Part shown: one piece after another, positions 1 to 64,000 of the stretch | How positions within the stretch are numbered: the first letter of the stretch is position 1 | How the letters are laid out: every line of letters starts with the position of its first letter | DNA from: Pseudothermotoga hypogea DSM 11164 = NBRC 106472 | GTDB lineage: Bacteria > Thermotogota > Thermotogae > Thermotogales > DSM-5069 | Reading direction: 5' to 3' | Length of the DNA: 64,000 nt | Assembly: GCF_000816145.1 (NCBI RefSeq) | Contig: NZ_CP007141.1 | Span: 620,001 to 684,000, forward strand | Translations under genes and position numbers: made by a program | Notes under the pieces: generated by a model | What the model was told of the DNA's origin: nothing | The model's database searches: none | The model's input: only the letters and a program-made list of their open reading frames with translations

Positions 1-16
1 TCCCGCTTCACTCCCT

Positions 17-1566
<1,550 letters not shown>

Positions 1567-1746
1567 ATCTAAGCAGAAGGTTTAGATCCTTGACCCTTTG
1601 GATTCTTTATGATTGGCGGGACTGCTATCCATTTTTCAATGACCCGACGACAAAACAATGTGAGTCTTCCTCAGACCCTCTGTCGTTCTATTCATTTTCC
1701 AAGACCCTGCTTCTTACAACTGCTCTCACACGAGCGACCGTATATC

Positions 1747-1775
1747 ATGGTACCACCTGTCAAAACGCGTGTCAA
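1747..1775 (-). promoter_or_regulatory. rRNA operon promoter
   Basis: The minus strand has a perfect -35 TTGACA (1770-1775), a 17-bp spacer and a -10 TACCAT (1747-1752). This predicts a start near 1740 and a leader of about 175 nt before the 16S 5' end. A second TTGACA lies inside the spacer but has no well-placed -10. It is the only strong sigma-70 type promoter between livF and 16S. Confidence 0.7.
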
Positions 1776-1811
1776 GTTACGAAAAAGTTAAGGCCAAAGA
1801 AAACTCAGCGT

Positions 1812-2516
1812 TCAACCACCCAGGTAAGCACGCTTAACCTCCTCATTGGCGAGTAATTCTTTTCCGGTACCCTGCAAGACTATCCGTCCAGTCTCGAGTA
1901 CATAAGCGTAATCTGCTATGTTCAAGGCCGCATAAGCATTCTGTTCAATCAGAAGTATTGTCTTACCCTCACTGTGAATCTTGTGAATCACCTCGAACAA
2001 TTGTTCCACTATTATAGGTGCAAGCCCCAAAGAAGGCTCGTCGAGCATTAACAGATCGGGTCTGCTCATTAGGGCCCTGCCTATTGCAAGCATCTGTTGC
2101 TCTCCGCCGGATAAAGTCCCACCTTTCTGGCTGAGTCTTTCCTTCAAAACAGGAAAAAGCGAGAAAATCCACTCCATATCCTGTTGAATCCCATCTTTAT
2201 CATTCCTTTGATATGCCCCAACCAACAGATTCTCGTAAACCGTCAGATTTGGGAAAATCCTCCTGCCTTCTGGAACCATTGCGACCTTTTTTGAAACAAT
2301 CTCGTTGGTCGGTTTGTTCGTAATGTTCTCACCATTCAGAAAGACATTTCCAGCCTGTACTTTGACGAGACCACATATCGCTTTCAAGGTAGTCGTCTTA
2401 CCTGCACCGTTCGAACCAATCAAGGTCACGACTTTCCCTTTTTCCACCTTGAAAGATATCCCCTTCAATGCCTTTATTGCGCCATAACTCACGTGCAGGT
2501 CCCTAACTTCGAGCAT
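1812..2516 (-). CDS. livF: Branched-chain amino-acid ABC transporter, ATPase LivF
   Basis: Second ATPase of a LIV-type importer (234 aa from ATG 2516). Walker A GSNGAGKTT is at residues 34-42, signature LSGGEQ at 135-140 and Walker B LLMLDE at 155-160, followed by the LivF-typical EPSLGLAP. It is the last gene of livJ-H-M-G-F and overlaps the livG end by 14 nt. The frame is also open from GTG codons at 2525 and 2522. ATG 2516 is chosen because GGGAAGTGG lies a suitable distance upstream and because MLEVRDLHVSYG matches family N-termini. Substrate specificity cannot be read from the ATPase. Confidence 0.93.
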   Translation of the reverse strand: MLEVRDLHVSYGAIKALKGISFKVEKGKVVTLIGSNGAGKTTTLKAICGLVKVQAGNVFLNGENITNKPTNEIVSKKVAMVPEGRRIFPNLTVYENLLVGAYQRNDKDGIQQDMEWIFSLFPVLKERLSQKGGTLSGGEQQMLAIGRALMSRPDLLMLDEPSLGLAPIIVEQLFEVIHKIHSEGKTILLIEQNAYAALNIADYAYVLETGRIVLQGTGKELLANEEVKRAYLGG

Positions 2517-3279
2517 AGGCACCACTTCCCAGATAGGCCTTGATCACTTCGGGATTATTCTGTATCTCTTTGGGGGAGCCTTCTGCAATAACACAACCAT
2601 GGTCCAGAACTGTTATTTTCTCACATATTCCCATGACAACTTTCATATCGTGTTCGATCAGAAGTATTGTGAGACCAAACTCATCACGAATTCTCTTTAT
2701 AAATCTCATCAATTCAGCGGTTTCCTCCGGATTCATACCAGCTGCAGGTTCGTCGAGCAACAAAATTCTTGGTCTCGTTGCCAGCGCTCTTGCTATCTCA
2801 AGTTTTCTCTGATAGCCATACGGAAGTGAAGCTGCACTCTCATTCGCAAGCTGCTTCAAACCAACGGCTTCAAGAAGATCGAGCGACTCTTTTGTCATTT
2901 CTCGCTCCTCTCTTGCATACTTGGGCAAATCCAGGACAGCCGAGAAAACAGATGCTTTCAGTCTGAAATGACATGCCACACGAACGTTGTCGAGCACGCT
3001 CATTCGGTGAAAGAGTTTGATGTTCTGAAAGGTTCTTGCTATTCCCAGTGCTGCGATCTCGTGGGGTTTTTTCTTTGTTACGTCGATGCCCATAAAATAT
3101 ACTTTTCCAGAGTCCGCACGATAAACGCCAGTTATAACGTTGAAAATGGTTGTCTTGCCAGCACCGTTTGGACCAATAAGACCTGCCAGTTGACCCTGTT
3201 CAAGTTCCAGAGAGACGTTGTTAACAGCTACCAAGCCGCCGAATTTCTTGGTCACCCTGTCCAATCTCAGGATCGCCAC
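2503..3279 (-). CDS. livG: Branched-chain amino-acid ABC transporter, ATPase LivG
   Basis: First ATPase of the LIV-type importer, 258 aa. Walker A GPNGAGKTT is at about residues 36-44. The signature has the LivG form LPYGYQRKLEIARAL rather than LSGGQ, followed by Walker B ILLLDEP and the LivG hallmark AAGMNPEE. The start is GTG at 3279 with GGAGG seven bases upstream. The gene begins 3 nt after the livM stop and overlaps livF, so the two ATPases are probably translationally coupled. Confidence 0.94.
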   Translation of the reverse strand: MAILRLDRVTKKFGGLVAVNNVSLELEQGQLAGLIGPNGAGKTTIFNVITGVYRADSGKVYFMGIDVTKKKPHEIAALGIARTFQNIKLFHRMSVLDNVRVACHFRLKASVFSAVLDLPKYAREEREMTKESLDLLEAVGLKQLANESAASLPYGYQRKLEIARALATRPRILLLDEPAAGMNPEETAELMRFIKRIRDEFGLTILLIEHDMKVVMGICEKITVLDHGCVIAEGSPKEIQNNPEVIKAYLGSGAYARS

Positions 3280-3282
3280 ACT

Positions 3283-4338
3283 TCATCCTCCCCGGTTTGA
3301 TTGACGCCTTTTGAAAAACGAAATGACACCCTGCCATGAAAACTCTCTATCGCCCAGTATGCCGTGTCTGAAAAACAGAACTGATATCATCAGTATGATG
3401 GAGAAAATCAACATCCTCATGCCAGAGATACCAGGTATCGTTATCCCGAAAATTTTCATCGGTGTTTCCACAATCCTGAGCCACTCCATCAAAACGGCGA
3501 TCAGAACGCCAGAAATCACCGTCCCGGTTATGCTGCCAAGCCCTCCCAGGAGAACTATCAAGACAATCTGAAAAGTGAGCATTATGTTGAATGCGTTCGG
3601 ATCGATCGTCATCACAAGGCTACCCAGCAGGCCACCTGCAATACCTGCGAAAAATGCACCCACGACAAAAGCAAGAGTCTTGTGGTAAAACAGATCAACA
3701 CCCATTGCTTCGGCCGCTTCTTCGTTGTCTCTGATCGCTTTCAGCGCCCTACCATAGCTGGAATCAATCAGCCTCTTTATGAAAAACACGGTGAACACAG
3801 CCCATCCCCAGCTCCACCACAAATTCGTGTACGTTGGCAAACCTTTAAGCCCTAAAGGTCCGTTTGTCACACTCTGCAAATTGTTGAAAAGAACCCTAAT
3901 TATCTCAGAAAAACCATAGGTAACTATCGCGAGATAATCACCTTTCACCCTCATACAGGGAGCACCAACGAGAAAACCCGCACCAGCGGCAAGCAATCCC
4001 CCAATTAGCAACGCCGGGAAAAACGGAATTTGAATTCGATTCAGCGGCCATATCAGCGGTTTTATGAAAAAGTTCATTGCCTTGAGCTCGGGCGACATAT
4101 AAAGTAAAGCAGACGCGTAAGCACCTATTGCCATAAATCCAGCGTGACCAAGGGAAAATTGCCCTGTGAATCCATTTATCAAGTTAAGACTGACACCGAG
4201 AATCACATATATCGCCGCCACGTTCATGATTCGAATTATGTACGCATCGAAATTCTTCTGTGCATAGCTGATGAAAGCGAAAAACACAACAAGTGCGATC
4301 AACGTCAGCCAGAACGAAGGTTGCTTGTACACACTCAT
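3283..4338 (-). CDS. livM: Branched-chain amino-acid ABC transporter, permease LivM
   Basis: Integral membrane permease of 351 aa, with around nine or ten hydrophobic segments and the family motifs GYSLGHAGFMAIGAY-like (here GQFSLGHAGFMAIGAYASA) and the cytoplasmic EAA-type loop RDNEEAAEAMGVD. It partners LivH to form the channel. The ATG at 4338 is only about two bases after AGGGGG. The in-frame GTG at 4332 has better spacing and may be the true start. It lies 5 nt after livH and 3 nt before livG. Confidence 0.93.
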   Translation of the reverse strand: MSVYKQPSFWLTLIALVVFFAFISYAQKNFDAYIIRIMNVAAIYVILGVSLNLINGFTGQFSLGHAGFMAIGAYASALLYMSPELKAMNFFIKPLIWPLNRIQIPFFPALLIGGLLAAGAGFLVGAPCMRVKGDYLAIVTYGFSEIIRVLFNNLQSVTNGPLGLKGLPTYTNLWWSWGWAVFTVFFIKRLIDSSYGRALKAIRDNEEAAEAMGVDLFYHKTLAFVVGAFFAGIAGGLLGSLVMTIDPNAFNIMLTFQIVLIVLLGGLGSITGTVISGVLIAVLMEWLRIVETPMKIFGITIPGISGMRMLIFSIILMISVLFFRHGILGDREFSWQGVISFFKRRQSNRGG

Positions 4339-4343
4339 TCCCC

Positions 4344-5222
4344 CTAAGTTTCACCAAACAGACCAGTTGGTTTAAAGAGTAAAACGAAGACCAACATAAT
4401 AAAAATGAAAGCATCTCGGTATCCTGCCAGATCGGGAAGAAACGCAACAAGCAAGATTGAAATCATGCCAATCAAGAAACCCCCGACCATGGCTCCTTTG
4501 ATGCTCCCAATACCGCCTATTATGGCCGCAGTAAAAGCGCGCCACCCGGGGAAAACTCCCATGAATGGCCATATCTGTGGATAGCGTAGCGCCCAGAATA
4601 TGGCACTGATGGCCGCAAGGCTTGAACCAACTGCAAAGGTAAAGGTTATCGTCCTGTCTACATTAATTCCCATCAACCTTGCTGTGTCAAAGTCGTACGC
4701 AAGAGCTCTCATCGCGAGTCCCATTTTTGTTTTATAAACCAAGTAACTCAAGAAAAAAAGGGCTCCTATCGACACAACGATGGTGATTATCGTTACAAGC
4801 TGGATTCTGACTCCCCACACATTCAGAGTTCTGTTCAACACCGGTGGCTGATAGAAAGGTTTTTGCCTGCCACCGAAAACCACGATTGCGAAATTCTCAA
4901 GCAAGAAAGACATTCCTATGGCTGAGCAGAGGGAAGAGATTCTCGGTGCATTTCTCAGTGGCTTATAAGCAACCTTTTCAATTGAAATTCCGAGGAGTGC
5001 TGTAAGAAATATTGCAAAAAGAAACGACAACCACCACGGAAACGAAAAGAGAACTATCCCGTAATAAACAAAGAACGCCGCCATCATGAATATATCACCG
5101 TGAGCAAAGTTGACTAATTTCACAACACCATAGACAAGCGTGTACCCAATTGCAACAAGCCCAAAAACGAATCCAAGTGCTACTCCGTTTGCCAAGTGCT
5201 GCAGAAACAAGGTCAAGTTCAT
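4344..5222 (-). CDS. livH: Branched-chain amino-acid ABC transporter, permease LivH
   Basis: Membrane permease of 292 aa with the LivH signatures GLVAIGYTLVYGVVKLVNFAHGD near the N-terminus and an EAA-like loop (MRALAYDFDTARLMGI). The start is ATG 5222, with GGAGGTG six to seven bases upstream. The frame stays open further upstream into livJ, but that stretch crosses the livJ terminator hairpin. The Shine-Dalgarno directly follows the terminator's U-run, so livH translation depends on read-through from livJ. Confidence 0.93.
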   Translation of the reverse strand: MNLTLFLQHLANGVALGFVFGLVAIGYTLVYGVVKLVNFAHGDIFMMAAFFVYYGIVLFSFPWWLSFLFAIFLTALLGISIEKVAYKPLRNAPRISSLCSAIGMSFLLENFAIVVFGGRQKPFYQPPVLNRTLNVWGVRIQLVTIITIVVSIGALFFLSYLVYKTKMGLAMRALAYDFDTARLMGINVDRTITFTFAVGSSLAAISAIFWALRYPQIWPFMGVFPGWRAFTAAIIGGIGSIKGAMVGGFLIGMISILLVAFLPDLAGYRDAFIFIMLVFVLLFKPTGLFGET

Positions 5223-5236
5223 CAAGACACCTCCAG

Positions 5237-5266
5237 AAAAAACGCGCAGGCACGAAGCCTGCGCGT
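5237..5266 (-). terminator. Intrinsic terminator between livJ and livH
   Basis: On the minus strand ACGCGCAGGC (5266-5257) and GCCTGCGCGT (5251-5242) form a perfect 10-bp GC-rich stem with a 5-nt loop, followed by six T (5242-5237). This is a full intrinsic terminator, located just after the livJ stop and immediately before the livH Shine-Dalgarno. It would let the binding protein be made in excess over the permease and ATPases. Confidence 0.88.
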
Positions 5267-5269
5267 CAC

Positions 5270-6388
5270 TCATTCACTCGGTCTGACCGTTGTCACATAC
5301 ACGAACTTCCCATCCTTGACAACCCTTATAACTGCATCCTTAATCGCATCTCCGTTTTGATCGAGTGTTATATAGCCTGTTGCGCCCTCGAAATTCTTCG
5401 TAGCGGCGAGTGCATCTCTTATTGCTTTCGGGTCAGCTGATCCTGCTCTTCTAATCGCGTCAACAACAAGCATGTAGGCGTCATATCCCAGTGCGGCAAA
5501 GGCACTTGGATCCTTGCCGTACTTTGCTCTGAATGCCTTGATAAACTCTGCAGCTCTGGGGGTTGTCGTAGCCTCGGTATCAAAGTGTGTACTGAAATAA
5601 GAACCTTCAACTGCTTTGCCACCTACTTCGAGGAACTCTGGAGCTTCCCATGTGTCACCACCCAAAAAGATCTGTTTCATTCCAAGTTCACGTGCCTGTT
5701 TTATGATCAGGGCAGCCTCACCGTATGCAGCAGCAGGTATAAAGATCACATCAGGATTTTTGCTGTTTGCGAACGTCAACTGCGCCGTGAAATCTTGATC
5801 ACCTGTCTGGTAGGAGATAACCCCTAAAACAGATTTCTTATTGTTGGTGAGTTTCTTGAAAGCCTCCTGGAAATAGTGTGACAGACCAACCGAATAGTCT
5901 GAAGCGATGTCTTGAATTACGACAGCGGTCTTCGCTCCAAGTTCTTCAACGGCAAACTGCGCCATGACCGTACCCTGGAACGGGTCTATAAAACAAACTC
6001 TGAAAGCATACGGCTTGCCAAGAGTCACAAGTGGGTTCGTTGGGGAACATCCAACCATCGGCACCCCAAGTTTGTTCGCAACCTCACTGCCAGGTATAGC
6101 CACAGCACTTCCGTAACTACCTATGATTGCCACCGCTTTGTGATACTCGATCAACCTCGCCACGGCATTAGCAGCTTCTACCTTGTCACTCTTGTTGTCC
6201 ACAAGCACGAGTTCAATCGGTCTGCCAAGAACTTCTTTCACTTGCTCGTGAGCCAGATAAATGCCTTCCATGGTCATCTGTCCGCCTGCAGCGTACGGAC
6301 CGGTCATCGGTTCGTAAACGCCTATCACGATGGGCTCTGCTGCGATAACTAAAGTTGCGAGCAACAACAGAGACATTACCCACTTCAT
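5270..6388 (-). CDS. livJ: Branched-chain amino-acid ABC transporter, substrate-binding protein
   Basis: Periplasmic Leu/Ile/Val-type (Peripla_BP_6) binding protein, 372 aa. The start is ATG 6388, with AGGGGGTG five bases upstream. The frame is open 15 codons further, but only this start gives a proper signal peptide: MKW, then a hydrophobic stretch ending near AEP (about residue 18). The mature protein opens with IVIGVYEPMTGPYAAGG, the usual first strand and ligand loop. It is the first gene of the operon, with its own promoter and its own terminator. The real ligand could be another amino acid or amide. Confidence 0.93.
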   Translation of the reverse strand: MKWVMSLLLLATLVIAAEPIVIGVYEPMTGPYAAGGQMTMEGIYLAHEQVKEVLGRPIELVLVDNKSDKVEAANAVARLIEYHKAVAIIGSYGSAVAIPGSEVANKLGVPMVGCSPTNPLVTLGKPYAFRVCFIDPFQGTVMAQFAVEELGAKTAVVIQDIASDYSVGLSHYFQEAFKKLTNNKKSVLGVISYQTGDQDFTAQLTFANSKNPDVIFIPAAAYGEAALIIKQARELGMKQIFLGGDTWEAPEFLEVGGKAVEGSYFSTHFDTEATTTPRAAEFIKAFRAKYGKDPSAFAALGYDAYMLVVDAIRRAGSADPKAIRDALAATKNFEGATGYITLDQNGDAIKDAVIRVVKDGKFVYVTTVRPSE

Positions 6389-6450
6389 AACAACACCCCC
6401 TCGCGTGATAAAAAATCGTGCGTTTGTCACCAACTGTTACTCACATTTGA

Positions 6451-6480
6451 ATTATAACATAAACATTTGAAAAAATGCAA
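6451..6480 (-). promoter_or_regulatory. liv operon promoter
   Basis: The minus strand has -35 TTGCAT (6475-6480), an 18-bp spacer and a perfect -10 TATAAT (6451-6456). The start would be near 6444, giving a leader of about 55 nt before livJ. The interval 6481-6597 further upstream shows no gene. It contains a 10-bp palindrome GATGATCATC near 6531 of unknown meaning. Confidence 0.72.
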
Positions 6481-6597
6481 ATCAAGCACACTGTATGGGC
6501 GAACGTTAGATGAAGGCAAAGGTCAGTGGATGATCATCACCCTGTCAGCTCTCGTTTGTACCCACGCTTCATCCCAGGTTGTTGAGTACAGGCGCAT

Positions 6598-7614
6598 TCA
6601 CCATCGCGCCCGGTGCTCCTCTGCCCAGCCGAGCGCCCCGTCCACAATGTAGAGATTGTGTTCAGCATCCCTCACGAACCCTTTGAACCTACCTATCATC
6701 TGGTGCACACTCGATGCAACGATTAAGAGGTTACTCTTCGCTATCCTTTCAAAGAAGGGGTGAAACTCCAGTTCTACCTGATCGCTCGATTTTGTGTATA
6801 TGTGCCAAGGTTTGAACAAATCTTTTCTGTCATAGTCGAACGAAACGTCACTGTCTATCTTGATAAGTTTCCCATCCACGAAGACCGCATTCTCGTTTGC
6901 ACCCGTTCCATCTGTCCAACCGGCACCCAGGTTCACACCGATGATGTGATTCTCGAGCGCGGTTGAAAAACTGGCCCAGTTCCAGAAAGTCCTGTATTTC
7001 CAAACTCCTCTACCAAAGTCGAAAGTGGCGAAGGAATCATTCACGTTGAACTCGTAAGTTCTGTTACCGACCAGCAGAGTACCCTCACAGGGAAGCCCCA
7101 CACATTTGGTGGTCAACTGAAACCTTCTCCAAGACCATGGCACAACAACTGTCAGAGATTCTTGAGAGGAGAAATAAACCTTGATTTGCGCGTCCACCCG
7201 TCCAAGGCTTGTGTGTGGAATTGAAACACTTATGAGAACTTTCTCGTGAACCACCTCAAACCTTACACTCATCTTTTTCGAGTGGAAAGAAACACTCTCG
7301 TGAAACGTCTCGGACAGATCGCAACCGGCACCAAAGGGTGTAATTACAGTCTCTTCGAAGAAGTCTTTACTTTCCAGATCGAGAAAGTAGACAAACACCA
7401 TGCCGACGTAATCTATGTTCGAGATCGTCGCTGAGAAGAGACAATCTTGATTCATCACGGCCCAGTAGTTCCATTTCTTTTTCCTGAGAAAATGGTCTCT
7501 CAAGTTCGCCCGGATCAACGGTTTCCTACTCCAACCAAGTGCGTTTGGATTGAGTCTCCCCCAGCCGACGCAAAGATCAACGCTTTGAGTTATTTCATTG
7601 CTCGACGATTCCAT
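6598..7614 (-). CDS. DUF2804 family protein
   Basis: 338 aa with the features of DUF2804: paired Trp-rich strands (FDFGRGVWKYRTFWNWASF) followed by GVNLGAGWTDGTGANENA and a DGKL segment. I know of no established biochemical role for the family; the fold is probably beta-rich. There is no signal peptide or membrane helix. ATG 7614 overlaps the last 20 nt of sdaAA, with GGGGTGAT four bases upstream, so it is the last gene of the pyrophosphatase-PFK-serine dehydratase operon. Its function cannot be inferred from that context. Confidence 0.85.
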   Translation of the reverse strand: MESSSNEITQSVDLCVGWGRLNPNALGWSRKPLIRANLRDHFLRKKKWNYWAVMNQDCLFSATISNIDYVGMVFVYFLDLESKDFFEETVITPFGAGCDLSETFHESVSFHSKKMSVRFEVVHEKVLISVSIPHTSLGRVDAQIKVYFSSQESLTVVVPWSWRRFQLTTKCVGLPCEGTLLVGNRTYEFNVNDSFATFDFGRGVWKYRTFWNWASFSTALENHIIGVNLGAGWTDGTGANENAVFVDGKLIKIDSDVSFDYDRKDLFKPWHIYTKSSDQVELEFHPFFERIAKSNLLIVASSVHQMIGRFKGFVRDAEHNLYIVDGALGWAEEHRARW

Positions 7615-8479
7615 TCATATCACCCCTGTTCATAAAACGGCGCAGTAGACTTTGGGCAGTCCTCGTGGCTGCGATACCACCAAGACCCGTTTCCCTCAGT
7701 TCCTCCGGCAGGGATCCTCCCACCTTCGCCATGGCCTCCACAACCTCGTCGAACGGTATGACACTCTTTATACCCGACAAAGCCATCTCAGCAGCCGATA
7801 CGGCGACAGCGACGGCCGTTGCGTTTCGTTTGACGCACGGCACCTCCACGAATCCTCCAACTGGATCACACACCAGACCCATCAAAGATTTCAAACAGAT
7901 CGCAGCCGCATGAGAAGACTTCTCTCCGTCACGAGTGAGAGCGTAGACCATCATTCCACTCGCCATGGCTGCCGCCGTGCCTATTTCTGCTTGACAACCA
8001 GACTTGGCACCCGATACGGAGGCTACTCTGGCGACAACATCGCCTATGGCTCCAGCCACTATTAATCCCTCAATGAGCCTTTCCTCTTCTATGTGGGTTA
8101 CCTTGCTGAGTGCGTACACAACACCGTGCATCACACCACAAGAGCCAGCCGTTGGGCATGCGACAATTCTCTTCATCGAGGCGTTAGCTTCCGAGACTGA
8201 CAGCGCTGCCACCATCGCCGCGTGTATGAACTCACCAACGAATTTCGGCTCATGTTTCGAAAGTAAACGTGCGTTGTTTCCACAGAGTCCGACCAACGCC
8301 CGCTGACGCTTACCGTAATTGGACTCCACGATCTCCAACATGGTGTGCAAAAGAAATCGAACCTTGGCCCTTGTTTCGAAAGGATCTGATCCATCTTCCA
8401 ACATCTGTTGGATTAAGATGACTTCATGGAGAGGTTGATTGGCTCTGCACGACAGTTCGAGAAGCTCAGAGAACTTCAC
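7595..8479 (-). CDS. sdaAA: L-serine dehydratase, iron-sulfur type, alpha subunit
   Basis: Converts L-serine to pyruvate and ammonia with a [4Fe-4S] cluster, together with the beta subunit. 294 aa from GTG 8479. That start gives MKFSELLELS, the usual beginning, with GGGGAG nine bases upstream and 2 nt after the beta-subunit stop. An ATG at 8524 would add 15 residues. Candidate cluster cysteines are C108 and C114 (ACPTAGSCG), C162 (SGCQAE), C204 (CDPVGG) and C215 (VPCVKRN). The subunits are encoded separately, beta first, as in Firmicutes. Confidence 0.94.
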   Translation of the reverse strand: MKFSELLELSCRANQPLHEVILIQQMLEDGSDPFETRAKVRFLLHTMLEIVESNYGKRQRALVGLCGNNARLLSKHEPKFVGEFIHAAMVAALSVSEANASMKRIVACPTAGSCGVMHGVVYALSKVTHIEEERLIEGLIVAGAIGDVVARVASVSGAKSGCQAEIGTAAAMASGMMVYALTRDGEKSSHAAAICLKSLMGLVCDPVGGFVEVPCVKRNATAVAVAVSAAEMALSGIKSVIPFDEVVEAMAKVGGSLPEELRETGLGGIAATRTAQSLLRRFMNRGDMNGIVEQ

Positions 8480-8481
8480 TT

Positions 8482-9150
8482 CTACCAGCTCCCCAAAAAC
8501 TGGTCCTTTGGCACGAAGTAACATTCAAGAACTACATCCAGCTTTCGGAGTTTCTCAACGTCGTAGTTCGATCCATCCAATTCAATGATAGTCACAGCCT
8601 TCTGCTGGAGTAAGTTTACCCTTCTTAAATACAGGTTCGCTATGTTGACATCAATACAGTTCAAGATCTTCATGAGTGCCTTCGGCTCGTCTCGGTTGAC
8701 GACGATCAAGGTATCGTACTTCCAATCGAGCTCGCACTCAACCTCGTCCACCTTCGTTATCTTTATGGCCCCACCGCCGATGGAACAACCCTCTATCTCG
8801 TGCCATTCATCGGTGAAGAACCTCACCCGTACGGTGTTTGGATGAACATCGCCCAGATCAGCAGATTCGAACGTGAACTTCAATCCATTCTGACGAGCGA
8901 GGTTGTATGATTTGGAGATTTTCTCATCGTCGTAGCTCAGATCTAAAATGCCAGCCAGCAGGGCCTTTTTGGTACCATGACCTTCACACGTTCTGGTAAA
9001 CGATCCATGAAGAACAAAAACGACTTTTCTCGGCATCGTCGCCGCAAATCTTCGTGCGAATCTGGCGATTCTCATAGCCCCAAGCGTGTGGGAACTCGAA
9101 GGACCAACCATAACAGGTCCAAGTATGTCGAGTAATCCCAGAAGGATCAC
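8482..9150 (-). CDS. sdaAB: L-serine dehydratase, iron-sulfur type, beta subunit
   Basis: 222 aa. The N-terminal half has LDILGPVMVGPSSSHTLGA, the SDH_beta hallmark. The C-terminal half (about 140-215) is an ACT-like domain (TLIVVNRDEPKALMKIL), which in this family binds serine. The GTG start (9150) follows the PFK-like stop by one base. It lies inside GAGGTGATCC, itself a near-perfect anti-SD match, so the true start could be a few codons downstream or rely on reinitiation. It pairs with sdaAA for serine-to-pyruvate catabolism. Confidence 0.92.
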   Translation of the reverse strand: MILLGLLDILGPVMVGPSSSHTLGAMRIARFARRFAATMPRKVVFVLHGSFTRTCEGHGTKKALLAGILDLSYDDEKISKSYNLARQNGLKFTFESADLGDVHPNTVRVRFFTDEWHEIEGCSIGGGAIKITKVDEVECELDWKYDTLIVVNRDEPKALMKILNCIDVNIANLYLRRVNLLQQKAVTIIELDGSNYDVEKLRKLDVVLECYFVPKDQFLGSW

Positions 9151-9151
9151 C

Positions 9152-10162
9152 TCAATAGAAGAGTTTGACGAGGAGTCTCAAATGTTCTTCGACTGCCCTC
9201 ACGTTCAGCATCGTTTCACTGTAAGGTACTTCCGTTACGGTCAAGCCTCTCATGCCAACGGCGTGATACACTTTTGCCGCTTTGATCATCTCAACGGCCC
9301 TGGTCGCCATGAGCGTGGCTATGAGACGATCCATGGAGACAGGACTTCCTCCACGTTGTAAATAACCGAGGTTCGTGTACCTCCACTCCACGCCGAACTC
9401 TCGAAAACTCCTTTCGATGAACGTACCTATCGCCTGAGCGGCTGGAGTCTGTGGCGAGAGATCCAGGCTTTTGTAGAAGTCATCGGGCAGTTTAACTCCA
9501 CTCTCCACCACTATGATGGAGAACCTCTTGTGTCCTTCATAACGCATCCTGATTTTCTTGAGAAGATCCATGGGATCGAAAGCTTCTGCACTCGAAACGA
9601 CGTAGTCCGCACCTCCAGTGAGCCCTCCAACGGTCGCAATCCAACCTCCAGGTCTTCCCATAGTTTCAACGATCATAACCCTGTGATGAGACTCGGCAGT
9701 GGAATGTAAGACATCGAGCGCGTTCTTGACGTTTTCGACGGCCGTAAAGAAGCCTATCGAAAAATCGCTGAACGCAAGATCGTTGTCTATCGTTGCAGGA
9801 ACAAGTACCGAGGCCACATTGTTCTTCGCCAGATTCAGCGCCGCCCTGGCGCCCAGTCTACCACCCAGTATGAGCAAAGAAGTGATCGAGTACTGCTCCA
9901 CTTTTCTCTGAACCGTTTTGATCGATTCTTCATCCTCCGGAATCAGAAGTGAGGTTCCAAGGATCGTCCCACCCCGGTGCAGAATGCCTGAAACGTTCGC
10001 CTTCGACAGCACGTCGAGTTCATCCTTCATGAGCCCTTCGAACCCATCCTTCACCCCAAGCACTTCGATATCAACCTCTGAGGATTTCACCACCACCGCC
10101 CTAATGGCCGCGTTCAAGCCGGGACAATCGTTACCAACACAGAGAATCGCTATTCTCTTCAT
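9152..10162 (-). CDS. Phosphofructokinase-family protein with degenerate donor site
   Basis: 336 aa, PfkA fold throughout. Kept: ATIDND (123-128, catalytic Asp), HHR (159-161), MGRPGG (168-173) and QRGGSP (269-274). Lost compared with pfkA and PPi-PFK in this window: the first glycine loop is VGNDCPG (9-15) instead of SGGDSPG; GGTILGTSLL (64-73) lacks the Arg of LRSSR; GGRLGA (100-105) replaces GGEGS or GGDDT; and His is Tyr in LGYLQRGG (265-272). ATP or PPi use is therefore doubtful, while much of the fructose-6-phosphate site survives. It could be a regulatory subunit, an enzyme with another donor, or inactive. ATG 10162 has GAGGAGGT nine bases upstream and lies 6 nt after hppA. Confidence 0.85.
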   Translation of the reverse strand: MKRIAILCVGNDCPGLNAAIRAVVVKSSEVDIEVLGVKDGFEGLMKDELDVLSKANVSGILHRGGTILGTSLLIPEDEESIKTVQRKVEQYSITSLLILGGRLGARAALNLAKNNVASVLVPATIDNDLAFSDFSIGFFTAVENVKNALDVLHSTAESHHRVMIVETMGRPGGWIATVGGLTGGADYVVSSAEAFDPMDLLKKIRMRYEGHKRFSIIVVESGVKLPDDFYKSLDLSPQTPAAQAIGTFIERSFREFGVEWRYTNLGYLQRGGSPVSMDRLIATLMATRAVEMIKAAKVYHAVGMRGLTVTEVPYSETMLNVRAVEEHLRLLVKLFY

Positions 10163-10168
10163 TCGTTC

Positions 10169-12112
10169 CTACCTCCTCATCGTAGCAATCACGACGGACG
10201 TGACCGCCATGAGCTTTATCAAGATGTTTATCGAAGGACCCGCGGTGTCCTTGAAAGGATCGCCCACCGTGTCTCCAACGACGGTCGCTTTGTGTGTTAC
10301 AGAACCTTTCCCTCCGAAGTGACCTTCTTCGACGTACTTCTTCGCGTTGTCCCAAGCGCCTCCAGAATTGGACATAAATATCGCAATCATCACACCACAC
10401 GTTGTGGCACCGATCAAAAGTCCTGCGACCGCTACGGCGCCCAAACTGAGGTACGTCAAGACTGGCGAACCTACAGCCAGCAAACTCGGAATTACCATTC
10501 TTTTGAGTGCACCCCGCGTAGCTATCTGAACACATCTCGCATAATCAGGCAGACTCTCACCCGATATGATACCTGGAATTTCCCTTATTTGTCTTCTGAT
10601 CTCCTCGACCATCTCGTCTGCGGCATAACCAACAGCCTTCATGGTGAGGGCACTGAAGAAGAACGGAAGCATCGCACCGATCAAAGCACCAACAAAGAGG
10701 GCCGGCTGTCTGATGTCGAAACTCTCTAAGTGCGAAACGCTTGCGAAGTTGGCAAAGAGTGCTAAGCTCGTCATCGCTGCGGAAGCTATCGCGAAACCCT
10801 TTCCCATCGCTGCCGTGGTGTTACCAACCGCATCGAGCTGATCGGTGATCATTCTCACGTCTTCTCCGAGCCCCGCCATCTGAGCTATGCCTCCCGCGTT
10901 GTCGGCAATGGGACCGTAAGCGTCTATGGAGAGACTCATGCCCAAGGTTGCGAGCATGCCAACGGCAGAGAGTGCCACACCGTATAGACCGAGCAAACGG
11001 TGGCAGAACACGACTCCGAGTGCGATCATGAGAGTGACCACCAAGGTCGATTCCATACCGAGCGCCAAGCCGTTGATGAGAAAGTTCGCCGGACCCATGA
11101 GTGCTGATTTTGCAAGCCTTTCAACACGGGCACCGGACGTGTAAAACTCCGTGAGCAGTCCTATCGCGATGCCTATGATTACTCCCGTGAGCACGACAAG
11201 GAACTCGACAAAACTTTTTTGAAAGAGAGAATAGAAAAGCAAAGACGCAACAAGCGCACTGCTGGCTAAGATCGTACCCATTCTCAGTGTGGACGCAGCG
11301 TCTTTGGATTTGTCACTGAGAAACCTCGTCACGGCGACAGCAAACATCGAAGCCAGAAGGCCTACAGAAACTGTGAAAAGAGCAAAGCTTGACTTGCGTT
11401 CATCGTTGAGGGCGAAGGCCAGAGCGAGCGCGGAGAATATCGAACCAACGTAGGATTCGAACAAGTCCGCACCCATACCAGCCACGTCTCCCACGTTGTC
11501 TCCCACGTTATCTGCGATCACCGCAGGATTTCTTGGATCATCTTCAGGGAGGTTCGCTTCCGTCTTTCCAACGATGTCGGCACCGACGTCCGCCGCTTTG
11601 GTGAATATTCCTCCACCAACACGGGCAAAGAGCGCCACGAAGGATGCTCCCAGAGAATAGTAGCTCACTTTGGACGCATCCTTGGTCAAGGTATAGACAA
11701 AGACCAAGCCGAGCAGACCCAAAGACGAAACGGTCAGGCCCATGACGGCTCCACCACTGAAAGCTATTTTCAACGCCTTTCCCAGGCCATACCTCGCCGC
11801 CCAGCTCGTACGTGCGTTCGCTTTCGTAGCTATCGTCATACCAAAGAAGCCACTGAGCGTTGAGAGAAGTGCACCGACAAGGAAAGCACCCGCGATGTTC
11901 CAACCCAAGAGGAATCCGAGCACCAAAGAGAGAGCGACCACGATGGGGAGGAACACCTGATACTCGTGCAACAGAAAAGATCTGGCACCTCTTTGGATGA
12001 TCTCCGATAGTTGTATCGTCTTCTCGTTACCGGGACTGCTGTCAAGAATCTTCATGGACAAAAGCAAAACATAGGATATCCCCAGAACCGAAGTAACGAG
12101 TACGAACAACAA
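10169..12112 (-). CDS. hppA: Membrane-bound cation-translocating pyrophosphatase
   Basis: Hydrolyses pyrophosphate and pumps H+ or Na+. GGGIFTKAADVGADIVGK (about 166-183) and EDDPRNPAVIADNVGDNVGD (190-209) are the diagnostic substrate-binding loops. GNTTAAMGKGF (430-440) has Ala where K+-independent enzymes have Lys, so a K+-dependent type is expected. Na+ versus H+ cannot be decided here. There are roughly 15-16 membrane segments. The start is TTG 12112 because GGAGGTG lies exactly seven bases upstream. This gives 647 aa, rather short for the family (usually 660-770), and the missing length is N-terminal. First gene of its operon. Confidence 0.95.
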   Translation of the reverse strand: MLFVLVTSVLGISYVLLLSMKILDSSPGNEKTIQLSEIIQRGARSFLLHEYQVFLPIVVALSLVLGFLLGWNIAGAFLVGALLSTLSGFFGMTIATKANARTSWAARYGLGKALKIAFSGGAVMGLTVSSLGLLGLVFVYTLTKDASKVSYYSLGASFVALFARVGGGIFTKAADVGADIVGKTEANLPEDDPRNPAVIADNVGDNVGDVAGMGADLFESYVGSIFSALALAFALNDERKSSFALFTVSVGLLASMFAVAVTRFLSDKSKDAASTLRMGTILASSALVASLLFYSLFQKSFVEFLVVLTGVIIGIAIGLLTEFYTSGARVERLAKSALMGPANFLINGLALGMESTLVVTLMIALGVVFCHRLLGLYGVALSAVGMLATLGMSLSIDAYGPIADNAGGIAQMAGLGEDVRMITDQLDAVGNTTAAMGKGFAIASAAMTSLALFANFASVSHLESFDIRQPALFVGALIGAMLPFFFSALTMKAVGYAADEMVEEIRRQIREIPGIISGESLPDYARCVQIATRGALKRMVIPSLLAVGSPVLTYLSLGAVAVAGLLIGATTCGVMIAIFMSNSGGAWDNAKKYVEEGHFGGKGSVTHKATVVGDTVGDPFKDTAGPSINILIKLMAVTSVVIATMRR

Positions 12113-12151
12113 AGTATCACACCTCCTCGTCTGGCATTTCCTGATAGTTAT

Positions 12152-12181
12152 ATCATAGCCGACTTCAACCGATCGAATCAA
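12152..12181 (-). promoter_or_regulatory. Probable promoter of the hppA operon
   Basis: Minus strand TTGATT (12176-12181), an 18-bp spacer and TATGAT (12152-12157). The -35 lies inside the last codons of the upstream deacetylase gene. The predicted start is near 12145, about 33 nt before the TTG start of hppA. Confidence 0.5.
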
Positions 12182-13256
12182 GGAGGTGTGTGAGAAGATT
12201 TCCCGCAACAGGTATCAACTCATCTGGGGGTAAAAACTTCGAAGAGTGTAAACCCTCCACACGTGATCCGTGTCTAACACCGAACCAGAACATCAGACTC
12301 GGGAAATGTTTGGAGAAGTAACCAAAGTCTTCAGCGGTGAGCTTTCTTTCACATTCGATGAACTCAAAACCGTTGCGCTGAGAGACGACTCTCAAAACGT
12401 CCAACAACTTCTCATCGACCTTTACCTCTGGATATTCCGCGCCGGGTATGACGGAAACTTTCAGCTCGGTTTCTTCTTCGACTTTCTTCGCAATCTCCTG
12501 AAGTGCGACGAGGATATCTTGAACACCCTTGGAATCGCTCGCCCTCACAGTTCCTTCGATGAGAGCCTCGCCGGCCACCGTGTTCCTGACATGACCCGCG
12601 AGGATCCTGCCGAACCAAACCAAATCTTCTTTCCAATCTCTCCCATAGATTTGATTCAGAAACGCCACACACCCACGCAGTGCGTCCTTACCCAGCTGGT
12701 GGTTCGCCACATGGGCCGAACGTCCCAACACGCGCACGTTCACTTCACATGAAGCACTGAAGAGCGATCCGGATCTACTTGCGACGATACCCATCGGATA
12801 TTCATCCGCCACGTGCATCGCTATGGCAGCTTTGACCTCACAATCCCAGCGCAAAATGTGTTCAACGATCGTTTTTGCTCCCGCGCCACTCTCTTCTGCT
12901 GGTTGAAAAACGAACAAGAAATTTCCCTTTCGCTTTTCCTGGACTATCCTTCTCATTGCCCAGCAGGCTGCGGCTATGTGAAAATCGTGACCACAAGCGT
13001 GCATGTTTTCGTTCTTTGAACGGAAGGGATAGTCCGTTTCTTCAGGAATGGGCAACGCGTCCAGCTCGGCCCTCAGAACAACGAAAGGTTCGTCTTTGTT
13101 TCTACCCACCAAAACCAACACACCCGTACCGACTGTGACGATGTTATTCAACCCGAGGCCATGAGCGAACTCTATTATTAACTTCTGTGTGTTGTGTTCC
13201 TCGAACGCCAACTCAGGATTTTGGTGAATCAACCTTCTCAACATGATTTCGTCCAT
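12165..13256 (-). CDS. M20 amidohydrolase, probable N-acetyldiaminopimelate deacetylase
   Basis: 363-aa M20D-type metal-dependent amidohydrolase. LRAELDALPIPEE is followed by HACGHDFH (metal ligands Cys and His) and QPAEESGAGA (catalytic Glu). A dimerisation domain begins around residue 175. Family members include carboxypeptidases and indole-acetyl-amino-acid hydrolases. Here it follows dapH and a class III aminotransferase in one operon, which points to removal of acetate from N-acetyl-L,L-diaminopimelate in the acetylated lysine route. ATG 13256 overlaps the aminotransferase by 44 nt and has AAGGAAG upstream. The fold is certain, the substrate inferred. Confidence 0.82.
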   Translation of the reverse strand: MDEIMLRRLIHQNPELAFEEHNTQKLIIEFAHGLGLNNIVTVGTGVLVLVGRNKDEPFVVLRAELDALPIPEETDYPFRSKNENMHACGHDFHIAAACWAMRRIVQEKRKGNFLFVFQPAEESGAGAKTIVEHILRWDCEVKAAIAMHVADEYPMGIVASRSGSLFSASCEVNVRVLGRSAHVANHQLGKDALRGCVAFLNQIYGRDWKEDLVWFGRILAGHVRNTVAGEALIEGTVRASDSKGVQDILVALQEIAKKVEEETELKVSVIPGAEYPEVKVDEKLLDVLRVVSQRNGFEFIECERKLTAEDFGYFSKHFPSLMFWFGVRHGSRVEGLHSSKFLPPDELIPVAGNLLTHLLDSIG

Positions 13257-14394
13257 ACGCTTCCTTCAGGCTCCTTTCGAACAAATCCACCATCTCCTCG
13301 ATTCCTTCAAAACTGATGTTGAGGGCTGGAAGGAATCTCACAACGTTGTTAGAAACTATGTTCAACAGGAGTCCATTTTCGAACGCAGCCTCTTTCAGCA
13401 ACTTCGCATCCACATCCACTTCGACTCCGATCATCAGGCCGAGCCCCTTGATCTTGACCCGTGCCGAATCCATCCGCGACAATCTCTCTCTGAAGAACAC
13501 ACCTTTTCTGGCAACCAGTTCGATGAATTCTTCTGTGAGCTTTCTCAGAACAACCCTTGCTCCTGCCAGTGCCACCGGGTTCGGTGCGAACGTCGAACCA
13601 TGTTCCGAATGGCCAAACACGTCAGCGATGTCATCGAGAAAGATCGCCGCACCGAGTGGTAAGCCTCCACCCAGCGCCTTTGCCACGGTCACGATGTCAG
13701 GCTGCAATCCAAAGTGTTGATAAGAAAAGAACTTTCCCGTTCTACCGAGTCCCGCTTGGACCTCGTCGGCCACCAAGAGGAACCCGAAGCTTTGTTTTGC
13801 CTCCATTATGAGTTTGGAAAGTTCATGACTCAACACGTTTAAACCACCGCTGCCGTGAACGCACTCAACAAAGACAGCGGCGATCTTCTTGCCATTCTTT
13901 TTGACAAACTCTTCAAAAGCTCGAACATCGTTGTAAGGCAGGAAAACGACGTCTGGAAGGAGGGGTTCAAAAGGTTTTTTCAGCTTTTCAAAGCCGGTCA
14001 AAGACAATGTGGCAACGGTTCTGCCGTGAAAGTTCTTTTCAAAGGACACGATCAAACCCTTTCGTAACTTCTTGATGGCCTTCAATGCTGCTTCGTTGGC
14101 CTCGGCACCGGAATTCGCAAAGAACACTTTCCCGTTTCTACCAGTTCGTCGAATCAGTTCTTCAGACACGATCTCTGCGTCCTCATCGAGGAAGAAATTC
14201 GAAATGTGCGTGTAGCGTTCCATCTTTTCGATCATGGCTTTCTTTATGTCTTCATCGTTGTGTCCAAAAGCGAGGACGCCTATCCCTGAGAAAGAATCGA
14301 GATAACGCTTTCCATCTTTGGAGTAAATGTACAACCCCTTGGCACGTTCGATTTGAATGGGGAAAGGATCATAAACACGACAAATATGACTCAT
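13213..14394 (-). CDS. Class III PLP aminotransferase, probable N-acetyldiaminopimelate aminotransferase
   Basis: 393 aa, ArgD/acetylornithine aminotransferase type. It has the PLP phosphate-binding NSGAEANEAALK, the ring-stacking FHGRT segment, the Asp motif LLVADEVQAGLGRTG and the Schiff-base Lys in TVAKALGGGLPLGA. By context it would transaminate N-acetyl-2-amino-6-oxopimelate using glutamate, between dapH and the deacetylase. A role in arginine synthesis is possible too, since ArgD enzymes are often bifunctional. GTG 14403, ATG 14397 and ATG 14394 are all in frame. ATG 14394 is preferred for its distance from GGGTGAT. Confidence 0.83.
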   Translation of the reverse strand: MSHICRVYDPFPIQIERAKGLYIYSKDGKRYLDSFSGIGVLAFGHNDEDIKKAMIEKMERYTHISNFFLDEDAEIVSEELIRRTGRNGKVFFANSGAEANEAALKAIKKLRKGLIVSFEKNFHGRTVATLSLTGFEKLKKPFEPLLPDVVFLPYNDVRAFEEFVKKNGKKIAAVFVECVHGSGGLNVLSHELSKLIMEAKQSFGFLLVADEVQAGLGRTGKFFSYQHFGLQPDIVTVAKALGGGLPLGAAIFLDDIADVFGHSEHGSTFAPNPVALAGARVVLRKLTEEFIELVARKGVFFRERLSRMDSARVKIKGLGLMIGVEVDVDAKLLKEAAFENGLLLNIVSNNVVRFLPALNISFEGIEEMVDLFERSLKEAYGRNHVEKVDSPKS

Positions 14395-14399
14395 CATGA

Positions 14400-15161
14400 T
14401 CACCCGAGCAGCGTGTTCAGATGTCTCAGAGCTTCGACAATCTTGGTCTTCTCCTTCGTTTTCTCATCGACCTTTTTGACGAATCGCGCTGGAACACCTG
14501 CAACGACGGTGTAAGGCTCCACATCGTTTATCACCACAGCTCCCGCCGCCACAACCGCTCCTCTGCCGATCCTCACGCCTTCGAGGACCACCGCGTTCGC
14601 ACCGATGATCACATCGTCCTCAACGATTACAGGCGTCGCACTCGGAGGTTCCAACACACCCGCAATCACTGCCCCTGCACCCACATGACAGTTCCTTCCG
14701 ACTATGGCTCTCGCACCAATGACCGCGTTCATGTCGATCATGGTCCTCTCACCGATCACGGCACCGACGTTGATGACCGCACCCATCATGATGACTGCAC
14801 CGTCACCGATCTTCACCATGTCCCTGATGATCGCACCGGGTTCTATCCTCGCATTGTACTTTGTTAGGTCGGCCAACGGTAAAGCAGAGTTTCGCGCTGA
14901 AACTTGCACATAAAAGTCTTCGATCTGATCGCGATGGTTCTCGATCAGCTTTTTGAAATCTTCGTAGTCTGCCACGACGATACCGAAATCTCTGTTTCCG
15001 AAAAAGCGGACCGCAGAGAAGTCGACCTCGTCCAGCCTGCCTTTCACGAAGGCCAACACAGATGTTCGCTTCTTGGACTTGCTGATCAGCTCGATCAACT
15101 GTTCCGTGCTCTGAAAATCCATGCTCTCCGTACTGGTACTGTCCAGAATTTCACCCTGCAT
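14400..15161 (-). CDS. dapH: Tetrahydrodipicolinate N-acetyltransferase
   Basis: Transfers acetyl from acetyl-CoA to 2,3,4,5-tetrahydrodipicolinate, opening the acetylated diaminopimelate branch. 253 aa. The N-terminal domain (about 1-95) is DapH-specific. It is followed by a left-handed beta-helix of hexapeptide repeats (about 100-230: GDGAVIMMGAVINVGAVIGE, IGRGAVVAAGAVV) and the closing VVAGVPARFVKK. ATG 15161 has AGGAGGGGTGA just upstream. It is the first structural gene of a lysine cluster. The leader in front carries an attenuator (see entries at 15177-15340). Confidence 0.95.
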   Translation of the reverse strand: MQGEILDSTSTESMDFQSTEQLIELISKSKKRTSVLAFVKGRLDEVDFSAVRFFGNRDFGIVVADYEDFKKLIENHRDQIEDFYVQVSARNSALPLADLTKYNARIEPGAIIRDMVKIGDGAVIMMGAVINVGAVIGERTMIDMNAVIGARAIVGRNCHVGAGAVIAGVLEPPSATPVIVEDDVIIGANAVVLEGVRIGRGAVVAAGAVVINDVEPYTVVAGVPARFVKKVDEKTKEKTKIVEALRHLNTLLG

Positions 15162-15176
15162 GCTCTCACCCCTCCT

Positions 15177-15209
15177 AAAAAAACCGGGCTACCTTTTCGG
15201 TAGCCCGGT
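15177..15209 (-). terminator. Attenuator terminator in the dapH leader
   Basis: On the minus strand ACCGGGCTACC (15209-15199) and GGTAGCCCGGT (15193-15183) pair perfectly over 11 bp with a 5-nt loop, followed by seven T (15183-15177). The hairpin lies directly before the dapH Shine-Dalgarno, with no other gene between it and the leader. It therefore decides whether dapH and the genes behind it are transcribed. Confidence 0.88.
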
Positions 15210-15267
15210 GATCTTTTTCTCCGATCGGTGTGCTACAATGAGTGCACACCGCCACAGATCACCGGGC
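15203..15267 (-). promoter_or_regulatory. Antiterminator structure in the dapH leader
   Basis: GCCCGGTGATC (minus strand, 15267-15257) is the exact complement of GATCACCGGGC (15213-15203), which contains most of the terminator's 5' arm. The two pairings exclude each other. Between them, GGTGTGC (15250-15244) and GCACACC (15233-15227) form a 7-bp hairpin. This is the arrangement of a transcription attenuator. No lysine riboswitch (L-box) core or T-box sequence was recognised. Confidence 0.75.
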
Positions 15268-15340
15268 GGTTGCACTTCTTCTCCTTCTTTTCCACTTTCG
15301 CTTCACATTTGAGGCTTCTCACAAACAATTTCGTGCCCAC
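15233..15340 (-). CDS. Possible Lys-rich leader peptide of the lysine operon
   Basis: Open frame of 35 codons ending TAG at 15235-15233, inside the loop between the two antiterminator arms. With start GTG 15340 it has GAGGGAG ten bases upstream. A shorter form from GTG 15295 has 20 codons and a weak site. Seven of the 35 residues are Lys, including the cluster EKKEKK, which ends three codons before the antiterminator arm. Ribosome pausing there would leave that arm free to pair, and smooth translation would not. The purine-rich DNA could make Lys codons by chance. No homologue could be searched. Confidence 0.45.
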   Translation of the reverse strand: MGTKLFVRSLKCEAKVEKKEKKCNRPVICGGVHSL

Positions 15341-15366
15341 GACTGATCTACTCCCTCTTGCTTTGA

Positions 15367-15372
15367 ATTCTA
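15367..15372 (-). promoter_or_regulatory. Possible -10 box for the dapH leader
   Basis: Minus-strand TAGAAT would start transcription near 15360, just before the leader frame. No convincing -35 lies at the right distance (AGATTA at 17 bp), so this is only the best candidate in the interval. The rest of 15373-15456 shows no gene. Confidence 0.3.
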
Positions 15373-15456
15373 ATATCATCAAAAGCCCATAATCTGAACA
15401 GACAGGAAAGACTCTCTGACGAAAATGTTACGCCACCGTGCGATCCGAGCGACGTT

Positions 15457-15462
15457 TATAAT
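15457..15462 (+). promoter_or_regulatory. Possible -10 box for PPi-PFK
   Basis: TATAAT lies on the plus strand 21 bases before the ATG at 15484. It would give a very short leader starting near 15470, just upstream of the Shine-Dalgarno GAGGAGGTG. No good -35 is visible 16-18 bp upstream. Confidence 0.4.
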
Positions 15463-15483
15463 CTTCAAGAGGAGGTGTCAGGA

Positions 15484-16743
15484 ATGGCGGAGCGTCTCGC
15501 AATCTTGGTTGGAGGAGGTCCCGCTCCCGGGATCAACAGCGTCATAAACGCTGCGACGATCGAGGCTATCAACAATGGTCTTGAGGTTATAGGAATCTAC
15601 GACGGATTCGAGCACCTCATGAGAGGCAGAACAGACATGATAAGACCGCTCGGCATCGCGGATGTCTCAAGAATCCACACCGAAGGTGGTTCAATCCTGA
15701 GAACTTCGCGAGCGAATCCCACGAAGAACAAAGAGGACGTGGAAAAAGTTGTCGAAGCTTTGAAGAAACTTCACGTCAAATACCTCGTGACCATAGGTGG
15801 AGATGATACCGCCTCTTCCGCTTCTGCTGTTTCAAAGGCAGCTGGTGATTCGATTCGTGTGGCCCACGTGCCGAAAACGATAGACAACGACTTGCCTCTT
15901 CCAGGTGGCATGCCCACATTCGGATACGAAACCGCCCGTCACGTCGGGGCAGAATTGGTTTACAACCTTTTACAGGACTCGAGAACCACGAACAGATGGT
16001 ACTTCGTCGTCGTCATGGGAAGGAAGGCTGGACACCTCGCACTCGGTATAGGCAAGGCAGCGAGCGCGACCATCACGATCATTGCGGAAGAGTTCCGTAA
16101 GGACAAGGTGAGTTTGGCCGAGGTGTGCGATGTGCTCGAGGCAGCCATCATAAAGCGCAGGGCTCTCGGCAGAAACGATGGACTTGCAGTGATCGCCGAA
16201 GGCATAGGTGAAATAATGGATGAGAACGAGCTCGCCAGCATACCTGGTGTGATCGTTGAAAAAGATCCGCACGGTCACATCCGACTGGGTGAGATACCGC
16301 TCGCGACCATACTGAAGAGAGAGATACAAAGACGTTTCGCGGAGCGCGGAGAGAAGATGACCATCGTCGACGTGACGCTCGGCTACGAGTTGAGATGCGC
16401 AAGACCCGTTCCTTTCGACATCGATTACACGAGAACCTTAGGCTACGGTGCTGTGCAGTTCCTGCTCGGAAAAATCGCCCCCGGCATGAAGGATGGCATG
16501 GTCTGTGTAGACCAGGGCAAAATAACGATTCTGCCTTTCGAGGAATTCACCGATCCCAAGACAGGGCGGAGCAAGGTGCGTCTGGTCGATCTGAACTCCG
16601 AACACTACAAGGTCGCAAAGAGTTACATGATAAGACTCAATAAAAAAGATCTGGAAGATCCTACGATGCTCGCAAAACTCGCAAATGCGGCGAAGATGAC
16701 CCCGCAACAGTTTTTAGAGAAATTCTCGAAGGTGGCAGACTGA
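15484..16743 (+). CDS. pfp: Pyrophosphate-dependent 6-phosphofructokinase
   Basis: Phosphorylates fructose 6-phosphate reversibly with PPi. 419 aa, the length I recall for the Thermotoga maritima PPi-PFK. GGGPAPGIN is at 10-18. GGDDT (105-109) replaces the ATP-type GGDGS. PKTIDND (130-136) carries the Lys after Pro that marks PPi enzymes. ATG 15484 is used because GGAGGTG lies six to seven bases before it; GTG 15475 overlaps that site. The gene is monocistronic and rightward, flanked by a terminator. The membrane pyrophosphatase in this window competes for the same PPi pool. Confidence 0.95.
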   Translation: MAERLAILVGGGPAPGINSVINAATIEAINNGLEVIGIYDGFEHLMRGRTDMIRPLGIADVSRIHTEGGSILRTSRANPTKNKEDVEKVVEALKKLHVKYLVTIGGDDTASSASAVSKAAGDSIRVAHVPKTIDNDLPLPGGMPTFGYETARHVGAELVYNLLQDSRTTNRWYFVVVMGRKAGHLALGIGKAASATITIIAEEFRKDKVSLAEVCDVLEAAIIKRRALGRNDGLAVIAEGIGEIMDENELASIPGVIVEKDPHGHIRLGEIPLATILKREIQRRFAERGEKMTIVDVTLGYELRCARPVPFDIDYTRTLGYGAVQFLLGKIAPGMKDGMVCVDQGKITILPFEEFTDPKTGRSKVRLVDLNSEHYKVAKSYMIRLNKKDLEDPTMLAKLANAAKMTPQQFLEKFSKVAD

Positions 16744-16744
16744 A

Positions 16745-16766
16745 CCCCGGCACCGTGCCGGGGTTT
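16745..16766 (+). terminator. Terminator after PPi-PFK
   Basis: CCCCGGCA and TGCCGGGG (16745-16763) form an 8-bp GC stem with loop CCG just after the stop, followed by TTTG and a pyrimidine-rich tract. The U-run is short (3 T), so termination may be partial. The stem is symmetric and could also act on the opposite strand, behind the small frame at 16769-16840. Confidence 0.65.
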
Positions 16767-16768
16767 GC

Positions 16769-16840
16769 TCATTTCTTACTCTTCTTTTCTTCCTTCTTTG
16801 GAGCTCCTTTCTTCCCTTCTTTCTTCTGACCGCAACCCAT
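16769..16840 (-). CDS. Candidate 23-residue Lys-rich small protein
   Basis: Reading frame of 23 codons from ATG 16840 to TGA, beginning MGCGQKKEGKK and ending KKEEKKSKK (11 Lys, one Cys). A strong Shine-Dalgarno, AAAGGGGGG, lies about five bases before the ATG, which is unusual for a chance frame. It sits between the HAD hydrolase stop (16894) and the PPi-PFK terminator, on the same strand as the gcv/HAD operon. It may be the last gene of that operon. Its function is unknown. Confidence 0.45.
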   Translation of the reverse strand: MGCGQKKEGKKGAPKKEEKKSKK

Positions 16841-16893
16841 TCTTTCCCCCCTTTCCGGAGTCAATCCACAGTAAACTTCACCCCAATATCCCT

Positions 16894-17553
16894 TCACTCG
16901 AACAACCATTCCTGCAAACTCTTCTTTCCATCTTTTGAAATGAGCTCAACAGGTTTGTACCTTATACCGACACTCGTGCAAGCTCCATCGAACAGATCAT
17001 CATCGCCGACCATGAGACAGTCTTTCGGTTCTACAGAAATGGTTCTACATATCTCGAGAAAATACCTTGGATCAGGTTTACAGAAGTGAGAGTTCTCCAT
17101 GAACGTCGCATGGTTGAAATCTGACAAACTGAGACCGATCCATCTCAAACGCTTCTCCGTGGCGTTCCTTGGAAAGATTGGATTCGTCGCCAGAACTACC
17201 AGCAGTCCAGATTCCTTGGCTCTTCTCAACAATTCTATGACCTTGTTGTTAGGCTTAACCAACTTACGAAGCTTATCAAATTCTTCACTGGCATAGAAAC
17301 TCTCAAACACGCCTTTCCAGTCAAACTTGCTGAACCTGTCCGAGAAACATTTCAGGAACCTGTCGTAGTTGTTGATCGCACCGTCCGCGCATCTGGTTAT
17401 ATGGGCAATGCAGTCGAGTATGTTGAAATGATCTAAAGCCATTTTGTACCGTTCTACCATGAAGACGTTGAGCAAAAAGAAGTATTCCTCCGCGAACCGT
17501 TCCTCATTCACAAGCGCGAGTGTGCCATCGTAATCGAACATCAACGCTTTCAT
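16894..17553 (-). CDS. HAD-superfamily hydrolase
   Basis: 219 aa. Motif I is DYDGT (residues 7-11). Motif II is the Thr of LATN, motif III the Lys of CKPDP, and motif IV GDDDLFD, so all catalytic residues are present. A helical cap lies between motifs I and II (about 20-105), as in phosphoglycolate phosphatase-like enzymes. Substrate unknown. ATG 17553 has GAGGTGATG upstream. It follows gcvPB by about 50 nt on the same strand and is probably co-transcribed; no terminator with a U-run separates them. Confidence 0.88.
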   Translation of the reverse strand: MKALMFDYDGTLALVNEERFAEEYFFLLNVFMVERYKMALDHFNILDCIAHITRCADGAINNYDRFLKCFSDRFSKFDWKGVFESFYASEEFDKLRKLVKPNNKVIELLRRAKESGLLVVLATNPIFPRNATEKRLRWIGLSLSDFNHATFMENSHFCKPDPRYFLEICRTISVEPKDCLMVGDDDLFDGACTSVGIRYKPVELISKDGKKSLQEWLFE

Positions 17554-17604
17554 TCACATCACCTCACTCATCTCTCGCCCCCTCTTGTGATCCTTTTGAC
17601 CGGA

Positions 17605-19041
17605 TCACTGATACCTGTAGATGGGATTCTTTGTGGCCGTAACGTCGTCCAACCTCTTCACTGGCGTGTTGTGTGGTGCACTTTTGACCAGATCAGGGTT
17701 CTTGATGGCTTCATCGACTATTTTACCCATGATCTCGGCAAATTGATCGAGTGTCTGTTTGCTTTCCGTCTCTGTGGGTTCTATCATCATCGCCTCGTGT
17801 ACTATCAGTGGAAAGTACACGGTTGGAGCGTGAACACCGTAGTCCAAAAGTCTCTTGGCCACATCCAGAATTCGTACACCCGTTTTCTTGACAAATTCAC
17901 TCCCATCAACAACGAATTCGTGCATGCAAGTCCGCTCAGAAGCGACCTTAAAGTACTTGGAGAGCAATTTTCTCAGATAGTTCGCGTTAAGCACGGCCAT
18001 CTCGCTTGCGCGCTTTAGTCCATCTTCACCCATGGTCAGTATGTACGCGTACGCCTTGACAAGAACGCTGAAGTTCCCATAGAAACTCCTCATTCTACCG
18101 ATGCTCTCCGGCAGATCGTAGTCAAGATAATAAGATCCGTCCTTGGACTTCCTGACGAGCGGAACGGGTAAAAACCGGGCGAGAAACTGTTTGACACCCA
18201 CCGGTCCACTGCCCGGCCCTCCCATGCCGTGTGGAGTGGAAAAGGTTTTGTGCAAGTTCAGATGAACCACGTCGAAACCCATGTCGCCAGGTCTGAACCT
18301 TCCCATGATCGCGTTCAAGTTTGCTCCGTCGTAATAGAGTAAAGCCCCTGCCTCGTGAACGAGTTTCGCAATTTCGAGGATGTCCTTTTCAAACAAACCC
18401 AACGTGTTGGGATTAGTAAGCATGAGTACGGCAACCCTATCGTTCAAGTGTTTCTTCAACTCTTCCACGTCAAGAAGACCGTCCTTCGTGGACTTCAACT
18501 CCACGACCTCGAACCCCGCCATTGCCGCCGAGGCAGGATTTGTCCCGTGAGCGGAGTCAGGTACCAAAGCGACGTTTCTTTTCGTGTCGTTTCTCGAAAG
18601 ATGATACGCCCTGACGATGAGCATCCCCGTAAGTTCACCATGCGCACCCGCGGCCGGTTGCAGGCTAATCTCGTCCATCCCGGTTATCTCACATAACGCT
18701 TCTTTGAGTTCGTACATGAGCTGCAGAGCACCTTGGACCGTCTCAACGGGCTGGTAAGGGTGTATTTCGGTGAAACCCTCCAGTGAAGCGAGAAACTCGT
18801 TCAGCTTCGGGTTGTACTTCATCGTACAGGAACCCAAAGGATAAAAACCTTTGTCAACCGAATAGTTTTTCGAAGCCAGTTCGGTGTAGTGTCTCACCAC
18901 ATCGAGCTCACTGAGTTCGGGCAATGCCAATTTCCTGGTTCTGATCAGGTGATCTGGCAAATCTTTCCCTTCAAAGGAAACTGAACCTTCAGGAAGTTTG
19001 AAACCTTTTCTTCCTTTGACCGATTTTTCAAAGATCGTCAT
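17605..19041 (-). CDS. gcvPB: Glycine dehydrogenase (decarboxylating), subunit 2
   Basis: PLP-binding half of the P-protein, which decarboxylates glycine and passes the methylamine group to lipoyl-GcvH. 478 aa. The PLP Lys is K265 in [27 protein letters not shown] (70-81) and the glycine-rich [10 protein letters not shown] are typical. ATG 19041 overlaps the gcvPA stop as ATGA; the frame's longer N-terminal extension runs inside gcvPA and is not protein-like. The split P-protein (PA+PB) is the Firmicutes/Thermotogota form. Confidence 0.96.
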
Positions 19042-20369
19042 TTCAAACCACGCTCCATCGCGTCTAACAACCGTTCTATGCTTTCTTTCGTGTTGACCTC
19101 TGTTGCGCAAGCGAGAGCAAGTCCTCTGTAACGTTCGTCGAACCATGCAAGGGGCAAGGGAGCCAAGAATCCTTCGTTGAACAGGTCTCTCCAGAGCCTT
19201 TCGTAGTCCTCAGGTACGACAAAAACAAATTCGTTGAAGAACGGGCCTTTGAACTTCAGTTTGAAACCCTTCTCTTCAAGTCTTTGGGCTAAGTAATGTG
19301 CGTTCGCGTAGCTCCTCTCAGCGATCTCGCGAAGTCCTTCGGGACCCATGAGACTCATGTAGACGGCGTTGGTGAGTGCCATCAGCGCATGGTTCGTGCA
19401 TATGTTTGATGTAGCCTTCCCACGCCTGATGTGTTGCTCCCTCGTTTGAAGAATCATCACGTAACCTGTCTTGCCCTCAGCGTCTTTCGTCTGTCCTATG
19501 ATCCTGCCAGGCATTTTTCTGACATATTTTTCGAGCGTTGCGAAAAAGCCCACCGTCGGTCCTCCAAAGTTCGGTGGTATACCTAACGGTTGACCATCGC
19601 CGACCACGATGTCCGCCCCAAAGCTTCCCGGAGGTTCAAGCAGCGAAAGCGAAATTGGTTCAGCAACGACTATGAGAACCAGATCTTTGGCGACTTCTCG
19701 GACACGCCTCAGATCCTCGATGATCCCGAAGAAGTTTGGCTGCTGTACGACCACGGCGCAGCTCTCTGCGTCGATGAAGTTCGCAAGCAATTTCAAATCC
19801 GTCGAACCGTTTTCATCCACAGCTATGGATACGAACTGCAGATCAAAACCTCTCGCGTAAGTCTTGCAGGTCTGTACGTATTCTGGATGAACGGCTTCGC
19901 TCATCAACACCTTTGTCCTGCCGTTTATCCTGTGCGCCATTAGCACCGCTTCAGCAAGTGCAGAAGCTCCATCGTACATCGACGAGTTGGCGACCTCCAT
20001 GCCTGTGAGTTCGCAGATCATCGTTTGGTATTCAAAAAGGGCTTGAAGCGTTCCTTGAGATACCTCTGCCTGGTAAGGGGTGTAGGCAGTCACGAACTCG
20101 GGTCTCGAAACAATCGATTTCACAACGTAAGGTATGTGATGGACGTAGATGCCCGCACCCGCAAAAACTTTTTCCTTCTCAACGACCACGTTCTTTTCGG
20201 AAAGTTCTTTCACCATCCTGGCGACAGTGAACTCGTCCAGGCCTTTCGGCAAATTCAATCTGCGCACAGTCATTGGGACATCTCTGTAGAGATCCTCAAT
20301 CGACTCGAAACCGATTACTTTAAGCATCTCTTGAACTTCCTGTTCGGTGTGCGGAATGTAGGGGAACAC
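19038..20369 (-). CDS. gcvPA: Glycine dehydrogenase (decarboxylating), subunit 1
   Basis: Non-PLP-lysine half of the P-protein, 443 aa. It has the usual opening ([15 protein letters not shown]), then the GCS_P segments [22 protein letters not shown] and [13 protein letters not shown]. The start is GTG 20369, one base after the gcvH stop, with AGGAGGAAGG upstream. The longer open frame upstream is inside gcvH. It forms a heterotetramer with GcvPB. Confidence 0.95.
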
Positions 20370-20370
20370 G

Positions 20371-20742
20371 TTAACCTTCCTCCTCGCAGAACCTCCTGTA
20401 TGCTTCCTCGTCGAGAAGATCGGACAGTTCATCTGGGTTGGTCATCTCGATCTTAACGAGCCAACCCTCTCCTTCGGCATCTTTGTTGATGAGTTCCGGC
20501 TGGTTTGAAAGCTTCTCGTTCACCTCAACGATTTTCCCACTCACGGGTGCATAGATGTCACTTGCGGCTTTGACAGATTCGACGCTCATGAACACCTCAC
20601 CCTTTTTCACAACCTTGCCCACCTGTGGCAGATCAACGTAGACCACGTCACCGAGCTTTTCTTGGGCGTGATTCGATATGCCCACCACTGCCAATTTTCC
20701 GTCGACTTTCACCCATTCGTGAGTCTTAGCAAACTTCTTCAC
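20371..20742 (-). CDS. gcvH: Glycine cleavage system H protein
   Basis: Lipoyl carrier of the glycine cleavage system, 123 aa. The lipoylated residue is K58 in SVESVKAASDIYAP. The N-terminal KTHEW and GISNHAQEKLGD motifs are canonical. GTG 20742 is chosen because GGAGGTG ends six bases before it; the earlier GTG at 20751 is part of that ribosome-binding site. It is encoded between gcvT and gcvPA. Confidence 0.96.
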   Translation of the reverse strand: MKKFAKTHEWVKVDGKLAVVGISNHAQEKLGDVVYVDLPQVGKVVKKGEVFMSVESVKAASDIYAPVSGKIVEVNEKLSNQPELINKDAEGEGWLVKIEMTNPDELSDLLDEEAYRRFCEEEG

Positions 20743-20755
20743 AAAGAACACCTCC

Positions 20756-21853
20756 TCAGACAGATGCGGTTTTTACAGACCCTCTGTAGAATGGGAGCTT
20801 AACGATCTGAGCCTCGACTGTTGCTCCCTTCAGATCGACCAGCACACTCTCACCAATCTTCAAAGATGCATCGAGCATGGCGAGGGCTATGGAACTCTGA
20901 AGCGTTGGTGAGAAGGTCCCGCTACTGATCGTGCCCACCTGCTTGCCATCCTTCAGAACTGCCATTCCGTGTCTCGCAATGCGTTTTCCTTCGAGCCTCA
21001 AACCCCTGATGCGCCTTGAAATCCCACGTTCTTTCTGTGAGAGCAACGCATCCTTCCCGACGAAATCCTTTTCGAATTTCACAACCCAGCCAAGCCCGGC
21101 TTCCAACGGTGTCACGCTTTCGTCCATATCGCTTCCGTAAAGCAAATAAGAAGCTTCCAACCTGCACACGTCCCTTGCGCCGAGTCCTGCAGGTTTCAGT
21201 CCAAAATTTTTGCCTATTTCAAACAGACTCCTCCAGACGTGCGGGGTATCCTCCCACGAACAGCAGATCTCGAACCCATCCTCGCCTGTGTAACCCGTCC
21301 TGCTCACCATGCATTTCTTACCGAAGATCGTGAATTCAGCAAAATGGTAATACTTCAGAGAAGATACTTCCTCAACCACCGAAGAGAGCAAGCTCTCGCT
21401 CTTTGGTCCCTGCACGGCGATCAGACCGTAGCGATCGGAAAGATCATCCACCCGCACGTTGAACTCTTTCGACTGAAGCTTGATCCAGTCGAAATCTTTC
21501 TGCGTGTTGGCTGCGTTCACAACGAGTAGCGCCTCGTTTTCGCCAGTCCTGTAAGCGATGAGATCGTCGATGATCCCACCTTTTTCGTTGCACATGACAG
21601 AGTACACCGCTTGACCCACACTGAGCGCACTGAACGTGTTGGTCAGCAACCAGTCGAGGAACGTGGCCGTGTCCGATCCACTTATGTGTATCTCTCCCAT
21701 GTGAGAAACATCGAACACTGCGACGTTCTTCCTCACCGCTTCGACCTCGGCCACGATGCCCTCGTACTGAAGAGGCATCATCCAGCCTGCAAAATCGATC
21801 ATCTTTGCCCCCAGTTTGATGTGCTCATCATGAAGTGGTGTTTTCTTCACCAT
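20756..21853 (-). CDS. gcvT: Aminomethyltransferase, T protein of glycine cleavage
   Basis: Moves the methylene group from aminomethyl-lipoyl GcvH to tetrahydrofolate. 365 aa. It has the N-terminal AVFDVSHMGEI with the catalytic Asp region, the folate-domain RTGYTGEDGFEI and GLGARDVCRLEA, and the C-terminal barrel with GTISSGTFSPTL. ATG 21853 has GAGGAGG eight bases upstream. Its start overlaps the DUF2007 gene by 26 nt and it is followed by gcvH after 4 nt. No glycine riboswitch fits upstream. Confidence 0.96.
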   Translation of the reverse strand: MVKKTPLHDEHIKLGAKMIDFAGWMMPLQYEGIVAEVEAVRKNVAVFDVSHMGEIHISGSDTATFLDWLLTNTFSALSVGQAVYSVMCNEKGGIIDDLIAYRTGENEALLVVNAANTQKDFDWIKLQSKEFNVRVDDLSDRYGLIAVQGPKSESLLSSVVEEVSSLKYYHFAEFTIFGKKCMVSRTGYTGEDGFEICCSWEDTPHVWRSLFEIGKNFGLKPAGLGARDVCRLEASYLLYGSDMDESVTPLEAGLGWVVKFEKDFVGKDALLSQKERGISRRIRGLRLEGKRIARHGMAVLKDGKQVGTISSGTFSPTLQSSIALAMLDASLKIGESVLVDLKGATVEAQIVKLPFYRGSVKTASV

Positions 21854-22058
21854 GTTTTCGAGCCTCCTCTACCACGGAACGCGCCCGATCGATTTCTTCT
21901 TCAGGCACAAGAAGATCTACCAACCCTCCTTGGCCGAATATGACGGGATCGAACAACTTCGAAGCTCTTACAAGAACCTCGATCCCATTTTGTTCAAGCA
22001 TCGACTTCAGAATGTTTGCAAGCGAAACGTTGACGCCCTCAATAAGTACCTTCCACAA
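21828..22058 (-). CDS. DUF2007-type small protein heading the gcv operon
   Basis: 76 aa from TTG 22058, with AAGGTGAT just upstream; the open frame beyond that crosses the promoter region. The sequence [20 protein letters not shown] is the alpha/beta ferredoxin-like core of DUF2007 ('putative signal transducing protein'), and [20 protein letters not shown] closes the domain. Members resemble PII-like or ACT-like regulators in shape, but no ligand is established. It overlaps gcvT by 26 nt, so it is co-expressed with glycine cleavage and diverges from pfkA. Confidence 0.75.
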
Positions 22059-22075
22059 GTTATCACCTTCAGTTG

Positions 22076-22081
22076 TATAAT
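22076..22081 (+). promoter_or_regulatory. Likely -10 box of pfkA-pyk
   Basis: TATAAT on the plus strand predicts a start near 22088 and a leader of about 30 nt to ATG 22118. A second box, GATAAT, lies at 22090-22095. Neither has a good -35. The 59-nt gap between the divergent DUF2007 and pfkA starts must hold both promoters. Confidence 0.42.
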
Positions 22082-22117
22082 CTTTCCGTGATAATTCTAA
22101 CACTATGGAGGGAGAAT

Positions 22118-23077
22118 ATGAAAGCCATAGGAGTTCTAACGAGTGGTGGAGATTCACCTGGGATGAATGCGGCGATCAGGGCCGTTGTGAGGTATGGGGT
22201 CAAGAACGGTTTGAGAGTCTTCGGAATCGAGAGAGGCTATTGTGGTCTGATCGACGGAGCGATCAAGGAAATGAATTTTGCTTCGGTCGCTGGAATCATG
22301 GAGAAAGGTGGAACCATACTTAGATCGAGCAGGTGTGGTGAATTTCTGACGAAGGAAGGCAGGGAAAAAGCTGCTAAGAATCTCGCCATGCTGGGGATAG
22401 AAGGCCTGGTGGTGATAGGTGGCGAGGGAAGTCTCACGGGTTCGGTGGTCTTTCATAAAGAATTCGGTGTGCCTGTGGTGGGCATACCCGGAACGATAGA
22501 CAACGACATTGCCTACACGGACATGTGCATTGGAGTTGATACGTGCCTCAACACGGTGGTCGATGCGATACAGAAACTCAAGGACACGGCAACCTCGCAC
22601 GAGCGCGCGTTCATCGTTGAAGTCATGGGAAGAGAATCTGGATACATCGCGTTGATGTCTGCAATCGCTACAGGATCAGAAGCCGCGATCATACCCGAGG
22701 TACCCGTGAACCTGGATCAACTTGCCGCAAGGTTGCTCGAAGAAAGGAAAAGAGGAAAACTGAACTGTATCATTGTTGTGGCTGAAGGTGCGGCGAAAGC
22801 AGAAGACGTTGCGCGGAAAATTTCCGCCAAGATAGGCTACGAGACAAGAATCTCGCTACTTGGCCACATCCAGAGAGGGGGAAGCCCGACGGCTTTCGAT
22901 CGACTCTTGGCCACCCGGATGGGTGTCAGAGCAGTTCAGGCCTTGCTGGACGGTGAGAAATGCGTGACGACGGTTCTCAGTGCTGGAAAGATCGAGGTCA
23001 TGGACACCGAGAAGATCTTGTCCACCAAAAAGCAGCTCGATCTTTCATTGTACGAAATCAGCATGATACTGTCGTGA
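22118..23077 (+). CDS. pfkA: ATP-type 6-phosphofructokinase
   Basis: Phosphorylates fructose 6-phosphate with ATP in glycolysis. 319 aa, standard length. [14 protein letters not shown] is at about 8-21, the donor loop GGEGS at 101-105 (Glu in the usual Asp place, as I recall for the T. maritima enzyme), GTIDND at 125-130, MGRESGYIA, and [17 protein letters not shown] 22118 has GGAGGGAGA upstream; the frame is open 15 codons further but without a ribosome site. It is followed after 9 nt by pyk, a common PFK-PK pairing. Confidence 0.96.
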
Positions 23078-23086
23078 GGGATACGT

Positions 23087-24508
23087 ATGACGAAAACTAA
23101 GATCCTGTGCAGTTTGGGTCCGAAGAGTGAAGATCCTGTCACCATAAAACAGTTGCTGGATGCCGGTGCGAGCGCTTTCAGGTTGAGCGCAGCACACTAT
23201 GGGCTCAACAGGCTCATCCAGTTGATCACGCTGCTGAACGAAATCAGGAGCGATTCGTCAAAGGTCTTTTCAATCATCGTCGATCTGCCCGGTTCTAAGC
23301 TGAGAGCGAAACTGCCTTCAAACCTGGAATCCATGGAACTCACAGAGGGCGAGACTGTTCTTTTGGCAGAGAACGAACTTCAGACGAGCAAGAAACAGAT
23401 ATTTCTGAGCGAGCCGACAGTGATAAGACAGCTCGGTAAAGACGACGAAGTACTTTTGGATGATGGTAAAGCAATATTGAGAGTTGTCAGGAAACAGGAA
23501 AAAAGCGTTGAATGCGTTGTGGAGAGGGGCGCAACGATCAAGAAAAATGCTGGGGTGAACTTACCCACGATCAAGCTCTCCATCCCTTCCTTCACCGACA
23601 GGGACAAAGATATAATCGAAGCAACGGCGAATCTGTCGGTGGATTATTACTGCCTTTCGTTCGTCCGATCCCCGAAAGACGTTCAGGAAGCCAGGAACTT
23701 TCTCGATTCGCTGGATCTGAAGTCAGCAATCCTGGTGAAGATAGAAACCAAGGAAGCGCTCGACTATTTCGAGCAGATATGCAGTTTGGGCGATGGAATT
23801 ATAGTTGCCAGGGGTGATCTCGCAGCAGAGACCTCCCTTGAGAAACTACCAGTTCTTCAAAAAATGCTGATCATGAGGGCGTCAAAATTCAAAATACCAG
23901 TCATCGTCGCCACGCAGTTGTTGGAGTCGATGGTTCAAAAAGACCATCCGACACGCACCGAGGTTACAGACACGGCGAACGCTATTCTTGATGGTGCTGA
24001 CGCGCTGCTGTTGACGGTTGAAACGGCGATAGGAGAAAGACCCGTTCTCGTGGTTGAAACTATGAAAAAGATCGTAGAGAGTGTGGAAGAGCATTTGGAC
24101 GAACTCGGGATGTGGTTTGATGTCAGACGAAAGGAATCCTCAGTTGATTCTTCGGACGCCATCGCGAAGAGTTCTTACGAGATCGCCAGAGAAACTCGCG
24201 CAAAACTCATCATAGCCTCCACCGCCTCGGGTAGTACCGCGCGACGTGTATCTTACTTCAGGCCGAGCTGTCCCATTCTGGCGACCACGCCAAGAGAACG
24301 GACGTACTACCAGCTGCCGATCATCTGGGGTGTTGTACCCGTACTCGTGCCCGAGGTGTACTCGGTGGACATCATGCTACACGTGGCGATCGAAAAGGCG
24401 AAGGCACTGGGCTATGTGAAATCGTCCGATACAGTTGTGATTACGCTCGGAACTCCTTGTGGTGTCGTAGGAACCACGAACATGTTGAAAATTCACATCG
24501 TTGAGTGA
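23087..24508 (+). CDS. pyk: Pyruvate kinase, divergent
   Basis: Makes pyruvate and ATP from phosphoenolpyruvate. 473 aa. Kept: the catalytic Lys of LVKIE, ARGDLAAE (Mg2+ Glu), VIVATQLLESM, PTRTEVTDTANAILDGADA and the C-terminal domain. Changed: RLSAAHYG (32-39) replaces RLNFSHG, so two monovalent-cation ligands are lost. DLPGSKLR has Lys71 where K+-dependent enzymes have Glu, and TVETAIG replaces SGETA. Such a Lys is known from K+-independent pyruvate kinases. ATG 23087 has GAGGG seven bases upstream. Second gene of pfkA-pyk. Confidence 0.92.
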   Translation: MTKTKILCSLGPKSEDPVTIKQLLDAGASAFRLSAAHYGLNRLIQLITLLNEIRSDSSKVFSIIVDLPGSKLRAKLPSNLESMELTEGETVLLAENELQTSKKQIFLSEPTVIRQLGKDDEVLLDDGKAILRVVRKQEKSVECVVERGATIKKNAGVNLPTIKLSIPSFTDRDKDIIEATANLSVDYYCLSFVRSPKDVQEARNFLDSLDLKSAILVKIETKEALDYFEQICSLGDGIIVARGDLAAETSLEKLPVLQKMLIMRASKFKIPVIVATQLLESMVQKDHPTRTEVTDTANAILDGADALLLTVETAIGERPVLVVETMKKIVESVEEHLDELGMWFDVRRKESSVDSSDAIAKSSYEIARETRAKLIIASTASGSTARRVSYFRPSCPILATTPRERTYYQLPIIWGVVPVLVPEVYSVDIMLHVAIEKAKALGYVKSSDTVVITLGTPCGVVGTTNMLKIHIVE

Positions 24509-24511
24509 GAC

Positions 24512-24790
24512 TTGACATCCTACCAGTTCTCTGAGAGTGAGATTTTCAACTGAGCGAATCCATCAGGAATTGGGCTTCCTACCTTTTCGTGGCTTGAAAG
24601 TTCTTACAAGCCACTCCACAGGCGCCACTTCGGACTTGTTCAACCCTACGATCTCTCTGTCTTTCTCTCCCAGATGAACTCGTTTTCTTCATTCACCCAC
24701 CTCGTTCTTTCCTTGAGTGAAAAGAGATGACTGATCGTCTTCGCCGCAGCCTGTCTCATCTGGTAAGTTGGAGCATCCATCTCGATGGTC
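24512..24790 (-). mobile_element. Decayed IS605/IS1341-type element remnant
   Basis: The minus strand ends in ...GGTAGGATGTCAA (RE end at 24512, 3 nt after the pyk stop). It aligns with the right end of the intact element at 32036 (GGGAGTGTCAA) and has a similar imperfect hairpin before it. Upstream, 24563-24671 reads VGLNKSEVAPVEWLVRTFK before a stop, resembling the tail of a TnpB protein. A frameshift separates it from a 44-codon frame (24646-24780) that I do not recognise. No left end was found. The whole pyk-psuG gap is accounted for by this debris. Confidence 0.6.
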
Positions 24791-24792
24791 CA

Positions 24793-25656
24793 TCAGGATG
24801 ATGTCTTGTACCGTGCCAGTTCGTTCGCAATGTCACATGCGAGGGAAACGTTGTTTTTCAGGAGCTCGATGTTACTCCTGACGGTCTTACCATTTGAAAT
24901 CTCGGCAAGTTTCGCCAGTAAAAAAGGTGTCACTGCTTTACCTTCTATTTTTGCTCTTCTGAGCTCCTCCTTGGCGACTCTGTCCCACTCGAGCAGTTGC
25001 TCGGCGCTTATTTCGTACTCAGCGGGAACGGGGTTCAACACGAGCACGGAACCTGGAAGATCCAGTTTGCACTTTGCAAAGTAAATGGCTGCGATCTCTG
25101 AAACATCGTCCACTCTGAGTACTGGAATATCAACCTCTCGAACGTAGAAGGCTGGAAGTCTGTCCGTCATGTAACCCAAAACCGTGACCTGCAGAGTCTC
25201 GAGCATCTCCATTGTTGCTCTCAGGTCCAGCAACGACTTCGGGCCTGCACACACGACGATCATCCGTGTCCTTGAAAGTTCCACTAAGTCCTGCGAAACG
25301 TCCCACTCCTCAATGGCGTGTACACCTCCGATACCCCCGGTTGCGAAGACTTCCACACCATGTTTAGAGGCTATGCGCATCGTGGCACTCACCGTGGTGG
25401 CCGCCCAAGCTTTCTTCGCCATCGCTACAGGTATCTCTGCAACACCGACCTTCATCACATCGTTTTTCATACCGAGTTGGACCAGTTCCTCTAAAGTGAT
25501 ACCAACCTTCACTTGGCCCTCAATTATGGCGATGGTCTTGGGTTCACAACCTTTTTGCCGTGCAAGGTTCTCCAACTGTTGGGCCACCTGTACGTTCAGA
25601 GGCCTCGGAAGCCCATGCGCTATGACTGTGGATTCAAGCGCAACCGCCTTGATCAT
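24793..25656 (-). CDS. psuG: Pseudouridine-5'-phosphate glycosidase
   Basis: Splits pseudouridine 5'-phosphate into uracil and ribose 5-phosphate. 287 aa, usual length. The N-terminal ALESTVIAHGLPRP is the family hallmark, followed by IVVCAGPKSLLDLRATMEMLET and the Mn2+-site region GGIGGVH. The C-terminal PFLLAKLAEISNGKTVRSNIELLKNN is also typical. ATG 25656 lies 4 nt after the nitroreductase stop with GGTGAGATC before it. No pseudouridine kinase (psuK) is adjacent, so the pathway is completed elsewhere or differently. Confidence 0.93.
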   Translation of the reverse strand: MIKAVALESTVIAHGLPRPLNVQVAQQLENLARQKGCEPKTIAIIEGQVKVGITLEELVQLGMKNDVMKVGVAEIPVAMAKKAWAATTVSATMRIASKHGVEVFATGGIGGVHAIEEWDVSQDLVELSRTRMIVVCAGPKSLLDLRATMEMLETLQVTVLGYMTDRLPAFYVREVDIPVLRVDDVSEIAAIYFAKCKLDLPGSVLVLNPVPAEYEISAEQLLEWDRVAKEELRRAKIEGKAVTPFLLAKLAEISNGKTVRSNIELLKNNVSLACDIANELARYKTSS

Positions 25657-25660
25657 GATC

Positions 25661-26161
25661 TCACCACACTTCGAAGTGAATCCTGTCAGCTTTGAACCTA
25701 TCGACTGGCTTTGGTGTCTCGGCAGGATAACCCACTGGCACGAGTGAAAAAGGTACCACGTTCTCCGGTAAATCGAAAAGCTTTCTGAAGTTTTTCACCC
25801 GTTCCTCGTTCGGATACACTCCACACCAAACTGTCCCAAGACCCAGCTCAGCCGCCCGCAGAAGAATGTTCATCGTTGCCGCAGAACAATCTTGAACCCA
25901 GAAACCTTTGTAGATCTCAAGGTTGAGATCAGCGCAGACCAAGATCGCCACGGGAGCCTGCAACACCATTTGGGCGTAAGGATGGACCTGCGCAACCGCT
26001 TGCCTCTTCTCTGCCGATTTGATCACGATGAAGTGCCAAGGTTGCGCGTTCCCAGCAGAAGGTGCGTGCATCGCAGCTCTCAGAAGTTCTGTGACGAGTT
26101 CGTCTTCAACCTCTCTTTGCTGATACTTCCTCACGCTCCTCCTCAAATAGATGATGCTCAC
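25661..26161 (-). CDS. Nitroreductase-family FMN oxidoreductase
   Basis: 166 aa from GTG 26161. The FMN phosphate site RRSVRKYQQ lies at about residues 7-15, APSAGNAQPWHFIVI at 35-49 and LGLGTVWCGVYPNEE in the C-terminal half. Natural substrate unknown; relatives reduce quinones, flavins or nitro compounds with NAD(P)H. GTG 26170 (GTGA overlap with the permease stop) is an alternative start, but the spacing from GGGGGTG favours 26161. Middle gene of permease-nitroreductase-psuG. Confidence 0.88.
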   Translation of the reverse strand: MSIIYLRRSVRKYQQREVEDELVTELLRAAMHAPSAGNAQPWHFIVIKSAEKRQAVAQVHPYAQMVLQAPVAILVCADLNLEIYKGFWVQDCSAATMNILLRAAELGLGTVWCGVYPNEERVKNFRKLFDLPENVVPFSLVPVGYPAETPKPVDRFKADRIHFEVW

Positions 26162-26166
26162 CTTCT

Positions 26167-26997
26167 TCACCCCCTCCTCAGATTCCCCATGATCGATGAA
26201 ACCACGAGTATGCACATACCGATTGCTTGTGACGTTGTTACACGCTCTGCCAACATCAAAAAGGCGAACAAGGATGCGAACACTGGTTCTGCAGTGTAGA
26301 TGAGTGCTGCCGAGTTTGACCCAACATCTCTTTGGAACTTCACCTGCACCCAGAAGGCCAAAACGGTCGCAACGAGTGCGGTGAAGACGAGCGCAAGAAG
26401 ATAACTCAGTTTGAATCCTATCGGCCCCCCAAGCGGTGACAGAACGAGATTGAACAGCGCAGTGAGAAAAAATTGTGGAAACAACAGGCTGGACTCCTCA
26501 CATCCTTCCTGACTCGTATAGCGAGTCACGAGAACTATTTGAATTGCGAAGGCCACAGCGCAAAACAGAGTCAAAAGATCGCCTGCATTGAAGACATCAC
26601 TCGAAGGACTGCTCAAAAGGTATAGCCCAACGATCGACAAGAAGAAGGAAACAAGTTGAAGGCGGGTCGGTTTGATCCTTTCGATGAGAAAAGAAAAAAT
26701 CGGCACGAAGGGTATGTACAGAGAAGTGATGAATCCACTCTTCGTTGAACTGGTCAGTTTCAACCCACTCGTCTGTGTTGCGTACCCTATTCCTATGAAG
26801 AGTCCCAGTATGAGCCCTTCTCTCCAGCGAGGCTTGTTTCTGAACAAGAACAGGGTGAAAAAACTGGCGAGGAGAAACCTGAAGAAATTGTAGAAGAACG
26901 GGTTCGAACCTGTCAGAGCCATCTTTTGAACCGGAAAGGTCAGTCCCCACGCCACGGTCACGAAAAGAAGCGCCAAGATCGCTCTGACTCTCTTCAT
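26167..26997 (-). CDS. EamA/DMT-superfamily transporter
   Basis: 276-aa membrane protein with about ten hydrophobic helices in two EamA repeats. The first opens LFVTVAWGLTFPVQKMAL, and the second contains SAALIYTAEPVFASLFAFLML, the classic second-repeat signature. Members export or import metabolites such as amino acids; the substrate is unknown. ATG 26997 lies 14 nt from the only strong site (GGAGGTG), so translation may be weak or the start unusual. A terminator for the upstream unit precedes it. Confidence 0.88.
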   Translation of the reverse strand: MKRVRAILALLFVTVAWGLTFPVQKMALTGSNPFFYNFFRFLLASFFTLFLFRNKPRWREGLILGLFIGIGYATQTSGLKLTSSTKSGFITSLYIPFVPIFSFLIERIKPTRLQLVSFFLSIVGLYLLSSPSSDVFNAGDLLTLFCAVAFAIQIVLVTRYTSQEGCEESSLLFPQFFLTALFNLVLSPLGGPIGFKLSYLLALVFTALVATVLAFWVQVKFQRDVGSNSAALIYTAEPVFASLFAFLMLAERVTTSQAIGMCILVVSSIMGNLRRG

Positions 26998-27032
26998 GAT
27001 CTTTGCAAGTTCACCTCCACTGAAATCCTACC

Positions 27033-27061
27033 AAAAAAAGAGCCACACTCGTGTGTGGCTC
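27033..27061 (-). terminator. Terminator behind the phoH-zinc peptidase unit
   Basis: Minus strand GAGCCACAC (27061-27053) and GTGTGGCTC (27048-27040) form a 9-bp stem with a 4-nt loop, followed by seven T (27039-27033). It originally lay just behind the zinc peptidase gene. The 236-bp insertion at 27077-27312 now separates stop codon and terminator. Confidence 0.88.
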
Positions 27062-27076
27062 GCAGAGTTTTTTTCT

Positions 27077-27312
27077 TTGACACTCCCAACTCCCTAAAGG
27101 GATAGGATTCTTGTCAGTTCGTTAGGCTGTTTTCCGCAGAGCGTTGAATACTCCATAACCAAAAAGATGTGGATTAAACCTCACACTCTGACGGGACAAT
27201 CTCACTAATACTTGGTACCTTTCCACGTTCTATGTACTTGTACCACAAAGTTTAATCGTGCTCAAGCCCCTTCATCTCCCTTAAGGAGAAGGACTTGCGG
27301 GGCTACTTCTTT
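27077..27312 (-). mobile_element. 236-bp MITE-like derivative of the tnpB element
   Basis: Both ends match the intact element at 32036-33396. Right end: the minus strand finishes GGGAGTTGGGAGTGTCAA. Left end: CCCGCAAGTCCTTCTCCTT (element 1: CCCGCAAGCCCTTCTCCTT). Inside, the minus strand translates to VRFNPHLFGYGVFNALRKTA before a stop, aligning with the TnpB C-terminus VRFKPHLCGHGVSNAPWKAA, so about 1.1 kb of tnpB is deleted. The left flank is CTGAC, whose TGA is the stop of the zinc peptidase gene. Together with the terminator this explains the whole 314-nt gap. Confidence 0.85.
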
Positions 27313-27313
27313 G

Positions 27314-28003
27314 TCAGTCTCTCCTGCCAAACGCCCCGGCGATCAGAAGCATCCTGAGCAACTGCAGGACTGCCATCGCCGTGGCCGCAACGTACGTCAA
27401 AGCAGCCGCAGAGAGCACTTTCTTGGCACCCTTCAACTCTTCTTCGTCCATCAACAGATTTTCCCTCAACAGCTTCAGCGCCTTCCTACTCGCATCGTAC
27501 TCAACTGGCAAGGTCACTAAACTGAAGAGCACAGCCAGTGAGAAGAGAAGGATACCGAACTGCCACAGACTTGGCAACGCAAAGATTATGCCCATGATGA
27601 AAAGTATCCACGCCAGCGATGAACCCAAGCTTGCGACGGGAGCCAGGATTGTTCGAAACACGAGCAGAGGATGCTTCTGCGCATCCTGTATTGCGTGACC
27701 TATCTCGTGCGCCACCACGCCGAGCGCCGCGATCGACTGACTTGCGTAGGTCGAAGAAGATAGCCTGACAACCTTGTTTCTTGGATCGTAGTGATCGGTC
27801 AAGTGGCCCGGCATCGCCTCAACACGCACGTTGTAGATGCCCGCAATCTCCAGCAATCTCATGGCGAGCTGGCTTCCTGTGAGCCCTACTGAGGCCCTGA
27901 TCCTCGAGTACTGCGAGAAAGCCGAACTCACTTTGATCTGCGCCCAGAACGCGAGAATCAAGGCAGGTATGAGCAACAAGAACGTTGGATCGTAGAAGAA
28001 CAT
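27314..28003 (-). CDS. Membrane zinc metallopeptidase, YugP type
   Basis: 229 aa with an N-terminal membrane helix, HEIGH (99-103) as zinc and catalytic motif, two or three hydrophobic segments, and E168 in LPVEYDASRKAL as probable third ligand. This is the Zn_peptidase_2 (YugP) family, with the active site on the cytoplasmic side or at the membrane. Substrate unknown. ATG 28003 has GAGGAGGTGA just upstream. The stop codon TGA is part of the CTGAC target site of the adjacent MITE. Confidence 0.88.
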   Translation of the reverse strand: MFFYDPTFLLLIPALILAFWAQIKVSSAFSQYSRIRASVGLTGSQLAMRLLEIAGIYNVRVEAMPGHLTDHYDPRNKVVRLSSSTYASQSIAALGVVAHEIGHAIQDAQKHPLLVFRTILAPVASLGSSLAWILFIMGIIFALPSLWQFGILLFSLAVLFSLVTLPVEYDASRKALKLLRENLLMDEEELKGAKKVLSAAALTYVAATAMAVLQLLRMLLIAGAFGRRD

Positions 28004-28057
28004 ACTGTCACCTCCTCTTCCACACCAATTGTAAGACGGTTCGGCAAGACATCATGT

Positions 28058-29302
28058 TCAAATCAGGTGAACAAACAGGCCACTCTTGAGTTTCGGTTCG
28101 AACCACGTCGACTTCGGTGGCATTATGAGCCCTGCGTCCGAAACGTTCATGAGCTCTTCGATGGACGTCGGATAGAGAGCAAACGCTACCGCCCAACCCT
28201 TTCTCAAGACGTAGTCCTCAAGCGCGTTGAGTCCGTGCACACCACCAACGAAATCGATTCTCTTGTCCCTCCTTGGATCTTTTATGTTCAAGATCTTGTC
28301 CAGAACTTCTCTTTGCAGTATCGAAACGTCCAAAATTGCAGTTGGATCAGTCTTGACTTCGTGGAGGACTGAATCCTTCACCTTCAATCTGTACCACACG
28401 TTGTTGAGGAACATACCAAACTCGTGTTTTTCTTTCGGTCTGTAAGGTCGAACGGGTGCCACTTCAACGTTGAACACTCTTTCCAGGCGGTTCAAAAACT
28501 GATCCGCGGTGAGACCGTTCAGATCTTTCACGATCCTGTTGTAGTCGTATATTTTCAGCTGATCGTGCGGAAAAACTACACCTACAAAGTAATTGTACTC
28601 CTCCAGACCCGTATGGTTCGGATTTCGACTGGCCATCCTTTGTGCGACCGTCACAGCGGCGGCAGCCCTGTGATGACCATCCGCGATGTAGAAGGCGGGC
28701 ACCTCTTCGAACGCACGCTCGATTTCTTCGATCTTGCTGCGGTCTTTCACGACGTACACGATCTGTCTCACGCCGTCTTCGTCCACGAAATCGTACTCGG
28801 GCTCTGCCTGTGTGATCGAATCCAGTAGCTCGTTCAAACGTCCTTCAGCACGATAGAACAAGAAAACCAGTCCAGTTTGTGCTCCCAGATACTCTATGTG
28901 CTTGACCCTCTCTTCTTCCTTGTCTTTTCTTGTAAGCTCGTGTTTTTTGATCTTCGACTCGAGGTACTCTCTCACCGAGAAGGTCGCGACCAGACCAGTC
29001 TGCGTGTGATCGTGTGAGATCTGCTTGTAGACGTAAAAACAATCCTGATCGTCCTGAAAGAGGATGCCATCTTCTGTGTACCTCTGAAGATTCCTCTTAG
29101 CCACTTCCAGCGCTTCGTCGCTGGACGGATCGACAGGTTCGTCGAAGTTCACCTCCGGTTTGGTGACCTTGTAGAAGGCCAGAGGGTTTGAAAGAACTAT
29201 CTTTCTTGCCTCCTCGGAGCTCACAACATCGTACGGTTTCACCGCGACTCTCGCCACGAAATCTTTCTTCGGTCTGAGGGCCCTGAAGGGTCTAACCGTC
29301 AT
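28058..29302 (-). CDS. DUF1015 family protein
   Basis: 414 aa. DUF1015 features: PFRALRP at the start, PYDVVSSEEAR, a central FYIADGHHRAAAAVT motif and a C-terminal VGGVHGLNALEDYV. The DGHHR-like loop resembles the nucleotide-binding GxxR loop of ParB/sulfiredoxin-type proteins, but that is only an analogy; no function is assigned. ATG 29302 is preferred over TTG 29311, since AAAGGAGG lies nine bases before it. It overlaps the ybeY stop by 11 nt and is part of the phoH-pgpH-ybeY unit. Confidence 0.85.
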   Translation of the reverse strand: MTVRPFRALRPKKDFVARVAVKPYDVVSSEEARKIVLSNPLAFYKVTKPEVNFDEPVDPSSDEALEVAKRNLQRYTEDGILFQDDQDCFYVYKQISHDHTQTGLVATFSVREYLESKIKKHELTRKDKEEERVKHIEYLGAQTGLVFLFYRAEGRLNELLDSITQAEPEYDFVDEDGVRQIVYVVKDRSKIEEIERAFEEVPAFYIADGHHRAAAAVTVAQRMASRNPNHTGLEEYNYFVGVVFPHDQLKIYDYNRIVKDLNGLTADQFLNRLERVFNVEVAPVRPYRPKEKHEFGMFLNNVWYRLKVKDSVLHEVKTDPTAILDVSILQREVLDKILNIKDPRRDKRIDFVGGVHGLNALEDYVLRKGWAVAFALYPTSIEELMNVSDAGLIMPPKSTWFEPKLKSGLFVHLI

Positions 29303-29714
29303 AGCGTTCAACCTCCTTTAGGTATGCCTCCTGTTTTTCGAACATGATCTCTGATTGACTCACATCGAACTCGTGATCGTAACCTGCAAGGTGTAGTGCG
29401 GCGTGGATCACGCCCCTCAGCAGTTCCTCCTCAAAACCGCAGCCAAACTCTCGTGCATTTTTTGCTATCACGTTAGGACACAGGAAAACTTCGCCGTACA
29501 GATCTCCGTCTTTGTAAACGAACGTCAATACGTCCGTTGGTCCTGTAACGTTCCTGAAAGTTTCATTCAACTTGCGTATAGTCCTCTCACCAACGAAAAA
29601 CACGTCGACTGTGACATTTCCGATCTCTTGCAGGATTATTTTTTCAAGAATTTTCCGAATTCTCTTGATCGGGAGATTGCACCTTGTTCGGTTTATGATT
29701 CGGACTTTCGGCAA
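29292..29714 (-). CDS. ybeY: Endoribonuclease YbeY (16S rRNA maturation)
   Basis: Single-strand RNase involved in 16S 3'-end processing and ribosome quality control. 140 aa. The zinc motif HAALHLAGYDH (104-114) supplies three His; the first Gly of the usual HGxLHLxGYDH is Ala here. RNVTGPTDVLTF is the other hallmark. The start is TTG 29714 with AAGGTGATC upstream, inside the pgpH coding end (71-nt overlap in another frame). The linkage phoH-pgpH-ybeY is widespread in bacteria. Confidence 0.92.
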   Translation of the reverse strand: MPKVRIINRTRCNLPIKRIRKILEKIILQEIGNVTVDVFFVGERTIRKLNETFRNVTGPTDVLTFVYKDGDLYGEVFLCPNVIAKNAREFGCGFEEELLRGVIHAALHLAGYDHEFDVSQSEIMFEKQEAYLKEVERYDG

Positions 29715-31068
29715 GCACGATCACCTTCTTGATCTCTTCTTTGGGATACTCTATCCTCGATTTGAACATGTTCAGCAGAACCTTTGCGAATTCGTCGGCC
29801 ACTGCCTCCAAATCCTTGAGCGTCAAACCCGACTCGTCGAGCTCGCGCTCGTTGTATATACCAGAGACTATCTCTTCCACAAGAGATCTGATCCTACTCG
29901 CCGTAGGATTCTTCACGCTCCTGAAAGCCGCCTCTACGGAATCTGCGAGCATGATAATACCTGCCTCTTTGAATTGAGGTTTTGGCCCAATGTATCTGAA
30001 TTCATCCTCGCTCAAATTGTCACCCATTTCCTTTGCTTTGTGGTAGAAGTATTTCTGTACGCGTGTTCCATGATGCTGTGGTATCACATCCTGAACCAGG
30101 AGCGGCAACCTGTGGCGACGCGCCAGTTCCTGTCCATACTTCACGTGATCGAGGACGATCAAATGGCTGAGCTTTGGATTGAGTTCATCGTGTGGATTTT
30201 TGTCTTCTATGTTCTCAGTGTAGAAATAAGGTCTTTTCACCTTACCAATGTCGTGAAAGTACGCAGCGGTTCTCGCAAGTATGGGGTTCGCTCCAATTTT
30301 CTCAGCGGCCGCTTCCGCAAGGTTCGCAACGACGGCTGAATGGTAGTATGTCCCTGGTGCTCTGAGCGATAGGAGCTTGATCAGTGGATGGTTCATGTTA
30401 CCAAGCTCCACCAAATCGATGTCCGAATAGATCAAGCTCGCATACTCCACGAAAGGAAGCAGCCCGAGGTCCACCACCGAAAACAAAAAGGGCACGAGAA
30501 GTGAGAGCAACAGGTTTCGATCGAGAAAAACCTTTTCTTTCGAAAACAGACCCAGCAACAAGAACGAGACGTTGCAGATGACCGCGAAGAACGCCGGTCT
30601 AACGATCTGAAGTCTCTTCTTCAGGCCAGAGCTTGCCACGGCGGTGACGATGTTGCAGACTAAAAGTAGGCTGAAGTCGAACGATGAAGGTTCGATACTG
30701 ACGATAAGCAAAGCCGAAGAAAAAACGGCCACACTGATCGTCAGTCTCCTGTCAGTCAGCAGACCAAGCAAGAGTATCGGTGCAAAGAACGGAGAAGAGA
30801 AGATTCCGAACCTTCTCAGTACCAGCCTTGAAACAAAGGAACCAGCAACTAAGGTGGAAAGAACGAGAGCATGGTATGCACCATGTAAAGAGAACGGTTT
30901 TCTATCCAGTTCTGTAGAAACAACAGTCAACCAAAGTGCGGCAAGCCCAACGTATTCAGCGAGGAACTTTGCAGGAGCGTGCAGGTTGGGAAACTGTACC
31001 AAGAACAACGAGACGAGAACGACCAAGAGATGGTACCACTTTTTCAACAGCCTATTTATCGGAGCCAT
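29644..31068 (-). CDS. 7TM-HD phosphohydrolase, PgpH-like, lacking the extracellular domain
   Basis: 474 aa. Residues 1-215 hold about seven hydrophobic segments. HD domain: YHSAVVANLA, YFHDIGK (H272-D273), the HD-associated PQHHGT and a late ADSVEA. Known relatives (PgpH) hydrolyse cyclic di-AMP. Standard PgpH proteins are about 700 aa, with a large extracellular 7TMR-HDED domain before the helices; that domain is absent here. ATG 31068 overlaps the phoH stop by 17 nt. A charged, Pro- and Asn-rich tail (about 445-474) overlaps the ybeY start. Confidence 0.85.
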   Translation of the reverse strand: MAPINRLLKKWYHLLVVLVSLFLVQFPNLHAPAKFLAEYVGLAALWLTVVSTELDRKPFSLHGAYHALVLSTLVAGSFVSRLVLRRFGIFSSPFFAPILLLGLLTDRRLTISVAVFSSALLIVSIEPSSFDFSLLLVCNIVTAVASSGLKKRLQIVRPAFFAVICNVSFLLLGLFSKEKVFLDRNLLLSLLVPFLFSVVDLGLLPFVEYASLIYSDIDLVELGNMNHPLIKLLSLRAPGTYYHSAVVANLAEAAAEKIGANPILARTAAYFHDIGKVKRPYFYTENIEDKNPHDELNPKLSHLIVLDHVKYGQELARRHRLPLLVQDVIPQHHGTRVQKYFYHKAKEMGDNLSEDEFRYIGPKPQFKEAGIIMLADSVEAAFRSVKNPTASRIRSLVEEIVSGIYNERELDESGLTLKDLEAVADEFAKVLLNMFKSRIEYPKEEIKKVIVLAESPNHKPNKVQSPDQENSENS

Positions 31069-32011
31069 TCTTTTTCCTCTCGTATTCCTCGTAAGCCTTT
31101 ATTATGTTCCTCACAACGGGATGTCTCACAACGTCTGCATCGCTCAGATAAACGAAACCCACCCCGTCAATACCTTTGAGTATCTTTTCGCACTCGATCA
31201 AACCTGATTGTTGTCTGTCTATGTCCACCTGGGTCACATCACCGGTTATCACGGCTTTGGAGTTGAAACCTATGCGCGTCAGGAACATCTTCATCTGTTG
31301 ATGCGTGGCATTCTGTGCTTCATCGAGGATGATGAAACAGTTGTTCAAAGTTCTTCCACGCATGAAAGCCAGTGGAGCGATCTCAACGATGCCCCTCTGT
31401 CTGTACGTGTAGAACTTGTCAGCGGAAATCATGTCTAAGATCGCATCATAGATGGGCCTCAAGTAAGGATCCACCTTCTCGACGAGATCACCCGGAAGAA
31501 AGCCCAGTTTTTCACCAGCCTCGACAGCAGGTCTTGTGAGAACGATCCTCTGAACCAGACCACTCTTGAGATACTCCAGTGCCATAGCCACCGCCAGGTA
31601 GGTTTTGCCCGTTCCGGCCGGCCCTATCACGAAGATCACGTCGTACTTCTTCATAGCCTCGATGTATTCCATCTGTCCTTTGGTTTTGGGTCGTATCCTT
31701 CCCACGAGCGGTGAAGATTGTAGAGTTTCTACGGCTTTCGTTGAGTCCGAATATAGGCTCACCAAAGCTTCGAACTCCTGCCAGTCCAGAGCGTAACCCC
31801 TTTTTGCGGCTGCAATCACTTGAGATATGATGTTCTCAACGATTTCGACAGTTGATTCGTCGTTGCCCGCCACGACAATCCTTTTGTCTGAAACATCGAT
31901 GCTCACAGGAAAACGTTTCTTCAAAAATCTCAGTCTGTTGTCGTACTGGCCAAGCACAATGACCATATCAACACTGTCGGGAATTTCAACAGTCCTCGTT
32001 GCCAGTTTCAC
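31052..32011 (-). CDS. phoH: PhoH family ATPase
   Basis: 319 aa. Walker A VIGPAGTGKT at 128-137, the RPAVEAGEKLGFLPGDL block typical of PhoH, and Walker B FIILDEAQN at 226-234. Usually linked to RNA metabolism; family members act as ATP-dependent RNA helicase/RNase partners. The start is GTG 32011 with GGAGG four bases upstream. Upstream, a -10-like TATAAT (32027-32032) lies 4 nt from the end of the inserted tnpB element, so the promoter may have been remodelled. Confidence 0.93.
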   Translation of the reverse strand: MKLATRTVEIPDSVDMVIVLGQYDNRLRFLKKRFPVSIDVSDKRIVVAGNDESTVEIVENIISQVIAAAKRGYALDWQEFEALVSLYSDSTKAVETLQSSPLVGRIRPKTKGQMEYIEAMKKYDVIFVIGPAGTGKTYLAVAMALEYLKSGLVQRIVLTRPAVEAGEKLGFLPGDLVEKVDPYLRPIYDAILDMISADKFYTYRQRGIVEIAPLAFMRGRTLNNCFIILDEAQNATHQQMKMFLTRIGFNSKAVITGDVTQVDIDRQQSGLIECEKILKGIDGVGFVYLSDADVVRHPVVRNIIKAYEEYERKKNGSDK

Positions 32012-32035
32012 ACCACCTCCAGTTCGATTATAACC

Positions 32036-32230
32036 TTGACACTCCCAATCCCCTGAAGGAGAGATGGGATTCTTAGCAGCTCATTTAGGCTGCCTTCCAT
32101 GGAGCATTTGATACTCCATGGCCACAGAGGTGCGGTTTGAACCTTACACCTCTGACGGGTGCCAATCCCGCTACTACTTGGGACTTCTTCCCAAGATACC
32201 TCTGCCAGATGTTTATCGCTCCTACTCCGT
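32036..32230 (-). ncRNA. Predicted omega-RNA (right-end RNA) of the tnpB element
   Basis: In this family the guide scaffold is transcribed from the 3' part of tnpB through the right end, with the flanking DNA as guide. The hairpin before GGGAGTGTCAA is also present in the copies at 27077 and 24512. The guide for this copy would be the phoH leader beginning GGTTATAATCG. The 5' limit is arbitrary. Confidence 0.45.
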
Positions 32231-33302
32231 CCCTGTGATAACTAAATCCACAACTTTTACACTCATAGTTGCGACCAACCGCATGATTCTTGCTACCACA
32301 TACAGGACAGACCTGACTCGTATATTCTTCTGAAGCAAGTTTCACTTCAATCCCCAGTAGCTGTGCTTTGTAGGTTATCATGTCCACCATCTTCCTGAAA
32401 CACCACTGATGAACTTTTTGATTAAAGTTATCGTTCCCTTCTACACGCTCTCGAATATTTGTGACATCACCAATTACAATAGTCCCATACCCTTTCTGTA
32501 AACACATCTTAAGAAAGTTGCTGGTTATCTTGTGCAGTATGTCCGTTATTTGATGCTTTGTTCGTTTCAGCATTCGCTGCTTTGCTTTCAACAGTTTTCT
32601 ATACCTCTTGGAACCTTTCTTGCATTTGCTTAACGTTCGCTGAAAGTCTGCCAACTTCTTGTTGCGATATCTGATTAGACTGTTGAGAATACCACCGTGA
32701 TACGAAATCACTTCAGAGCCATCAAAGCAAGTTATTGGACGGAGTATCCCAAGGTCTACAGACATAACTTCAACAGACTGTTTCTTCTCATGCTCATTCT
32801 TCACCTCTATTGCAAGGTGAAGATAATATTTCTCAGCCTCATACACAAGTCTTACTTGCCTAATTGTTGTACCGGCTGGCAGTGTCGTTTGTATCAAAAT
32901 TGGCTCCTGACTACTACCCATTGAAAGTCTCAGAACCCCTTCTGGTGAAAGTTTTATAGCAGTATCTTTCCAGATGAACGGCATAAACCTTTTCTTCTTA
33001 TGTGGTGGTTTCAAGCTCGGGTTTGTCTTGACTGCAGTAAAGTAACTGTTAAGCGCCTGAAAGTATTGCTGAACTATAGCCTGTTTGGAATGGGTATGGA
33101 TATTGATAGTGCTACTCCAACGCAGGATATATTTTTGTGTTGCTCCTGGTGAAAGCCAGAAACCTTTCTTGCTTTTTACTTTCTTGACCAGCGACATGGT
33201 TTTGTTGTAGATTCGACCAGCGAGTCTGTTCAGTTCAGAACACAGAGGATACAATTCTCTCGGAACAGGCACTTTGTAAGTTCTGACTATATATCTTGAC
33301 AT
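32085..33302 (-). CDS. tnpB: TnpB RNA-guided nuclease of IS605/IS1341 type
   Basis: 405 aa, apparently intact. RuvC residues: Asp in SVDLGILRPI, Glu in LASEEYTSQ, Asp in YHRDGVGAIN. Zinc finger: CPVCG followed by CKSCG. TnpB proteins use an RNA from the element's right end to cut DNA next to a short motif. Here the left flanks (GTGAC and CTGAC) suggest an NTGAC-like motif. ATG 33302 has a weak AGGG upstream. A TATAAA lies near 33320 on the same strand. No tnpA is nearby, so movement would need a transposase in trans. Confidence 0.93.
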   Translation of the reverse strand: MSRYIVRTYKVPVPRELYPLCSELNRLAGRIYNKTMSLVKKVKSKKGFWLSPGATQKYILRWSSTINIHTHSKQAIVQQYFQALNSYFTAVKTNPSLKPPHKKKRFMPFIWKDTAIKLSPEGVLRLSMGSSQEPILIQTTLPAGTTIRQVRLVYEAEKYYLHLAIEVKNEHEKKQSVEVMSVDLGILRPITCFDGSEVISYHGGILNSLIRYRNKKLADFQRTLSKCKKGSKRYRKLLKAKQRMLKRTKHQITDILHKITSNFLKMCLQKGYGTIVIGDVTNIRERVEGNDNFNQKVHQWCFRKMVDMITYKAQLLGIEVKLASEEYTSQVCPVCGSKNHAVGRNYECKSCGFSYHRDGVGAINIWQRYLGKKSQVVAGLAPVRGVRFKPHLCGHGVSNAPWKAA

Positions 33303-33403
33303 TGTTTCGCCCTATGCAATTTATAACACATGCTAATAACGAACAAGCTTTTTACCCATCCCCTGAAGGAGAAGGGCTTGCGGGACACTATTTTCTGTCA
33401 CGA

Positions 33404-34609
33404 TCATTTTTCTTGGTCATCGAGCAGGGTTATGAGAGACTTCAGATACTTGCTTCTGGAAGGATGCCTGAGTTTCCTGAGTGCCTTCACTTCTATTTGC
33501 CTGATCCTCTCTCTAGTCACGTTGAAGTACTGGCCCACTTCTTCGAGGGTTTTCGCCTTCCCATCGAGCAAGCCATAACGCATCTTCAAAACCATGGCTT
33601 CTCTGGGGTTCAGCGTCTTGAGAACTTTCTCGAGTTCCTCTCTGATGAGCATTCTCATGGCCTCTTTTTTGGGCGACGCTATGCTCTCGTCGGCAATGAA
33701 ATCTCCCATCACCGAGTCTTCGTCTTCACCGACCGGGGATTCTAAAGATACGGTCTCGCGTGAAGCTTGAAGCACTTCTTCTATCTTTTCTACAGGTTTG
33801 TTCATCAACTTTGCGAGTTCTTCCACCGTCGGTTGCTCACCGAACTTTTGATAGTACTCCCTGCTCACCCTGTTCAACTTGTTGATCGTTTCGACCATGT
33901 GCACCGGGATCCTTATCGTTCTCGCCTGATCCGCTATGGCACGTGTGATGGCTTGCCTGATCCACCACGTCGCGTACGTACTGAACTTGTAACCCTTTCG
34001 CCAGTCAAACTTTTCCACTGCTTTGAGTAACCCGATGTTACCCTCTTGAATGAGATCCAGGAAAGACAAACCACGGCCTATGTAACGCTTGGCTATGCTC
34101 ACCACGAGTCTCAGGTTCGACTCGATCAACTTCTTCTTTGCCCTCTCGTTTCCCATCTGCGCACGTCTTGCCAGTTCCCTCTCTTGAGACGGTGTCAGTA
34201 GAGGTATCTTTCCGATCTCTCTGAGGTACATCTTAATCGGGTCTTTGAGCGATACGTTGTCGTACGTTTCAGGTCCTTCCTCCTCCACGGTTGCGACCTC
34301 TTCAACATCCGACTCGACTTCGTCGAGAGATTCGGGTTCGGCGTCCTGAATCGTTATCTTGTTCTTTTCAAGCTCTTCGTAAATTCTTTCTATTAAAGAC
34401 GAATCGAAGCCATCGTAATCTGGAGGAAAGGCTTTGTCTATATCATCATAGGTGATGAAACCCTTCCTCTTACCAAGTTTGATGAGGTTCTTGATCTTCT
34501 TCTCTATTTCTTCTTGGGAGAGGGTCTTGAGGCGCCTCTCTTCTTTTTCTTCTTCGTTATCGAGAACTTTTTCTTCCTGTTCGATCGTCTTTTCGTTTTC
34601 AAGTTCCAC
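33404..34609 (-). CDS. rpoD: Principal sigma factor, RpoD/SigA
   Basis: Housekeeping sigma factor, 401 aa. Acidic region 1.1 with a long Glu-rich stretch (about 1-110), region 1.2 [11 protein letters not shown], region 2.3-2.4 [20 protein letters not shown], region 3, and region 4.2 [20 protein letters not shown] for the -35 element. The GTG start at 34609 has GGAGGTG six bases upstream and overlaps dnaG by 11 nt. The longer frame (to 34651) lies inside dnaG. The dnaG-rpoD pairing is a classic macromolecular-synthesis arrangement. The tnpB element begins 8 nt after the stop. Confidence 0.97.
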
Positions 34610-36275
34610 TCTGATCACCTCCCAGTGATCTGAGCTGAGAAACCAGCTCAAGCCTCCTTTTCAAAAGAAGGCCACGTTCTTCATCGTCCCGACAGAAAGC
34701 CAGTTTACTGTCAATCTGTGACAATTCCCTTTCAACCGCTTTTCTTGCGAAGCGTTTTTTTAAGTCGCTGAACACCTTCCATGGATCTCCCTCAGGTATC
34801 TTCGCCAAGACTGCAAATGCGTACTGCTTCAGTTCGGGGCTCAGCTCCGACAAATCTTTTTTCTCGCGCAGGAAAGAGATCAGTTTTCTGGTCCTATCGG
34901 CAAAAAGTTCCGGATCTATTTCATCGATCCTGTCCCTCAGTTCCTCACAAGTTATGTACAGATAGACTATGTAATCGTCCTCGGTTGGGAGCGTCGACTT
35001 CGAAACCATCGTCGTCGGTGTGACTTGAAGTCTGAACATCTCGTTCACCTGCGATGTGGATAGCCTTGTCTTTTGCGAGACAGCTTCAACAAGCCTTTCG
35101 TACCTGTCTATCCTCTTGTTCCTCAAAAGGATCTCCGCCCAACCCCTCAAGGCGCCGATGTATTTTTCCAAACCTGCGCTTGTCGTAACGTCGAAATATC
35201 TTTCATAGACCTCGATGAGGTAATTCTCAAAGGGTAAAGCTTCAGAAAGGAGCTTTTTCAAATAATCCGCTCCTCGCTTTCTGTAAGTTTCGTCCGGATC
35301 CTTTTCGGGTAATTTCACCACCGCAACATCGAAGGATGCCTCAACCAGAACTTTCAGTGATCTCAGGGTTGCCCTGATACCAGCTTCATCGTTGTCAAAA
35401 GCCAGGATGACGTTTCTGGAAAGCGGCATCAATTTCGAAACGTGTTCCCTCGTCAGGCTGGTTCCAAGGACTGCGACTGCGTTCGTCACCCCAGCCCTGT
35501 GTAACGCTATGGCGTCGAAGTAACCTTCGCAAATCACTGCAAAGTCCAGTGACTTGATCGCTTTCTTCGCTCTGTCCAGCATGAACAGAACACTTCTCTT
35601 CGAGAAAAACTTCGTCTCGGGCGAATTGAGATACTTCGGTTCCCGATCGTCCAGACTTCTACCGGCGAAGGCGATTATTTTGCCGTTTTCGTCCTTTATG
35701 GGCATTATCAACCTGCCTTCGAACAGGTCAATCCCGTTGCTTGGTTTGTAAAGCCCGTACTGTGAAGCTTTCTCGTCCGGCAGAGACATCGAGCGTGCCA
35801 CCCTTTGTGCGATGCGAGAATTCTCAGGGCTGAAGCCGAACTCGTACAAATTCGACTCGCTCTCCGAAAACCCCCTCCTGGTGATGTACTCAACGGCAGC
35901 TGCACTTTGTTTGAACTGTTTCCTGTATTCTGCAAAAACCCTCGTCAGGTATTCCACGTACAGATCCTTTTCAGAACGGCCCGTTGAGATCTTCAGTTCC
36001 ACACCCGCCATTTTTGCGAGCCTTTCCAGTGCCTCCTGAAAGGATATATGCTCTATCTCCTGCAAGAACTTTATCGCATCACCGGATGCGCCACAACCGA
36101 AACAGTGATAGAGCTTCAACACCGGGTTCACGAAAAAAGACGGGGTCTTCTCAACATGAAACGGGCACAACCCCCTGTAGCTGGAACCAACCTTTTGTAG
36201 AGATACGTACTGAGAAACGAGTTCGACGATGTCGACAGACTGCTTGATTTTTTCTATCAGGTCCTTGCTCACCAT
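34599..36275 (-). CDS. dnaG: DNA primase
   Basis: Makes RNA primers at the replication fork. 558 aa. Zinc finger (C37, H40, C58, C61; GLCPFH...HCFGCGASG), the central Toprim core with [15 protein letters not shown] and AFDNDEAG (acidic metal ligands), and a C-terminal helicase-interaction region that is short and divergent. ATG 36275 is the only good start. The upstream ribosome site is weak, and no promoter was recognised in the 88 nt behind rpsI. Confidence 0.96.
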
Positions 36276-36330
36276 CGTGAGGTCGTTCGCGGAAACACCA
36301 CCAACTTCCTTGGACCGATTCGAACGCGTA

Positions 36331-36356
36331 AAAGTTCAAAGGGGGCACAGGCCCCC
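36331..36356 (-). terminator. Terminator after rpsI
   Basis: Minus strand GGGGGC (36356-36351) and GCCCCC (36346-36341) form a 6-bp all-GC stem with a 4-nt loop, followed by TTTGAACTTTT. It sits just behind the rpsI stop. The interrupted U-run suggests partial termination, with some read-through into dnaG-rpoD. Confidence 0.65.
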
Positions 36357-36363
36357 ACAAGCT

Positions 36364-36777
36364 TCATCTCTTGGAGTACTGCGGTGCCCGGCGAGCTTTC
36401 TTCAGTCCGTACTTTTTCCTTTCGACCATCCTTGGATCTCTTGTGAGCATTCCCTTTTCTCTCAGCGTAGGTCTCAGATTCTCGTCAAACTGAACAAGTG
36501 CCCTCGCCAATCCAAGCCGGACTGCTCCGGCCTGTCCAGAAAGGCCTCCGCCTTCGACGGTAATCAAGATGTCGAATTTCCCAACCATGTTCGTGACAAC
36601 GAGTGGTTCCATGGCATGCCGTGCTCTCACAGCATCCTTGAAGTATTCTTCGGCATCGCTGTACTCTTTGTGGTTTATGATCAACTTTCCGCTGCCAGGC
36701 CTCAGATAAACTCGAGCAACGGACGTCTTCCTTCTTCCAACACCATGATACACAGCTTGCTGGTTAACTACAGGCAT
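36364..36777 (-). CDS. rpsI: Ribosomal protein uS9
   Basis: 137 aa. [18 protein letters not shown] at the N-terminus and the basic C-terminus ending [12 protein letters not shown] (the tail reaching the P-site tRNA) are diagnostic. ATG 36777 has GGGAGGGTGA upstream. It follows rplM by 14 nt, the nearly universal L13-S9 pair. Confidence 0.98.
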
Positions 36778-36791
36778 CGTTCACCCTCCCA

Positions 36792-37235
36792 TCATATTTC
36801 GATTGGCACGGGTTTCTGGGCCTCGTGCGGGTGCTTGTCTGATGCGTACACTTTAAGCCTCTTCAAATACTTGTCCCCGAGTGCCTTCTTTGGAAGCATT
36901 CTCTTGACCGCCAGGTATATCAACCTTTCAGGATGCGTCTGGAGCAACTGCTTGGCCGTCTGCATCTTCAATCCACCAGGATAGCCACTGTGACGATAGT
37001 AGATCTTTTGTTCGAGCTTGCGGCCCGTCAACACGACCTTGTCTGCGTTGATGACCACCACATAGTTGCCGTTGTCAACACCAGGAAAGAACGTCGGTTC
37101 GTTCTTTCCCATCAAGTACTTGGCTATCTGAGTCGCCAGTCTACCCAGAACCTTACCCGATGCATCGACGAGGTACCATTTTCCTCCCGCATTTCTCACG
37201 ATCGTTGTTTTCTGTATGGGCAAAGGACGCGCCAT
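36792..37235 (-). CDS. rplM: Ribosomal protein uL13
   Basis: 147 aa from ATG 37235, with GGAGGG about nine bases upstream; an upstream in-frame ATG (37277) would overlap rpmA and has no ribosome site. [19 protein letters not shown] and [12 protein letters not shown] are typical. It heads the L13-S9 pair behind the rplU-prp-rpmA set. Confidence 0.97.
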
Positions 37236-37248
37236 TTTCTGACCCTCC

Positions 37249-37521
37249 TCATTGTTGTTGTGGAACAACTTTGACAAACTTTCTGTTCCTTTTCTCGTAG
37301 AATTTCACGATCCCATCTTTGAGAGCGAAGAGCGTGAAATCCCTGCCGCAGCCCACGTTTTCTCCCGGATGTATCTTAGTTCCTCTCTGCCTCACCAGTA
37401 TGTTGCCAGCCCTCACGACTTGACCATCGCCGACTTTCACACCGAGGTACTTCGGATTGCTGTCTCTGTTTCCTATCGAACCGCTCTTTCTATGACCGAA
37501 CAACTGTATGTCGATCCTCAT
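37249..37521 (-). CDS. rpmA: Ribosomal protein bL27, precursor with cleavable leader
   Basis: 90 aa. The body [21 protein letters not shown] and [12 protein letters not shown] is standard L27, but it is preceded by MRIDIQLFG instead of starting at AHKK. This matches the short N-terminal extension (MxxxxQxF) that Prp removes in Staphylococcus and related bacteria; prp lies directly upstream. Cleavage would expose the Lys-rich N-terminus needed near the peptidyl-transferase centre. ATG 37521 has GGAGGTGA six bases upstream and overlaps prp by 32 nt. Confidence 0.96.
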
Positions 37522-37825
37522 TGACCTTCACCTCCACAGACAGGTTTCGCGGATACTGTGACCTGATGTCCTCAACACTTTCGTGAAGCTCTTCGACCAG
37601 AAAATCCGATAGCTCACTGGGGCAGGGTATCTGCACGGTCAGTCGAGCACGTTTTTTCTCAACGATTGCTCCGCAACGTTTCTCGAGCATACGCGCCGTG
37701 TGTTGCGCAAGCGTGCTCACCGCAGCACAAACGATGTCCTTGCCCTTCACATCGAGTCCACTGTGGCCCTCGAAAGAGAATGAGACGTAATGACCGTTGG
37801 TCGAGGCAAAGCTCGCCTTTATCAC
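37490..37825 (-). CDS. prp: Ribosomal-processing cysteine protease Prp
   Basis: 111 aa, YsxB/Prp family. Catalytic His21 is in FEGHSG and Cys33 in [12 protein letters not shown]. It cleaves the N-terminal leader of L27, encoded by the next gene. The GTG start (37825) overlaps the rplU stop as GTGA. The order rplU-prp-rpmA is the conserved Firmicutes-like arrangement. Confidence 0.94.
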
Positions 37826-38145
37826 GAGCTTTCACCAAGATCGATTCTGTCGATCTTGACCAGAGTGTACCACTGTCTGTGGCCCCTTCTCCTTCGAACG
37901 TTCTTCTTCGGCCGATACCTTATGGACATGACCTTCCTGGCTTTCTCGTGCTTCAAAACCGTAGCTTTGACGCTGCAACCTTCTACGTAGGGTTGACCTA
38001 TCTTGACTCCCTGTTCGGTAGAGACGTGGACCACGCGATCAAAGACAACCGCTTCACCTTCCGTCTGTGGAAGCTTTTCCACAGCTACCACGTCACCTTC
38101 AGTGACTCGGTACTGTTTTCCACCGGTTTCAATGATGGCGTACAC
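37822..38145 (-). CDS. rplU: Ribosomal protein bL21
   Basis: 107 aa from GTG 38145, with GGAGGTG five bases upstream. YAIIETGGKQYRVTEGD and the C-terminal KKNVRRRRGHRQ are diagnostic. The open frame upstream of this start runs through the leader hairpin and is not protein. First gene of the rplU-prp-rpmA-rplM-rpsI run, preceded by a structured leader. Confidence 0.97.
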   Translation of the reverse strand: MYAIIETGGKQYRVTEGDVVAVEKLPQTEGEAVVFDRVVHVSTEQGVKIGQPYVEGCSVKATVLKHEKARKVMSIRYRPKKNVRRRRGHRQWYTLVKIDRIDLGESS

Positions 38146-38167
38146 GATCGCACCTCCTTGGTAAACA

Positions 38168-38226
38168 GGCACTGAAAAACGTAGTTCCACACCCGCGTGG
38201 AACCTTTTCGACGTTTTTCACGTGCC
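38168..38226 (-). ncRNA. L21-leader-like RNA hairpin before rplU
   Basis: Minus-strand RNA. GGCAC (38226-38222) pairs with GTGCC (38172-38168); after a one-base bulge TGAAAAACGT pairs with ACGTTTTTCA. An inner hairpin GTTCCAC/GTGGAAC caps it. The result is one long extended stem, 59 nt overall, ending about 11 nt before the rplU Shine-Dalgarno. Other bacteria carry an 'L21 leader' RNA at this place, thought to be bound by ribosomal protein for feedback. Identity with that family is inferred from position and shape. Confidence 0.65.
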
Positions 38227-38247
38227 AAGTCTTTGGTCAGCGTGAAT

Positions 38248-38256
38248 ATTCTATCA
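38248..38256 (-). promoter_or_regulatory. Extended -10 promoter of rplU
   Basis: Minus strand TGATAGAAT, i.e. TG-n-TAGAAT. Transcription would start near 38241, placing the whole leader hairpin in the transcript. No clear -35, which extended -10 promoters often lack. Confidence 0.45.
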
Positions 38257-38362
38257 CCGACATCATTAAGGTTTAGAAAATAAAACTTTACACAAACGTT
38301 CCTTGCGGAAATTGTCGCCAAGCCTTACAACCCGAGCGCTTCCAAAAATGTGAAAGTATAAC

Positions 38363-38391
38363 TTGAAAAATCTGAAGAAATGGTTTACAAT
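38363..38391 (+). promoter_or_regulatory. Promoter for the 38409 gene set
   Basis: TTGAAA (38363-38368), an exact 17-bp spacer and TACAAT (38386-38391). The start would be near 38398, only about 11 nt before the ATG, but the Shine-Dalgarno GAGGTGG (38398-38404) is just included. Best plus-strand promoter in the window. Confidence 0.7.
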
Positions 38392-38408
38392 TTTTGTGAG
38401 GTGGTCCT

Positions 38409-38930
38409 ATGCTGTTGGCTGTGGTTCTGATCCTTGCTGGTCTCGGATTGATAATCTTCGGTGCCAGAGTGTTCTTCGGTGTGCTGTTTTTAGCTGTGGG
38501 AGTATACCTGATAGTTTCCTTCTTGAACGTCAAGGTGAAGTCCAGAAAGAGGCGTGAACAGGAGCTTTCTTTTCTGAGGGAACAACTCAAAGACAAACTC
38601 AGTGAAGAGGACATGGAATGGATCATGAGCTTTTTCACAGCCCCGATCGGTAGAAAGTTCATCATCTGGGTCCAGGACAGAAGCGAGAACACGAACGTCA
38701 GGATCTCCATACCTGTCTCACTCGTGATGCTCTTGCGGCCTTTTTTGAATTCGCTCACACCGCTGCTGGTGAGGTTTCTCGACAAGAAGGTACCGCTTTC
38801 TCTATCCAGAGACGATCTCAACATGATAATCAAGCTGTTGAATTCCTGTCTCGACGAGATCTCAACTTACAGGGGAGATTTCTTACACATCGAAACTCAG
38901 GACGCCACAATCAGGATCGGTTTGATGTGA
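38409..38930 (+). CDS. Membrane-anchored protein of unknown function
   Basis: 173 aa. Residues 1-40 form one or two membrane helices (MLLAVVLILAGLGLIIFG and the following FFGVLFLAVGVYLIVSF). A basic, charged linker follows (about 43-75). The C-terminal 70 residues (from RISIPVSLVMLLRP to IRIGLM) resemble the C-terminus of the next gene product (DVKIPLSMAQLLK ... IVRLFIG), so the two share a domain. ATG 38409 has GAGGTGG four to five bases upstream. I recognise no characterised homologue. Confidence 0.8.
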   Translation: MLLAVVLILAGLGLIIFGARVFFGVLFLAVGVYLIVSFLNVKVKSRKRREQELSFLREQLKDKLSEEDMEWIMSFFTAPIGRKFIIWVQDRSENTNVRISIPVSLVMLLRPFLNSLTPLLVRFLDKKVPLSLSRDDLNMIIKLLNSCLDEISTYRGDFLHIETQDATIRIGLM

Positions 38931-38946
38931 AGGGAGGATGGAAGAA

Positions 38947-39327
38947 ATGAGGGAAGAACTTCTCAAGCTTTTCAGGCTGGTTAGAGACGGAAAGTTGAGT
39001 CCAGAAGAAGCGCTGGAAATAGCAGAAACGGTTGGAATTTTCTCTCAGCCTCAGCAACCAACGAAGGAAGGAGCGTCCGCTAAGAAGATGCTCTACGTTC
39101 AGATCAGGGACCCTAAGGGAGAAAAGGTCGACGTGAAGATACCCCTGAGCATGGCACAGCTTCTGAAACTCACTTTGCCTGCGTTGAAGGAGAGACTACC
39201 GGGCGTTGATCTCGAAATGGTCTCGAAACAGATCGATCAGGCCTTAGGAAGTCTTCAAGAACTGGAAGGGGACATCGTGAACATATCCAGCGAGGATGGG
39301 ACAATCGTTCGACTGTTCATCGGCTGA
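38947..39327 (+). CDS. Soluble SHOCT-like protein, paralogous C-terminus to its neighbour
   Basis: 126 aa from ATG 38947 (GGGAGG nine bases upstream; ATG 38938 is too close to it). The N-terminus REELLKLFRLVRDGKLSPEE looks like the short helical SHOCT-like/YvlB N-terminal motif found in cell-envelope stress proteins. After a Pro/Gln-rich linker, residues 55-126 match the C-terminal domain of the preceding membrane protein. No membrane segment. Probably works with that protein; function unknown. Confidence 0.78.
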   Translation: MREELLKLFRLVRDGKLSPEEALEIAETVGIFSQPQQPTKEGASAKKMLYVQIRDPKGEKVDVKIPLSMAQLLKLTLPALKERLPGVDLEMVSKQIDQALGSLQELEGDIVNISSEDGTIVRLFIG

Positions 39328-39332
39328 TACTG

Positions 39333-39341
39333 TGGTAAAAT
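39333..39341 (+). promoter_or_regulatory. Possible extended -10 for valS
   Basis: TGGTAAAAT (TG-n-TAAAAT) lies 6 nt after the stop of the preceding gene and 36 nt before valS. There is no convincing -35. An internal promoter for valS-folC-ruvA would make sense but is unproven. Confidence 0.35.
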
Positions 39342-39377
39342 TTGCAGAGCAGAGAACGCTGGAGGTGCTGAAGGGAC

Positions 39378-41966
39378 ATGGATCTTGGTACTCGCTACAC
39401 TCCCGAAGCGATCGAGAGAAAATGGTACGATTTTTGGCTAAAAAAAGGCTACTTCACTCCAACTGGAGTCGGGGAACCGTTCGTCATAGTCATTCCACCC
39501 CCCAACATCACAGGGCGCATCCACATGGGACACGCCCTCAACATAACTTTGCAGGATATCCTCGTTCGCTACAAGAGGATGAAAGGTTACGACACACTCT
39601 GGCTTCCCGGGGAAGATCATGCAGGCATAGCCACACAGAACGCCGTTGAGAGACATCTGGCTTCGCAAGGTTTGACTCGTGAAGAACTTGGAAGAGAGAA
39701 GTTCCTCGAGGTCGTGTGGGAATGGGCCAGAAAGTACAGAAAAGAGATCAGACAACAGATTGAAACGCTTGGTGCGTCCGTGGATTGGACCAGGGAGAGG
39801 TTTACGCTCGATGAGGGCCTTTCGCGCGCGGTTAGAAAGGTGTTCGTCGAGCTCTACAGGAAGGATTTGATATACAGGGGCAAGTACATGGTGAACTGGT
39901 GTCCCAGGTGCAAGACGGTGCTCGCAGACGATGAGGTTGAACACGAAGAAACCCAGGGAAAGCTCTACTATGTCAAGTACCCATTGCTGGACTCATCCGA
40001 TTACATCGTGGTAGCCACAACGCGCCCGGAAACGATGCTCGGCGATACCGCCGTTGCCGTCAATCCGAAAGACGAGAGGTACAAGCATCTGGTCGGGGAA
40101 AAAGCCATCTTGCCACTCGTGAACCGGGTTTTGCAGATCGTGGCGGACGAGTACGTTGATCCAGAGTTCGGGACCGGTGCGGTGAAGATCACACCGGCTC
40201 ACGATCCGAACGATTTCGAAGTTGCGAAACGCCACAGCTTGCCCATGGTAGACATCTTCGATGACAACGCGGTGGTGAACGAGAACGGTGGAAAGTACAG
40301 AGGTTTGGACAGGTATAAAGCCAGAGAGGCCATTGTTGCAGACCTGCAAGCCGAAGGTTATCTTTTGAAAGTCGAGAACATCACGCACTCTGTAGGTCAT
40401 TGCTACAGGTGCGAAACGGCCGTGGAACCAAGGTTGATGGACCAATGGTTCGTCCGCATGAAGCCATTGGCGGAAAAAGCGATAGAAGCCGTTGAAACTG
40501 GCGAGGTGCAGTTCGTTCCCGAAAGATGGAAGAAGGTTTATCTGCACTGGATGTACAACGTGAGGGATTGGTGTATAAGTAGACAGTTGTGGTGGGGCCA
40601 CAGGATACCCGTCTGGTACTGTCAAGATTGCGGGCAAACGATAGTCGAGGAGGAAGAACCGAAGAACTGTCCAAAATGCGGTTCGAGCAATCTGAAGCAG
40701 GATGAAGACGTGCTCGACACGTGGTTTTCCTCCGCCCTTTGGCCTTTCTCCACTCTCGGTTGGCCGGATGAAACAGAAGATCTGAAGAGATATTATCCTA
40801 CCTCGGTTCTTGTGACAGGCTTTGACATCATCTTCTTCTGGGTTGCTCGAATGATCATGATGGGTTATGAGTTCATGGGTGAAAAACCTTTCAGCCACGT
40901 TTACATCCATCAACTCATACGCGACAAATATGGACGGAAGATGAGCAAATCCCTTGGCAACGGCATCGATCCGATAGACATGGCCGAGAAGTACGGGACC
41001 GATCCAGTCAGGTTCACACTCGCCATCCTTGCCGCTCAGGGAGTCGACATAAAACTGGACGAGAAATACTTCGACACTTACAAGAAGTTCGCAAACAAAA
41101 TCTGGAACGCAACCAGGTTCGTCCTCATGAACCTCGATGGTTTTGAACCTCTCAGTCTGGACGGGCTCGACACTGCGGACAAATGGATCCTGTCTCGGCT
41201 TCAGAGGACAGTTCAGACAGTCACAAACGGCTTGGAAAACTACGATTTCAACGTGGCAGCGAAAGCACTCTATGACTTCTTCTGGGACGAATTCTGCGAT
41301 TGGTACATAGAATGTGCGAAACCAAGACTTTCTTCGGACGCCAGAAGAATCGTCCAGAACGTGCTCGTCAAGGTGCTCGATGTGAGTTTCAGGTTGCTGC
41401 ATCCCTTCATGCCTTTCCTGTCGGAGGAACTCTGGCAACGCCTTCCCATCGCTATGGAGTCGATCGTGATCGCACCGTGGCCTGAGTTCGAGGAAAACTT
41501 CCTGAACGATGAAGCCGAAAGATCCTTCTCAACCATCCAGCAGATCGTCAAAGGTGTCAGGAACATACGGGCTGAGCTGAACATACCTGCCAAACAGGCC
41601 GTAAAACTTTTCGTCGTCGGAAGAATGCTCTTAAATGAGGAAGCACTGTATGTGAAGCATCTTGCATTCGTTGAAGACATCATCTACACAGAAAGGAAAC
41701 CCCAACGCTGTGCCACAGCCTTTATCTCGAGTGATTTACACGTGTATGTGGACGTAGAAGGTATGAACATCGAAGAAGAGATCAAAAGACTCGAGAAAAA
41801 CATCTCGAAGCTCGAGCAGGACAGAGAATGGTTGCTGAAGAAGCTTTCGGACGAAAACTTCCTGACACGCGCGCCGGAAAACGCTGTGAACGAAGCAAAG
41901 CAAAAGCTGTCGCAAACAGAGGAAAGGTTGAAGATTCTCAGACAGATTCTGGATGATCTATCATGA
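39378..41966 (+). CDS. valS: Valyl-tRNA synthetase
   Basis: 862-aa class I synthetase. HIGH-type motif RIHMGHAL at 47-54, an editing domain around 190-340, a zinc-like CxxC/CxxC segment (YCQDCG, NCPKCG), KMSKS at about 521-525, and the C-terminal coiled coil typical of ValS (about 790-862). ATG 39378 has GGAGGTG ten bases upstream. The stop overlaps folC (ATGA). A 481-codon frame on the other strand is a mirror artefact. Confidence 0.98.
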   Translation: MDLGTRYTPEAIERKWYDFWLKKGYFTPTGVGEPFVIVIPPPNITGRIHMGHALNITLQDILVRYKRMKGYDTLWLPGEDHAGIATQNAVERHLASQGLTREELGREKFLEVVWEWARKYRKEIRQQIETLGASVDWTRERFTLDEGLSRAVRKVFVELYRKDLIYRGKYMVNWCPRCKTVLADDEVEHEETQGKLYYVKYPLLDSSDYIVVATTRPETMLGDTAVAVNPKDERYKHLVGEKAILPLVNRVLQIVADEYVDPEFGTGAVKITPAHDPNDFEVAKRHSLPMVDIFDDNAVVNENGGKYRGLDRYKAREAIVADLQAEGYLLKVENITHSVGHCYRCETAVEPRLMDQWFVRMKPLAEKAIEAVETGEVQFVPERWKKVYLHWMYNVRDWCISRQLWWGHRIPVWYCQDCGQTIVEEEEPKNCPKCGSSNLKQDEDVLDTWFSSALWPFSTLGWPDETEDLKRYYPTSVLVTGFDIIFFWVARMIMMGYEFMGEKPFSHVYIHQLIRDKYGRKMSKSLGNGIDPIDMAEKYGTDPVRFTLAILAAQGVDIKLDEKYFDTYKKFANKIWNATRFVLMNLDGFEPLSLDGLDTADKWILSRLQRTVQTVTNGLENYDFNVAAKALYDFFWDEFCDWYIECAKPRLSSDARRIVQNVLVKVLDVSFRLLHPFMPFLSEELWQRLPIAMESIVIAPWPEFEENFLNDEAERSFSTIQQIVKGVRNIRAELNIPAKQAVKLFVVGRMLLNEEALYVKHLAFVEDIIYTERKPQRCATAFISSDLHVYVDVEGMNIEEEIKRLEKNISKLEQDREWLLKKLSDENFLTRAPENAVNEAKQKLSQTEERLKILRQILDDLS

Positions 41967-43285
41967 CTTACCTTGAAATGCTCGAATACATTTACAAAGA
42001 AAGGCCTTCGGGTAAAATCACACTGGGACTCGAGAGAATCATAGAGCTATGCGAACTTCTGGGCAATCCACAGCACAGTTTTCGCAGCGTTCACGTCACC
42101 GGGACCAACGGTAAGGGCTCAGTGACAAAACTGCTGAGCAATTTGATGATCGAACATGGTTTCCAGACTGGCGCTTACTACTCACCACATTTGTCGAGCT
42201 TCAAAGAGAGAATTCTCGTGAACGAAGAATTTGTCCCAGACGAGCTCTATCTGGAATGCTTCAAGGAAGTTCAAAAATTTGCAAAGCAGATGGATCAGAA
42301 AGGAGAGGCACACAAACCCAGCTTCTTCGAGTTCACGACCGCGATGGCCTTTTGTATCTTTCAAAGAACGAAGGTCGAAACGGGTGCGATAGAGGTTGGT
42401 CTCGGCGGAAGGTTCGATGCGACTAATGTTCTCAAGAGTGACGTGGCCGTCATCGTCACGGTCGGTTACGATCACATGCATATCCTCGGTGACACGCTCG
42501 AAAAGATCGCCTTCGAAAAGGCCGGTATCATAAAGGATTCGATCCCAACCGTATGTGGTGAGACCAAACCCGGGCCCGTTGAGGTGATAAAAAAAGTCTG
42601 CGAGGAGAAAAGGAGTGAGCTTCATCTTCTCAGCAGGGACTTCATTTATGAGAACATGCAGATGAAGCTCAACGAAAACAGGTTCGATTTCAAAGGTCTG
42701 AAAAACTTTGAAGGACTCGAACTCACGCTGAACGGTGAACATCAGTTCTTGAACGCCTCCGTGGCCCTTCAAACGTTCTTGTTGTTCGCAGACCGGATGG
42801 GTTTCGAAGTGAAAGAAGAAGCTGTTCGAAGGGCGCTCAAGAAAACAACTCATCCTGGCAGGTTCGAAGTTGCTGGTGAGAAACCAAGGTACATCTTCGA
42901 CGGCGCACACAACGCACCAGCTGCGGCGAGTTTGAAAAGAGCCGTGAACACGTATTTGCAAGGTGAAAGGTTGGCTGGTCTGGTGGGCATACTGGATGAC
43001 AAGGATAAAGTTGGTGTCCTTTCACAGATCGCTCCGTTGTTCGAACGGCTCATGATCACTCGACCTGTTTCTCACCGTGCCACCAATCCTCAAGAAACTT
43101 ACGAGATAGCAAGAAGTTACAACGACAACGTTTCTTTCGAACCCGATCCTGTAAAAGCTTTGGAAACACTAAAAGAAGAGGGCTGGTCGACGATAATAAT
43201 CACAGGCTCACTGTACTTGGTGGGTTATGTGAGAGACTACGTTCTGGACGGCAAACTGGAGCCGGAGTGGACGATTGCGGGGTGA
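41963..43285 (+). CDS. folC: Folylpolyglutamate / dihydrofolate synthase
   Basis: Adds glutamate to dihydropteroate or folates using ATP. 440 aa, Mur-ligase fold. P-loop GTNGKGS at 47-53, the folate-loop region TSPHL-like here as YSPHLSSFKERI, GLGGRFDATNV, and the C-terminal domain with FDGAHNAPAAASLK. ATG 41963 overlaps the valS stop by four bases, so translation is coupled. valS-folC-ruvA is the order I recall for Thermotoga. Confidence 0.95.
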   Translation: MTYLEMLEYIYKERPSGKITLGLERIIELCELLGNPQHSFRSVHVTGTNGKGSVTKLLSNLMIEHGFQTGAYYSPHLSSFKERILVNEEFVPDELYLECFKEVQKFAKQMDQKGEAHKPSFFEFTTAMAFCIFQRTKVETGAIEVGLGGRFDATNVLKSDVAVIVTVGYDHMHILGDTLEKIAFEKAGIIKDSIPTVCGETKPGPVEVIKKVCEEKRSELHLLSRDFIYENMQMKLNENRFDFKGLKNFEGLELTLNGEHQFLNASVALQTFLLFADRMGFEVKEEAVRRALKKTTHPGRFEVAGEKPRYIFDGAHNAPAAASLKRAVNTYLQGERLAGLVGILDDKDKVGVLSQIAPLFERLMITRPVSHRATNPQETYEIARSYNDNVSFEPDPVKALETLKEEGWSTIIITGSLYLVGYVRDYVLDGKLEPEWTIAG

Positions 43286-43289
43286 GCCC

Positions 43290-43856
43290 TTGCTTGTCGC
43301 AGTCTACGGAGAGGTTGAAGGGATAAAAGGAAACGTCGTGCTGCTGCGTGTGACGGATTTCGTTTTCCAGATCCACTGCGACAGCAAAACAGTACAATCA
43401 CTCAAGGCTGGTGAAAGAGTCAGATTTCACACACATCTCGAGTTCAATCAGGACGGGTTCACACTCTACGGATTTCTCGACGAAGAGAAACTTGAGGTGT
43501 TTGAGAAAATCACCAGGGTCTCAAAAGTGGGTCACAGGACGGCTCTGAAGATTCTGTCTTCGGTTGAGCCTGATGAGTTCGTTTACATGATCAAGAGTGG
43601 CGACATCGAAAGACTGTCTCAGGTACCCGGAATCGGTAGAAAGACGGCTGAGAGACTCGTTTCGGAATTGAAAGATGAGGAATTTTCGATCACTTTCACG
43701 ATGAACAGAGAGTACCTCGATGCAGTTGAGGCTCTAACGGTGCTGGGTTTTTCGAGATCCGAGGCCCGAGATGCGGTGAGAAGAGTTTTTAAACCGAACA
43801 TGAACGCTGAGCAGATCGTCAAGGAGGCGTTGAGACTGCTCTCTAAGAAGGTGTGA
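43290..43856 (+). CDS. ruvA: Holliday junction DNA helicase subunit RuvA
   Basis: Binds four-way junctions and recruits RuvB. 188 aa from TTG 43290: GGGGTGAG lies directly before it and the protein then begins at the usual VYGEV strand. TTG 43275 would add five residues inside folC. OB-like domain I (1-65), two helix-hairpin-helix motifs (SKVGHRTALKIL and PGIGRKTAERL), and domain III at the C-terminus (ALTVLGFSRSEARDAV) for RuvB contact. Confidence 0.95.
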   Translation: MLVAVYGEVEGIKGNVVLLRVTDFVFQIHCDSKTVQSLKAGERVRFHTHLEFNQDGFTLYGFLDEEKLEVFEKITRVSKVGHRTALKILSSVEPDEFVYMIKSGDIERLSQVPGIGRKTAERLVSELKDEEFSITFTMNREYLDAVEALTVLGFSRSEARDAVRRVFKPNMNAEQIVKEALRLLSKKV

Positions 43857-43858
43857 GC

Positions 43859-44338
43859 ATGCTCGAGCCTGTGTCGAACCCAACGCTTGGTTACAGACTC
43901 GATCCTGGAGAGCTTGGTTTATGGAACACCGCTTCGGCCAGTCGAAGCGTTTTGCGCGTGCTCACTCAGGAGATCAGCAACTGGCTTTATTTCAAGCGAA
44001 AAGTTGAACGAGAAGGCGGAGTCATCATACAGGGCGGTATCAGTCTCGATCTGAGAAAGAGAGGTTCTTTCCTCGCAGCGGTGGCGGGTAGGACTACCGT
44101 CTGGGTGTACTATCCTGGTGAGAGAACGCAAAACGATGCCGTAGCAGACAATCAGTACAAACAGCACATACAGGAAAAAATAAGGGAACTTGAAAATCAG
44201 CTGACCTTCGCAACACCAGAAGAAAGAGAGAAACTGGAGCAGCAGATCCAGTTGCTCAAGATGGCCATGAACCTGCCGCTCCAGCTCGTTCAGATGCTGC
44301 TCGAACCACTGGGACTATTTCTCAACGCGATCGCTTGA
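43859..44338 (+). CDS. Unknown protein with coiled-coil C-terminus
   Basis: 159 aa from ATG 43859, with AAGGTG five bases upstream. Residues 1-95 are globular, with alternating strands (GGVIIQGGISLDL, FLAAVAGRTTVWVYYPG). Residues 100-140 form a Gln/Glu-rich coiled coil, and the last 20 are hydrophobic (LPLQLVQMLLEPLGLFLNAI). I recognise no family. Coupled to ruvA by position, and its 3' end overlaps the convergent HD-GYP gene by 24 nt. Confidence 0.78.
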   Translation: MLEPVSNPTLGYRLDPGELGLWNTASASRSVLRVLTQEISNWLYFKRKVEREGGVIIQGGISLDLRKRGSFLAAVAGRTTVWVYYPGERTQNDAVADNQYKQHIQEKIRELENQLTFATPEEREKLEQQIQLLKMAMNLPLQLVQMLLEPLGLFLNAIA

Positions 44339-45193
44339 TTCTTTTTTTTCCATCATCTTGAGGAAGATTTCAACCAACTTCGGATCGAACATTTTTCCGC
44401 TCTGAACTTTTATCATCTCGAGGGCTTCCTGTTTTGTCTTTGGACCTGTGCCCCATTCGGAGGTCACGAAGTGCGTGAGTTCGTCAAAGTAATCACAGAT
44501 GGCTATGATCCTTGCAAACAACGGTATCTCTTCTTGCTTGAGTCCATCCGGATAACCTTTTCCGTCCCACCGTTCGTGGTGTGACCTCACCGCAGGAACG
44601 ACGTCCCAGAGGTACTCGATCGACGAGAGATAGATCGCCCCCATCACGGTGTGATCCTGGGGCATGTTTTCGAAGATCCTGATCCGCGTTGGCGTGTACA
44701 TCATGAGCTGCTCGATGCCTATCTTGCCAACATCATGAAGCATTGCTGATTCTCGAAGAAGCGCCTGTTCCTTTTCGTCCAGGTCCAGTTCTTTACCCAT
44801 CTCCACACACAAGCGTGTGACCCTTTGGGAATGGCTGAAACCCTCCTTATCTTCCACTTCCATCAACACGACCATCGCCTGTAAGATCCCGCTGACCACC
44901 TTCCTTGCGAACCTGTAGCTTGTGAAAGCGGCCTTGCCGTCTTCTTTGTCCACGTAAGACTTGACGAACGTCCAGATCGAATCGTAAGCATTTGGGTCGT
45001 TCGCGAATCGTGCCACGAGTTTTCCAGAGTCGTACAGTTCGACGAAATCTTTTCGCACGACCAACTGTGGCGACAAATCTGGTTGAAACGCATCGGTTAT
45101 GAACAGATTATTGGACAACGGTTCCTCCGCAGAACAGAGCTTTTCGAATCGTTCAGTCAGATCATCCTTTTCTTTCAGCACCGTGCACACCAT
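44315..45193 (-). CDS. HD-GYP domain protein, probable cyclic di-nucleotide phosphodiesterase
   Basis: 292 aa. HD-GYP domain from about 110: FSHSQRVTRLC, LHDVGKIGI (metal-binding HD) and SHHERWDGKGYPDGL (the GYP motif), followed by AICDYFDEL. Such domains cleave cyclic di-GMP. The N-terminal 100 residues do not match a sensor domain I know. ATG 45193 lies 1 nt after the thrS stop, with GAGGGATGAAGG as ribosome site, so it is co-transcribed with thrS. Confidence 0.88.
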   Translation of the reverse strand: MVCTVLKEKDDLTERFEKLCSAEEPLSNNLFITDAFQPDLSPQLVVRKDFVELYDSGKLVARFANDPNAYDSIWTFVKSYVDKEDGKAAFTSYRFARKVVSGILQAMVVLMEVEDKEGFSHSQRVTRLCVEMGKELDLDEKEQALLRESAMLHDVGKIGIEQLMMYTPTRIRIFENMPQDHTVMGAIYLSSIEYLWDVVPAVRSHHERWDGKGYPDGLKQEEIPLFARIIAICDYFDELTHFVTSEWGTGPKTKQEALEMIKVQSGKMFDPKLVEIFLKMMEKKESSDRVEK

Positions 45194-45196
45194 CCT

Positions 45197-47116
45197 TCAT
45201 CCCTCTAACAAATTCTTCAACGAACGCGTTCTGATTTCCTCAATGACGGTGTTCAACACCTCATCGATATCCTTCGCTCCAAGATCCACACCCTTTCTCG
45301 TCCTCACGGAGATCTTCTTTTCGTTCATCTCCCTGTCACCCACGATGAACATGTAAGGCACCTTCATCGTCTGAGATTCCCTCACTCGGTAAGAGAGTGT
45401 TTCATGCCGTGCGTCGAGTTTGATTCTCACCCCACTGTGCGAGAACTTCTCAACGATCTGCTCCGCGTAGTGTCTGTGCCGATCGGAGATTGGTAGCACC
45501 ACGGCCTGCGTTGGAGCAAGCCAGGTGGGAAAAGCTCCAGCAAAATGTTCGATGAGTATGCCCAAGAATCTTTCCAAGCTTCCATATTTGGCCGTGTGTA
45601 TCATGACCGGCCTGACCTGCGAGCCATCGGCATCCACATAATAAAGGTCGAACCTCTGGGGCATGAGGAAATCCAGTTGTACGGTTGCGCACTGCCACAT
45701 CCTGCCGATGGAATCTTTCACGTGAAAGTCTATCTTTGGTCCATAGAAGGCTCCTTCTCCTTCTTTTATCACGTAAGGAAGTTTGATCGATTCCAACGCG
45801 TTCTTCAACGATTCTGTGGCCATGTTCCAAGTTTCCACGTCACCCATGTGATCCTCTGGCATCGTGCTCAACTCAACCGAATATTCGAAACCGAACTGCG
45901 CGTAGATACGCTCTATGAGTCTGATGATTCCAACGATCTCTTGTTCTATCTGATCGATTCTGCAGAAGATGTGCGCATCGTCCTGGGTGAAGCTTCTCAC
46001 GCGCAGCAAACCGTGAAGTACTCCGCTTCTCTCGTACCTGTGGACTCTACCGAACTCGAAGTATCGGATCGGCAGATCTCTGTAAGACACTGGTTTGTTC
46101 TTGTAGATGAGTATGTGCCCTGGACAGTTCATCGGCTTTATGGCGAAGTTCTGATCCTCCTTCGAGGTGAAATACATGTTCTCCTTGTAGTGGTCCCAGT
46201 GACCAGACATCCTCCACAGCTTCTCACTCATCACCAGGGGTGTCATGACCTCTTGATAACCACTCGACAAGTGTAGTTCCCTCGAAAAATTCATCAGTTC
46301 GCGCAGGATCACCGTACCTGCCGGTGTGAAAATGGGCATGCCCGGTGCGTGATCGTGGTCGATGAAGAATATGCCGAGTGCAGGGCCGAGTTTTCTGTGA
46401 TCCCTCCGTCTGGCTTCCTCGATCATCTCCACATACTTGTTCAGTTCTTCCTCACTCGCAAAGGCTGTTCCGTATATCCTCTGGAGCATGGGGTTGCTCT
46501 CGTTTCCTCTCCAGTAAGCTCCGGAGAGTGACAACAACTTGAAGTGTTTCACGATCCCGGTGGATGGTAGATGAGGACCCCTGCACAGATCCACGAACTC
46601 TCCTTGCTTGTAAAACGTCACCGTTTCTTCCTGCATCTCGCTCAACAGTTCCACCTTGTACTTCTGCCCCCTTTGTTTCATGAACTCGACGGCTTCATCT
46701 TTCTTCATCGTGAAGCGTTCTATGGGGAGATCCTGTTCGATTATCTTTCTCATCTCTTCTTGAATCTTCGGAAGATCCTCTTCTACGATCTTCCCGGAGA
46801 TGATTTCGAAATCGTAGTAAAAGCCGTTCTCTATGACCGGACCTATGCCGAGTAAAACCTTATCTTCACCAAAGATTCTCATCACCGCCTGCGCCATGAT
46901 GTGAGACATGGTGTGCCGGTACACCTGTGGCGCCACGGGATGGTCGAGTGTGACGAACTCGATCTGACCTTCCTCCACCTCATCACGTACATCGATAAGC
47001 TTTCCATCGTGGATTGCGGCTATCACCGTCTTGCGTCCAAGCTTTTCGGCAAGAGATCCGACACTGATGGGAGCTTGAAGCTCCAATTCTCCAACGTCTT
47101 TTATGAAAAGCTTCAT
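45197..47116 (-). CDS. thrS: Threonyl-tRNA synthetase
   Basis: 639-aa class II synthetase. TGS domain (1-60), editing domain with [11 protein letters not shown] (about 70-220), catalytic core with the zinc Cys in MNCPGHIL (about 332), motif 2 [18 protein letters not shown] and motif 3 near WLAPTQAV, then the anticodon-binding domain. ATG 47116 has GGGAGGTG five bases upstream. Confidence 0.98.
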
Positions 47117-47140
47117 TCCGACACCTCCCTTTTTAAGTTA

Positions 47141-47149
47141 ATATTACCA
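47141..47149 (-). promoter_or_regulatory. Possible extended -10 for thrS
   Basis: Minus strand TGGTAATAT (TG-n-TAATAT). The start would be near 47134, about 18 nt before the thrS ATG. Weak -10 match; listed because the 84-nt divergent gap must hold promoters for both sides. Confidence 0.35.
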
Positions 47150-47155
47150 CACAGG

Positions 47156-47164
47156 TGCTATCAT
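47156..47164 (+). promoter_or_regulatory. Possible extended -10 for nagA-smc
   Basis: TGCTATCAT (TG-n-TATCAT) on the plus strand. The start would be near 47171, about 30 nt before nagA. No clear -35. It lies back to back with the thrS candidate. Confidence 0.4.
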
Positions 47165-47200
47165 AATTAGTGATGTACCAAGAAATTTTTCGATTGCGGA

Positions 47201-48337
47201 GTGATGAGGTTGAGGATAAGGGCCAAACGGCTGTTCACACCGCTGAGAGAGTTCAAAGACGTTTGTGTCACGATCGAAAACGGCAGAATCACATCCATAG
47301 GGAAAAGCAGGCTCGTGGCGGAACAGAGATATCCCATCCTTGCCCCCGCATTCATAGACAGCCACACGCATGGTGCGGTCGGCATAGATGTGATGAGCGC
47401 GACAGTCGAAGATTTTCTGAAACTCTCCGCATTCTACGCGCAGCATGGCGTTGGACTCTTCTTTCCAACGACCGTGTCTGACACGTTCAACAGTTTGTCA
47501 AAAGTGGCGGAAACTGTCAGACAAGCAATGAAAAGTGATATGCTGAAAGCGAAGATCGGTGGCCTCTATGTCGAAGGACCTTATCTGAGTCCGGTGAAGA
47601 GCGGGGCACACAGGAAAGATTTGCTCAAGGAACCTGATCTCGAGGAGCTTTCAAGGTTCGTTTCTGAGTACGGCGATGTCGTCAAAATTTTCGCCATCGC
47701 ACCGGAGCTTGAGGGTGCAAAAGAGACGATCCAATTACTGCGAAGGCATAGAATAGTCGTGAGCATCGCACACACGAACGCCACCTACAAAGAGACTCTG
47801 CAAGCGATAGAGGCAGGAGCGAACCGGGCAACGCACGTGTTCAACGCGATGAGACCGTTTGATCACAGAGAACCCGGCGTGATTGGAGCCATTCTGACGA
47901 ACAAGAACGTGCACTGTGAGATCATATGCGATCTGGTGCACCTTCATTCAGCGTCAATCGAGATCGTTCTCAAAACTAAGGGGCCTTTCAAGACCCTGTT
48001 GATCAGCGATTCCATTTCCGCCACGGGACTCGAAGATGGCATCTACGAACTCGGTCAAATGAAGGTCGAGGTCAAACAGGGTGTTGCCACGCTCTGCAGG
48101 CAAAACGTTCTTGCGGGAAGCACGTTGACGATCGATCGTGCGGTCAAGAATCTTGTCTTCGGTCTTGGAATACCGCTCAGGTCTGCTCTCGTCATGGCGA
48201 GTTTCACGGTGAGCAAAGCGAGTGGGATGAAGCCCAACCTGATCGCGGAAGGGATGGCTGCAAACATCGTGGCACTGGATGAAGAACTCACACCGCTGGC
48301 ACTTTACGTGGATGGCCAGTTGGTTCATCGGCGTTGA
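47201..48337 (+). CDS. nagA: N-acetylglucosamine-6-phosphate deacetylase
   Basis: 378-aa amidohydrolase-fold enzyme releasing acetate from GlcNAc-6-P. Metal-site DSHTHG (53-58), Glu125 in YVEGPYLSP, SIAHTNAT, THVFNAMRPFDHREPG and the catalytic Asp in ISDSISATG. The metal-binding Glu and two His are present. The start is uncertain: GTG 47201, ATG 47204 and TTG 47210 are all close to GCGGAGTG. Followed by smc after 16 nt. No nagB is adjacent. Confidence 0.92.
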   Translation: MMRLRIRAKRLFTPLREFKDVCVTIENGRITSIGKSRLVAEQRYPILAPAFIDSHTHGAVGIDVMSATVEDFLKLSAFYAQHGVGLFFPTTVSDTFNSLSKVAETVRQAMKSDMLKAKIGGLYVEGPYLSPVKSGAHRKDLLKEPDLEELSRFVSEYGDVVKIFAIAPELEGAKETIQLLRRHRIVVSIAHTNATYKETLQAIEAGANRATHVFNAMRPFDHREPGVIGAILTNKNVHCEIICDLVHLHSASIEIVLKTKGPFKTLLISDSISATGLEDGIYELGQMKVEVKQGVATLCRQNVLAGSTLTIDRAVKNLVFGLGIPLRSALVMASFTVSKASGMKPNLIAEGMAANIVALDEELTPLALYVDGQLVHRR

Positions 48338-48353
48338 ATGAGGGGGAAAGACG

Positions 48354-51300
48354 GTGAGACTCAAGAGCATGTTTTTGCACGGTTTCAAATCGTTCGCCAG
48401 GCCCACACGATTGAACTTCTCGGAGGGGATCACGGCGATAGTTGGCCCGAACGGTGGGGGAAAATCAAACGTTGTCGATGCGATTCGCTGGGTCTTTGGA
48501 GAACAATCGATGAAACAGCTCCGTGCGGAAGAGAAATTCGACATCATCTTCGCAGGATCGAGCAGCACACCCGCTGGCTCTTTCGCCTACGTTGAACTCG
48601 TTTTCGAGCACGACGGTGATACGCTCAGCGTTGCGCGCTCTCTCTCCTCTGACGGAAAGAACGTCTACATGCTCAACGGCGAACCTGTTCGACTGAAAGA
48701 TATCCACGAAAGGTTTGCGGGAACCGGTGTGGGCAAAGAACTGTACTCGATAGTCGGACAGGGACAAATAGAACGCATCACGAACGCGATGCCACAGGAG
48801 ATGAGGATGCTTTTTGAAGAGGCGGCGGGCACCTCGTTCTACAGAGAAAAGAAGAGAGAAGCCCTCGTGAGACTCGAGAACGTCTCCAACAACCTGGCGC
48901 GCATAGAGGATCTGTTGATCGAGCTGGACAAACAGAGAAAATCCCTCTACCTCAAGGCCAAGAGGGCCGAACGTTACGTGGAGTACTCGCAAAGGCTTGA
49001 ACAGGTAAGAAAATTCTTCTTCGGAAACGTCCTGAAGAGAGACCTCAAGAGACTGGAAAATCTCGAAACGCAATTCGGCGAAAACCAAGAAAAGATCAAC
49101 CAGGTTCAGAAAAAAATCATAGAACTTGAATCGCAGTGGTCTGCACTGAAAGAAGAGTTTGCCGACGTGGACAAGGAAATAGAAACGTTCACGAATTTGC
49201 TCGAAGATTACAAGAAGAGACAAACCGCACTGACTGAAATGAGGGAGATCTACAGCAAAAAATTGAGTGAGATGGAGGCTCATTACGTTGAACTCACGAC
49301 CAAGACTTACCTGATCGACGAACAAGTGTCCCAGCTCAAAAAAAGGAAAGATGAACTCAGTCTCATCTTCAAAGCCCTTCTTGAGGAAGTGAAACAGAAG
49401 GAACAACAACTGAAACAGGTCGAAGAAACGAGGCAGAACATACTTTCCAGATACTCAGAAAAGGAAAAGAACGCGCTACTTTTGAGAGAACAGCTTGCGT
49501 CAATGGAGAAGAAAAGAATCTCACTGGAGAACGAGCTGAACAAGCTGGATGAAACGATGGAAGACCTTAAAAAAAGGATCTCGATGCTCCAAGCACAGTT
49601 AACGTCGAAGGTGGAACGACTCAACGCACTTCAGTACGAGCTCTCGACGTTGTTCGAAAAGTCCAGCAAGACGAGTGATCGTAAGAACAGGCTCTCGGAA
49701 GAACTCAAAGAAATCGAAACGCAGACCAATCGGTTGAAGGTTCAGCGCGAGCAGTTGATCGCGAAGCTTGAGAACGTTCAGAGAAACTTGAGGTACCTGG
49801 ACGAAGAGGAGAAAAGGCTCCGCAGTTTGATAGCGAGTTACGAAGGTTACTCTCGGGCAGTGAGGGCCATCTTCGCCAGAAAGGCTGAGGGAGAGTTCAA
49901 CAACGTACACGACGTGGTGGGAAACCTCCTCAACTTTCAGCTCGAACATGCCAGGGCGATCGAAGCTCTCCTGGGTGGCGCCGTGCAGCACGTGGTCGTG
50001 GAGCGTGCGGAAGACGCCCAAACGATCATAGAATGGCTAAAGCGAGAGAAAATAGGTCGAGTCACGTTCTTACCATTAGATCTGATAGAATCACAGTTCG
50101 CAAGGTTGAGGGATGTGGAGAGCCATCCGGGGTTCGTGGGCTACGCCGCACAGCTGGTCACAGTCTCGCCTCAGTTCTCGAGTCTGCCGAACTATCTGTT
50201 TGGAAGCGACATAGTTGTCAAGAGTTTGGAAGATGCCATAGACATGAAGCGAAAATACCGATTGAGGTGCAGGATCGCGACACTTGAAGGAGAACTCATC
50301 GGACCACACGGTTCCATCACGGGTGGAGAAACACCCTACGACAGGAGTGATTCGCTCGTTGTCAGAAAGGCTAAGCTCAACGAGATAGCGTCGCAACGAG
50401 TGCAGTTGATGTCTGTCGAAAGACAGCTCGATTCCGAGTTGAGGCAAATAGAGAAGGAGCTCGATGAGTTGAAGAGACATCACGAACTCGTCGAGAAGGA
50501 ACTCGTGGAAGTTTTGACGCAGGACAGCTTGAATAAAAGGATGATAGAAGAACTCTCCAGAACCTTTGAGGATGTGAAGAAAGAACTCGATTCACTGCAA
50601 CAACTCGAGCGGGAATACAAAAGCCGTTCTGAGGGTTTGAAGCTCAGAAAACAAGAAATTTTCAATCAACTGGACGAGGTGCGCTGTCAGGTCGAAGAAC
50701 TTCAGAAGAATATCGAGAGTTTCGACAAGGAGTTGCAGCTCGAGAAACAATCACTGGATGAGATCTCCAGCAAGTACATGGAACTGAAGGCGGAACTCAC
50801 CGGGGCTTTGGAGAAAAGATTGCACTACGAATCGGAACTGGAGAGGATCAAGAACCAGATAGAAAAATCAACGGAGGAGAAAGTCAACCTTCAAAAACAG
50901 AGCGTAGAGCTCGAAACGCAGATAGAGAAAATCAAGCTCGAGCTTCTGGAGAACTCGAGAGAACTCGAATCTATACGCAAAGAAACGGAAGAACTCTTCG
51001 AATCGATGAAAATGCAGAGGATGGACAAAGATCAAAAACTTGCACAGTTGAACGATATAGAAATGAGGATGAACGAACTAAAAGAAGAGAGAGAAAAGCT
51101 CAGAGAAAACTCGCACCACCTCGAGCTTCTGATTCAGGAAGTCAGGAACAGGATTGAACAGCACTTGAAGGAAATCGATATCGAGTCCGCACAACAAGTC
51201 GAGGAACTCACTGAAGAAACTCTCGAATCGCTGAAGAACGAGATGGAGGATCTGCAGAACAAGATCAAGTACCTTGGGCCGGTGGACCTCACAGCCATCG

Positions 51301-51905
51301 ACGAGTACAACGAGGTCGAAAGAAGGTACGAGGAACTCGCGGTGGAGAAGAAAGATCTCGAGGAGTCGAAAAAGAAGATCGAGGAACTCATTCAAAAAAC
51401 CGACGAGGAAGCGAGGAAACGATTCATGGACGTTTACGAGCAAGTCAACGCGGCCTTCTCGCGCTACATTTCCCAGCTCTTCCCCGGCGCAGAAGGTGAG
51501 ATAAGGTTAGAATCCGGAAAGGATTTACTCGAGGCGGGCCTCGAGATATCCCTGAAAAAACCTGGAAAAAGGGTTCAGAAGCTTCAGTTGCTCTCTGGAG
51601 GAGAAAAATCGCTCGTGGGCATCGCACTTTTGTTTTCGCTCATGGAGGTCAATCCGAGCCCATTCTACGTGCTCGACGAAATCGACGCTGCGCTCGACGA
51701 GTTCAACGCAGAAAGGTTCAAAAGGATGCTCACGATCAACAAAGATCGTGCACAGTTCATAGTGATCACGCACAACAAGGTCGTCATGGAAGCAGCAAAC
51801 GTTCTGCACGGGGTGACCATGGTGGATGGTGTGTCAAACGTCGTTCCTGTAGAGTTGGAGACTCTGAGTGTTCAGGAGGAGTTGTATGGAAGAAAAGACA
51901 ATTGA
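48354..51905 (+). CDS. smc: Chromosome segregation protein SMC
   Basis: 1,183 aa. N-terminal head with FKSFARPT and Walker A GPNGGGKSN (31-39). Long coiled coils (about 170-500 and 650-1010) flank the hinge, which includes HDVVGNLLNFQLEHARAIEA and GPHGSITGG. The C-terminal head has LSGGEKSL (about 1080) and Walker B YVLDEIDAALD (about 1105). The start is GTG 48354 after GAGGGGGAAA. No scpA or scpB is next to it. The last 20 nt overlap the Nudix gene. Confidence 0.97.
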   Translation: MRLKSMFLHGFKSFARPTRLNFSEGITAIVGPNGGGKSNVVDAIRWVFGEQSMKQLRAEEKFDIIFAGSSSTPAGSFAYVELVFEHDGDTLSVARSLSSDGKNVYMLNGEPVRLKDIHERFAGTGVGKELYSIVGQGQIERITNAMPQEMRMLFEEAAGTSFYREKKREALVRLENVSNNLARIEDLLIELDKQRKSLYLKAKRAERYVEYSQRLEQVRKFFFGNVLKRDLKRLENLETQFGENQEKINQVQKKIIELESQWSALKEEFADVDKEIETFTNLLEDYKKRQTALTEMREIYSKKLSEMEAHYVELTTKTYLIDEQVSQLKKRKDELSLIFKALLEEVKQKEQQLKQVEETRQNILSRYSEKEKNALLLREQLASMEKKRISLENELNKLDETMEDLKKRISMLQAQLTSKVERLNALQYELSTLFEKSSKTSDRKNRLSEELKEIETQTNRLKVQREQLIAKLENVQRNLRYLDEEEKRLRSLIASYEGYSRAVRAIFARKAEGEFNNVHDVVGNLLNFQLEHARAIEALLGGAVQHVVVERAEDAQTIIEWLKREKIGRVTFLPLDLIESQFARLRDVESHPGFVGYAAQLVTVSPQFSSLPNYLFGSDIVVKSLEDAIDMKRKYRLRCRIATLEGELIGPHGSITGGETPYDRSDSLVVRKAKLNEIASQRVQLMSVERQLDSELRQIEKELDELKRHHELVEKELVEVLTQDSLNKRMIEELSRTFEDVKKELDSLQQLEREYKSRSEGLKLRKQEIFNQLDEVRCQVEELQKNIESFDKELQLEKQSLDEISSKYMELKAELTGALEKRLHYESELERIKNQIEKSTEEKVNLQKQSVELETQIEKIKLELLENSRELESIRKETEELFESMKMQRMDKDQKLAQLNDIEMRMNELKEEREKLRENSHHLELLIQEVRNRIEQHLKEIDIESAQQVEELTEETLESLKNEMEDLQNKIKYLGPVDLTAIDEYNEVERRYEELAVEKKDLEESKKKIEELIQKTDEEARKRFMDVYEQVNAAFSRYISQLFPGAEGEIRLESGKDLLEAGLEISLKKPGKRVQKLQLLSGGEKSLVGIALLFSLMEVNPSPFYVLDEIDAALDEFNAERFKRMLTINKDRAQFIVITHNKVVMEAANVLHGVTMVDGVSNVVPVELETLSVQEELYGRKDN

Positions 51906-52413
51906 GAGCAAAGTCGTTTTCACTGGTAGAATCATCACGGTCAAGGTCGATCGAGTGTTGCTCGAGAACGATCGAACTTCCTTCAGGGAGGTCGTTTTGC
52001 ATCCGGGAGCGGTGGCCGTGCTCCCAGTATTTGAAAACGGCGATGTGGTTCTGGTGAAGCAGTTCAGATATCCCGTTGGGGAAGTGTTGATCGAGGTCCC
52101 GGCAGGAAAGCTGGATCAGGGTGAGGATCCAGAAGAATGTGCCCTGAGAGAACTTCGAGAAGAGACGGGTATAAGAGCGGACAAAGTTCACTACGTCGGT
52201 TTCATATACACGAGTCCCGGTTTTTCAAACGAAAAGATCCACCTTTACATTGCAGAACAGCTGAGTCAATCGGAGCAGGAACTCGACTTCGACGAGATCG
52301 TGGAGACGATCAGACTACCGTTGAAAGACGCATTCAAAATGTGTGTGGAAGGAAAGATAACGGACGCGAAGACGATCGCTCTGTTGTCCATCGCATTTTT
52401 GAAAAGGAGTTGA
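51886..52413 (+). CDS. Nudix hydrolase, ADP-ribose pyrophosphatase type
   Basis: 175 aa from ATG 51886, with AGGAGGAG six bases upstream, inside the smc end. Complete Nudix box at about 75-97 (GKLDQGEDPEE followed by REETGI). Upstream VVLVKQFRYPVGEVLIEVPAG is the ADP-ribose pyrophosphatase pattern, and YTSPGFSNEKIHLY after the box fits that subfamily. Likely hydrolyses ADP-ribose to AMP and ribose 5-phosphate. Confidence 0.92.
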   Translation: MEEKTIESKVVFTGRIITVKVDRVLLENDRTSFREVVLHPGAVAVLPVFENGDVVLVKQFRYPVGEVLIEVPAGKLDQGEDPEECALRELREETGIRADKVHYVGFIYTSPGFSNEKIHLYIAEQLSQSEQELDFDEIVETIRLPLKDAFKMCVEGKITDAKTIALLSIAFLKRS

Positions 52414-52418
52414 AAAGC

Positions 52419-53000
52419 GTGGTGAGAGTTGTTTTGAACGGCAAGGAAATGGTTTTCACGAAGGAAGACTTCAAGGACCTGGGTGAGCTCTACGAACACG
52501 TCGCACCGAAGGGCATGGTCTTGAAGACGATCACCATAAACGATGAGAGAATCGAGACTCAGAAACTCTCGGAAAGACTGTCTGAACCATTGCGGGACAA
52601 TGATAACATCGTCATGGAGTTCGCAACCCCTCAAGATTATCTCGAAGAAATGTTGCCCAGCGTGCTGCGTTACATAGACACGGTGATTGGTCTGCTTCCA
52701 GGTGTGGCGGCAAGGGTCAGAGAACTTGAGCCCCAAGCGTTCAAGGACATCGAGGATCTGTCCAACGCCATTTCGGCGTTAGACGATCTGAGGCAGAGCG
52801 TTCAGGCGATCGTACCGATGGGGACCAGCGACAGTTCACAGGTGGTTTCCAAACTGAAGAGTTTCCTGCAAGCCTTGGAACAACAGAACATGGCGATGAT
52901 AGCAGAGTGTTTGGAGAACGACATGCCGCAGGTGATGCGTTTCTATTCGAACTTGTTCACAGAGGCTCTCTCGAAATTGAGGGAGGCGAAGATTCCATGA
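52419..53000 (+). CDS. Unknown protein coupled to fliS
   Basis: 193 aa from GTG 52419 or the adjacent GTG 52422, with AAGGAG nine bases upstream; the open frame beyond runs through the Nudix gene and is not protein. Residues 1-70 look like a small mixed alpha/beta domain, including LKTITINDERI. Residues 75-193 are mainly helical (LPSVLRYIDTVIGLLPGVAA to the end). No family recognised. Its stop overlaps the fliS start (ATGA), so a flagellar or chaperone role is possible by context only. Confidence 0.78.
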   Translation: MVRVVLNGKEMVFTKEDFKDLGELYEHVAPKGMVLKTITINDERIETQKLSERLSEPLRDNDNIVMEFATPQDYLEEMLPSVLRYIDTVIGLLPGVAARVRELEPQAFKDIEDLSNAISALDDLRQSVQAIVPMGTSDSSQVVSKLKSFLQALEQQNMAMIAECLENDMPQVMRFYSNLFTEALSKLREAKIP

Positions 53001-53401
53001 TGAAGGATCAGTACCTCGAGAACGCCGTGTTGACCGCCAGCCCGGCGAAGTTGGTAGAAATGCTCTACGAAAAATCCGTAGAATTGCTGAAAGAGGCGAA
53101 AGAATTGATCGAAAAAGAGCTCTTTCTGGAGGCTAACGAAAGGATCAAGAGGGTACAGGACATAGTGATAGAACTGAACGCGTCTTTGGACATGGAAAAA
53201 GGAGGCCAAATCGCCGAGTCTTTGAGGTCACTCTATCTGTACATGTACAGGACGTTGGTGGAAGCGAACATCAAGAAAGATATCAAGAAAATTGACGAAA
53301 TCCTGGGATATTTCGAAGAACTGCTGGAAGCATGGAGAACAGCGATGAAGTCCGCCAGCGTCGACAAGAAACCTCAGGGGGGGTTCAGCGTCTCGGTGTG
53401 A
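52997..53401 (+). CDS. fliS: Flagellar secretion chaperone FliS
   Basis: 134 aa. YLENAVLTASPAKLVEMLYEKSVELL is the FliS N-terminal signature, followed by a four-helix bundle and the conserved RSLYLYMYRTLVEANIKKD. It keeps flagellin soluble until export. ATG 52997 overlaps the previous stop as ATGA; a second ATG follows directly at 53000. It is isolated from other flagellar genes here (no fliD or fliC in the window). Confidence 0.93.
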   Translation: MMKDQYLENAVLTASPAKLVEMLYEKSVELLKEAKELIEKELFLEANERIKRVQDIVIELNASLDMEKGGQIAESLRSLYLYMYRTLVEANIKKDIKKIDEILGYFEELLEAWRTAMKSASVDKKPQGGFSVSV

Positions 53402-53413
53402 TGGGGTGAACTC

Positions 53414-54253
53414 ATGTACGAAACGGTGAAAGTTTCCGAGTTTCCCACTTTGAGACTTTTGAACTTGGTGAACGAGGTTTTTGAAGATTATCCACTGCAC
53501 GTCGAATGGGATCTGTTTTCCTTCAATCAGGACGTGCGTGAGAATTCCATCTCACTGTCTGATTCTTACGTCTTTCTTAAAGATGACAGACCCGTGGGAT
53601 TCATCCTGTGCTGCGTGAGGAGAAGCAGAGGAAGAATCGACTCGATGGGTGTGATCAAGGAAGAGAGAGGAAAAGGTCTCGGTGGAAAGATGCTCTCCTT
53701 CGCACTCGATGTGCTGAGGAACAGAGGGGTTTCAAGTGTCGTGTTGGAAGTTCTCGCAAGCCAGGAAGAGGTCGTGAAGTTCTATTCGAAGTTCGGATTC
53801 AGAGTCACAAGAAGGCTCGTTTCCATGATCAAGAACGTTCCGAATCCCAGGCCATCCATCCGTTTTCTCAAGACAGAGAGAGAATCGATCCACAAGAGCG
53901 CACTCGAGGCGATGGTAAGACTTTCCAGACGACCAAACTGGCAGAGAGAACCTCTTACGCTCTTGCTTTCGGGTGACAGATACAAAATGGCCAGAGTAGG
54001 ACAACGACTTGCAGGATACGTGGTGTGGGGTAAAGGTGAAGAAAACGCGTTCATCGTCGATTGCTCACCGATCAACGATGAGAGCATCTACGCAGAACTT
54101 CTCGAGCAAGCTGTGAACTACGTGTGTCAAGTCGAAGAAAGATCTGTTTGCTTCGTTGGCAACGTTCCTGAGGACGATCCACTTTATCGTGCAGCCGAGC
54201 AGGCTGGCTTTCAACCGCTCTTCGAACAGTACGAAATGTTGCTTCAACTCTGA
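53414..54253 (+). CDS. GNAT acetyltransferase, two-domain
   Basis: 279 aa. N-terminal GNAT domain (about 1-145) with acetyl-CoA loop ERGKGLGGKML (84-94) and KFYSKFGFRVTRR. The second half (150-279) looks like a degenerate GNAT-like repeat (YKMARVGQRLAGYVVWG, followed by AAEQAGFQPLFEQYEM) without a clear pyrophosphate loop. Substrate unknown. ATG 53414 has GGGGTGA upstream, 12 nt after fliS. Confidence 0.86.
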   Translation: MYETVKVSEFPTLRLLNLVNEVFEDYPLHVEWDLFSFNQDVRENSISLSDSYVFLKDDRPVGFILCCVRRSRGRIDSMGVIKEERGKGLGGKMLSFALDVLRNRGVSSVVLEVLASQEEVVKFYSKFGFRVTRRLVSMIKNVPNPRPSIRFLKTERESIHKSALEAMVRLSRRPNWQREPLTLLLSGDRYKMARVGQRLAGYVVWGKGEENAFIVDCSPINDESIYAELLEQAVNYVCQVEERSVCFVGNVPEDDPLYRAAEQAGFQPLFEQYEMLLQL

Positions 54254-54263
54254 GGTGATCAAG

Positions 54264-55235
54264 GTGCAGGTCCTCTTTCTGAACAGGCTGAATGACGAAT
54301 GGCTTCAAAAGATGGAGCAGATGAAAAACAAATATCCCCATGTTTCTTTCAAAACTCGTCAGGATGGAACATTGGACGATCTTCTGAGATCGGCCCACGT
54401 GATAGTGACAGGCAGACTGTCGGCTGAGCACATTCACAAAGCGGAGAACCTCCGTTTGATAATCGTTCCCATGGCGGGAGTCAACGCCTTGGACTGGCAT
54501 GCGATCAGGGAGAAAAAGATAGAGGTCTGCAACTGTCATTCCAACGCTTTCGCCGTCGCCGAAAGGGCCATTGCTCTGGCTTTGGCATTGCTTGGGCGAG
54601 TTGTGGAGTACGATCGCGATTTGAGATACGGCGTCTGGCACGGTTATGCCGTGCGTGGGGGAGAACAGGACTACTGGACCAGCCTGCAGAGAAAGCGTGT
54701 GTGTATCGTGGGCTTTGGACACATCGGTCAGAACCTCGCCAGGCTTCTGGAGCCGTTCTCTTGCGAGATTGTCGCCGTGAAAAGGTCTGCACCAAAAGTG
54801 AAAGATAGAGTGACATCCGATCTGGACTGGGCGATCGAAACGAGCGATGTGATTTTCATAACGTTGCCGTTGACGAAAGAAACGAAGAACCTGTTCAACA
54901 GAGAAAGACTCTTTAAGATGAAGGGCAAGTTCTTGATCAACGTTTCTCGAGGTGAGCTTCTGGACGAAGAAGCTCTGTTCGAATCCCTAAGCGACGGTGT
55001 GCTTGCCGGCGCGGCGATCGATACTTGGTACGTGTATCCGAGTTCTGAAAAAGAGTGCGTCCTGCCCAGTAGATTTCCTTTCAACACGCTGCGTAACGTG
55101 GTGATGTCACCACACGTTGGAGGATACTGCCCTGAAGCTTCGAGGGGGTTGATGAACGAAACGTTCGAAATTCTCGAAAAGTACATCCTTACGGGCGAAC
55201 TGACGAACAGGGTGGATCCAGAGTGGGAATACTGA
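54264..55235 (+). CDS. D-isomer-specific 2-hydroxyacid dehydrogenase
   Basis: 323-aa NAD(P)-dependent oxidoreductase. Dinucleotide loop CIVGFGHIGQNLAR (147-160), catalytic Arg229 in NVSRGELLDEEAL and His284 in SPHVGGY. The segment IDTWYVYP replaces the common LDVFExEP, as in one branch of the family. Substrate undetermined (glyoxylate, hydroxypyruvate or another 2-oxoacid). GTG 54264 is chosen: GAGGTG ends six bases before it and 2 nt follow the GNAT stop. Longer frames overlap the GNAT gene. Confidence 0.9.
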   Translation: MQVLFLNRLNDEWLQKMEQMKNKYPHVSFKTRQDGTLDDLLRSAHVIVTGRLSAEHIHKAENLRLIIVPMAGVNALDWHAIREKKIEVCNCHSNAFAVAERAIALALALLGRVVEYDRDLRYGVWHGYAVRGGEQDYWTSLQRKRVCIVGFGHIGQNLARLLEPFSCEIVAVKRSAPKVKDRVTSDLDWAIETSDVIFITLPLTKETKNLFNRERLFKMKGKFLINVSRGELLDEEALFESLSDGVLAGAAIDTWYVYPSSEKECVLPSRFPFNTLRNVVMSPHVGGYCPEASRGLMNETFEILEKYILTGELTNRVDPEWEY

Positions 55236-55636
55236 GGTCTCACTTTTCGCGGAGCTTGTTCCTGCTCGGTTTTGGAATGCTCTGTATCGTCGTAGATGGA
55301 GCATTCTTCGATCTGTTTCCGTCGATAGTCTTCTATTTAGTCCTGGAGTACCTCTGGTTCGAATCCAGTCTTGATCCGATCCGCGTGATGAGTGTACTCG
55401 TGTTTCATTCGATAGCTTGTTTCGCGAATCTGAGCGTTGGTCATATCGTTGTCTTCATCCTGTATGTACTGTCTCTGCTTTGGCGCGAGTACTTCCTGAA
55501 ACCTTTCTTCCCTTTTGCCATCTATTCACTTTCACTGTGTGTGACTTTCATGTTCATGAAAAGCAACTGGATAGGTTCTGTACTCGTCTCACTGCTGTCT
55601 CTGGTCCTCTGGAGGGTCAAAATTGAAGAGGTCTGA
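55223..55636 (+). CDS. mreD: MreD-like rod-shape membrane protein
   Basis: 137 aa, almost entirely hydrophobic with about five membrane helices. Its size, topology and position directly before a class B penicillin-binding protein fit MreD. Sequence conservation of MreD is low, so the name rests on context. GTG 55223 overlaps the dehydrogenase end by 13 nt, with GGTGGATCC upstream. mreB and mreC are not in this window. Confidence 0.7.
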   Translation: MGILRSHFSRSLFLLGFGMLCIVVDGAFFDLFPSIVFYLVLEYLWFESSLDPIRVMSVLVFHSIACFANLSVGHIVVFILYVLSLLWREYFLKPFFPFAIYSLSLCVTFMFMKSNWIGSVLVSLLSLVLWRVKIEEV

Positions 55637-57275
55637 TGCCGTTCTGCTCATGCTTCTCATAGTACCCTTCGTTATCTTGATCAGCAGGGCGTTCGTGCTT
55701 CAAGTGGTTGAGTACAAATCGCACAGAAACTATGTTGAATCGCTGAGAATCCAGGTGAAAAGTTTGGAAGCACCCCGCGGACGCATTCTCAGCAGAGACG
55801 GCGTGGTTCTCGCTTGGGACGAAGAAACGTTGATCGCACACGCAACGCTGGCAACGGACTTCGACGAAGTCGAAAAAATCGTTGGCGCTGAGAGAAAGAT
55901 AGAACTCGTGCTCAAGGGCCGGCTTACCGTCACACAGGCTGAGGCTATCAAACTTCAGCGCGCTGGCGTCTACGTAGAAAAGAAATACATAAGAAAGTAC
56001 AACGGAATGGCACCGCATGTGGTTGGTTACGTGGACACATCTCGAAACGGTGTTGCTGGCGTGGAAAAACAGTACGATACATTTCTGAAGGGCAAGCCAG
56101 GTTATGAGCTGGTCAGTGTTTCTCCATCCGGCAGGGTTCTGGGAAGGTTGCTCACCTCTTCGCCACTCCCTGGAGGGGATGTAATTTTGACGATAGATTC
56201 GAAACTTCAACAGTATGCAGAAACGCTCCTTCGTGATTCAAAAACCAAAGGCGTGATACTGGTTCAGTCGGTGGACGGTGAGATCCTCGCGCTGGCATCG
56301 CACCCAACTTTTGATCCAAACGTTCTTGCCAGTGGCATCGAACCGAGGCAGTGGGACAGGCTCGTTAACGATCCCGATGCACCACTTTTGAACCGGGCAA
56401 CGAGTGCTCTCTACGCTGTTGGGTCCGTTATAAAACCGCTTTATGCGATCGCCTATCTTGAAACAGGTGAAGATGACCTCACCATAGATTGTCACGGTTA
56501 CTACGAATACAGAACCTCAAGTGGCAAGATTGCTGGGGTGTACAAAGATTGGTACGCACCGGGTCACGGAACGACCGATCTTCGAAAGGCGCTACGCGTC
56601 TCTTGCAACGTTTTCTTCTACGAGCTCGCCCTGAGACTGGGCATCAACGAAATGAAGGCCTGGGCGGACAAATTCAAAATTTCTTCTATCACCAATATAG
56701 ATCTGCCCGGTGAGGTTGAGGGACTGTTCCCTGATCCGGCATGGAAACAAAGAAGGTACGGAGAGATCTGGTATCCCGGAGACACGATCCTTTGCGGTAT
56801 AGGTCAGGGTTTCATAACTCTGACACCTTTACAGATTCTCAATTTCTTCAACACAGTAGCGAACAGGGGAACGTGCTACACGCCGCACGTGCTGCTTGGA
56901 ACTTTCGATCCGAACACCAAAGTGATGGAAAAGGTCGAATCTATGGTATCCTACACGGTCGATGTGAAACCCAAAACCTGGGATTTTCTCGTGAAAGCCC
57001 TGGTCGAAGTTGTCTCGTACAAAGATGGTCCCGCCGATGAGGGTACGGCGTACCAAGCGTTCAAGGGCGCAAGGTTTGAGGTGGCCGGTAAGACGGGAAC
57101 GGCTGAGATGGGGAAAGCGGGTGAAAAACCGCATTCCTGGTTCGCCGGCTTCAGTCCCGTCAACAAACCACAGGTGGTTGTGACTGTTCTTTTGGAAAAC
57201 GCGGGTACTGGCAGTGAGGCTGCGGCGCCAATGGCAAGAAAGATTCTTGAACGTTACTGGGAGCTGAGAGAATGA
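55623..57275 (+). CDS. mrdA: Penicillin-binding protein 2, class B transpeptidase
   Basis: 550 aa. Single N-terminal membrane anchor (about 8-26). Dimerisation domain with APRGRILSRDG and GVAGVEKQYD. Transpeptidase domain with SVIK (Ser268 nucleophile), SCN (327-329) and KTGT (from K490). Cross-links cell-wall peptidoglycan during elongation. TTG 55623 has GGAGGGTC four bases upstream and overlaps mreD by 14 nt. The mreD-mrdA pairing is usual, but rodA does not follow. Confidence 0.94.
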   Translation: MKRSDAVLLMLLIVPFVILISRAFVLQVVEYKSHRNYVESLRIQVKSLEAPRGRILSRDGVVLAWDEETLIAHATLATDFDEVEKIVGAERKIELVLKGRLTVTQAEAIKLQRAGVYVEKKYIRKYNGMAPHVVGYVDTSRNGVAGVEKQYDTFLKGKPGYELVSVSPSGRVLGRLLTSSPLPGGDVILTIDSKLQQYAETLLRDSKTKGVILVQSVDGEILALASHPTFDPNVLASGIEPRQWDRLVNDPDAPLLNRATSALYAVGSVIKPLYAIAYLETGEDDLTIDCHGYYEYRTSSGKIAGVYKDWYAPGHGTTDLRKALRVSCNVFFYELALRLGINEMKAWADKFKISSITNIDLPGEVEGLFPDPAWKQRRYGEIWYPGDTILCGIGQGFITLTPLQILNFFNTVANRGTCYTPHVLLGTFDPNTKVMEKVESMVSYTVDVKPKTWDFLVKALVEVVSYKDGPADEGTAYQAFKGARFEVAGKTGTAEMGKAGEKPHSWFAGFSPVNKPQVVVTVLLENAGTGSEAAAPMARKILERYWELRE

Positions 57276-59062
57276 TCTTGAAGATGCTTCATGGAATACT
57301 GGATCGCATCGAGAAGCCTTCGAGGTACATCGGCGGTGAGTACAATCAAACCATCAAGGATCCTTCGAGTGTGAAGCTGAGAGTGGGACTTCTGTTCCCA
57401 GACGTTTACGAGGTAGGGATGTCGAACCTCGGTCTGGCAATCATCTACGATGTCCTCAACGATATGCAGGATGTATGGGCTGAGCGTATTTTCATGCCGT
57501 GGATCGACATGATGAACATGATGAGAGATAGAAACCTTCCCCTGTTCACCATAGAATCGAAAACGGCCGTGAAAGATCTCGACATGCTGGGTGTCTCTCT
57601 GCAGCACGAACTGATTTACACAAACGTGTTGCATGCCCTGGATCTGGCTAAGATACCCCTTCTGGCCGAGCACAGGGCGGATACAGACCCCATCGTGATC
57701 GCCGGTGGACCGTGCACCGTGAACCCTGAACCCATCGCACCGGTCTTCGACGCGATGGTGGTCGGAGACGGAGAGGGCATTGCAAGGGAAATCGCACAGG
57801 TCCTAATAGAGACCAAGGGCATGAGACGTCATGAAAGGCTCAAGGCCCTCTCAAAGATCGAAGGTGTCTATGTGCCTTCGTTCTACGATGGTTCCACACC
57901 GCCCAAACCACTCTCGCGAGACGTGCCAGAGAGGGTGAAGAGGAGGATCGAACCCATCCTCGTTAAGAAGTTGACCAAACGCATCGTACCGCACATGCAG
58001 CTCGTGCACGACAGAATATCCGTCGAGATCATGAGGGGTTGCACGCGTGGATGCAGGTTCTGCCAAGCCGGTTTTATCTACAGACCCGTCAGGGAAAAAC
58101 CTTCGGCCGAGGTCCTCGATGAGATTTTGAACGCCCTCACGTGCACGGGATACGAGGAGGTTGGGCTGCTTTCGCTCTCGAGTGCCGATCACACTGCCAT
58201 CTCGTCGATGGTCGAGGAGCTGAAGAAGGTTTCCGACACCAAAACGATCTCCGTTTCGATACCTTCCACACGCTTGGACGCCTTCGGTGTGATGCTGGCG
58301 AACAACGTTGGAGGTGCCAGAAGAACGGGTTTGACTTTTGCACCCGAAGCGGGTACCCAGAGATTGAGAAACGTGATCAACAAGAACGTCTCGGAGGAAG
58401 ATTTCGTCAGAGCGCTGCAGCTTGCCAGAAACAACGGATGGCGCAGGGTGAAGCTCTACTTCATGGTTGGGTTGCCAACGGAAACGGACGAGGATCTCAG
58501 AGGCATAGTATCGATGAGTAAGGTTGCAAAACAGATCGGTTTCGACCTCGTCACCCTGTCCGTGGCGATGTTCATCCCAAAACCCCACACGCCGTTCCAA
58601 TTCGCGGAGCAGAAAGGTCCGGAGTACTTCGAACACGCAAGAAGAATTTTACTGCAAGCAAAGAGATTTGCGAAGATCGATTTTCACGATCCGAAGATGA
58701 GTTTGATCGAGGGGATCCTCTCACGAGGTGATAGGAAGACGTTCTCGGCCGTCTTGAGCGTGTACGAGTTAGGGGCATGTTTCGACAGTTGGCAAAACCT
58801 GTTCGACTATCAGAAATGGTCGAAGGCGTTAGAAACAATTGGGATGGACGTGGAGCAACAGCTGAGGGCAAGAACGCTCGATGAGCCTTTAGCCTGGGAC
58901 CACATCGACATTGGAGTGGATAGAGCCTACCTCGCGAAAGAGTTCGAGAAGGCTCTTCGGGGCGAAACAACGTTAGACTGTAGGTCAGTCTGTCAGGCTT
59001 GTGGAGTTTGCAATTCCACGGTGAGGAACGTTTTGGAGAAAGATGTTGTTCAGACTTCTTGA
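57272..59062 (+). CDS. Radical SAM protein, TIGR03960 type
   Basis: 596 aa. N-terminal part (about 35-230) resembles a B12-binding-like Rossmann domain (GLLFPDVYEVGMSNLG, IAGGPCTVNPEP, VVGDGEG). Radical SAM domain with C257xxxC261xxC264 (RGCTRGCRFCQAG) and APEAGTQRLRNV. C-terminal Cys cluster CRSVCQACGVC. Members of this family often sit next to a TIGR03936 (DUF2344) partner, which is absent here. Reaction unknown. ATG overlaps the mrdA stop (ATGA). Confidence 0.9.
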   Translation: MILKMLHGILDRIEKPSRYIGGEYNQTIKDPSSVKLRVGLLFPDVYEVGMSNLGLAIIYDVLNDMQDVWAERIFMPWIDMMNMMRDRNLPLFTIESKTAVKDLDMLGVSLQHELIYTNVLHALDLAKIPLLAEHRADTDPIVIAGGPCTVNPEPIAPVFDAMVVGDGEGIAREIAQVLIETKGMRRHERLKALSKIEGVYVPSFYDGSTPPKPLSRDVPERVKRRIEPILVKKLTKRIVPHMQLVHDRISVEIMRGCTRGCRFCQAGFIYRPVREKPSAEVLDEILNALTCTGYEEVGLLSLSSADHTAISSMVEELKKVSDTKTISVSIPSTRLDAFGVMLANNVGGARRTGLTFAPEAGTQRLRNVINKNVSEEDFVRALQLARNNGWRRVKLYFMVGLPTETDEDLRGIVSMSKVAKQIGFDLVTLSVAMFIPKPHTPFQFAEQKGPEYFEHARRILLQAKRFAKIDFHDPKMSLIEGILSRGDRKTFSAVLSVYELGACFDSWQNLFDYQKWSKALETIGMDVEQQLRARTLDEPLAWDHIDIGVDRAYLAKEFEKALRGETTLDCRSVCQACGVCNSTVRNVLEKDVVQTS

Positions 59063-59660
59063 AGCTACCATCATCGTTGTGGGATTCTTCACCGTTCAAA
59101 ATCTGTGCAGATTCTTCAAACCAAAGTTGAGACTCGTGGGGCTTTCTGTCGCACAGGTGTGCTATGCGGTCTTCGTCTATCTTAGAAACCCGATCTTCGA
59201 TTTTTCACCGCATCTGAAAGGGTTTCTGCCTTTCGCGTTGCTTTTCATACTGACCATATTTCTGGGAAGATTCCTTGGAGCAGCGGCAGCCAGTGTACAG
59301 CTCAGGCCCACAGTTATCAACTTTCTAACGCTGGGTTTGTTACTGCCAGTCTCAGAGGAACTTCTGTTCAGGGGAACTTTGCTCGCTCTTTTCCCGAACG
59401 CGTTCTTCAACGGAATTCTGTTTTCTGTGTTTCATCTGTTCAACGTGGTTTCGAAGTTCGAGTCTTTTTCTTTCTACAATCTGATCTACAGGTTTGCCGT
59501 GGGTTTCGTTTTCGCCAACTCCACACTCGCGACGAAGAGTTTGTTCTCTGCGGTGTTTTGCCATGTGATCAACAACTGCTTGGGGATCCTACTTCCTTGG
59601 TTTGAACATGAAACCAAAAAACGCCGACATGACCGTGGCGGTGAAAAACAGAAGCAATGA
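59043..59660 (+). CDS. CPBP-family intramembrane protease
   Basis: 205 aa, about six membrane helices. CPBP motifs: EELLFRG (E105, E106, R110), FSVFHLFN and AVFCHVINN, giving the Glu/His catalytic set of Rce1-like enzymes. Substrate unknown. ATG 59043 lies inside the radical SAM end (20-nt overlap). The last 24 codons (HETKKRRHDRGGEKQKQ tail) lie opposite the 3' end of the convergent membrane-protein gene. Confidence 0.87.
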   Translation: MLFRLLEATIIVVGFFTVQNLCRFFKPKLRLVGLSVAQVCYAVFVYLRNPIFDFSPHLKGFLPFALLFILTIFLGRFLGAAAASVQLRPTVINFLTLGLLLPVSEELLFRGTLLALFPNAFFNGILFSVFHLFNVVSKFESFSFYNLIYRFAVGFVFANSTLATKSLFSAVFCHVINNCLGILLPWFEHETKKRRHDRGGEKQKQ

Positions 59661-59951
59661 AACGGAAACAGCCTTCATCGTCAGCGTTTGAACGACGAAC
59701 TGCAGTGTTTCTTTCATGTAATGACCTATCAGAATGTAGCTCAAAATTCCTGCGACAACAAAGGAAAGCCCCAGAACCCACAGAGTTTTCGAAAAATGTC
59801 CAAGCCCATGACCGGCCCACCAGGACAGCACGAGCGAAAGTATCCAGACGAGACTCGCCGGCAAAGGTGAAAATTTGTTCAAGAGTAACTCGAACACCGC
59901 TGCATGGTAAGCGATGACCATCACGATCGCAAAGAACACGATCTTTTTCAC
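59589..59951 (-). CDS. Small membrane protein of unknown function
   Basis: 120 aa with four hydrophobic segments (about 2-22, 32-50, 58-77, 88-115) ending KPRK. No family recognised. ATG 59951 overlaps the preceding gene (ATGA), so it is the last gene of the opp unit. Its 3' end overlaps the CPBP gene tail-to-tail by 72 nt. The membrane-protein pattern over the whole length supports it as real. Confidence 0.75.
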   Translation of the reverse strand: MKKIVFFAIVMVIAYHAAVFELLLNKFSPLPASLVWILSLVLSWWAGHGLGHFSKTLWVLGLSFVVAGILSYILIGHYMKETLQFVVQTLTMKAVSVSLLLFFTATVMSAFFGFMFKPRK

Positions 59952-60379
59952 TCAATCTTCACCTCTAAAGGTAGAAACAGATTAAGCTTCAACCAGAGCC
60001 ATTCGACCGAAACGTTGCTGTAGCCTTCTGCGTGCCAGTCTCTTTGCTCGTAACCTGTCCAGGCGCTTGTGACAAATTCGACTTCGGATCGGCCGAACAT
60101 CGAGTTGGATACCATCTTCAGAACGTTCCCCCTCCTGTCGTAAAAATAAACCTGATAATCCACAGGACGGATCTTCAATCCCTCGAAACCCTCAACCACG
60201 ATCTTCCCGGCGATTGAACCGTCCTCGAATCTGACCGTGCAAAGGGCTTTAGCGTTGGAGAGTTTTCGGGCGTAATTTCTGTAAACGAAGACCCCAGCGG
60301 TGTAGTTCATCACCACCAGGGTCAGTGCGATCCAGAAAACGAGTTTTCGAAGATCAACTCGCTTCACCGGAGACAACAT
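59948..60379 (-). CDS. Membrane-anchored protein of unknown function
   Basis: 143 aa. One N-terminal membrane helix (about 13-33), then a soluble, beta-rich outer part (KALCTVRFEDGSIAGKIVVEG, VDYQVYFYDRRGNVLKM). No known domain recognised. It begins inside the oppF end (26-nt overlap) without a clear ribosome site; ATG 60379 and GTG 60367 are both possible. Co-transcribed with opp by position. Confidence 0.72.
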   Translation of the reverse strand: MLSPVKRVDLRKLVFWIALTLVVMNYTAGVFVYRNYARKLSNAKALCTVRFEDGSIAGKIVVEGFEGLKIRPVDYQVYFYDRRGNVLKMVSNSMFGRSEVEFVTSAWTGYEQRDWHAEGYSNVSVEWLWLKLNLFLPLEVKIE

Positions 60380-61526
60380 AGCAGGCCACGAAATGTTTCG
60401 GAGCGACCTCTCTCAGAGGAGGATGGTCGTTAACCTCGCAGAACTTGACCGCGTAGGGACACCTGTCGAAGAACCTGCACCGAGGCGGTGGATTGATGGG
60501 CCTCGGGACACTACCTTTTATGTTTGGTTCACCCCTTTTCATCTCAGGATCCGGTATCGGCACGGCGGCGAGCAACGCCTGGGTGTACGGGTGCAATGGG
60601 TTCTTCAGCACCTCCTCGGTTGGTCCCCTCTCGACGATCTTTCCCAGATACATGACCGCAATATCGTTGCTCATGTACCTGGCAACCGCGAGATCGTGAG
60701 TGATGTAAAGATAACTCATATCGTGTTCCTCGGCGAGTCTCATCATGAGTTTCATGACTCCTGTTCTTATTGAGACATCGAGCATCGATGTCGGTTCGTC
60801 GGCAACCACAAAGGAAGGATTCAATATGAGCGCTCTGGCTATCGCCACACGCTGTCTCTGGCCACCTGACAGCTCGTGCGGGAAACGAAACATAAAGGTC
60901 TCAGGTGGCGTCAACCCGACGTCAGCAAGCATTTTCGCCACCATCTCTTCTCTCTCTTTCAGATTCCCCACGCCGTGTATGTTCAAAGGTTCGGCGACGA
61001 TGTCAAATATGGTCATACGCGGGTTCAACGACTCGTACGGATCCTGGAAGATCATTTGGATCCTGCGTCTCATTTGCCAGACACGTTCACGTCGGTTCTG
61101 GAGGAGTTCGTCGACGAATTTCGCTTCGTTCCTGCCGAGGTCCATGAATCTCTGCGCATACATGGCATCGATTCCTGTGAGCGATTTCAGTTGCTCGTCG
61201 CTCATACTCGAGAATCTCTTCACGTAAGTCTCGCGCACGTACCTCTTCGCGGCCGATTCGTCCTCGTACAAGAGTGGTGTCACATCTTCCTGTTCGACCA
61301 CGATTCTCCCGGACGTCGGTTCTTCAAGACCGACCAGCACCCTTCCTGTGGTAGTCTTTCCACAACCGGATTCCCCCACCAGGGCGAGGGATTCTTTCCT
61401 GCGTATTTCGAAGCTTATGTCGTCAACGGCATGAACAAAGAGGTTCACCTTTCCAAAGATCTTGCGCTCCGCAGGGAACAACTTTCGAAGATTCTCTATC
61501 CTCAACACCACATCGTTAGTCTGCAT
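60354..61526 (-). CDS. oppF: Oligopeptide ABC transporter ATPase, OppF type
   Basis: 390 aa. Walker A GESGCGKTT (51-59), Q-loop FQDPYESLNPR (160-170), signature ELSGGQRQRVAIARAL, Walker B VVADEPTSMLD, H-loop ITHDLAVA. C-terminal oligopeptide-transporter segment with four Cys (CRFFDRCPYAVKFC and ACYV). Between the first beta sheet and the Q-loop (about 87-148) there is a helical insert of around 60 residues not found in standard OppF. ATG 61526 has AGAGGTGG upstream and overlaps oppD by 11 nt. Confidence 0.92.
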   Translation of the reverse strand: MQTNDVVLRIENLRKLFPAERKIFGKVNLFVHAVDDISFEIRRKESLALVGESGCGKTTTGRVLVGLEEPTSGRIVVEQEDVTPLLYEDESAAKRYVRETYVKRFSSMSDEQLKSLTGIDAMYAQRFMDLGRNEAKFVDELLQNRRERVWQMRRRIQMIFQDPYESLNPRMTIFDIVAEPLNIHGVGNLKEREEMVAKMLADVGLTPPETFMFRFPHELSGGQRQRVAIARALILNPSFVVADEPTSMLDVSIRTGVMKLMMRLAEEHDMSYLYITHDLAVARYMSNDIAVMYLGKIVERGPTEEVLKNPLHPYTQALLAAVPIPDPEMKRGEPNIKGSVPRPINPPPRCRFFDRCPYAVKFCEVNDHPPLREVAPKHFVACYVVSGEAS

Positions 61527-62514
61527 AAAAACGCACCACCTCTTTGGGCTGAACAGGATGATGACACGCCACGAAGTGGTTCTTCTCCACCTCGCGGTAC
61601 TCAGGCTCCACATCCTCGCAAAGGGAATCTGCTTTGGGACATCGTGGAGCAAAACGGCAACCTTTCGGTGGGTTCAACAGGTTTGGTGGCTCACCCGGTA
61701 TCGTCACCAGTTCTGTCTTCTCACCGACGGTGCTGGGGAAAGCATGCATCAGCCCGTACGTGTAGGGGTGCATGGGACGTTTGAAGATCGTCACAGCGTC
61801 GGCCAGTTCGACGAACTTGCCAGCGTACATCACCGCTATCTTGTCGCTCACCTCCGCAATCACAGCGATATCGTGGGATATGTATATCATCGCCATGTTC
61901 AGCTTCTTTTGGATCTTCCTTATCTCTTTCAAGATCCTGTCCTGAACGATGACATCGAGGGCCGTCGTTGGTTCATCCGCTATTATGACTTTTGGATCGC
62001 ACGCAAGAGCCATTGCGATGACTGCTCTTTGTTTCATACCTCCGCTGTACTGGTGTGGGTACTGATCCATGCGCGACGGATCGAGACCAACGAGGGTGAA
62101 CAGCTCTGCAACCTTCTCTCTGGCTTTGTCCAAGGGCATGTCGGGGAAATGGTTCTGAATGGCTTCGATGATTTGATCGCCCACCTTGTAAACGGGGTTC
62201 AACGAGTTCATGGCGGCCTGGAATATCATCGAGATACCACGCCATCTGTACTTTCTCATCTCCGATTCGGGCAACTTCACCAGATCCACAGGCCCGTTGC
62301 CCATATCGAACAGCACGCTACCGCCTTTGAACTCGGCGTTGTCGGGAAGCAGTCTGAGTATCGTCATAGATATAGAAGTTTTTCCGCAGCCAGATTCACC
62401 GACTATGCCCAAGCTCTCCCCCTGATCCAGATCGAAGCTTATACCATCCACCGCCTTTACATAGCCCATCTTTGTCTTGTAATACATTCTCAGATCTCGC
62501 ACCGACAGAAGCAC
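61516..62514 (-). CDS. oppD: Oligopeptide ABC transporter ATPase, OppD type
   Basis: 332 aa from GTG 62514 (GAGGTG six bases upstream); ATG 62520 and GTG 62523 are in frame but overlap that site. Walker A GESGCGKTS, signature QYSGGMKQRAVIAMAL, Walker B VIIADEPTTALD, H-loop ISHDIAVIAEV. C-terminal CRFAPRCPKADSLC motif as in peptide transporters. Partner of OppF; the substrate could be peptides or oligosaccharides, since Thermotogales use this family for sugars too. Confidence 0.92.
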   Translation of the reverse strand: MLLSVRDLRMYYKTKMGYVKAVDGISFDLDQGESLGIVGESGCGKTSISMTILRLLPDNAEFKGGSVLFDMGNGPVDLVKLPESEMRKYRWRGISMIFQAAMNSLNPVYKVGDQIIEAIQNHFPDMPLDKAREKVAELFTLVGLDPSRMDQYPHQYSGGMKQRAVIAMALACDPKVIIADEPTTALDVIVQDRILKEIRKIQKKLNMAMIYISHDIAVIAEVSDKIAVMYAGKFVELADAVTIFKRPMHPYTYGLMHAFPSTVGEKTELVTIPGEPPNLLNPPKGCRFAPRCPKADSLCEDVEPEYREVEKNHFVACHHPVQPKEVVRFYAD

Positions 62515-62519
62515 CTGCA

Positions 62520-63500
62520 TCACCTCTTTCGCAATCTTGGATTGACGATCTCTTCAAGTCCGCGTCCAAGGAAATAGAAAGAAGAGCACAGCAGTGTGAT
62601 GCAGACACCAGCAGGTAACCAAAGCCACCAGTACATTCCAATGCTGGCGCCCATGAGGTATCCGGAGGATTCTGCCATCTGGATGATCACACCCCAGCTC
62701 ATGCGTATGTTGGCCAACCCAAGGAAGGAGAGCACCGCTTCGGTGAAAATGGCACCGGTGACGTTGAACATCATGTACAGAAAAGAGAGGGGCAAGATGT
62801 TCGGTATGATGTGTCTGAATATGATGTAAGCATCGCTCGCACCAGTCGACTTCGCTGCGTCTATGAAAGGTCTCACCTTCACGGTCAACGCCTGAGCTTT
62901 GAGAACGAGCGTTATGGAACCGAATCCCGCCAAAACCCCCATTATTAGTGCAAGCCTGAACAACGTCAGCTCTATGAAGGCACTCAGCACCATCAGCAAA
63001 GCCAGACTCGGGAACAGCATGACGATGTCCGCAAGCCTCATGAAGAACGTATCTATAACGCCACCGTAGTACGCCGCACTGGCACCTATGATCGTGCCTA
63101 TGATCACGGTGATGAGCGCCGCAGTGATACCCAGCACGAACTCCCTCGGTGTACTGTACATGATCATCGATAAGATGTCCCTACCGAGCGGATCGGTTCC
63201 CAGTGGATGTCTCAAAGAAGGAGGAGATGGATGACTCACTATGTCTGGATCGAAACCTATGATCGGATCGTATGGCATGAAGGTCTGATAACCGAAGGGA
63301 TCATCTTTCCAGAACAGATTTTTCATTATTACGGGATAAAGGGGATACAACAGGCCGAAGATGGCGAAGAATATGATCACACCTAGGCCGAACAGGGCGA
63401 GCTTCTTCTCTTTGAACAGCTCCCAGCCGGTCCTGAACGATCTGACCCAAAGCTTCAGTCTGATTTTCCATAGTGGTTCAGCAACGACCATTTCAGTCAC
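62520..63500 (-). CDS. oppC: Oligopeptide ABC transporter permease, OppC type
   Basis: 326 aa, six membrane helices. N-terminal OppC_N segment (LALFGLGVIIFFAIFG), then HPLGTDPLGRDILS, the family hallmark, and the EAA loop DAAKSTGASDAYIIFRHIIPN. A periplasmic loop of about 40 residues follows the first helix. The GTG start (63500) has GGAGTGATC four bases upstream, 14 nt after oppB. Forms the channel with OppB. Confidence 0.94.
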   Translation of the reverse strand: MTEMVVAEPLWKIRLKLWVRSFRTGWELFKEKKLALFGLGVIIFFAIFGLLYPLYPVIMKNLFWKDDPFGYQTFMPYDPIIGFDPDIVSHPSPPSLRHPLGTDPLGRDILSMIMYSTPREFVLGITAALITVIIGTIIGASAAYYGGVIDTFFMRLADIVMLFPSLALLMVLSAFIELTLFRLALIMGVLAGFGSITLVLKAQALTVKVRPFIDAAKSTGASDAYIIFRHIIPNILPLSFLYMMFNVTGAIFTEAVLSFLGLANIRMSWGVIIQMAESSGYLMGASIGMYWWLWLPAGVCITLLCSSFYFLGRGLEEIVNPRLRKR

Positions 63501-63514
63501 TTTCGATCACTCCT

Positions 63515-64000
63515 TCAATACCTTATGCGCGGATCGAGGACCGCGTAGAGAACATCAGCAACCAAATGCGCGATCAAAACGAAGATACCCGTGAAGACCA
63601 AAAGGCCTATCAACAGGGGTGTATCTTGAGTGTTCAACGCCTCCAAATACGCGCGCCCGATGCCTGGCCAGGAGAACATCGTTTCCGTAATGATACCGCC
63701 ACCCACCGTGAATCCCAAGCTTATGACGAAGTTGGTGACCAAAGGCAAGAGCGCGTTCCTCGCAGCGTGCTTGTCCCTGACGACGTTGTCCGGTAAACCT
63801 TTCGCCTTAGCGGTGGTTATGTAGTCCTCCCTTATGACGTCCAGCATCGTGTCGCGCATGACGAGCATACTACCCGCAAAAGAGTAGAGGGTCAGTGTGA
63901 GCACTGGAAGCACCATGTGCTTTATGATATCCCAGGCGTAAACAGAATAGCCCGAGAGGATCCATATCACGATTGAAATAACGACAGTAATAGCTGAAGA
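63515..64000 (-). CDS. oppB: Oligopeptide ABC transporter permease, OppB type (partial)
   Basis: C-terminal 161 codons; the frame stays open to the window edge. Helices with HMVLPVLTLTLYSFAGSMLVMRD, the EAA loop DYITTAKAKGLPDNVVRDKHAARN, then TETMFSWPGIGR and the closing DVLYAVLDPRIRY, all standard for OppB/DppB. First visible gene of the leftward opp unit. The substrate-binding protein must lie to the right, outside the window. Confidence 0.93.
   Translation of the reverse strand, partial: SSAITVVISIVIWILSGYSVYAWDIIKHMVLPVLTLTLYSFAGSMLVMRDTMLDVIREDYITTAKAKGLPDNVVRDKHAARNALLPLVTNFVISLGFTVGGGIITETMFSWPGIGRAYLEALNTQDTPLLIGLLVFTGIFVLIAHLVADVLYAVLDPRIRY

Follow-up and report, generated by a model that had tools for sequence, protein, structure and literature searches.

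A candidate lysine-responsive, ribosome-mediated attenuator upstream of dapH in Pseudothermotoga hypogea and related leaders in the Thermotogota

How is the acetyl branch of lysine synthesis controlled in Pseudothermotoga hypogea DSM 11164 = NBRC 106472? Lysine synthesis in the Thermotogota was formerly assigned to the lysine riboswitch, which is described for most Thermotogales (PMC3766115). In the 64,000-nucleotide stretch of this genome (termed G000) that was analysed here, hereafter the window, the minus strand carries an operon composed of dapH, a class-III aminotransferase and an M20 amidohydrolase (Table 1). The amidohydrolase is probably the N-acetyldiaminopimelate deacetylase, a specific function assigned from its operon position, and the three genes together make up the acetyl branch of lysine synthesis. 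The initial annotation had drawn attention to a Lys-rich reading frame and two alternative pairings upstream of dapH, and had seen no core of a lysine riboswitch there.

Anatomy of the leader upstream of dapH

The dapH leader (minus strand, about 15358-15161) contains a Lys-rich ORF, a hairpin designated P1, an antiterminator and a terminator, the pairings of which are mutually exclusive. The terminator (ACCGGGCTACC-GAAAA-GGTAGCCCGGT, 15209-15183) is indeed the 11-bp stem that had been noted directly before the dapH ribosome site; it is followed by six T residues (seven including the last paired T) and immediately thereafter by AGGAGG (15176-15171) and the ATG of dapH (15161). The divergent plus-strand neighbour of dapH is a phosphofructokinase-type gene (PF00365). 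Placed between divergent genes and just 5' of a ribosome site, the terminator cannot end an upstream gene. The complementarity reported for 15257-15267 and 15203-15213 has no mismatch and can be lengthened to 12 bp (15267-15256 with 15214-15203). The parts of the leader named in the initial annotation are therefore real, but it overlooked both P1, a 12-bp hairpin (15276-15265 with 15253-15241) whose loop encloses the greater part of the antiterminator 5' arm, and an alternative hairpin, predicted to arise within the antiterminator.

The reading frame begins with GTG and its TAG stop lies, as had been described, in the intervening loop, between the two antiterminator arms. GTG 15340 lines up with the ATG start codons of the closest relatives and was preferred as the start of the frame over a TTG codon at 15382. 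Toward its 3' end the frame reads AAA GTG GAA AAG AAG GAG AAG AAG TGC AAC CGC, and then CCG GTG ATC TGT GGC GGT GTG CAC TCA TTG TAG, the last AAG-AAG pair lying at 15280-15275. Five of the eight control codons specify Lys, against a background of 6.4% (p = 5e-5). Calculated energies are -49.6 kcal/mol (z -6.4) for the termination fold and -38.4 kcal/mol (z -7.0) for the antitermination fold in isolation; neither was equalled in 200 shuffles.

Table 1. Features of the dapH leader and its operon in the window
Feature	Position	Strand	Remarks
Shine-Dalgarno-like AGAGGGAG, 5' of leader ORF	15351..15358	-	read directly
Leader peptide ORF	15233..15340	-	GTG start 15340, TAG 15235-15233; MGTKLFVRSLKCEAKVEKKEKKCNRPVICGGVHSL, 35 aa; read directly
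Main control codons AAG AAG GAG AAG AAG (Lys-Lys-Glu-Lys-Lys)	15275..15289	-	last two invariant in 9 genomes
P1 5' arm AGTGCAACCGCC	15265..15276	-	predicted to be covered when a ribosome stalls at the last Lys codon
P1 3' arm GGCGGTGTGCACT, one bulged G	15241..15253	-	
Antiterminator 5' arm GCCCGGTGATCT	15256..15267	-	
Antiterminator 3' arm AGATCACCGGGC	15203..15214	-	shares 7 nt with terminator 5' arm
Alternative hairpin 5' arm CGGTGTGC	15244..15251	-	would form inside antiterminator
Alternative hairpin 3' arm GCACACCG	15226..15233	-	includes last base of TAG stop
Intrinsic terminator: 11-bp stem, GAAAA loop, T-tract	15177..15209	-	stem identical in 9 genomes
dapH, tetrahydrodipicolinate N-acetyltransferase, first gene of operon	14400..15161	-	TIGR03532, 345 bits (cut-off 231.75); PF08503
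Class-III aminotransferase, acetylornithine/succinyl-DAP type, overlaps dapH	13213..14403	-	PF00202; best NCBIfam TIGR00707, 376 bits, under cut-off 410
M20 amidohydrolase	12165..13256	-	TIGR01891, 207.5 bits (over cut-off); PF01546

This arrangement suggests the following mode of action. When Lys-tRNA(Lys) is abundant, the ribosome would clear the Lys codons and depart; P1 would then re-form and sequester the antiterminator 5' arm, and the terminator would halt transcription 5' of dapH. When lysine is scarce, the ribosome would stall while one of the two final AAG codons occupies its A site, masking the P1 5' arm and leaving the antiterminator 5' arm free, such that the alternative hairpin and the antiterminator could form, exclude the terminator and permit transcription of the operon. 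The sequence predicts that the ORF is translated, that uncharged tRNA(Lys) causes stalling, and that the choice between termination and read-through in the cell responds to lysine.

Further upstream, a stretch on the minus strand (15385-15435, TAACATTTTCGTCAGA ... TTCAGA) is conserved between the divergent genes, with similar sequence at the matching place in G001-G004 and G007-G010. It is perhaps an upstream promoter element or a regulator site.

Lysine leaders in other genomes and operons

A search for DapH homologues gave matches in 61 of 61 genomes. The leader upstream of dapH is kept in nine genomes of the same family, that of the window included (G000-G004, G006-G008 and G010), which span three genera. 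Among the nine leader peptides, the N-terminal half and the length vary; the frame, the start and the AAG-AAG pair are nevertheless all retained. The register is open in every one of them, most start with ATG near the matching place, a purine-rich stretch 5' of the start is also present in the homologous leaders, and AAG-AAG is invariant at the same point, while the upstream peptide is variable. The stop falls 30-33 nt past a reference codon, termed P, which is located at the antiterminator 5' arm and specifies Pro (CCG), except in G047, where it specifies Leu. P1 is present in all nine; all of the terminator pairs and 6 of the 12 P1 pairs are invariant. Since the stems scarcely vary, covariation within the family is weak, and it was therefore sought in leaders from other loci.

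The high conservation of the codons around the hairpin could also be expected of an arrest peptide, in which the nascent KKCNRPVI would stall the ribosome in the presence of free lysine or another ligand. These codons, however, sit in P1 and the antiterminator, so that RNA pairing accounts for their conservation; elsewhere the residues vary (KKAKRSHPL, KKTKHNCPL, VKKAKHSRLV) and only the placement of Lys is kept, with Thr in its stead in a leader before a homoserine dehydrogenase gene (hom). We consider an arrest peptide very unlikely.

The dapH leader is not unique, being one of a wider set in the Thermotogota. A covariance model built from the nine dapH leaders (R1) was run over 103 Thermotogota genomes and matched in 25 of them, genome counts of this kind being inflated by shared descent. 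Each match was read individually, and one (L165), a terminator without a leader peptide, was dropped. Elsewhere in the phylum, leaders with Lys codons are found before asd, dapA and dapF as well. Those before asd, e.g., MNKKAKRSC[P]LIGG (the reference codon in brackets), occur in kin groups f3/g6 and g14, which are devoid of the lysine riboswitch and which we infer to be Fervidobacterium-like; the asd leader of G047 reads VKKAKHSR[L]. The dapA leaders include IIKKTKHNC[P] in G009 and IIKKRNR[P] in G006. The dapF leader of G009 (NIKRYC[P]) retains the hairpins and has a single control Lys, which makes it the weakest member; a stronger Lys leader is present on dapA in G009. In G000, the genome of the window, a second leader precedes dapA-dapB (C1:1720156, NKKAKRSH[P]LV). 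No other leader of this type was found within the 64-kb window, and no attenuator was seen directly before the aspartokinase gene (G000 294343) or the asd-like gene (298719), both of which seem to be internal to longer gene runs.

Position P-4 is Lys in each of the 23 lysine-gene leaders. For a pooled codon test we took one leader per locus type and lineage (seven leaders), and 20 of their 56 control codons were Lys, the background frequency in long ORFs from the window being 6.4% (p = 1e-10). As the initial annotation had anticipated for related leaders, the Lys codons are conserved and the alternative stems covary, the latter across loci and weakly within the dapH leaders.

Structure, codon placement and alternative explanations

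Over the 32 leaders collected, 17 of the 23 pairs of P1 and the terminator are changed on both sides, a value not reached in any of 500 shuffles and higher than in all slid controls, in an alignment that was fitted to the structure and hence leans toward it. The antiterminator arms were compared on raw sequence: among 16 representatives, the mean pairing energy was -21.6 kcal/mol for arms of the same leader vs -13.2 kcal/mol for arms of different leaders (permutation p = 1e-5). The contiguous antiterminator pairs number 19 in the asd leader of G047 and 17 in the dapA leader of G000, with sequences unlike the dapH pair. By covariance model, P1 is present in all 32 leaders.

A terminator that is simply constitutive, lowering expression or blocking antisense transcription between the divergent genes with no sensing of lysine, would suit the location between dapH and the phosphofructokinase-type gene, the more so as the stem is terminator-like on the plus strand too. 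It would leave unexplained the conserved antiterminator, P1, and the Lys codons and their placement, and the device recurs before asd, dapA and dapF in other contexts; we regard this explanation as extremely improbable.

The placement of the codons was assessed by a masking scan, in which a ribosome was positioned on one codon after another and the RNA 3' of it was folded as far as the last nucleotide of the terminator 5' arm. In line with the usual bacterial footprint, the ribosome edge was set 12 nt beyond the first nucleotide of the A-site codon. In 28 of the 32 leaders, P-4 is the last stall codon that leaves the antiterminator free, and the antiterminator is lost from P-3 on; the three dapA leaders permit a stall up to P-3, and the trpB leader is outside the pattern. 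A 3-nt move of the assumed edge moves this boundary by one codon. Given the boundary between P-4 and P-3, the conserved Lys codon is located at or beside the last permissive stall position. The hom leader has four Thr codons, of which the last is at P-4. Before the terminator 3' arm exists, the antiterminator fold wins at equilibrium even without a ribosome, and the off state would therefore depend on P1 forming first and persisting. Early formation of a hairpin of the P1 type is a general assumption for such attenuators.

Searches for known regulatory RNAs bear on two further explanations. At Rfam gathering scores, the whole window yielded only SSU rRNA, and the dapH leader nothing. With E values up to 5, all of the Rfam families together gave two matches at the leader, both dismissed as noise: atoC RNA (RF01733; 18 bits vs a cut-off of 50, E 2.1) and GlsR4, far under its cut-off. 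The lysine riboswitch (RF00168) had no match in the window, the leader or the whole genome, while the Thermotoga maritima control was positive, in keeping with the observation that no lysine riboswitch core is visible here. The leader has a strong structure and good conservation, and this pathway is usually under lysine riboswitches in the phylum; the terminator might accordingly be controlled by an RNA that binds a metabolite, either a diverged lysine riboswitch or a different aptamer, the ORF being accidental. Yet in addition to the lack of an RF00168 match in the leader or genome, an aptamer would not explain the fixed register of the Lys codons in otherwise dissimilar leaders or the Thr codons before homoserine dehydrogenase, and it is in our view highly improbable. 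Direct binding of uncharged tRNA(Lys) by a T-box-like RNA has a negligible probability: T-boxes control amino acid genes through termination in many bacteria, but none was matched among all Rfam families with E up to 5, and a recurrent open frame with a start and a preceding purine-rich stretch would not be expected of one.

The dapH leader thus combines a terminator, an antiterminator, a 1:2 hairpin, a Lys-rich ORF and the appropriate placement of control codons. On the basis of this anatomy, the codon placement, the conservation of both structures, the covariation across loci, the absence of a lysine riboswitch and the match between codons and pathway, we conclude that the region 15358-15161 is very probably a lysine-responsive, ribosome-mediated transcription attenuator of the dapH-aminotransferase-deacetylase operon. 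The proposal made at the outset, whereby stalling at the Lys codons would allow the antiterminator to form and the dap genes to be read, is supported by the codon placement and the exclusive pairings, which predict such regulation.

Specificity, riboswitch exchange and known systems

In G006, the leaders of dapA (KKRNRP) and hom (GTTTTSNCP) are 82% identical over 114 positions (z 14.6), the hom gene being a homoserine dehydrogenase (NF004976, 523 bits). The hairpins are retained in both of these paralogous leaders, one of which has Lys codons and the other Thr, and the putative control codons match the product of each pathway. The pairwise similarity between the trpB and hom leaders is weak (z 3.7).

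RF00168 was detected in 57 of the 103 Thermotogota genomes and a lysine-gene leader in 20; none has both. The exclusion has a Fisher p value of 5e-9 by genome and 0.007 by genus, both uncorrected for descent. In G011 and G014 the riboswitch is situated just before asd of an asd-dapH operon, whereas in G012 a Lys leader is situated just before the orthologous asd; sister genera of family f3 therefore differ in the device that they use at one place. We favour, with moderate confidence, the reading that one scaffold has been copied between Thermotogota operons, retuned by its control codons, and in several lineages occupies the position of the lysine riboswitch at the head of the same operon. The versions of the scaffold would then include Lys (dapH, asd, dapA and dapF) and Thr (hom), and perhaps Trp, aromatic, His and Met.

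A second model built from all 32 leaders (R2) was also run over the phylum, the additional leaders being read by eye only. It revealed further leaders with Trp, aromatic, His or Met runs before matching genes; four matches (L210, L217, L218 and L223) were ordinary terminators without a leader peptide and were dropped. Several leaders of family f3 genomes (L157, L198, L200, L201, L202, L213 and L222) contain Trp-Trp-Trp, mostly before TrpB-like genes, and are candidates for a canonical-looking Trp attenuator in the Thermotogota. An aromatic run (FAYAYWWFRG) is found in the genome of the window (L204, G000:C1:285066-285229, minus strand) and similar leaders in G008, G009 and G010 (L207-L209); the gene after L204 encodes a TrpX-like tryptophan ABC transporter binding protein (NF041285, 253 bits, under cut-off; PF04392). 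The leaders YAYWF (L206, G006) and HNYYYFWF (L221, G027) precede genes read as DAHP synthase (by family search in G006 only), which suggests that aromatic amino acids control the shikimate pathway, including in a genome that has the lysine riboswitch.

Basic residues are represented by KKHVK, HHHK or KH runs (L155, L156, L159, L199 and L220 in f11; L168-L171 in f1/g4) before a lysine/arginine/histidine-type ABC transporter binding protein, and these leaders possibly sense two basic amino acids. A His-His-His leader (L215, G095:C9:72693-72827) precedes a gene of the histidyl-tRNA synthetase family (HisZ-like). Met runs occur in L211 (G040:C10:18689-18800, NMMAMMMRCTDR), L212 (G036:C8:4693-4808, MMPMMMWCTDR) and L214 (G022:C1:1386418-1386534, NMMAMMMWCTDR), all three with attenuator-like hairpins before aspartokinase-like genes. 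A methionine-specific ribosome attenuator is a possible interpretation of these leaders; to our knowledge, this specificity is not known from the literature.

The mechanism proposed for the dapH leader is classical ribosome-mediated attenuation and thus of a kind already known. The expectation that a peptide-based lysine attenuator in a thermophile would be new does not hold, given that Tsubouchi and colleagues reportedly described, about 2005, leader-peptide attenuation of the lysine genes of the aminoadipate pathway in Thermus thermophilus. There too, Lys codons in a leader peptide are said to control lysine synthesis genes of a thermophile, but the phylum, the pathway (diaminopimelate here) and the genes differ.

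In the attenuator model, a ribosome slowed on control codons leads to the II:III hairpin instead of the terminator (PMC1183508). The leaders described here resemble the trp, his, thr, leu, ilv and phe attenuators, mainly of Gammaproteobacteria, in having an ORF with codons for the product, exclusive hairpins and a terminator before the first gene; they differ in their Lys codons, in belonging to a phylum without listed cases and in matching no Rfam model. The Rfam attenuators comprise those for His, Leu, Thr and Trp only (with Ilv and Phe outside Rfam), and a gammaproteobacterial origin has been suggested (PMC3766115). Conserved leader ORFs with tandem cognate codons and attenuator-like features have also been described among small ORF motifs, e.g., uORFC-8-2 before cysS, in that case with cysteine codons, in Rhodobacterales and before a tRNA synthetase gene (PMC8632094). 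For the lysine operons of Actinobacteria, no conserved RNA regulatory structure was found upstream (PMC1262725). Our literature search, in which subscription papers were thinly covered, returned no report of such a lysine attenuator in the Thermotogota.

In related Thermotogota genera this operon, from asd to dapH, is under the lysine riboswitch (L-box), which, unlike the leader, binds lysine directly by means of an aptamer and is absent from every genome with a lysine leader. Sister genera would thus sense lysine either directly by RNA or indirectly via tRNA charging, for one operon and never by both devices in a genome, and this exclusion makes the exchange of regulatory mechanisms traceable. 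The paralogous Lys and Thr leaders represent a natural codon-swap experiment. If the wider set of leaders, for which there is no Rfam model, is confirmed, ribosome-paced attenuation would be a general form of amino acid control in a phylum rich in thermophiles, and would require the coupling of transcription and translation at high temperature.
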